A stretch of DNA of 32,726 bases from Zoogloea oleivorans (GTDB lineage: Bacteria > Pseudomonadota > Gammaproteobacteria > Burkholderiales > Rhodocyclaceae): the NCBI RefSeq assembly GCF_008107625.1, contig NZ_SDKK01000009.1:199234-231959 (forward strand), given 5' to 3'. The translations under genes were made by a program, and so were the position numbers. The notes under the pieces are model-generated. The model ran no database searches. It had not been told where the DNA came from and saw only the letters and a program-made list of their open reading frames with translations. This document shows positions 1 to 32,726 of the stretch, piece after piece; the stretch's first letter is position 1; each line of letters opens with the position of its first letter.

Positions 1-1
1 G

Positions 2-121
2 GAACAGGTCGCCGCCTGGATCGCCCTTTACCGGGCCGTCGGCGGTGGCTGGACCCGCAGCGACACCCACCCCGATACCCCCATTGCCCCCCAGGCCGCC
101 CTCGCCGGAGACGCCCAATGA
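2..121 (+). CDS. RND efflux outer membrane factor, C-terminal end (partial)
   Basis: The first 40 codons of the window, in frame from base 2, end in TGA at 119-121 and encode the last residues of a protein containing the segment ALYRAVGGGW. That segment is characteristic of the C-terminus of NodT/OprM-type outer membrane channel lipoproteins. The stop overlaps the start of the next gene as ATGA, so the two are translationally coupled. The next two genes are an adaptor and an RND pump, which fits a complete tripartite efflux operon whose first gene starts outside the window. Only the tail is visible, so the assignment rests on the short motif plus context. Confidence 0.75.
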   Translation, partial: EQVAAWIALYRAVGGGWTRSDTHPDTPIAPQAALAGDAQ

Positions 122-1263
122 TTTCCCCCCGTATGCCGCTTTTCGCCCTGCTCACCCTCGCCAGCCTGCTCGCCGGCTGCTCCGGCGGATCCGAAGCCCC
201 CGCCGCACCGGCGCCGGCTGCCCCTGCCAGCCCGGCCAAGCCGGCGCTGGCGGTGGTCACCGTCCAGCCCGAAACCCGCGACATGGAACGTCGCCTGACC
301 GCCAACGGCAGCGTCGCCGCCTGGCAGGAAGCCTCCCTCGGCACCGAAGCCAGCGGGCTGCGCCTGGTGGACATCAAGGTGAACGTCGGCGCCCGCGTCA
401 AAAAGGGCGAAGTACTGGCCGAATTCGCCACCGACATGCCCCTCGCCGAACAGGCCCAAGCCCGCGCCAGCCTGGCCGAAGCCGACGCCACCCTGCTGGA
501 AGCCCGTGCCAACGCCACCCGCGCCCGCAGCGCCGACGCCGCCATCGCCCTCAGCGCGCAGCAGATCCAGCAATACCTCACCATAGAAGCCGCCGCCGAA
601 GCCCGCAAGCTCGCTGCGAAGGCCAGCCTCAACGCGGCTGACCTGCGCCTGCGCCACACCCGTGTGCTGGCCAGCGACGACGGCGTGATCTCCTTCCGCG
701 CCGCGGCCGCCACCGTCGGCGCCGTGGTGCCCCAAGGTCAGGAACTGTTCCGCCTGATCCGCCAGAGCCGTCTTGAATGGCGCGCCGAAGTTCCGGCTGC
801 CCAGCTCGGCCAGGTGCGCCCCGGCCAGGCCGTGCGCCTCACCGCCCCCGGCGGCGCAATCGTGGCCGGCAAGGTGCGCACTGTCGCCCCCACCGTGGAC
901 GCGCAAACCCGCAACGCCCTCGTCTATGTGGATGTGCCGGCCAGCGCCGGCAACGGTCCCGAAGCCCCGCTCAAGGCCGGCATGTTTGCCCGCGGCGAGT
1001 TCGAGCTGGCACGCAGCCGCGGCCTCACCGTGCCGCGCCAGGCCGTGGCCCTGCGTGACGGCTTCGACTACGTCTTCCTCCTCGGTGCCGACCAGCGCGT
1101 CACCCAGACCAAGGTCCAGGTCGGTTACCGCGACCAGGACCGGGTCGAGATCCTCTCCGGCCTCAAGCCCGACACCCGGGTCGTCGCCAGCGGCGCCGGC
1201 TTCCTGAACGACGGCGACCTGGTCAAGGTGGTCGAAGCGGGCAGCGCCCCGGCCGCCAAGTGA
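118..1263 (+). CDS. RND efflux periplasmic adaptor lipoprotein (HlyD/MFP family)
   Basis: This is the membrane-fusion subunit that links the inner-membrane RND pump to the outer-membrane channel. The 381-residue product starts with a lipoprotein signal (LLAGC, lipidated Cys21), followed by an Ala/Pro-rich linker to about residue 43. A lipoyl-like half-motif (VNVGARVKKGEVLAEF) lies around residues 88-103. An Ala/Glu-rich coiled-coil hairpin spans about 107-185, the second lipoyl half and beta-barrel follow, and the C-terminal membrane-proximal domain contains LKAGMFARGEFEL and VPRQAV. The length is normal for AcrA-like adaptors. The ATG overlaps the preceding stop, and the pump gene starts 10 nt downstream. 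The substrate cannot be read from the sequence. Confidence 0.93.
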   Translation: MISPRMPLFALLTLASLLAGCSGGSEAPAAPAPAAPASPAKPALAVVTVQPETRDMERRLTANGSVAAWQEASLGTEASGLRLVDIKVNVGARVKKGEVLAEFATDMPLAEQAQARASLAEADATLLEARANATRARSADAAIALSAQQIQQYLTIEAAAEARKLAAKASLNAADLRLRHTRVLASDDGVISFRAAAATVGAVVPQGQELFRLIRQSRLEWRAEVPAAQLGQVRPGQAVRLTAPGGAIVAGKVRTVAPTVDAQTRNALVYVDVPASAGNGPEAPLKAGMFARGEFELARSRGLTVPRQAVALRDGFDYVFLLGADQRVTQTKVQVGYRDQDRVEILSGLKPDTRVVASGAGFLNDGDLVKVVEAGSAPAAK

Positions 1264-1273
1264 GCCCCCGGCC

Positions 1274-4200
1274 ATGAACTTCTCCTCCCTCTCCATCCGC
1301 AACCCCATCCCGGCGATCCTGCTCTTCGCCCTGCTCACCCTGGCCGGCCTGCTGGCCTTCCAGGGCTCCGGCGTGCAGGACTTCCCGGACATCGAACTGC
1401 CGGTGGTCACCGTCAGCGCCAGCCTGCCCGGCGCCGCCCCTGGCACGCTGGAAACCGAAGTCGCGCGCAAGCTCGAAAACAGCATCGCCACGCTGGCCCG
1501 CATCAAGAAGATGTACACCACCATCCTCGATGGCGAGGTGACGATCTCCATCGAGTTCGAGCTGGAAAAGAACGCCAACGAGGCCGAGACCGAAGTGCGT
1601 GCCGCCGTCAGCCGGGTGCGCTCCGACCTGCCCGCCGACGTGCGCGAGCCGGTGGTCGCCAAGATCGCCACCGCCGGCCGGCCCCTCGGCGCATGGACGC
1701 TGAGTTCCGACAGCCTCGACGAGGAATCCCTCAGCTGGATGGTGGACGACGCCGTCACCAAGCGTCTGCTCGCCGTGAAAGGCGTCGGTGCGGTCAAGCG
1801 CATGGGCGGCCTGACCCGCGAAGTGCGCGTCGAACTCGATGCCGAACGCATGGCCGCCCTCGGCGTCAGCGCCGCCGATGTCTCGCGCCAGCTGCGCCGC
1901 AGCCAGATGGAAGCCCCCGGCGGGCGTGGCGACGTGGGCGGCGGCGAGCAAGCCGTGCGCACCATCGCCACGGTGGCCAGCGCCAGCGCCCTGGCCCAGC
2001 TCGACATCCCCCTCGCCGACGGCCGCAGCGTGCGTCTCGAACGCATCGCCCACATCGCCGACACCACCGCCGAGCGCCGCTCGGTAGCGCTGCTCGACGG
2101 CAAGCCGGTGGTCGGCTTCGAAGTCTCGCGCACCAAGGGCGCCAGCGAAATCAGCGTCGCCGCCGGTGTCGCCAAGGCCGTTGCCGACCTCTCCGCCGCC
2201 CATCCCGGCGTGCATTTCGCCCACGCCTACGACAACGTCGCCCCGGTACAGGAAAACTTCGACGGCTCGATGCACCTGCTCTACGAAGGCGCGCTGCTGG
2301 CCGTGCTGGTGGTGTGGTGGTTCCTGCGCGACTGGCGGGCCACCATCGTCGCCGCGCTGGCCCTGCCCCTGTCGGTGATTCCCACCTTCCTCGGCATGTA
2401 CTGGTTCGGCTTCACCCTCAACACCGTCACCCTGCTGTCGCTGGCCCTGGTGGTCGGCATCCTGGTGGATGACGCGATCGTCGAAATCGAGAACATCACC
2501 CGCCACCTGCGCATGGGCAAGAGCCCGGTCAAGGCCGCCATGGAGGCCGCCGACGAAATCGGCATGGCCGTCATCGCCACCACCTTCGCACTGGTCGCGG
2601 TCTTTCTGCCCACCGCCTTCATGTCGGGCATTGCCGGCAAGTTCTTCAAGCAGTTCGGATGGACCGCGGTGCTGGCCATCATCGCCTCGCTGGTAGTGGC
2701 CCGCCTGCTCACCCCGATGATGGCGGCCTACTTCCTCAAGCCGACCGCCGAAACCGTCGAGCGTGAAGGCTGGACGATGCAGCGCTACATGACGCTCATG
2801 CAGTGGTGCCTGCGCCATCGCCTCACCACGGTGCTGGCGGCGGTCGCCTTCTTCATTGGCTCGGTGATGCTGATTCCGCTGCTGCCGACCGGCTTCGTGC
2901 CCCCCGCCGACCGCGCCCAGACCCTGGTGAACGTCGAACTGCCCCCCGGCAGCACCCTGCAGGAAACCCGCGACGCCGCCGAACGGGCGCGCCAGGCCAT
3001 CGCCGCCATGCCCGACGTGAAGGCCGTCTTCAGTTCCGTCGGCGGTGGCGCCGCCGGCGACGGCTTCAACCCGGGCGCCGCTGCCGAAGTGCGCCGGGCG
3101 GTGCTCACCGTCACCCTCAGCCACCGCACCGAACGGCCGCGCAACCAGCAGGCCGTCGAAGTGGAAATGCGCGAACGCCTCGCCGTGCTGCCCGGCGTGC
3201 GCGTCACCGTCGGCCCGGCCGACTCCGGCGTAAAGATGATCCTCGTCCTCAAGAGCGACGATCCGGCCGCCCTCGCCGCCGCCGCCCAGGCCGCCACCCG
3301 CGACCTGCGCACCCTGCAGGGCGTCGGCAACGTCACCTCCAGCGCCAGCCTGGTGCGGCCGGAGATCATCGTGCGCCCCGACTTCGCCCGTGCCGCCGAT
3401 CTGGGCGTCAGCGCCGACGCCATCGGCGAGACCGTGCGAGTGGCCACCGCCGGCGACTACGACGTGGGCCTCGCCAAGCTCAACCTCGAACGCCGCCAGG
3501 TGCCGATCCGCGTCAAGCTCGGTAACGACGTGCGCGCCGACATGGCCGCCATCGGCCGCCTCGGCGTGCCTGGCAAGCATGGCCCGGTGCTGCTCGCCAA
3601 CGTCGCCGACATCAGCGTGGACAGCGGCCCGGCCCAGGTGAACCGCCTCGACCGCAGCCGCAACGTGATCCTCGAAGTGGAACTGGGCCAGCGCGAACTC
3701 GGCGAGGTCTATGCCGAAGCCCTCGCCATGCCGGCCCTGCGCGAGCTGCCGGCCGGCGTGCGCCTGGCTGATTCGGGCGACGCCGAGATGATGCAGGAGC
3801 TGTTCGGCAGCTTCGGCCTCGCCATGGGCATCGGCGTGCTGTGCATCTACATGGTGCTGGTGCTGCTCTTCAAGGGCTTTACCCAGCCGGTGACCATTCT
3901 GGCGGCCCTGCCGCTGGCCATCGGCGGCGCCTTCGTGGCCTTGCTGCTGACCCGCAGCAGCTTCTCGATGCCCTCGCTGATCGGCCTCCTGATGTTGATG
4001 GGCGTGGTCACCAAGAATTCCATCCTGCTTGTCGAATACGCCATCGAGGCCCGTCACGGCCGCGGCGGCCCGCCCCTCGGGCGCTTCGACGCGCTGGTGG
4101 ATGCCTGCCGCAAGCGCGCCCGTCCCATCGTCATGACCTCCCTGGCCATGGGCGCCGGCATGCTCCCCATCGCCATGGGCCTGGGCGCCGACCCGAGCTT

Positions 4201-4372
4201 CCGCGCGCCGATGGCGATTGCCGTGATCGGCGGCCTGATCACCTCGACGCTGCTCAGCCTGCTTGTGGTGCCCGCGGTATACACCTACGTGGATGACCTG
4301 GAGGTGCTTTTGGCGCGAATCTTCGGGCCGCGGCGCGCGGCGCTGCCGGCAAGCCCGGCGACACCCGAATGA
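1274..4372 (+). CDS. RND multidrug efflux permease (AcrB/MexB-like, HAE1 type)
   Basis: This is an inner-membrane proton-driven efflux pump of 1032 residues, the usual length for the hydrophobe/amphiphile RND family. It has TM1 near residues 12-30, a large periplasmic porter loop, then TM2 onwards beginning at FLRDWRATIV (about 350). TM4 carries the paired proton-relay aspartates in VVGILVDDAIVEIEN (Asp399-Asp400, matching AcrB Asp407-408). A second periplasmic loop follows, with the C-terminal TM bundle containing KNSILLVEYAIE. It lies 10 nt after the adaptor gene with only a weak ribosome binding site, which suggests coupled translation. Trimer formation and drug/solvent export are inferred from the family. 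No local regulator is visible on this side of the operon. Confidence 0.95.
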   Translation: MNFSSLSIRNPIPAILLFALLTLAGLLAFQGSGVQDFPDIELPVVTVSASLPGAAPGTLETEVARKLENSIATLARIKKMYTTILDGEVTISIEFELEKNANEAETEVRAAVSRVRSDLPADVREPVVAKIATAGRPLGAWTLSSDSLDEESLSWMVDDAVTKRLLAVKGVGAVKRMGGLTREVRVELDAERMAALGVSAADVSRQLRRSQMEAPGGRGDVGGGEQAVRTIATVASASALAQLDIPLADGRSVRLERIAHIADTTAERRSVALLDGKPVVGFEVSRTKGASEISVAAGVAKAVADLSAAHPGVHFAHAYDNVAPVQENFDGSMHLLYEGALLAVLVVWWFLRDWRATIVAALALPLSVIPTFLGMYWFGFTLNTVTLLSLALVVGILVDDAIVEIENITRHLRMGKSPVKAAMEAADEIGMAVIATTFALVAVFLPTAFMSGIAGKFFKQFGWTAVLAIIASLVVARLLTPMMAAYFLKPTAETVEREGWTMQRYMTLMQWCLRHRLTTVLAAVAFFIGSVMLIPLLPTGFVPPADRAQTLVNVELPPGSTLQETRDAAERARQAIAAMPDVKAVFSSVGGGAAGDGFNPGAAAEVRRAVLTVTLSHRTERPRNQQAVEVEMRERLAVLPGVRVTVGPADSGVKMILVLKSDDPAALAAAAQAATRDLRTLQGVGNVTSSASLVRPEIIVRPDFARAADLGVSADAIGETVRVATAGDYDVGLAKLNLERRQVPIRVKLGNDVRADMAAIGRLGVPGKHGPVLLANVADISVDSGPAQVNRLDRSRNVILEVELGQRELGEVYAEALAMPALRELPAGVRLADSGDAEMMQELFGSFGLAMGIGVLCIYMVLVLLFKGFTQPVTILAALPLAIGGAFVALLLTRSSFSMPSLIGLLMLMGVVTKNSILLVEYAIEARHGRGGPPLGRFDALVDACRKRARPIVMTSLAMGAGMLPIAMGLGADPSFRAPMAIAVIGGLITSTLLSLLVVPAVYTYVDDLEVLLARIFGPRRAALPASPATPE

Positions 4373-4480
4373 ATTGCCTTGAGGAACAATTGGGATTAGC
4401 CTAGGTCTTGATATTCAGGTGGCTGCAGACCACCGCACCGCGCACCTTCCTTCTATTTTGTTATGACTCTGGAGAACGCC

Positions 4481-4789
4481 ATGAGCGACGCACAAGTTAC
4501 CAAGGACAAACTGGTTTCCGACTTCAAGGCCGTTGTTGCCGACACCGAAGAACTGCTCAAGCTGACCGCTGGCCAGGCCGGCGACAAGGTGGCCGACGTA
4601 CGCAGCCGCCTCAGCGACAGACTGGTCAATGCCAAGTACAAGCTGCAGGACCTGGAAGCCGCTGTTGTTGAAAAGACCAAGGCTGCCGCCCGCGTCACCG
4701 ACGACTACGTGCATGAAAACCCCTGGAAGGCTGTCGGCGTTGCTGCCGGGGTTGGTTTCCTGCTCGGCCTGCTGGTCAACCGCCGCTAA
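4481..4789 (+). CDS. DUF883 / YqjD-ElaB-type membrane-anchored protein
   Basis: This 102-residue protein has a charged, helical N-terminal part (about residues 1-78) likely to form a coiled coil. It ends in the typical DUF883 tail, with NPWKAVGVAAGVGFLLG followed by LLVNRR, a single C-terminal membrane anchor. E. coli YqjD and ElaB are inner-membrane, stationary-phase proteins reported to associate with ribosomes. I chose ATG 4481 because GGAG lies 6 nt upstream (4471-4474); the earlier in-frame ATG at 4463 has no Shine-Dalgarno and would place that GGAG inside the gene. It is followed by yqjE- and yqjK-like genes in the same order as in enterobacteria. Confidence 0.88.
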   Translation: MSDAQVTKDKLVSDFKAVVADTEELLKLTAGQAGDKVADVRSRLSDRLVNAKYKLQDLEAAVVEKTKAAARVTDDYVHENPWKAVGVAAGVGFLLGLLVNRR

Positions 4790-4804
4790 GCGCAGCGCTC
4801 CCGA

Positions 4805-5188
4805 ATGAGCGATTCCGCGCCCTCGCGCCTCGGCGAGTCCCTCAAGGGGCTTGCCGATTCCGGGCTGGCTACCGTCCAGACCCGGCTCGAACTCTTCGCT
4901 GTTGAGCTGAAGGAAGAAAAGCTGCGCGCTGGCAGTTTCCTCTTTGAAACTGTCCTCGCCGCCCTCTTTGTCGGCTTCGGCATCGTTTTTCTGCTGGTTT
5001 TCATCACCGTGCTGCTGTGGGAGAGTCATCGTCTGCTGGCTTTTGGCCTTGCCACTGCTGCGCTGCTGGTAGCCGGCGTCTGGTTCGCCAGCCGTGCCGC
5101 CACCCGCCTGCGCAGTGGCTCGCGCCTGTTCGCCTCGAGCCTGGCCGAACTCGCCCAGGACCGCGAGGCTCTGCGGCACAGGGAATGA
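4805..5188 (+). CDS. YqjE-like phage-holin-family membrane protein
   Basis: This is a 127-residue protein of the YqjE/'putative Holin-X' family. An amphipathic N-terminal helix (about 10-40) is followed by two hydrophobic segments, roughly residues 40-67 and 75-97, joined by a short polar turn, with a basic C-terminus. It begins 15 nt after the DUF883 gene and its TGA overlaps the next start as ATGA, so all three form one operon. The holin label comes from family naming only; nothing here suggests phage lysis. In enterobacteria the same trio is a general-stress operon of the cell envelope. Confidence 0.85.
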   Translation: MSDSAPSRLGESLKGLADSGLATVQTRLELFAVELKEEKLRAGSFLFETVLAALFVGFGIVFLLVFITVLLWESHRLLAFGLATAALLVAGVWFASRAATRLRSGSRLFASSLAELAQDREALRHRE

Positions 5189-5469
5189 GCCCGGAACTCG
5201 TCGAGCTTGCCCTGCGCAAGCAGCGCCTGCAGATGCGTTCCGCCGCCCAGCGCGACGCCCTTATCCAGCACGCCAGCACCTTCACGCCGCTGCTGCGCGG
5301 CGTCGACCGGATCGCCGATGGCATTCACTGGGCGCGCAACAATGCACCCATCGTTTCCGGCATCGCGATCTTCCTGCTCGTTGTGCGTCCCCGCGCCACC
5401 CTGCGCTGGGCCCGTCGTGGCTGGCTCGGCTGGCAGCTCGTACGCCGTGCCCGCAACCTGATTCCCTGA
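5185..5469 (+). CDS. YqjK-like small membrane protein
   Basis: The 94-residue product has a basic helical N-terminus (ELALRKQRLQMRSAAQR), one hydrophobic segment at about 55-68 (PIVSGIAIFLLVV), and an Arg/Trp-rich C-terminal tail (RWARRGWLGWQLVRRARN). The start is the ATG at 5185, which overlaps the TGA of the preceding gene; longer in-frame starts would run through the YqjE-like gene. Order and shape match YqjK, the third member of the yqjD-yqjE-yqjK operon. The biochemical function is unknown. Confidence 0.8.
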   Translation: MSPELVELALRKQRLQMRSAAQRDALIQHASTFTPLLRGVDRIADGIHWARNNAPIVSGIAIFLLVVRPRATLRWARRGWLGWQLVRRARNLIP

Positions 5470-5485
5470 CTCTTACCGTACTGCC

Positions 5486-6043
5486 ATGACCGTCGATCTG
5501 GAAGAAATCCGTCGCGCCCGCGAAGAGGCGGACTGCCTGTGCACCCCGGCTGAAGTGGATGAGGCGCTCGATCGCCTCGCCGCCGACATCACCGTGCGCC
5601 TGCACGACAAGAACCCGCTGATCTATGTGGTCATGAATGGCGGGCTGATTCTTGCCGGCCGCCTGCTCCCGCGCCTGCCTTTCCCACTCGAACTGGCCTA
5701 TCTGCACGCTACCCGTTACGGCCACGCCCTGAAGGGCACGCTACTCGACTGGCGCGTGCGCCCCACGCAGGATCTGCGCGATCGCAACGTGCTGGTTCTC
5801 GACGACATTCTCGACGAGGGGCACACCCTCGCCGCGATCATCGACTACCTGAAGGCCGAAGGCGCGCGGGAGGTGAGTTCCGCGGTGCTGGTGCACAAGG
5901 TGCATGAACGCAAGGCCTATCCCGGCATGCGGGCCGACTTTACCGGTCTTGATGTGGCCGACCGCTTCCTGTTTGGCGGCGGCATGGACTACAAGGGCTA
6001 CTGGCGCAACGCACCGGGGATTTACGCGCTGAAGGACCACTGA
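5486..6043 (+). CDS. hpt: Hypoxanthine-guanine phosphoribosyltransferase
   Basis: This cytoplasmic purine-salvage enzyme transfers the phosphoribosyl group of PRPP to hypoxanthine or guanine. The 185-residue length is normal. The type I PRT signature VLVLDDILDEGHTL (about residues 102-115) contains the acidic pair and the PRPP loop, and a VVMNGG loop lies near residues 48-53. LVHKVHERKAY and the Asp-containing GLDVADRFLFGGGMDYKGYWRN near the C-terminus match the base-recognition region. It starts 16 nt after the YqjK-like gene and may share that transcript, although no strong Shine-Dalgarno is visible. It ends just before a REP-like palindromic doublet that separates it from the convergent marR gene. 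Confidence 0.92.
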   Translation: MTVDLEEIRRAREEADCLCTPAEVDEALDRLAADITVRLHDKNPLIYVVMNGGLILAGRLLPRLPFPLELAYLHATRYGHALKGTLLDWRVRPTQDLRDRNVLVLDDILDEGHTLAAIIDYLKAEGAREVSSAVLVHKVHERKAYPGMRADFTGLDVADRFLFGGGMDYKGYWRNAPGIYALKDH

Positions 6044-6054
6044 GACCGGTAATC

Positions 6055-6122
6055 GTGGGTCGGACTTCAGTCCGACTGCACACTGCGATTCACGGCGCCT
6101 GTCGGGCTGCAGCCCGACCCAC
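6055..6122. repeat. REP-like palindromic doublet
   Basis: Two palindromic 22-base arms face each other across a 24-base spacer. The left arm (6055-6076) contains GTCGGACTTCAGTCCGAC and the right arm (6101-6122) contains GTCGGGCTGCAGCCCGAC, with GTGG on the outer left and CCAC on the outer right. Each arm can fold on itself, and the outer arms can also pair with each other. The left arm recurs exactly at 26797-26818. It lies between two convergent genes, where it could act as a bidirectional terminator or mRNA-stabilising element. This looks like a dispersed REP/BIME-type element. Confidence 0.8.
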
Positions 6123-6130
6123 GGGGAGTT

Positions 6131-6565
6131 TCAGCGGCTCCGGGAGATCTGCTCCATCAGCCCCCGCCACGCGGCCTCGGCCTCCAGTCCTGCGTCGGCG
6201 AAGACCTTTTCCAGCATTGCCAGCTGCGTGCCCGACAGCGCCGCTTCCAGCGCAGCGCCCGCGTCGGTCAGCACCAGTTGTTTCACGCGCCGGTCGTGTT
6301 CGGCCGGCGTGGCGGCAATCAGCCCCTTGTCCACCAGTTCCCGCAGCGGCGCATGCAGCGCCTGCTTGCTCACGTCCAGCACGCCGAGCAGCGCATTGAC
6401 GGCGATACCGGGGCTGCGGGCGACGAAATACAGGATGCGGTGATGGACGCGCCCGAGGCCGCGCTCGGCGAGGATGCGGTCGGGTGGCGTCGTGAAGGCG
6501 CGGTAGGCGAAGAAGAAAACTTCGATGGATTCGCGCAGTTCGGCCTGGCGCTTCGGGTCAATCAT
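6131..6565 (-). CDS. MarR-family transcriptional regulator
   Basis: This 144-residue winged-helix regulator has an N-terminal dimerisation helix (about 5-25), then GRVHHRILYFVAR (about 38-50) and the recognition region NALLGVLDVSKQALHAPLRELVDKGLI (about 57-83). The wing EHDRRVKQLVLTDAG (about 89-103) and a C-terminal dimer helix follow. I chose the ATG at 6565, with GGGAG about 10 nt upstream; an in-frame ATG at 6595 has no Shine-Dalgarno and would place the start against the inverted repeat. It is divergent from the PLP aminotransferase at 6650, and a perfect inverted repeat between them suggests it controls that gene and itself. The ligand is unknown. Confidence 0.9.
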   Translation of the reverse strand: MIDPKRQAELRESIEVFFFAYRAFTTPPDRILAERGLGRVHHRILYFVARSPGIAVNALLGVLDVSKQALHAPLRELVDKGLIAATPAEHDRRVKQLVLTDAGAALEAALSGTQLAMLEKVFADAGLEAEAAWRGLMEQISRSR

Positions 6566-6602
6566 CTTGACAGGGCTCCCGGGGAGGATCAGCATTGAAT
6601 AG

Positions 6603-6617
6603 GTCAATGTTATTGAC
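6603..6617. promoter_or_regulatory. Candidate MarR operator (GTCAAT-3-ATTGAC)
   Basis: This is a perfect 6-bp inverted repeat, GTCAAT and ATTGAC, separated by 3 bases in the 84-bp gap between the divergent marR and aminotransferase genes. Its size and position fit an autoregulatory MarR site. The ATTGAC half could also supply a -35 hexamer. Binding is inferred from position only. Confidence 0.45.
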
Positions 6618-6649
6618 TTATCCCCCCTTACGCAATCCAGGAGATTTCC

Positions 6650-7813
6650 ATGTCGTCCAGCTCTGCCCCCCGCCAGCTTCCGTCCCTTTCCGCCCGTGTG
6701 CACGACCTGCACGCGTCGCCGATCCGGGAGATCCTGGCAGTCGTAGGGCGGCCCGGAATGATCTCGTTTGCGGGCGGCCTGCCGGCGGCCGAGACCTTTC
6801 CCGACTTCGGCCTGTCGGCCCCGGACTCGGTCCTGCAATACGGCCCCACCGAGGGTGACCCGGCCCTGCGCGAGCGCATCGCCGAAGAACTCGCCGACGT
6901 CGGCCTCGATTGCGGGCCCGAGCAGGTGCTGGTGCTGTCCGGCTCCCAGCAGGGCATCGACCTGGTGGGCAAGCTGTTCATCGATCCGGGTACGACGGTG
7001 GCCGTGGAGTCCCCCACTTATCTGGCGGCGCTGCAGGTGTTCCGCTTCTTTGGCGCGCGCTTTGCGCCCTTTACCGCCGACACCGTGAGCGCCGCCGGAT
7101 TCCGCGACGCAAAACCGGCCTTCGCCTACGCCATTCCGACCTTCCAGAACCCCACCGGCCACTGCTACACCACTGCTCAGCGGGACGCACTGGCCGCCGC
7201 CTGTGAAGGCGCCGGCGTGCCGCTGTTCGAGGACGATCCCTACCGTGATCTGGTGTACGACGCCTGCGAGCGCCGCCCGGTGTGCGCCGGTCTGAAGGAC
7301 AGCCCGTGGATCTACCAGGGCTCCTTCTCGAAGAGCCTGGCGCCGGGCCTGCGCCTGGGCTTTCTGGCCGCCTCGCCGGAGTTCTTCACCTACCTGGTGC
7401 GCCTCAAGCAGGCCGCCGACCTGCACAGTAACCGGCTCAGCCAGTGGCTGGTGCTGCAACAGCTCGAATCCCCCGAGCGGCGCGAACGCCTCGCCGGGCT
7501 GGCCGATTTTTACCGCAAGAAGCGTGATCTCTTCGAGCTGGCACTGGAACGCCACTTCGGCGCCCTGGCGAGCTGGGAAACGCCGGCCGGTGGCCTGTTC
7601 TTCTGGCTCACGCTGAATCGCCGCATCGACACCCGCAAGCTGCTGCCGATAGCCATTGAACAGGGCGTCGCTTTCATGCCCGGCGAAGCCTTCTACCCGG
7701 ACAGCCCGGCCGCCACCGGTACCCTGCGCCTCAACTTCAGCCACGCGGCCGATGATGAAATCGACCGTGGCCTAGCCCAGCTGGCTGCACTGGTGGGCGC
7801 CCAGCAGGATTGA
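6650..7813 (+). CDS. PLP-dependent aminotransferase, fold type I (2-aminoadipate/LysN-MocR-like class)
   Basis: This 387-residue cytoplasmic aminotransferase has the class I/II motifs in order. These are ISFAGGLPAAETFPD near the N-terminus (38-52), YGPTEGDPALRE (64-75), PTFQNPTG with Asn167, FEDDPY with Asp196 that contacts the pyridine nitrogen, and GSFSKSLAPGLRLG with the Schiff-base Lys228. The N-terminal GGLP and the overall spacing resemble 2-aminoadipate/valine-pyruvate-type enzymes and the catalytic domain of MocR regulators, but there is no HTH domain. AGGAG lies 7 nt before ATG 6650. The divergent MarR gene probably regulates it. The amino-acid substrate cannot be decided from sequence. 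Confidence 0.9.
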   Translation: MSSSSAPRQLPSLSARVHDLHASPIREILAVVGRPGMISFAGGLPAAETFPDFGLSAPDSVLQYGPTEGDPALRERIAEELADVGLDCGPEQVLVLSGSQQGIDLVGKLFIDPGTTVAVESPTYLAALQVFRFFGARFAPFTADTVSAAGFRDAKPAFAYAIPTFQNPTGHCYTTAQRDALAAACEGAGVPLFEDDPYRDLVYDACERRPVCAGLKDSPWIYQGSFSKSLAPGLRLGFLAASPEFFTYLVRLKQAADLHSNRLSQWLVLQQLESPERRERLAGLADFYRKKRDLFELALERHFGALASWETPAGGLFFWLTLNRRIDTRKLLPIAIEQGVAFMPGEAFYPDSPAATGTLRLNFSHAADDEIDRGLAQLAALVGAQQD

Positions 7814-7861
7814 ATCCGCCCCCTGGTGGCAATCGCGAGGTCTGGTTGCGCCGGTCGGGCG

Positions 7862-9160
7862 TCAGTCCGGCGAGGCGCCGAACAACGCCGCGGTGGCCAC
7901 CGGATTGGACGGGAAATAGAAATGCACGTAGGAGGCGGTCAAGCTGCCCAGCCGGTAGATCGCCTCGCCTTCGCTTCCGGCCGGGGTATGGGCACGGGCG
8001 AGGGGCGCCAGCGGTGTTTCGCTCTTCGAGTAATGGAAGGTGTGGCCGTTGAGGCGTCCTTCCGGCAACTCGGCGACTTGCGTGCCGAGGGCCGCCAGGC
8101 GGGCCTGCATGCGGGTGTGGCCGGGGAGCAGGCCGGCGCCCGGGTGGGTGGTGCCGTCCCGGTCGGTAATCGTCTCGAAGAGGCTCATCATCCCACCGCA
8201 CTCGGCCAGCAGCGGCTTGCCGGCGGCCATGTGGGCCTGCAGGGCGGCTTGCCAGGCACTGTTGGCGGCCAGGCTGGCGGCGTGGAGTTCCGGGTAACCA
8301 CCAGGCAGCCACAGGGCGTCGCAGGCGGGCAGGGCTTCGTTGGCCAGCGGCGAGAAGAACTTCAGCTCGGCGCCAAGGGTTTGCAGCATGTCCAGGTTGG
8401 CCGGGTAGATGAAGCCGAAAGCGGCATCCCGGGCTATGGCAATGGTGCGCCCCTGGAGCAGCGGTTCCACAAACGGGGCCGGTGCTTCGGGGAAGGACAC
8501 CGCCAACGGACGGTCTGCCGCGCCGGTGCGGGCCAGATGATCGGCCAGCAGGTCGAGGCGCGCGTCCAGGTCGGCAATTTCGGCGGCCTGCAGCAGGCCC
8601 AGGTGGCGCTCCGGCAGGGCCGCGGCCTCGTCACGGGGCAGGGCGCCATACCAGGCGATGCCCGGTCGCAGGCTGTCGCGCAGCAACTCGGCGTGGCGTT
8701 CGCTGCCCACGTGGTTGGCCAACACGCCGGAAAAGGGCAGATCCGGTTGCCAGGTGGCCAGACCATGCACCAGCGCACCGAAGGTTTGGGCCATGGCCTT
8801 GGCGTCGATCACCGCCATCACCGGAATGCCGAAGTAACGGGCAATGTCGGCCCCCGACGGGCTGCCGTCGAAGAGGCCCATGACCCCTTCGACAAGGATC
8901 AGGTCGGCCTCCTGGGCGGCAGCGTGCAGGCGCCAGGCCGCGTCGGCCGAACCGCACATGCCGAGATCCAGGTTATAGACCGGCGCGCCGCTGGCCACCG
9001 TGTGGATCTGCGGGTCGAGAAAGTCCGGTCCGCACTTGAACACCCGCACCTTGCGCCCCTGACGGGTGTGCAGGCGGGCGAGGGCGGCGGTGACGGTGGT
9101 CTTGCCCTGGCCGGAGGCCGGTGCGGCAACAAACAGGGCGGGACAGAGGGCTGCGCTCAT
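7862..9160 (-). CDS. cobB: Cobyrinate a,c-diamide synthase
   Basis: This ATP- and glutamine-dependent enzyme amidates the a and c side chains of (hydrogeno)cobyrinic acid in vitamin B12 synthesis (CobB/CbiA family). The 432-residue protein has an N-terminal dethiobiotin-synthetase-like domain with P-loop ASGQGKTT (about 15-22) and GPDFLDP (about 44-50). A class I glutamine amidotransferase domain follows, with LLAECGGMM (nucleophile Cys321) and the GHTFHYS histidine region near 370. Its ATG overlaps the TGA of the upstream cobA as ATGA, so it is the last gene of a three-gene cobalamin operon on this strand. Whether it acts in the aerobic (CobB) or anaerobic (CbiA) route is not clear from this window. 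Confidence 0.93.
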
Positions 9161-9948
9161 GCTTCTTCTTCCGGGTGGAACCAGGCCAGCCGCGGCTGCA
9201 GGCTGACGACGTCGCCGACGATGGTCAGCGCCGGTGGGGTGATGCCGGCGGCTTTCACGTCGGCGGCCAGATTGGCCAGGTTGGAGGTCACCACGCGCTG
9301 ATCGCGGCTGGTGCCACGCCGCACTACCGCTGCCGGCGTGGTGGCGGGCAGGCCGTGGGCGACCAGTTCGGCGCAGATCGTCGCCAGCTGGGTGATGCCC
9401 ATGTAGAACACCAGGGTCTGCTTGGGGCGGGCCAGCATTTCCCAGTCGAGATCGACCGAGCCATCCTTGAGGTGGCCGGTGACAAAGATGCACGACTGGG
9501 CGAAATCGCGGTGGGTCAGCGGAATGCCGGCGTAGGCACCGATGCCCGCCGCCGCGGTAATGCCGGGGATGACCTCGAAGGGAATGCCGGCCTTGACCAG
9601 TTCTTCCACCTCTTCGCCGCCGCGTCCGAAGATGAACGGATCGCCGCCTTTGAGGCGCACCACCCGCTTGCCCTCTTGCGCCAGCCTCACCAGCAGGGCG
9701 TTGATGCCCTCCTGCGGCAGGGAGTGGTTGGAGGCCTTCTTGCCCACATACAAACGCTGGGTGTGCTCCGGCACGCAGTCGAGGACTTCCTTGCTGACCA
9801 GGTTGTCGTAGACCAGGACGTCGGCTTCCAGCAGCAGGCGCGCAGCGCGCAGGGTCAGCAGTTCCGGGTCGCCGGGGCCGGCGCCCACCAGGTAGACCCA
9901 GCCTGGCCGGGCCGGGGAACGTTCGCGGGGGAAGGACGAAGCAGGCAT
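9157..9948 (-). CDS. cobA: Uroporphyrinogen-III C-methyltransferase (SUMT)
   Basis: This enzyme methylates uroporphyrinogen III at C2 and C7 with SAM to give precorrin-2, the branch point to cobalamin and siroheme. The 263-residue protein shows SUMT signatures: [17 protein letters not shown] (about 19-35), [23 protein letters not shown] (about 96-112), [21 protein letters not shown] and a C-terminal ALTIVGDVV. There is no CysG-type dehydrogenase/chelatase domain, so it is the stand-alone form. The start at 9948 is the first Met before the conserved fold and lies 24 nt from the end of the CobL-like gene. It overlaps cobB by 4 nt. Confidence 0.95.
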
Positions 9949-9971
9949 GTCAGCGCTCCCGGTAAAGGTTT

Positions 9972-11855
9972 TCAGGATAAGCCCGGCTTGCGCCACAGGG
10001 CCAGACGGACTGGCGCACTCGGCGCAAAACGCAGGCGTCCGGCCACGGTTTCGCCGCGGGACAGGCTCAGTTCCTGCCAGGCCTCGGCGGGCACCTGTCC
10101 GGAAAAGGCCAGCAGGTCGGCGCGGGCCTCGTCGTCTTCGGCAGTGGCCACGAGACGGCCGCCGGGCGTGAGACGTTCCCAGGCGGCGGCCAGCCAGTCG
10201 CTCAGGCCGATTCCGCCGCGCACGAACACGGCCTCCGGCGCCGGCCATTCGCGGCTGCGCTGGGGCGTGGCACTGGCCACCGCGGACAGATTTTCGCCCA
10301 CCCCGACGCGGGCCATGGAAACGCCCAGCAGGCTCGGTTCCACGCCCACCGCCCGGACGCGCGCCGTCGGTACCGCCCGTGCCCATTCCAGGGCCAGGCT
10401 GGCTTCACCGTCGGCAATCGCCCAGCCGTTTTCCCAGGCGGCCGGCTGCAGCCAGGCCAGGGCCAGGGTGCGCACGGCCAGCGGCAGGGCGCTGGCGGCG
10501 TCGTCACCCAGGGCTGCTTCGCTGAGGCCGGGCAACTCGGTGAACACGCCGGCAGACGGGCCGGTGGCAAGGATCAACACCGCGTGGGCATCGACGGGTT
10601 CGCGCAGCTCGACCAGCTCGGAAGCCAGCCAGGCGGTGGTTTTCAGCACACCACCGGGGTATTCGCAGACCCACACCCGGGCGCCGCTGAAGCCACTGTC
10701 GAGCAGCAGGCGGGCCACGGCGACCGGTGCGGCTGCATCGGCCACCGGCACGGCCAGCAGGCGATGGGCGCGCAACTGGCCACGCAGGGCGGCCAGCGGG
10801 GCACGCCGCAGGTCCACCACCGAAACGATCTCTGCCGACAAGCCGAGGGCGGCACAGGCGGCCTGCACGCGGCCGACGCCGGGTAGCACGCGCACATGGG
10901 CCGGGCCGAGTTCGGCGAGGAGTTCTGCTGCCGGGCCGTCGCCGGCGCCGTCACCGACCACTACCAGCACGCTGCCGGCGTGGCCGACGGTACGCACGTC
11001 CACATGCGCGGAGTCGGCGGCGCACAACTGCTGTGGCACGTTGAGGTGCAGGCCAGCCAGGCGGTCGAGAGCGTCGGCGGTACCGAGCACCACGCGGGCG
11101 CCGCGCAGTGCAGCCAGCGCTTCGGCAGACAGCACCGGCGGCTGGGTCAGGCCGAGGCTCACCACGGTCAGGGGCTGCAGCGGAGCGGGTTCAGGTTCGG
11201 GGAGCGCCACGGTCAGGACGAGCGGTTCGACCGGGGCCTCAAAGGCCTCCAGCAAGGCCCGCAGCGGGGCTTCGAGCGGGGTGAGTTCGGCGGTGCTCGG
11301 TTGTTCGGTCAATTCGCCCTGGGCTGCCGGCAATTCGCCTTCCGGGGCGTTGTCGCCCTGCGCGCTGCGTTCGCTCTTGCCGCGCCGGCGCTTGCGCTTG
11401 CGGCGCGGGCTGGCAGGCGGTGTGACGAGGGTGTCGCTGCTGGCTGCGGCCTCTTCCGTGGCGGGTTCGTCGCTGGTTTCCGGGGTGACCGCCGGGGCTG
11501 CCTCTGCGCTCACCGCCGCTGTGACAGGCGCTTCGATGGCGACGGGTTCAACCCGTGCTTCGGGCTGCGCTACGGAGACGATTTCTGGTTGCAGTGCGGC
11601 GAACAGGTCGGCTGTCTGCTCGTCCATCACGACGGCTTCGGCGGCTTTTTTCGGCTTGCGCGGCGCGCGCTTGGCCTTTGCCTTCGGCGCAGCGGCGGGC
11701 TCCACCGGTATCACCTCTGCGGTGGCATCCACGGGTAGGGCAGCCACCTTGGCAGGGGCTTTTTTGCGGGGTGTCCGGGCCGCGGCCCTGGGACGGGCCG
11801 ATTCGGCCGCTTCCACCGGATCAAGCACCGGGGCGGGATTCAGTTCTTCGCTCAT
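9972..11855 (-). CDS. CobL/CbiET-like precorrin methyltransferase homologue, degenerate, with long basic N-terminal extension
   Basis: The 627-residue product is much longer than usual CobL (about 400). Residues 1 to about 222 are low-complexity Ala/Pro/Glu-rich with basic clusters ([10 protein letters not shown] about 27-36, [12 protein letters not shown] about 60-71, [13 protein letters not shown] 151-163). Residues about 229-400 align by eye with CbiE, and about 438-625 with CbiT ([20 protein letters not shown], 546-565). Key sites look eroded: the CbiE glycine loop reads SLGLTQPP, the expected GDPLF-type segment reads GDGAGDG, and the CbiT SAM loop (normally DIGAGSGSxxIE) reads [12 protein letters not shown] (479-490). 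ATG 11855 is the first Met of a continuous frame, with only a weak Shine-Dalgarno. It heads the cobL-like/cobA/cobB operon. It may be inactive or altered; family assignment is fairly sure, activity is not. Confidence 0.75.
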
Positions 11856-12034
11856 TCTCTGTCGGTCAGGCCCATGCACAACCGGAAAAACGGGGGTCGC
11901 AGGATAGCACGAAGCCTTTTCCGGCCGCGGGCATGGATGGTTTCCGGAAAAATTCAAGTTTTCCGCGGAATATTCGAAAACAAGCTCTCGATTATGCGAA
12001 ATGTGCATTCAAAAAAACAAACGGGAGACAAGAA
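11856..12034. promoter_or_regulatory. Divergent promoter region with repeated TTTCCGG motifs
   Basis: This 179-base gap separates the cobalamin operon (minus) from the carbonic anhydrase gene (plus). It holds several related palindromic motifs: CCGGAAAAA at 11882-11890, TTTTCCGG at 11917-11924, the perfect palindrome TTTCCGGAAA at 11941-11950, and TTCCGCGGAA at 11961-11970 followed by TTCGAA. Such spacing suggests protein binding at the divergent promoters. I saw no cobalamin riboswitch core and could not place -35/-10 boxes with confidence. Confidence 0.35.
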
Positions 12035-12763
12035 ATGACCACAATGAAACTGATCGCCATCGTCTTTGCTGCCCTGGGCAGCAGCGGCCTTGCCCTTGCC
12101 GGCGACGACCACGGCGGCCCGGCGATACCGCGCCCCTACACCACCGGCGCGACCCTGACCAAGGCCGTTCAGGCCGGCATAAGCCCCGACAAGGCCATTG
12201 ATATCCTGAAGGCCGGCAACGCCCGCTTCGTGGCTGACAAGCCCCTCAAACGCAAGCTCAAGGCCCAGGTGCACACCACGGCTCTCGGCCAGTTTCCCTA
12301 CGCCAGCGTGGTTGGCTGCATCGATTCCCGCGCCGCGCCGGAAGTGGTTTTCGATCAGGGCGTGGGCGACATCTTTACGGCCCGTGTGGCCGGCAACACG
12401 GTGAACGAGGACATCCTCGGCAGCCTCGAATACGCCGCCAAGGTGGCCGGTTCGCGGCTGGTGGTGGTGCTCGGGCACACCAGCTGTGGCGCCATCAAAG
12501 GGGCCTGCGACGATGTGAAGATGGGCAACCTGACGACCCTGCTGGAGAAGTTCAAGCCGGCTGTCGCTGCCGCGTCGACGCCCGGGGAGCACAACTCCCA
12601 CAACCACGCTTTCGTCGATGACGTTACCGAACTCAACGTGAGGCAGGTCGTGCAGAAGATCCGCGACCAGAGCCCGATCCTCAAGGCCATGGAAGACGAA
12701 GGCAAGATCCGCATCGTCGGCGCGCTGTACAACACCAGCAATGGCAAGGTGAACTGGTACTGA
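12035..12763 (+). CDS. Exported beta-class carbonic anhydrase
   Basis: This zinc enzyme interconverts CO2 and bicarbonate. The 242-residue protein has a Sec-type signal peptide (Lys5, hydrophobic 6-20, likely cleavage after ALA at 22), so it should act in the periplasm. The beta-CA signatures are complete: CIDSRAAPE gives Cys95, Asp97 and Arg99; GHTSCGA gives His148 and Cys151. Those supply the Cys-His-Cys zinc set and the Asp-Arg dyad. The C-terminal IVGALYNTSNGKVNWY is typical. GGGAG lies 7 nt before ATG 12035; the frame is open far upstream but that part overlaps the CobL-like gene. A strong hairpin terminator follows the stop. Confidence 0.93.
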   Translation: MTTMKLIAIVFAALGSSGLALAGDDHGGPAIPRPYTTGATLTKAVQAGISPDKAIDILKAGNARFVADKPLKRKLKAQVHTTALGQFPYASVVGCIDSRAAPEVVFDQGVGDIFTARVAGNTVNEDILGSLEYAAKVAGSRLVVVLGHTSCGAIKGACDDVKMGNLTTLLEKFKPAVAAASTPGEHNSHNHAFVDDVTELNVRQVVQKIRDQSPILKAMEDEGKIRIVGALYNTSNGKVNWY

Positions 12764-12783
12764 GCCTGTTACGACCCGGATGC

Positions 12784-12811
12784 AACGAGGCCCGCTTGTG
12801 CGGGCCTCGTT
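12784..12811. terminator. Rho-independent terminator between convergent genes
   Basis: A 12-bp perfect stem, AACGAGGCCCGC with GCGGGCCTCGTT, encloses a TTGT loop. On the plus strand it is followed by a T-rich tail (CGTTTC), so it should end the carbonic anhydrase transcript. It lies 20 nt past that stop and 23 nt before the stop of the convergent oxidase gene, and may work in both directions. Confidence 0.85.
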
Positions 12812-12833
12812 CGTTTCAGGCCGCGCTGAAGCC

Positions 12834-15800
12834 TTACACCAGCACGCGCTCGATGCCGCCGTTGTTGGCCTTGGCCACGTACTCGGCCATCCAGTTTTCA
12901 CCGAGGATGTGCCTGGCCATTTCGACCACGATGTAGTCGGCATCCACGCCGCCCGCATCGCCGGCGTAGCGCGACAGGCCCTGCAGGCAGCTCGGGCAGG
13001 AGGTGAGGATCTTCACCGGCGTGGCGGCGTCGGCACCGCGCAGCTTCTCGGCGCCCTTCTCGATCTCTTCCTGCTTGCGGAAGCGCACCTGGGTGGAGAT
13101 GTCCGGACGGGCCACCGCCAGGGTGCCGGACTCGCCGCAGCAGCGGTCGGACAGGTCGACCCGCGTGCCCATCAGCTCGTTGGCCACCTTGATGCCCGAA
13201 TGGACCTTCATCGGGGTGTGGCACGGCTCGTGGTACATGTAGCGGGTACCGCTGATGCCGTCGAGCTTGAGGCCCTTTTCCATCAGGTATTCGTGGATGT
13301 CGAGCAGCCGGCAGCCGGGGAAGATCTTCTCGAACTGATACTTCTGCAGTTGATCCATGCAGGTGCCGCAGGACACGATCACTGTCTTGATGTCGAGATA
13401 GTTGAGCGTGTTGGCGACCCGGTGGAAGAGCACCCGGTTATCGGTGGTGATCTTCTGGCCGGCGTCTTCTTCGCCCGCGGCGGTTTGCGGGTAGCCGCAG
13501 CACAGGTAGCCCGGCGGCAGCACGGTGGTGGCGCCGACCTGGTAGAGCATGGCCTGGGTCGCCAGGCCGACCTGGCTGAACAGGCGCTCGGAACCGCAAC
13601 CCGGGAAGTAGAACACCGCGTCGGATTCATCGCGCTTCAGTTGCGGGTTGCGGATCACCGGGACGATGGTGTCGTCCTCGATATCGAGCAGCGCGCGCGA
13701 GGTGCGCTTGGGCAGCCCGCCCGGCATCGGCTTGTTGATGAAGTGGATGATCTGGGCCTTGATGGCCGGCTTGCCGAGGGTTGCCGGCGGATGCTGGACC
13801 TGGTCCTGGATCAGCCCGAGGCTCTTGCCGATGCGGTGGCCAAGGCGCTGGGCCTTGTAGCCCCAGCCGATCATGCCGGCACGGATCAGCTTGATGGTGG
13901 CCGGATCCTTGGCGGTCAGGAAGGCCATCGCCGCGGCCTTGCCGGGGTTGAAGGACTTCTTGCCCTGCTCGCGCAGCAGGTTGCGCATCTTGATCGACAC
14001 GTCGCCGAAGTCGATGTCGACGGGGCAGGGCTTCTCGCACTTGTGGCACACGGTGCAATGGTCGGCCACGTCCTCGAACTCGGCCCAGTGGGCCAGCGAC
14101 ACGCCGCGACGGGTCTGCTCCTCGTAGAGGAAGGCTTCGATCAACAGCGAGGTGCTGAGGATCTTGTTGCGCGGGCTGTACAGCAGGTTGGCGCGCGGCA
14201 CGTGGGTCGAGCACACCGGCTTGCACTTGCCGCAGCGCAGGCAGTCCTTGATGTCGTGGGAGATCTCGCCGATGGCGGTCTGCTCCATGATCAGGGATTC
14301 GTGTCCCATCAGGTTGAAGCTGGGCGTGTAGGCGTTGTCGAGGTTGCCGCCCTTCATCAGCTTGCCGCGGTTGAAGCGGCCTTCCGGGTCCACCTTTTTC
14401 TTGTAGGCCCAGTAGTTGGCCATCTCGGCGTCGGTGAGATAGTCGAGCTTGGTGATGCCGATGCCATGCTCACCCGAGATCACTCCATCCAGCGAACGGG
14501 CCAGCGCCATGATGCGGTCGACGGCCTTGTTGGCGGTCTGCAGCATCTCGTAGTTGTCGGAGTTGACCGGGATGTTGGTGTGCACGTTGCCGTCGCCGGC
14601 GTGCATGTGCAGGGCCACGAAGACGCGGCCGCGCAGCACCTGCTTATGCACCTTCTTGAGCTGTTCGACCACCGGCGCAAACAGCACGCCATCGAAAATC
14701 TTGTCGAGGCGCGACTTGAGCTCGAGCTTCCAGCTGGTGCGGACCGAGTAGTCCTGCAGGCGGTGGAAGAGCTTGGGGTTGACGGTACGGTTGGTCAGCT
14801 CGCCAGCCACCACGCCATAGTCGGCGAAGTGCGGCTCGGCCTCGGCCAGCGGCGTGTCGAGGTTGTCGAGCAGCCATTCCCAGCGGCGGCGCACGCTGGC
14901 CACGTAGTCCAGCGCGTCCTTGCGGCGTTCGCCGATCAACTCGTCGCGGGAAATGGTGGCGTCGCCGGTATCCAGCGGCAGCTCGCCGTCAAGAAACTCG
15001 GTCAGCGCGTCGCACAGGGCCAGCTTGTTGTGCGTGGACAGCTCGATGTTGATGCGCTCGATGCCGTCGCAGTAGTCGCCCATGCGCGGCAACGGGATCA
15101 CCACGTCTTCGTTCACCTTGAAGGCGTTGGTGTGGCGCGAGATGGCGGCGGTGCGCGAGCGGTCGAGCCAGAACTTCTTGCGCTGCTCGGGGCTGACGGC
15201 GATGAAACCTTCGGCGCCGCGGGTGTTGGTCATGCGGATGACTTCGGAAGCGGCGGTCATCACCGCGTTCTCGTCATGGCCGACGATGTCGCCGATCAGC
15301 ACCATCTTGGGCCGCCCGTGGCGCTTGGCCTTGGTGGTGTAGCCCACCGCCTTCACGTAGCGCTCGTCGAGGTGCTCGAGGCCGGCCAGCAGCACGCTGG
15401 CCGCATTGCCGGCGCCGCCCGGCTTGAAGTAGTCGGTGATCTCGACGATGGCCGGCACGGCTTCGCGCACCTGGCCGAAGAACTCCAGGCACACCGTGCG
15501 GGTCACCGGCGGCATCTTGTGCAGCACCCAGCGCGACGCCACGATGAGGCCATCGGTGCCTTCCTTCTGCACGCCCGGCACGCCGCCGAGGAACTTGTCG
15601 GTGACGTCCTTGCCCAGGCCGTCCTTGCGGCAGCTGGCGCCGGGCAGCGACAGCACTTCTTCGGACAGCAGCGTGTAGTTCTTGGCGTCAAAACGCTTGA
15701 GGCGGAACTCGACCGTCTTCTGCTCGTGGATCTTGCCGAAGTTGTGGTTGAGGCGTTCGACCTCCAGCCAGTCGCCGTCCGGCGTGACCATCTTCCACCA

Positions 15801-16721
15801 GGCCAGGTTGTCGAGCGCGGTGCCCCACAGCACGGCCTTCTTGCCGCCGGCGTTCATGGCGATGTTGCCGCCGATGCACGAGGCACTCGCCGAGGTCGGG
15901 TCCACGGCAAACACGCGGCCGGCCAGGGATGCGGCTTCGGACACGCGCTCGGTGACCACGCCGGCGCCGGTGCGGATGGTGGCGTAGGGCTGGCTGTGGC
16001 CGGGCAGCACGATCTCTTCGACCGGGCCCATCGAGATCAGCTTCTCGGTGTTGATGACCACCGAATTGGCGTCGAGCGGCACGGCGCCGCCGGTGTAACC
16101 GGTGCCACCCCCGCGCGGAATGATGGTCATCCCGAGTTCGATGCAGCTCTTCACCAGCGGGGCCATTTCCTCTTCGGTGTCCGGGTAGAGGACCACGAAG
16201 GGGTATTCCACACGCCAGTCGGTGGCGTCGGTCACGTGCGAAACGCGGGCGTGGCCGTCAAAGCAGATGTTGTCCTTGCGGGTGTGGCGAACCAGTTCGC
16301 GCTGCACGCGCTTTCTCAGGTCGTAGGTGTTTTCGAAGAACTTCTCGAAGCGGTCGACCGCACCATGGGCGGCCGACACCAGGCGCGCCACCTTGGCGCT
16401 GCGTTCGGCGTCTTCGGCGCCCGCTTCACCGGCGTCCTCGCGGCGCTTTTCGACTTCGCGCAGGCGGTGGCGCAGGGCTTCGATCAGCGCACCGCGACGG
16501 TCGCGGTTGCCGAGCAGGTCGTCCTGCAGGTAGGGGTTGCGCTGGACAACCCACACATCCCCCAGCACCTCATAGAGCATCCGTGCAGAACGGCCGGTGA
16601 CACGCTCGGAACGCAGGGCGTCGAGGGTCTCCCAGGCGTCCGGGCCGAGCAGGCGGATGACGATCTCGCGGTCGGAGAACGAGGTGTAGTTATAGGGGAT
16701 TTCGCGCAGGCGTTGGGTCAT
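12834..16721 (-). CDS. FAD-linked oxidase / Fe-S fusion protein (DUF3683, GlcD-GlcF-like)
   Basis: This 1295-residue oxidoreductase joins what are often separate subunits. Residues 1 to about 125 form a DUF3683-like N-terminus. An FAD-binding (PCMH) domain follows, with [13 protein letters not shown] (about 200-212) and [18 protein letters not shown], then an FAD-oxidase C-terminal domain with [15 protein letters not shown] and GEHGIG. Two [4Fe-4S] motifs follow: [11 protein letters not shown] (about 824-836) and [12 protein letters not shown] (about 887-898). Two CCG-type cysteine domains come last (FPGCGSERL and YLCCGYP near 1037-1075; DRCCGESGT near 1195). The family suggests oxidation of a D-2-hydroxyacid such as D-lactate or glycolate with electrons to quinone; the substrate is inferred. 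ATG 16721 has an AGG about 9 nt upstream. It appears to be a single-gene transcript. Confidence 0.9.
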
Positions 16722-16900
16722 TGCGGTACCTGGATCTTTGCAGCGGAGAACGGAGCATTTTAACGGACCGCCCCGCCTTCTGTCGAAAAACAAAGCCTTA
16801 CGGCGAGAAGGGGAAACCGGAGGAGGGGGCGACAAGCCCCGGTTTGACTGCTGTTCGGGGCTACAGTTCCGGTATTGCAGGCGCTTGGCCGCGTACCAGG

Positions 16901-16934
16901 AAAAACGGGCCTGTCCGGTCAGGAGCAGGCCCGT
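16901..16934 (-). terminator. Rho-independent terminator of the GDSL gene
   Basis: On the minus strand a 9-bp stem (ACGGGCCTG pairing with CAGGCCCGT), probably extended by TCC/GGA inside the loop, is followed directly by a run of five T (AAAAA at 16901-16905 on the plus strand). It sits 21 nt beyond the stop of the PEP-CTERM GDSL gene and is oriented to end its transcript. Confidence 0.85.
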
Positions 16935-16954
16935 TGCCATCCGGCGCGACGTTT

Positions 16955-17971
16955 TCAGCCGTGTATCCGGCGTCGGCCGAGGCCGCTCAGCAGCCCCAGC
17001 CCGACCAGGACAAGGCTCCAGCTGGCGGGTTCCGGCACGGCGGCCAGGGCCAGTTGTCCCAGTTGTGCGTGCAGCGCGGCGCTTGGATGCTCGAAGTCCC
17101 AGTACATGTACTGGTCAGGGTTGGCGCATACGCTTGGCGTGCCGGCGCCGGTCAGCTCGCCGCTGTAGCAGGCATCGGTGACGTTGCTGAAGCCGTAGGC
17201 GGCCGGGTCCAGTGTGATCTGCGTTTGGGCGGCAAAAATGTCGAGGCTGCGAATGTCGAGAACCGAGAACATGTTGAGGCCGAGGGTGCCGGCCAGGGCT
17301 TGATTGAAGCCGATGCTCACGTTGTTCGCCAGGATCGACAGTTGCGGATTGTTGAAGCCGCGCACCTCGGGCGTCAGGGACAGGTTGGGCAGGTTGGGCA
17401 CCAGGAAGTGCTGGGCTCCCAGGCCGGCCAGCCCCGTGAGCGCGCCGACGATGCTGCTCATCACCGTGTTCACCTTGGTGTTGACCAGAGCGGGAATCGT
17501 CGCTGGATCGGCCGCTGCCGCTGCCGTAATAACGTCCGACATGTCGTTGGCGCCGATCCACAGCACATATAGCGCCGAAGGGTCGGCCACCCCGCCGGCG
17601 ATATAGTTGCCGACCTGCTGGTTGAAGGGCTGCGCCGTGGGGGGCAAACCGATGGCGACGCTATCGGTTCGGGCGCCGCCGTAGGCGTAATTGGTGCCAC
17701 CCAGCACTGAGGGGGCGGCGCTCAGGCCGAGCCCGGCGGCCAGATGGTCCACGTAGTTCAGGCCGTTGGTGAAGCGCCCGCTGTTCGTGCCGTCGGTGTA
17801 ATAGGCCGGCGATGGCACGGCACCCCCGGTAACCACCAGATCGTTGCCTGTATCCGACAGGCTGTCGCCGAAAACGTAGAGGTTTGAATACAGCCCCGCC
17901 TGTGCCCCCGTGCTGCTCAGGACCAGGCTGACCACGGCCAGGGAGTGCCTAAAACGCTGACGCCAGGACAT
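16955..17971 (-). CDS. GDSL/SGNH-family esterase with PEP-CTERM sorting signal
   Basis: This exported hydrolase of 338 residues has a signal peptide with likely cleavage after AQA (residue 25). Block I is [11 protein letters not shown] with nucleophile Ser37. Block III is WIGANDM with Asn142, and block V is WDFEHPS with Asp292 and His295, so the catalytic set appears complete. The C-terminus is a clear PEP-CTERM signal: VPEPAS (312-317), a hydrophobic helix, then RRRIHG. The protein is therefore probably processed by an exosortase/archaeosortase-type system encoded elsewhere and linked to the cell surface or matrix. A GAGGAG ribosome site lies 5 nt before ATG 17971. The substrate is unknown; these enzymes are usually lipases or esterases. 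Confidence 0.92.
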
Positions 17972-18110
17972 ATAAGCTCCTCAAGACAAATTACAAGAAA
18001 ACCTCATGGCCCGGCGCCGGACGAGCCTGCGCCGAAAGGGTGGCGGCCAATGCATTCGATTACGTGAATATAGGCGATGCAAAAGAAATATTGGCCTGTT
18101 TTGGCCGTGG

Positions 18111-18461
18111 CTAGACGGCGGCCTGCACCGCGATCTCCACCTTCCAGCCCGGTTTTGCCAGGCGCACCACCTGCACACAGGCGCGGCTCGGTGCGCTGCC
18201 GGCGGGCAGCCAGGCTTCCCACGCTGCATTCACGGCAGCGTAGTCGGCCATGTCGGTCAGGTAAAGGGTGGCCATCAGCAGGCGCTGTTTGCTGCTGCCG
18301 GCCTGCATCAGCAGGGTTTCCAGGCAGGCCAGCATGGCGCTGGTCTGGGTGGTGATGTCGGCGTTTTCGTCGGGTGGCACCTCGACGCAGTAAACGACAC
18401 CGTTGTGAAGCGTGAAGTCGGAATAGCGCGGCGTGGTGCCGGCCCGCTGAATATCGCTCAT
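18111..18461 (-). CDS. RidA-family protein (YoaB-like)
   Basis: This 116-residue protein of the YjgF/YER057c/UK114 family is close in pattern to E. coli YoaB (RYSDFTLHNGVVYC, ATLYLTDMADYAAVNAAWEAW, VEIAVQAAV). The pocket arginine is present in APSRACVQV (Arg93, equivalent to Arg105 of RidA), with Glu109 near the C-terminus. Members with this arginine can hydrolyse enamine/imine intermediates such as 2-aminoacrylate released by PLP enzymes. It is divergent from ilvA, 93 bp away, whose product makes exactly such intermediates, which supports that role. The segment around residues 22-30 (VYCVEVPPD) differs from the SGQ-type segment of canonical RidA, so activity may differ. Confidence 0.88.
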   Translation of the reverse strand: MSDIQRAGTTPRYSDFTLHNGVVYCVEVPPDENADITTQTSAMLACLETLLMQAGSSKQRLLMATLYLTDMADYAAVNAAWEAWLPAGSAPSRACVQVVRLAKPGWKVEIAVQAAV

Positions 18462-18554
18462 GAAAGGCTCCGCTCAGAAAAGCCCGTATGTTGCAGCGCG
18501 GCCGCTCCGGCTGCTACCCTTCAATGCTCCCTCAGCCGACACACAGGTTCAGCC

Positions 18555-20075
<1,521 letters not shown>

Positions 20076-20085
20076 GCGCCGTGCC

Positions 20086-20733
20086 TTAGCGGGCGGCTTC
20101 GCCGACGAAAATTTCGATGCGGCGGTTGTGGGCGCGGCCGGTTTCGCTGTGGTTGTCGGCAACCGGCTCCCGGTCGCCGCGGCCGGCGGTGTCGATGCGG
20201 CTGCTGGCTACGCCCCGGTCCATCAGGTAGTTGCGGGCGCTGTTGGCCCGGTCCAGGGACAGGGGATTGTTGATGGCATCCGAGCCGGTGCTGTCGGTGT
20301 GACCGACGATGCGGATGTGAGTGGCGGTGTTGTCGGTGAGTGTCTGGGCGAAACGGTCGAGGATGGGGCGCATGTTCGGCTTGATGGCGGCCCGGCCGGT
20401 GTCGAAGGAGATGTCGCTGGGAATGTCGAGCTTCAGCTCGTTGTTGGCGGTGCGGGACACATCCACGCCGGTGCCGGCAGTGGCCTGGGCCATGGCCTGG
20501 CGCTGGCTTTCCATGCGTTGCGACCAGGCGTAGGCCCCCAGTGCGCCGACCCCGGCGCCAAGGGCTGCGTCGCGTCCGGTCTGGTTGCCGCCGGTGCTCT
20601 TGCTGATCACCGCGCCGCCCAGAGCGCCAACGCCGGCACCGATTGCCGTGTTGCGCTGGGTTTCGGTCATGTTGGCGCAGGCGCTGAGGATGAACACGGC
20701 GCACAGGGGCAGAAGAATCAGGGGCGATTTCAT
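20086..20733 (-). CDS. OmpA-family lipoprotein with glycine zipper (YiaD-like)
   Basis: This 215-residue envelope lipoprotein has a signal peptide ending in the lipobox LSAC (Cys19). Two glycine-zipper stretches follow, AIGAGVGALGGAV (about 30-42) and ALGAGVGALGAYA (about 56-69), which may insert in or associate with the membrane. The OmpA-C domain (about 95-215) contains ISFDTGRAAIKP, IVGHTDSTGSDAINNPLS and LDRANSARNYL, with the Asp and Arg used to bind peptidoglycan, and ends in NRRIEIFV. An AAGGA site lies 9 nt before ATG 20733. It probably tethers the membrane to peptidoglycan. It converges with ilvA. Confidence 0.92.
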   Translation of the reverse strand: MKSPLILLPLCAVFILSACANMTETQRNTAIGAGVGALGGAVISKSTGGNQTGRDAALGAGVGALGAYAWSQRMESQRQAMAQATAGTGVDVSRTANNELKLDIPSDISFDTGRAAIKPNMRPILDRFAQTLTDNTATHIRIVGHTDSTGSDAINNPLSLDRANSARNYLMDRGVASSRIDTAGRGDREPVADNHSETGRAHNRRIEIFVGEAAR

Positions 20734-20926
20734 CGGATTTTCCTTTAGAGAAGCGGGGTCCGGAAGATTTGTATCCCGGTGTTTCGATGCTTGCACAGCG
20801 GCGCGTGCCGGTCTGTTCGTTCGGCCACATTCCGCCCTGCGCCGGTCGGGGCTCGCGATTATTAGGGATTGATTATATTCTTCGCGTTTGTGACAGCCTT
20901 CCCGGCAGCAGAAAGCGAGTCCCGAC

Positions 20927-21361
20927 GTGAGTCTGAAGCAAGTCAAAACCTGGCACTGGGCCTTGCTCGCGCTGGTGCTGTTCTTTACCGCCGACTGGGC
21001 GATTCGCCGGCCGGACGCTCGGGCGCGGGAGCTCAACCAGGTGCTCGAAGCCACTGCCAGCGCGCCGCTCAAGGCCTATCCCTATCCTTTTCGCGTGTTG
21101 CGGGTGGAGCAGGGCATGGCGGTGATGGGCACGCCGCGCAATTTCGACGTGCCGGCCTTCCGGGTCATCGCTGTGCTGTTTCCGGAAATCAACGTGAAGG
21201 ACCCCAACAATCCGGCTTTTGTCGAGGCTCAGCAGACTCTCGCCGCCCGCCAGACGGAAGCTCGCCTGATCGTTTCGGCGCAGCCGGGCATCCAGGGCGT
21301 CAAATGGGAGCTGGACAAGACATGGCTGGGCGCCCACGGCATCGACATGCCCGCACGCTAA
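20927..21361 (+). CDS. Hypothetical membrane-anchored protein, 144 aa
   Basis: I do not recognise this family. The protein starts with GTG at 20927, has a short basic N-terminus, one hydrophobic segment (about 10-27, WALLALVLFFTADWAI) and then a soluble domain of roughly 115 residues that should lie in the periplasm. The domain has a patterned alpha/beta-like sequence (RVLRVEQGMAVMGTPRN, FRVIAVLFPEINV, ARLIVSAQPGIQGVKWELDKTW) and no cysteines. The reading frame has the same codon bias as its neighbours and ends 112 nt before the PA2779-like gene, on the same strand, so it might be cotranscribed. The Shine-Dalgarno is weak. Confidence 0.65.
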   Translation: MSLKQVKTWHWALLALVLFFTADWAIRRPDARARELNQVLEATASAPLKAYPYPFRVLRVEQGMAVMGTPRNFDVPAFRVIAVLFPEINVKDPNNPAFVEAQQTLAARQTEARLIVSAQPGIQGVKWELDKTWLGAHGIDMPAR

Positions 21362-21473
21362 GCTGATCATCCACTTACTTGGTGTTACAGCGCAGCGCTT
21401 GAGGCAGCCCCGGGGCGAGTGGCACGATCATTGGCCCGCCGTGATCCGGAGCCCCCTTTCGAGGAGAATTAAA

Positions 21474-21869
21474 ATGAAGCGCTTCAAGCAGATTCTTGCC
21501 GCCACCCTGATTGTCAGTACCACCCACGTGGCCTTCGTCCAAACGGCCCAGGCCACCATGATCGGCACCGAGCAGGTGGCCCAGGGCGCCGCCAGCCGTT
21601 CCGGCCAGGATGCCCGCAATCACCTCAACGACATGTTCTCCCGCGCCGATGTGCAGGCCCGCCTGGAAAACCTCGGCGTGAATGCCGCTGATGCCCGCGA
21701 CCGGGTGGCCGCCCTCACCGATGAAGATGCCGCCCGTCTCTCCGAGCAGATCGACAAGGCCCCGGCCGGTGGTTTCATCGAAGTGATCATCTTCATCTTC
21801 CTGGTGCTGCTGCTCACCGACATTCTCGGCTTCACCAAGGTCTTTCCCTTTACCCGCTCGATCCGCTAA
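21474..21869 (+). CDS. PA2779-family small membrane protein
   Basis: This is a 131-residue exported protein. It has a signal peptide with probable cleavage after AQA (residue 27), a polar helical region of about 30-95 (NHLNDMFSRADVQARLENLGV, AADARDRVAALTDEDAARLSEQIDKA), then PAGG at 97-100, followed at once by a hydrophobic segment FIEVIIFIFLVLLLTDILGF (101-120) and a short tail. GAGGAG lies 7 nt before ATG 21474. The gene is 15 nt upstream of a PA2778-type cysteine peptidase; the two families are known as neighbours in Pseudomonas. The function is unknown. The Gly-Gly before the membrane segment could be a cleavage site for the partner. Confidence 0.88.
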   Translation: MKRFKQILAATLIVSTTHVAFVQTAQATMIGTEQVAQGAASRSGQDARNHLNDMFSRADVQARLENLGVNAADARDRVAALTDEDAARLSEQIDKAPAGGFIEVIIFIFLVLLLTDILGFTKVFPFTRSIR

Positions 21870-21884
21870 ACGCGGGCGCCAGGT

Positions 21885-22828
21885 ATGGTTTTCCTGCCGC
21901 AGCGTCGCCAGCTGATGTTTGCCGGTGGCGCTGCAACGGTGCTCGCCCTGGCCGGCTGCGCGGCGCAGACGGCCTTGATCCGTGACACGCCGCCGGCCGG
22001 TTTGCCGCGGCGGGTGGAGCTGTCGGCCACGCCGTATTACCCGCAGGACGACTACCAGTGCGGCCCGGCTGCGCTGGCCATGGCGCTGGGGCCGGCAGGT
22101 TTCGCTGTGCGTCCGGAAACACTGGCCGGGCAGGTTTTCCTGCCGGGGCGACACGGATCGCTGCAGATCGAGATGTTGTCCGGTGCGCGGCGGACGGGGG
22201 CGCTGGCGGTTGAAGTTCCCGGCACGCTGGAAGCCCTGATGCGCGAGACCGCGGCGGGGCATCCGGTGGTCGTGTTGCTCAACCTCGGCCTGGCGTGGGC
22301 GCCGACCTGGCATTACGCGGTGGTGATCGGCTATGACCTCGATGAAGCGGCCTTCCTGCTGCGTTCCGGGCCGATGGAACGCCAGGTGCTGCCTTTCCGT
22401 ACTTTTGAACTGACCTGGGTACGCGCGGGCGCCTGGGCTTTTGTCGCCCTGCCGGCGGGCCAGCTGGCCGCCAGCGCAGACGAAGCCGCCACCACCCGCG
22501 CCCTCGTCGCCTTTGAAAAAGCTGCCCCGCCGGGCAAGGCTGCGCCTGCCTACCGTGCCGCCCTGGCCCGCTGGCCGGACAGCCTGACCCTGGCCATGGG
22601 CCTCGGCAACAGCCTTTACGCTGCCGGCGACCGGCCCGGTGCAGAAGCGGCCTTCCGTGAGGCGGCCAGGCACCACGCTTCCGCCGCCGCCTGGAACAAT
22701 CTGGCGGTGATCCTGCTGGAGGCGGGGCGTATCGATGCAGCGCGGGCAGCAGCCCGCCGTGCCATCGAACTCGGCGGCCCGACCATTGATGCCGCCCGCG
22801 ACACCCTCAAGCGCATCGACGCCGCCCG

Positions 22829-22832
<4 letters not shown>
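21885..22832 (+). CDS. PA2778-family C39-like cysteine peptidase lipoprotein with TPRs
   Basis: This 315-residue envelope protein has a lipoprotein signal ending LAGC (Cys25). A papain-like C39 domain follows: Cys59 in DDYQCGPAALAMAL, His143 in WHYAVVIGYD, with Asp151 just after as the probable third residue, and AGAWAFVALP closing the domain near 190. From about 198 to 310 there are tetratricopeptide-type helices (AAPAYRAALARWPDSLTLAMGLGNSLYAAGD, ASAAAWNNLAVILLEAGRIDAARAA). There is no transporter domain, so it is not a bacteriocin ABC exporter. It directly follows the PA2779-like gene (15 nt). The stop overlaps the stop of the convergent rtcB by 4 nt. The physiological substrate is unknown. 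Confidence 0.88.
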
Positions 22833-24043
<1,211 letters not shown>

Positions 24044-24120
24044 GGGCAGGATTATGGGTGTATTTGACTTGCGTCTTTCCATTCGGCATTCACCGGGCCT
24101 AAAGTAGCAGTTAGCCGGCC

Positions 24121-26846
<2,726 letters not shown>

Positions 26847-26850
<4 letters not shown>

Positions 26851-27860
26851 GCATCCCCGCCAGCATGCGCGCCATGGTCCTGCACCGCCCCGGCGAAGCC
26901 CTGCGCCTCGAAATCCTGCCGGTGCCCAGCCCCGGCCCGGGCCAGATTCAGCTCAAGGTGGAAGCCTGCGGGGTATGCCGCACCGACCTGCACCTCATCG
27001 ACGGCGAACTCCCCGACCCGGTGCTGCCCATCATCCCCGGCCACGAAATCGTCGGCCGCATCAGTGCGCTGGGCGAGGGCGTGACGGGCGTCAGCATCGG
27101 CGAGCGGGTCGGCGTGCCGTGGCTCGGGTGGACCTGCGGCAGTTGCCACTTCTGCACGAGTGGCCGCGAAAACCTGTGCGACGCGGCCCGCTTCACCGGC
27201 TACCAGATCAACGGCGGCTATGCCGAATACACCGTTGCCGACGCCCGCTACTGCTTCCCGCTGGCCGAATGCGCCGCCATGCCCTCGGCCCTCGAACTGG
27301 CCCCGCTGCTGTGCGCGGGCCTCATCGGCTACCGCGCCCTGCGTCTCGCCGGCAATACGCAAAAAGTTGGCCTCTACGGCTTCGGCGCCGCGGCCCACAT
27401 CATTGCCCAGGTCCTGAAACATCAGGGCCGTCCTTTCTACGCCTTCACCCGTCCCGGTGACAGCGAGAGCCAGGCCTTCGCCCGCGAGCTCGGCGCCGCC
27501 TGGGTGGGCGACGCCAGCCAGCGCCCGCCGCAGCGCCTCGATTCCGCGCTGATCTTCGCCCCCGCCGGCCCGCTGGTGCCGGCCGCGCTGAAGCATCTCG
27601 AGAGGGGCGGGGTGGTGGTCTGCGCCGGCATCCACATGAGCGACATCCCGGCCTTTCCCTACGCCGACCTGTGGGGCGAGCGGATGATCCGCTCGGTGGC
27701 GAACCTCACCCGCCAGGACGGCATCGATTTTCTCGACCTCGCTCCCCGCGTGCCGGTGCACACCGCGGTGACCCGCTTCGCGCTGGCCGACGCCAACCGC
27801 GCACTGGAAACCCTGCGCCGCGGCGCGATCCAGGGCGCGGCGGTGCTGGCGATGGACTGA
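26847..27860 (+). CDS. Zinc-dependent alcohol dehydrogenase (MDR family)
   Basis: This cytoplasmic medium-chain alcohol dehydrogenase of 337 residues oxidises alcohols or reduces aldehydes. The catalytic zinc set is CGVCRTDLH (Cys44) and PGHEIVG (His66, Glu67). The structural zinc lobe has four cysteines in CGSCHFCTSGRENLC (Cys97, 100, 103, 111). The nucleotide-binding fold starts at VGLYGFGAAAH (about 173). The pattern matches the propanol-preferring/AdhA-type group rather than glutathione-dependent enzymes. AAGGAG (26833-26838) lies 8 nt before the ATG, which overlaps the ATPase stop. A 69-codon segment of a second, diverged copy lies about 290 bp downstream. Confidence 0.93.
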
Positions 27861-27895
27861 GCCACCGCGCGAGAGGTACTCGCGACCTTCTCCCG

Positions 27896-27975
27896 GACAG
27901 GCGCGATATCCCCGGCGTCCCTCGCGTGGGGCGGGGAGTTCCGGGCGTCGGTCCTGGGGATACACCGAGCCTGTC
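27896..27975. repeat. Imperfect large inverted repeat (possible structured RNA or DNA element)
   Basis: Downstream of the alcohol dehydrogenase, GACAGGC (27896-27902) pairs with GCCTGTC (27969-27975), and inside it ATCCCC (27908-27913) pairs with GGGGAT (27956-27961). Small internal loops separate the stems and the GC-rich apex is 42 nt. The apex holds GGCGTCCCTCGCGTGGGGC (27914-27932), which recurs at 28043-28061 with two mismatches. No coding frame with convincing composition covers it. Function unknown. Confidence 0.5.
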
Positions 27976-28001
27976 ACCGGGATAGGCGCTCCGGTCTTTT
28001 T
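27976..28001 (+). terminator. Possible Rho-independent terminator after the alcohol dehydrogenase gene
   Basis: ACCGG (27976-27980) pairs with CCGGT (27991-27995), plus a G-T pair, around an 8-nt loop, and is followed by C and five T (27997-28001). The stem is short, but the T-run is the only such tract nearby. It lies 116 nt after the gene and directly after the large inverted repeat. Confidence 0.45.
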
Positions 28002-28018
28002 GAGTGAGCTGCCCTATC

Positions 28019-28086
28019 CGGACGACACCCGGGTAGTGTCGCGGCGTCTCTCGCCTGGGGCTTCGGGAATGGGGGGCCCTTTCCCG
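28019..28086. repeat. Second GC-rich hairpin unit, partly repeating the 27.9-kb element
   Basis: This segment contains a hairpin CGACAC (28023-28028) with GTGTCG (28036-28041), then GGCGTCTCTCGCCTGGGGC (28043-28061), which matches 27914-27932 at 17 of 19 positions. A further hairpin, CGGGAA (28064-28069) with TTCCCG (28081-28086), follows. Both copies have CGGAC 20-24 nt ahead of the shared 19-mer. It suggests a diverged tandem unit about 125-130 bp apart. Confidence 0.45.
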
Positions 28087-28145
28087 GTGTGCCAGGCTTG
28101 GGACTCCGGGAGGGTCGGGTGGGGCTTGGCGCTTGTCGGGTCAGC

Positions 28146-28352
28146 GACGCCAGCCAGCAAGCGCTGGACAAACTCGACGCTGCGCTGATCTTCGCCCCCG
28201 CCGGGCCGCTGGTGCCGGCCGCGCTGGGGCACATGGAGAAGGGCGGCTGCGTGGTCTGCGCGGGCATCCACATGAGCGACATTCCGGCCTTTCCGTATGC
28301 GGATCTGTGGGGTGAGCGGGTGATTCGTTCGGTGGCGAACCTCCCGCGGCAG
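28146..28352 (+). pseudogene. Alcohol dehydrogenase remnant (69 codons)
   Basis: An open segment starting DASQQALDKLDAALIF and ending IRSVANLPRQ is colinear with the intact alcohol dehydrogenase upstream (residues from DASQRPPQRLD to VANLTRQ). By eye 57 of 69 residues are identical, including the unbroken CAGIHMSDIPAFPYADLWG. The homology stops abruptly on both sides. There is no zinc-binding domain, no start with a ribosome site and no C-terminus, so it cannot be an active enzyme. Synonymous differences show it is not a very recent copy. It ends 12 nt before the stop of the convergent histidine kinase. Confidence 0.85.
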
Positions 28353-28364
28353 GCCGTTTCGTGC

Positions 28365-30236
28365 CTAGCCGGCGGGCTTCTCCAGCCACCCGACCAGGAT
28401 TTCAAAGAACTCGCTGGCGTTGATGGGCTTGGTGATGTGACCGTTCATTCCGGCATCCAGGCAGGCTTTGCGGTCTTCCTCGAAAGCACTGGCCGTCATG
28501 GCCAGGATGGGCGTGTCGATGTTCCGCGAATCGGTGCGAATCGCCCGCGTGGCATCCAGCCCGTTCATGTGCGGCATCTGCATGTCCATCAGGATCACGG
28601 CGTAGGTGGTTTGTTGCGCCATGCGCAGGGCTTCGACGCCATCCGCGGCCAGATCCACGGCCAGGCCGACATATTCCAGCAGGTCCCGGGAAACCTCCTG
28701 GTTGATCGGTTCGTCTTCTGCCAGCAGGATGCGTGCGCCCTGGAACTGACTTTGCAGCCGTGCTTCTGCGCTGTCGTGCACGAGCGCCGGTGCGAGGGAC
28801 GCCAGTTGCACGGACTTGCCAAGCCGGGCGGTGAACCAGAAGGTGCTGCCTGCGCCGAGTGTGCTGTTGACGCCGATGGCTCCGCCCATCATCTGCGCCA
28901 GCCGTTTGCTGATCGCCAGCCCCAGGCCGGTGCCGCCGTATTTTCTGGTCATCGACCCATCGGCCTGCTCGAAAGCGGTGAACAGTCGCGCCTGCTCGTC
29001 AGGGCTGATGCCTATGCCGCTATCCTGAACTTCGAAGCGCAGCACGACCTCGTCGGGCGTTTCCTCGATCCGCCGGGCCCGCACGGTGATGGCGCCCCGG
29101 GCGGTGAACTTGGTGGCGTTGCCCATCAAGTTGAGGAGGATCTGCCCCAGCCGCAGGGGATCGCCGAGTAATGCCTGAGCGGCAATGTCCGGCGGCAGGT
29201 CGATTCGCAGAGCCAGGTTTTTTTCCTGGGTCCTTGGTCGTATCAGGCCCAGCAGATTGTCCACCACGTCGGCACAATTGAAGTTCACCTGTTCCAGGGT
29301 CAGGCTGTCGGCTTCGATCTTGGACAGGTCGAGGATGTCGTTGATGACGCACAGCAGGTGTTGCGAGGCATGCTCCACCTTCGTCAGCTGATCGTGCAGT
29401 TTCGGGTTGTCTGCACGGCGCAGGGCCAGCCCGGTCATGCCCATGATGGCGTACATCGGCGTGCGCAGTTCATGGCTCATGTTGGCCAGAAAACGGCTCT
29501 TGGCACGGCTGGCGGCCTCGGCGGCGTCTTTTGCCGTTGCCAGTTCATGCGTGCGGATGGCCACCAGATCCTCCAGCTCGTCGCGATGCCGCGCGAGTTT
29601 CAGCTCGGCCCGTTCCTGCGTCATCAGTATCAGGCCGTTGGAGAGCAGGATCAGGCAGGTGATGGCCGTCAGGAATGTGGCGGTCTGAATCTGGCTGACG
29701 GCCAGAATGGAGAGCGATCCTGCCTGGCCGCTGAGCGCCACGCCGATCCGGACGATGAAGGTCGCAACGATGAGCGCGAAGCCGGTCATCAGGATGTACT
29801 GGCCACGGCCGTTCATCTGGTGGCGATGCTGCATCAGGGTCCGGACAATGTAGGCGCTCTGCATCCCCACGAGCGTGCCACTGGCAATGATGCGCACCGG
29901 CAGGTTGTCGAGAAAGCAGTAAAACGTGAGCGCTGCCACCGGTACCGGCAGCCACACCAGCCAGCGAGGGGGGACGCGCTGTTGAAAGCTGAAAATACCT
30001 TCGGTGAACAGCGCGAAGCTGATCGACAAGGCCGTATTGGCCACGATGATCGACCATCCATCGCTGATCTGCCCGCGCAGCGCAAACAGCAGATAAGCGA
30101 AGGCGTGGACGACCAGGGCGCCTGACCAGATCAGCAGTTCGCGATTGCGTCGAAATGCCACTGCGGCAATGGACGCCGCGGAAACCAGGCTGGCGACGAC
30201 TATTGTCGCGATCAGGGTGCCAATGCTCAGATTCAT
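28365..30236 (-). CDS. Hybrid sensor histidine kinase with membrane N-terminus and receiver domain
   Basis: This 623-residue two-component protein has an N-terminal part (about 1-205) of six or seven hydrophobic helices and no recognisable extracellular sensor domain. A coiled coil follows (about 207-240, ERAELKLARHRDELEDLV). HisKA contains FLANMSHELRTPM with phospho-acceptor His255. HATPase_c has an N-box (LLNLMGNATKFT), SGIGISPDEQ and GGTGLGLAISKRL. The C-terminal receiver (about 495-620) has LLAEDEP and LMDMQMPHMNG with phospho-acceptor Asp551, and the conserved Lys in HITKPI. There is no Hpt domain, so phosphotransfer must go to a partner elsewhere. ATG 30236 lacks a clear Shine-Dalgarno. 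No cognate regulator is adjacent; the stimulus is unknown. Confidence 0.92.
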   Translation of the reverse strand: MNLSIGTLIATIVVASLVSAASIAAVAFRRNRELLIWSGALVVHAFAYLLFALRGQISDGWSIIVANTALSISFALFTEGIFSFQQRVPPRWLVWLPVPVAALTFYCFLDNLPVRIIASGTLVGMQSAYIVRTLMQHRHQMNGRGQYILMTGFALIVATFIVRIGVALSGQAGSLSILAVSQIQTATFLTAITCLILLSNGLILMTQERAELKLARHRDELEDLVAIRTHELATAKDAAEAASRAKSRFLANMSHELRTPMYAIMGMTGLALRRADNPKLHDQLTKVEHASQHLLCVINDILDLSKIEADSLTLEQVNFNCADVVDNLLGLIRPRTQEKNLALRIDLPPDIAAQALLGDPLRLGQILLNLMGNATKFTARGAITVRARRIEETPDEVVLRFEVQDSGIGISPDEQARLFTAFEQADGSMTRKYGGTGLGLAISKRLAQMMGGAIGVNSTLGAGSTFWFTARLGKSVQLASLAPALVHDSAEARLQSQFQGARILLAEDEPINQEVSRDLLEYVGLAVDLAADGVEALRMAQQTTYAVILMDMQMPHMNGLDATRAIRTDSRNIDTPILAMTASAFEEDRKACLDAGMNGHITKPINASEFFEILVGWLEKPAG

Positions 30237-30402
30237 GGTGGGTACGGTGGTGAAGTCAGACCCGTCTTGGCGGGCTAAAAACTTGGGCGGGGTCAGGACA
30301 GTGGCAATTCTGGTCGACAAGCAGGTGCCGCCGTGTGATTTTGGGAGCATTTCTGCCAATTAATGCCCGGGACGGGGCGGCGTCCTGTTCGCCGTCGCCC
30401 GA

Positions 30403-30418
30403 CGCCGATATATCGGCG
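30403..30418. promoter_or_regulatory. 16-bp perfect palindrome CGCCGATATATCGGCG
   Basis: This perfect palindrome with an AT core lies in the 257-bp gap between the divergent histidine kinase (start 30236) and the 94-residue orphan gene (start 30494). It is 76 nt ahead of the latter. Its symmetry is suited to a dimeric regulator; no binding protein is known. I see no other notable element in the gap apart from the ribosome site before 30494. Confidence 0.4.
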
Positions 30419-30493
30419 ACGATCCCCCGGAGGGCGCATCATGGTTGCCTGATTTCAGGAACCGGCCTGCGGATTTTCCGGAAGGAGAGGGAA

Positions 30494-30778
30494 ATGACAA
30501 ACAGGATTACGACGGCCGCTGCCGACGTGCGGATTGGCGACCATATCTACAACGGTCCCGGTGCCAACGCCCACCCGACTTTTGCATGGGAAACGGTGAC
30601 GCACGTTGATCTGGTGGATGGTTTGATCAGGCTGACGGCGGGGCGCCTCGACCACGCCAACGGGGAGTTCTGGTTCGAGCCGGAAGAGTCCGTGGCGGTC
30701 ATTCGCTACCCGCCGGCGGAGCCCGAAAAAGCCGTCGTCAAGTCGCACAACAAGCACGGCCACGGGCATTCCGGGTAA
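30494..30778 (+). CDS. Hypothetical protein, 94 aa, His-rich C-terminus
   Basis: I do not recognise this family. The product is soluble, without signal peptide or membrane segment. Residues 10-72 look like a compact beta-rich domain (ADVRIGDHIYNGPG, HPTFAWETVTHVDLVDGLIRLTAG, GEFWFEPEESVAVIRY), and the tail HNKHGHGHSG has five histidines that could bind metal. AAGGAG lies 6 nt before ATG 30494, a good start. It is preceded by a 16-bp palindrome and followed, 92 nt later, by the penicillin-binding protein gene on the same strand. Confidence 0.75.
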   Translation: MTNRITTAAADVRIGDHIYNGPGANAHPTFAWETVTHVDLVDGLIRLTAGRLDHANGEFWFEPEESVAVIRYPPAEPEKAVVKSHNKHGHGHSG

Positions 30779-30870
30779 TCCGCCTCTGGTGGGGTTTTTC
30801 ATGGCCAGCATGAAACGCTGTGCCGGGATTGTGCTAAAACCGGTGCGACGTTTCCCCGCCCCGCCGACCG

Positions 30871-32726
30871 ATGCCCGTTCCTCCCCTGCTAAGCCAGGCT
30901 GTCTCCCGTCTGCGCCACCCCACCCGCCGCGGCGTCGCGCTGGCCGTGGCGGCCGTGCCGGCGCTCCTCCTCGCCTACAGCGTGGTCCTGATTCCCTTCA
31001 CGCCGGGCATCCGTGACATCCGCAAGGCCAAGCTGGAGCTGCCGGCGCGGGTGATGTCGGCGGATGGCAAGGAACTGGCGGTGTTCAAGTGGGCCAACCG
31101 CGAGTGGGTGGGGCTTTCGGATATCTCGCCGCAGGTCACGGCGGCGCTGATCGCCACCGAGGATCACCGTTTTTACGAACACCACGGCATCGACTTCTAC
31201 CGCCTCGGCGGTGCCGCGCTGCGGACCTTCTCGGGCGACAAGCAGGGCGGCTCGACACTCACCCAGCAACTGGCGCGCAACCTCTTTCCCGACGAGATCG
31301 GGCGGGCGCCGACGCTGACGCGCAAGCTCAAGGAGGCGATCACCGCCTTCAAGATCGAGGCGCTGTATTCGAAGGACGAGATTCTCGAAACCTATCTCAA
31401 CACGGTGCCCTTTCTGTACAACGCGTGGGGCATCGAGATGGCCGCGCGCACCTACTTCGACAAGCCGGCCCGCGCGCTGGATGTGCTGGAGGGCGCCACG
31501 CTGGTCGGCATGCTGAAGGGCAACAGCTATTACAACCCGGTGATCAACCCCGAACGGGCGGTGGCCCGGCGCAACATCGTGCTGGCGCAGATGGTGAAGC
31601 GCGACAAGCTCGACGAGGCGCGGCTGGCGGCGCTGCAGAAGAAGCCCCTGCGCATCGACTTCGAGCGCCAGCTGGAAGCGCCCGGCCCGGCGCCGCACTT
31701 TGCCCAGCAATTGCGCAAATGGCTGATCGCCTGGGCCGACAGCCACGACTACAACATCTACGCCGACGGGCTGGTGGTGCGCACGACGCTCGACAGCCGC
31801 CTGCAGGCCCAGGCCACCCAGGCGGTGATCCGTCGCGGCCGCCAGTTGCAGGGCCTGGCCGATCAGGCCTGGGGCGGGCGTAAGGGCTGGGCCGGCAGCC
31901 CGGAACTGGTCGAGGCCTTCGTGAAGGAGTCGAAGGAATATCGCATCGCACTGGCCCGCGGCCAGACCCCCGAGGAAGCACTCGCCCGCCTGCTCGCCGA
32001 CAAGCCGTTCATCGATGCGCTGCGTCGGGACAAGACCCGCGTGCAGGTCGGCTTCTTCGCCCTCGATCCGCGGGACGGCCAGGTGCGCGCGTGGGTCGGC
32101 AGCCGGGATTTCGTGCTCGATCCCTTCGACCACGTGGCCCAGGCGCGCCGCCAGCCGGGCTCCACCTTCAAGCCCTTCGTGTACGGGGCGGCCTTCGACA
32201 AGGGCATGAGCCCGGCGGACACGATCATCGACCAGGAGGTCGAGATCCCGCTGAAGAACGACGAGATCTGGCGCCCCACCGACGAGTCGCCACCCAGCGG
32301 CAAGCCGGTGAGCCTGCGCGACGGGCTGGTCTATTCGCGCAACCGCATCACCGCCCAGCTGGTCGAGCAGATTGGTGTGGGCCGCGTAGCCAAGCTGGCC
32401 CGTGCCATGGGCGTGCGTCAGAGCCCGCTCGAAGAGGTGCCGTCGCTGGCCCTCGGCACCAGCCCGGTGACGCTGAAGGAGATGGTCTCGGCCTACGGCA
32501 CCATCGCCAACGGCGGCGGCTACATTGAGCCGGTGCTGGTGACCCGCGTGGAGGACAGCCACGGCACGGTGCTGGAGGAGTTCGCGCCGCTGGCCCCCGA
32601 GGAAGCCCTGCCGCCGGCGACTGCCTACACCCTGCTCGACGTGATGCGCGGTGTCATCGACCGGGGCACCGGCACGGCCATCCGCAACACCTTCGGCCTG
32701 CGCGCCGACCTGGCCGGCAAGACCGG
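30871..32726 (+). CDS. Class A penicillin-binding protein (bifunctional transglycosylase/transpeptidase), 3' end missing
   Basis: This enzyme builds and crosslinks peptidoglycan at the outer face of the inner membrane. The frame is open from ATG 30871 to the window end (618 complete codons). It has a short cytoplasmic basic N-terminus, one membrane anchor (about 21-43), then a GT51 transglycosylase domain with IATEDHRFYEHHGID (catalytic Glu97), GGSTLTQQLARNL and LETYLNTVPFLYNAWGIEMAA. The transpeptidase domain has RQPGSTFKPF with Ser431 and Lys434, then YSRN with Ser489 and Asn491, and AGKTG at residue 617, where the sequence stops. No ribosome site is obvious. The size and the linker between the domains (about 320-400) fit a PBP1A-like or related class A protein; the exact subtype is unclear. 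Confidence 0.93.
   Translation, partial: MPVPPLLSQAVSRLRHPTRRGVALAVAAVPALLLAYSVVLIPFTPGIRDIRKAKLELPARVMSADGKELAVFKWANREWVGLSDISPQVTAALIATEDHRFYEHHGIDFYRLGGAALRTFSGDKQGGSTLTQQLARNLFPDEIGRAPTLTRKLKEAITAFKIEALYSKDEILETYLNTVPFLYNAWGIEMAARTYFDKPARALDVLEGATLVGMLKGNSYYNPVINPERAVARRNIVLAQMVKRDKLDEARLAALQKKPLRIDFERQLEAPGPAPHFAQQLRKWLIAWADSHDYNIYADGLVVRTTLDSRLQAQATQAVIRRGRQLQGLADQAWGGRKGWAGSPELVEAFVKESKEYRIALARGQTPEEALARLLADKPFIDALRRDKTRVQVGFFALDPRDGQVRAWVGSRDFVLDPFDHVAQARRQPGSTFKPFVYGAAFDKGMSPADTIIDQEVEIPLKNDEIWRPTDESPPSGKPVSLRDGLVYSRNRITAQLVEQIGVGRVAKLARAMGVRQSPLEEVPSLALGTSPVTLKEMVSAYGTIANGGGYIEPVLVTRVEDSHGTVLEEFAPLAPEEALPPATAYTLLDVMRGVIDRGTGTAIRNTFGLRADLAGKT

Follow-up and report, generated by a model that had tools for sequence, protein, structure and literature searches.

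psCobL, a CobL/CbiET relative with a replaced SAM site in Zoogloea: a candidate corrinoid-binding partner of CobA

In Zoogloea oleivorans, the gene that precedes cobA encodes a protein, here called psCobL, that is related to CobL and CbiET and has lost residues of the SAM site. Its core is under strong purifying selection and is not decaying. With moderate confidence, we read psCobL as a repurposed, non-methylating CobL/CbiET relative that would bind a tetrapyrrole or corrinoid as a partner of CobA and of salvage. The DNA considered here (the window) is the whole stretch of 32,726 nt from assembly GCF_008107625.1, contig NZ_SDKK01000009.1, positions 199,234 to 231,959. Residue numbers refer to the last 400 amino acids of psCobL; 227 is added to obtain the position in the 627-aa protein.

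Gene and operon

The genes and the upstream element are as follows.

9972-11855, minus strand: psCobL coding sequence, 627 aa, ATG at 11855, stop at 9972-9974, frame uninterrupted
9157-9948, minus strand: cobA, uroporphyrinogen-III C-methyltransferase (SUMT), TIGR01469 at 314.7 bits (cut-off 185)
7862-9160, minus strand: cobB, cobyrinic acid a,c-diamide synthase, NF002204 at 455.2 bits (cut-off 254)
11882-11920, minus strand: conserved promoter-like block 5' of psCobL, recognisable in 11 of 11 printed loci, weakest in L027 and L031

The operon order is psCobL-cobA-cobB on the minus strand, with a gap of 23 bases between psCobL and cobA and an overlap of four bases between cobA and cobB. A second model for cobB, TIGR00379, scores 259.6 bits, slightly below its cut-off of 261.4. 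The preliminary description had placed the gene first in an intact cobalamin operon. Its first position with cobA and cobB stands; "intact" is an overstatement, since the main cob operon lies on another contig (C45).

The mechanical open reading frame is longer (678 aa, 9972-12008, minus strand). The true start is likely to be the ATG at 11855 (MSEELNPAP, 627 aa), because the DNA upstream of it is the promoter-like block, which is conserved as DNA among relatives. The additional 51 N-terminal residues of the 678-aa frame were therefore rejected: they correspond to promoter DNA, conserved as DNA across shifted frames. This start is consistent with the residue numbering (225-627) of the preliminary description, and the stops flagged in some relatives lie 5' of the equivalent of ATG 11855. 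One locus (L031, genome G014) has lost the usual ATG but keeps an open frame.

The 39-base block (11882-11920, minus strand) reads AAAAGGCTTCGTGCTATCCTGCG...TTTTTCCGG; at up to 3 mismatches it is absent from the cob-operon locus L009. A riboswitch was considered as the cause of the conserved upstream DNA and rejected: no Rfam family reaches its gathering threshold in the window, and nearby there is just one unrelated sub-threshold match.

Domains and predicted fold

Two domains make up the core.

10659-11165, minus strand: CbiE-like (tetrapyrrole methylase) domain, TIGR02467 at 45.9 bits, PF00590 at 30 bits (cut-off 27.8)
9975-10484, minus strand: CbiT-like class I methyltransferase-fold domain, NF005640 at 40.7 bits, TIGR02469 at 35.2 bits

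The matches to the NCBIfam equivalog models reach about half of the curated cut-offs (45.9 against 92.9 bits for CbiE, 35.2 against 78.3 for CbiT), and no curated NCBIfam model matches psCobL at its own cut-off. In Pfam, the tetrapyrrole methylase domain is the sole match. By sequence, the closest solved chains are C-terminal domains of the CobL type, 3hm2 (8.7e-14) and 3njr (2.1e-10).

The AlphaFold2 model of psCobL, calculated from 62 diverse rows, has a pLDDT of 89.3 and a pTM of 0.67; its input alignment includes canonical enzymes, which may pull the model toward the canonical fold. A run with 20 similar rows (pLDDT 60) was left out of the analysis. In Foldseek searches, the CbiT half matches 3njr (TMt 0.86, rmsd 2.2), with 3hm2 and 3e05 also among the top PDB matches, and the CbiE half matches 2bb3 (TMt 0.75). 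Both the CbiE-like and the CbiT-like fold are thus predicted to be intact. The claim that the CbiE plus CbiT layout is kept is borne out by the sub-cut-off NCBIfam matches together with these predicted folds.

psCobL shares this layout and fold with CobL, the aerobic precorrin-6B C5,15-methyltransferase represented by 3njr and 3hm2, its nearest solved relatives. The activity of canonical CobL/CbiET comprises methylation at C5 and C15 and decarboxylation at C12. Unlike CobL, it lacks the SAM loop, the acid after beta-2 and the Gly after beta-4, carries a long tail and stays below the curated cut-offs.

Residues of the SAM site

In class I methyltransferases, SAM is held by a D/G loop and by an acid after beta-2. 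We compared these and other diagnostic positions in an alignment of 106 rows, which contains 20 psCobL cores from Zoogloea, six from a second genus (g73, see below) and 80 distinct canonical CobL/CbiET proteins; residue tables made on subsets agree with it. The segments that differ most clearly are the following.

10386-10424, minus strand: replaced SAM loop, 13 aa (canonical WDIGAGSGS..E), D and the first and third G absent from all 26 psCobL proteins
10218-10220, minus strand: Arg after beta-4 (R319; canonical Gly), R in 26 of 26 against G in 80 of 80
10137-10139, minus strand: Glu after beta-5 (E346; canonical V/A/I), E in 26 of 26 against 0 of 80
10935-10955, minus strand: GDGAGDG replacing GDP(L/M) of CbiE, P76 in 80 of 80 canonical proteins, replaced by G or A in every one of the 20 Zoogloea cores

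Twelve positions, T230, R235, W251, D252, G254, G256, G258, E277, P313, F317, G319 and G320, are each invariant in the 80 canonical proteins. None of the 26 psCobL proteins keeps T230, D252, G254, G258, E277 or G319, and E277, the acid after beta-2, is replaced by G in all of them. Of the 26, 21 retain G256, the middle glycine of the loop, and 20 retain G320; R235, W251, P313 and F317 are common to all. In the AlphaFold2 model, beta-4 spans 315-318 and beta-5 spans 340-345, so that positions 319 and 346 come directly after the two strands; the Arg319/Glu346 pair would accordingly meet in the old SAM site of the model. Structure prediction, which had been proposed as a check, gives a kept fold with the canonical SAM-pocket residues replaced.

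In PMC3672029, the AdoHcy contacts expected of CbiT lie in the loops after beta-1, beta-2, beta-3 and beta-4 and in an N-terminal stretch, and Arg22 of MT0146 is placed near a putative precorrin pocket. By manual count, R235 of psCobL aligns with this Arg22, and it is R in all 26 psCobL and all 80 canonical proteins. The remaining putative precorrin contacts of CbiT are unrecognisable in psCobL, although CobL is not fixed there either, and the role of R235 may be structural rather than precorrin-contacting.

The three motifs quoted in the preliminary description as eroded, namely the SAM loop, GDGAGDG and the CbiE N-terminal loop SLGLTQPP, are all present in the translation. SLGLTQPP, however, is by itself a weak sign of erosion, because the same loop in the working CbiET of Zoogloea reads GILDDGWSGL.

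The CbiE half differs between the two genera. All six g73 proteins retain the proline of its GDP motif (GDP in five, GNP in one) and have gaps towards the N-terminus of CbiE; since the motif is kept, SAM binding by the CbiE half may persist in g73. This bears on the proposal that psCobL has an altered chemistry, for instance decarboxylation by the CbiT half without SAM, or methyl transfer by the CbiE half, with a precorrin or a siroheme-type compound as substrate. The two folds predicted to be intact, the GDP or GNP of the g73 proteins and the new invariant R and E in the former active-site region would fit such a chemistry. However, with GDP broken in 20 of 20 Zoogloea cores and the CbiE N-terminus gapped in g73, no single known set of active-site residues is shared, and we consider the proposal unlikely. 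Because the methyl-donor pocket is replaced, psCobL probably serves as a binding or partner protein and not as a catalyst.

Distribution, origin and selection

psCobL is matched in 21 of 23 Zoogloea genomes, including that of the window; in 20 the core is complete, and in one (G022) it is cut by a contig end. It is unmatched in G005 (310 contigs) and G008 (900 contigs), where cobB is likewise not found. More diverged members occur in all six g73 genomes examined: the Zoogloea profile recovers five, at 163-263 bits, in a scan of 199 family genomes, and the sixth (G240) was added. A two-genus profile matches 25 of 395 family genomes at 1e-18, which belong to 2 of 68 genera. Apart from psCobL, the matches fetched from scans of the order (399 genomes) and the phylum (398 genomes) are all canonical. 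The scans of order, phylum and family scored 4 to 19 candidates per genome, so a distant member could be missed, and the matches in G119, G131, G140, G222, G236, G903 and G656 are not included. The match in G033 is a canonical CbiET, not psCobL.

In a maximum-likelihood tree of 68 proteins, in which 17 of the 26 psCobL proteins are represented, psCobL forms one clade with support 100/100, on a long branch outside the CbiET of the family; the exact position of the clade is uncertain because long branches meet. The tree and the patchy identity of about 30% argue against a recent duplication of the Zoogloea CbiET as the source of psCobL. That CbiET has the same domain order as psCobL; it differs in its canonical motifs, in its identity of about 30% over two stretches, in its separate clade and in its other operon.

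In each of the 20 Zoogloea loci the core is an open frame of 399-402 aa. Selection was estimated by the pairwise Nei-Gojobori method in the 14 genomes that carry all the genes (91 non-independent pairs). The median omega is 0.182 for the psCobL core, 0.473 for its tail, 0.327 for CbiET and 0.158 for CobA. The core cannot safely be called more constrained than CbiET, because dS is unequal between the genes (0.68, 0.43, 0.56) and the median dN of the core is near that of CbiET (0.133 and 0.145); the safe statement is that its constraint is similar to that of a working enzyme. The argument that an intact frame means continued selection is thus upheld by the low omega of the core and by its open frame. 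For the same reasons, and because of the conservation across two genera, we regard it as very improbable that psCobL is a slowly decaying remnant of an enzyme that the cobA operon has retained by chance, even though its SAM motifs are gone and the usual ATG is lost in G014.

The cobalamin pathway around psCobL

The link to cobA is constant: cobA starts 19-77 bases past psCobL wherever a Zoogloea locus has a complete core (20 of 20), and it adjoins psCobL in all six g73 loci. In the same 20 Zoogloea loci, cobB follows cobA on the same contig (two are cut by contig ends).

A search for a second CobL/CbiE/CbiT in the genome, suggested earlier, yields a full-strength CbiET on another contig (G000:C45:138090-139376; CbiE 160.7, CbiT 128.9 bits), whose closest solved chain is 3e05. 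Its neighbours are homologues of CobI, CbiG, CobJ, CbiD, CbiC and CobM, and a cobalamin riboswitch lies ahead of the operon. Such a CbiET is present in 16 of 23 Zoogloea genomes (E below 1e-200). Neither CbiET nor CbiC was found in six (G001, G005, G006, G014, G015 and G022). G006 and G014, both 100% complete, have no CobI/J/M-type match, apart from one unassigned 29.6-bit match in G006, and both retain psCobL-cobA-cobB. In g73, PF00590 gives no match of the CobI/J/M/CbiET type in any of the six genomes (80-100% complete). Since the genomes are mostly drafts or MAGs, pathway genes that seem absent may simply be missing from the assemblies. Two observations go beyond the preliminary description: psCobL is, by the tree, no copy of the Zoogloea CbiET, and it persists where corrin-ring enzymes are not found.

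In g73, a B12-uptake set lies upstream of psCobL; beyond the profile matches, its members were assigned by eye from the protein starts, and locus L111 begins inside the set. Profiles identify BtuC, a BtuD-type ATPase, CobO and a CobN-like protein in L106, and CobO and CobU in L109; L107 has a BtuB-like receptor that scores below its cut-off. The CobN/BchH-like protein of L106 (G094; 11495-15808, minus strand) is 1437 aa long, has a signal peptide by eye and is encoded between cobO and psCobL, about 900 bases from the latter. A cobalamin riboswitch precedes btuB in L107, L109 and L110 (93, 85 and 97 bits); none is seen in L106, where btuB reaches the edge of the stretch (the search did not include L108 and L111). 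Beyond psCobL-cobA, the same three loci have a c-di-GMP-I riboswitch (79-80 bits; L107 12197-12284, L109 12875-12962, L110 3100-3187).

Only in G094 does a CobB-like GATase_3 protein adjoin psCobL-cobA; four g73 genomes have it on other contigs, and none was found in G183. G006 and all six g73 genomes, but not G014, encode another GATase_3 protein with a stronger match, which we take as CobQ from its score and length. CobB or a CobB-like protein is kept in G006, G014, G094, G148, G212, G235 and G240, where no CobI/J/M-type methyltransferase was found.

The N-terminal tail

The core is preceded by a tail in which two short motifs recur.

11175-11855, minus strand: N-terminal tail of about 227 aa (Ala/Pro/charged), presumably disordered and evolving fast (median dN/dS 0.47, 91 pairs)
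11601-11612, minus strand: ADLF short linear motif, in 20 of 20 Zoogloea tails read
11376-11405, minus strand: basic motif of 10 aa, in 19 of 20 tails by pattern, the 20th (L025) having a variant reading

The counts refer to 20 tails, as the 21st locus starts past the tail; the tail length, measured in six members, is 203-317 aa. One g73 protein (G094) has QADLPF in its tail. We take ADLF and QADLPF to be candidate likenesses of beta-clamp-binding peptides, the Zoogloea motif being without the leading Gln. By eye, the basic tail is absent from three of the six g73 proteins, so the tail is not the shared function.

The tail invites the idea of a corrinoid- or precorrin-sensing regulator, whose dead core would sense the ligand while the basic tail or ADLF contacts a nucleic acid or protein target and so controls cob/btu genes or siroheme flux. 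The strongly basic motif and ADLF in the Zoogloea tails and the first place of psCobL in its operon speak for it. Neither Pfam nor NCBIfam, however, detects a DNA-binding domain in psCobL, half of the g73 proteins have no basic tail, and the Zoogloea cob operon and three btu operons of g73 are already under cobalamin riboswitches; a regulator is therefore a rather improbable reading.

Proposed function

The steps we propose for psCobL as a binding and partner protein are as follows. SAM binding by the CbiT half would be prevented by the invariant Arg/Glu pair at neighbouring strand ends, which would occupy part of the pocket. The tetrapyrrole-binding groove would be kept, with one putative precorrin-contacting Arg invariant. 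With the groove kept and SAM not bound, psCobL would bind precorrin or corrinoid and serve CobA and the enzymes of corrinoid uptake and salvage as a partner, a carrier or a means of hand-over. In Zoogloea, the tail may tether it to another component. This role is the simplest reading of the data, and we put its chances at about even. A more specific form, in which a lineage-specific non-catalytic CobL binds tetrapyrroles or corrinoids inside the cell, links SUMT (CobA) as an adaptor with the uptake and salvage of corrinoids, and has outlived the pathway, is more tentative and in our view somewhat less likely to be right than wrong. The link between psCobL and cobA could also be inherited from an old operon, without any task in common.

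Pseudoenzymes are inactive relatives of enzymes that are kept for binding or regulation. psCobL is like them in its predicted retention of the fold, loss of cofactor residues, purifying selection and an active homologue in 16 of 23 genomes; its own catalytic inactivity is likely on the basis of the residues lost. Of the options in the preliminary description, a selected pseudo-enzyme is thus favoured, by the intact CbiET elsewhere, the predicted fold, the SAM residues lost in 26 of 26 and the low dN/dS. Among the papers listed by full-text searches outside subscription journals and preprints, no title or abstract opening describes a cobalamin-pathway pseudoenzyme of this kind.

Implications

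In practice, pathway profilers that rely on similarity could mistake psCobL for cobL and thereby call B12 auxotrophs producers. The proposed HMM check, with scores at about half of the curated cut-offs, indicates that applying the NCBIfam cut-offs would avoid this miscall. To our knowledge, few dedicated proteins are known for the hand-over of precorrins and corrinoids, and psCobL would offer a small, testable system for such hand-over between proteins. The broader suggestion from psCobL is that a fold from corrin biosynthesis can be retained for a role other than methyl transfer, even without the enzymes that make the ring.
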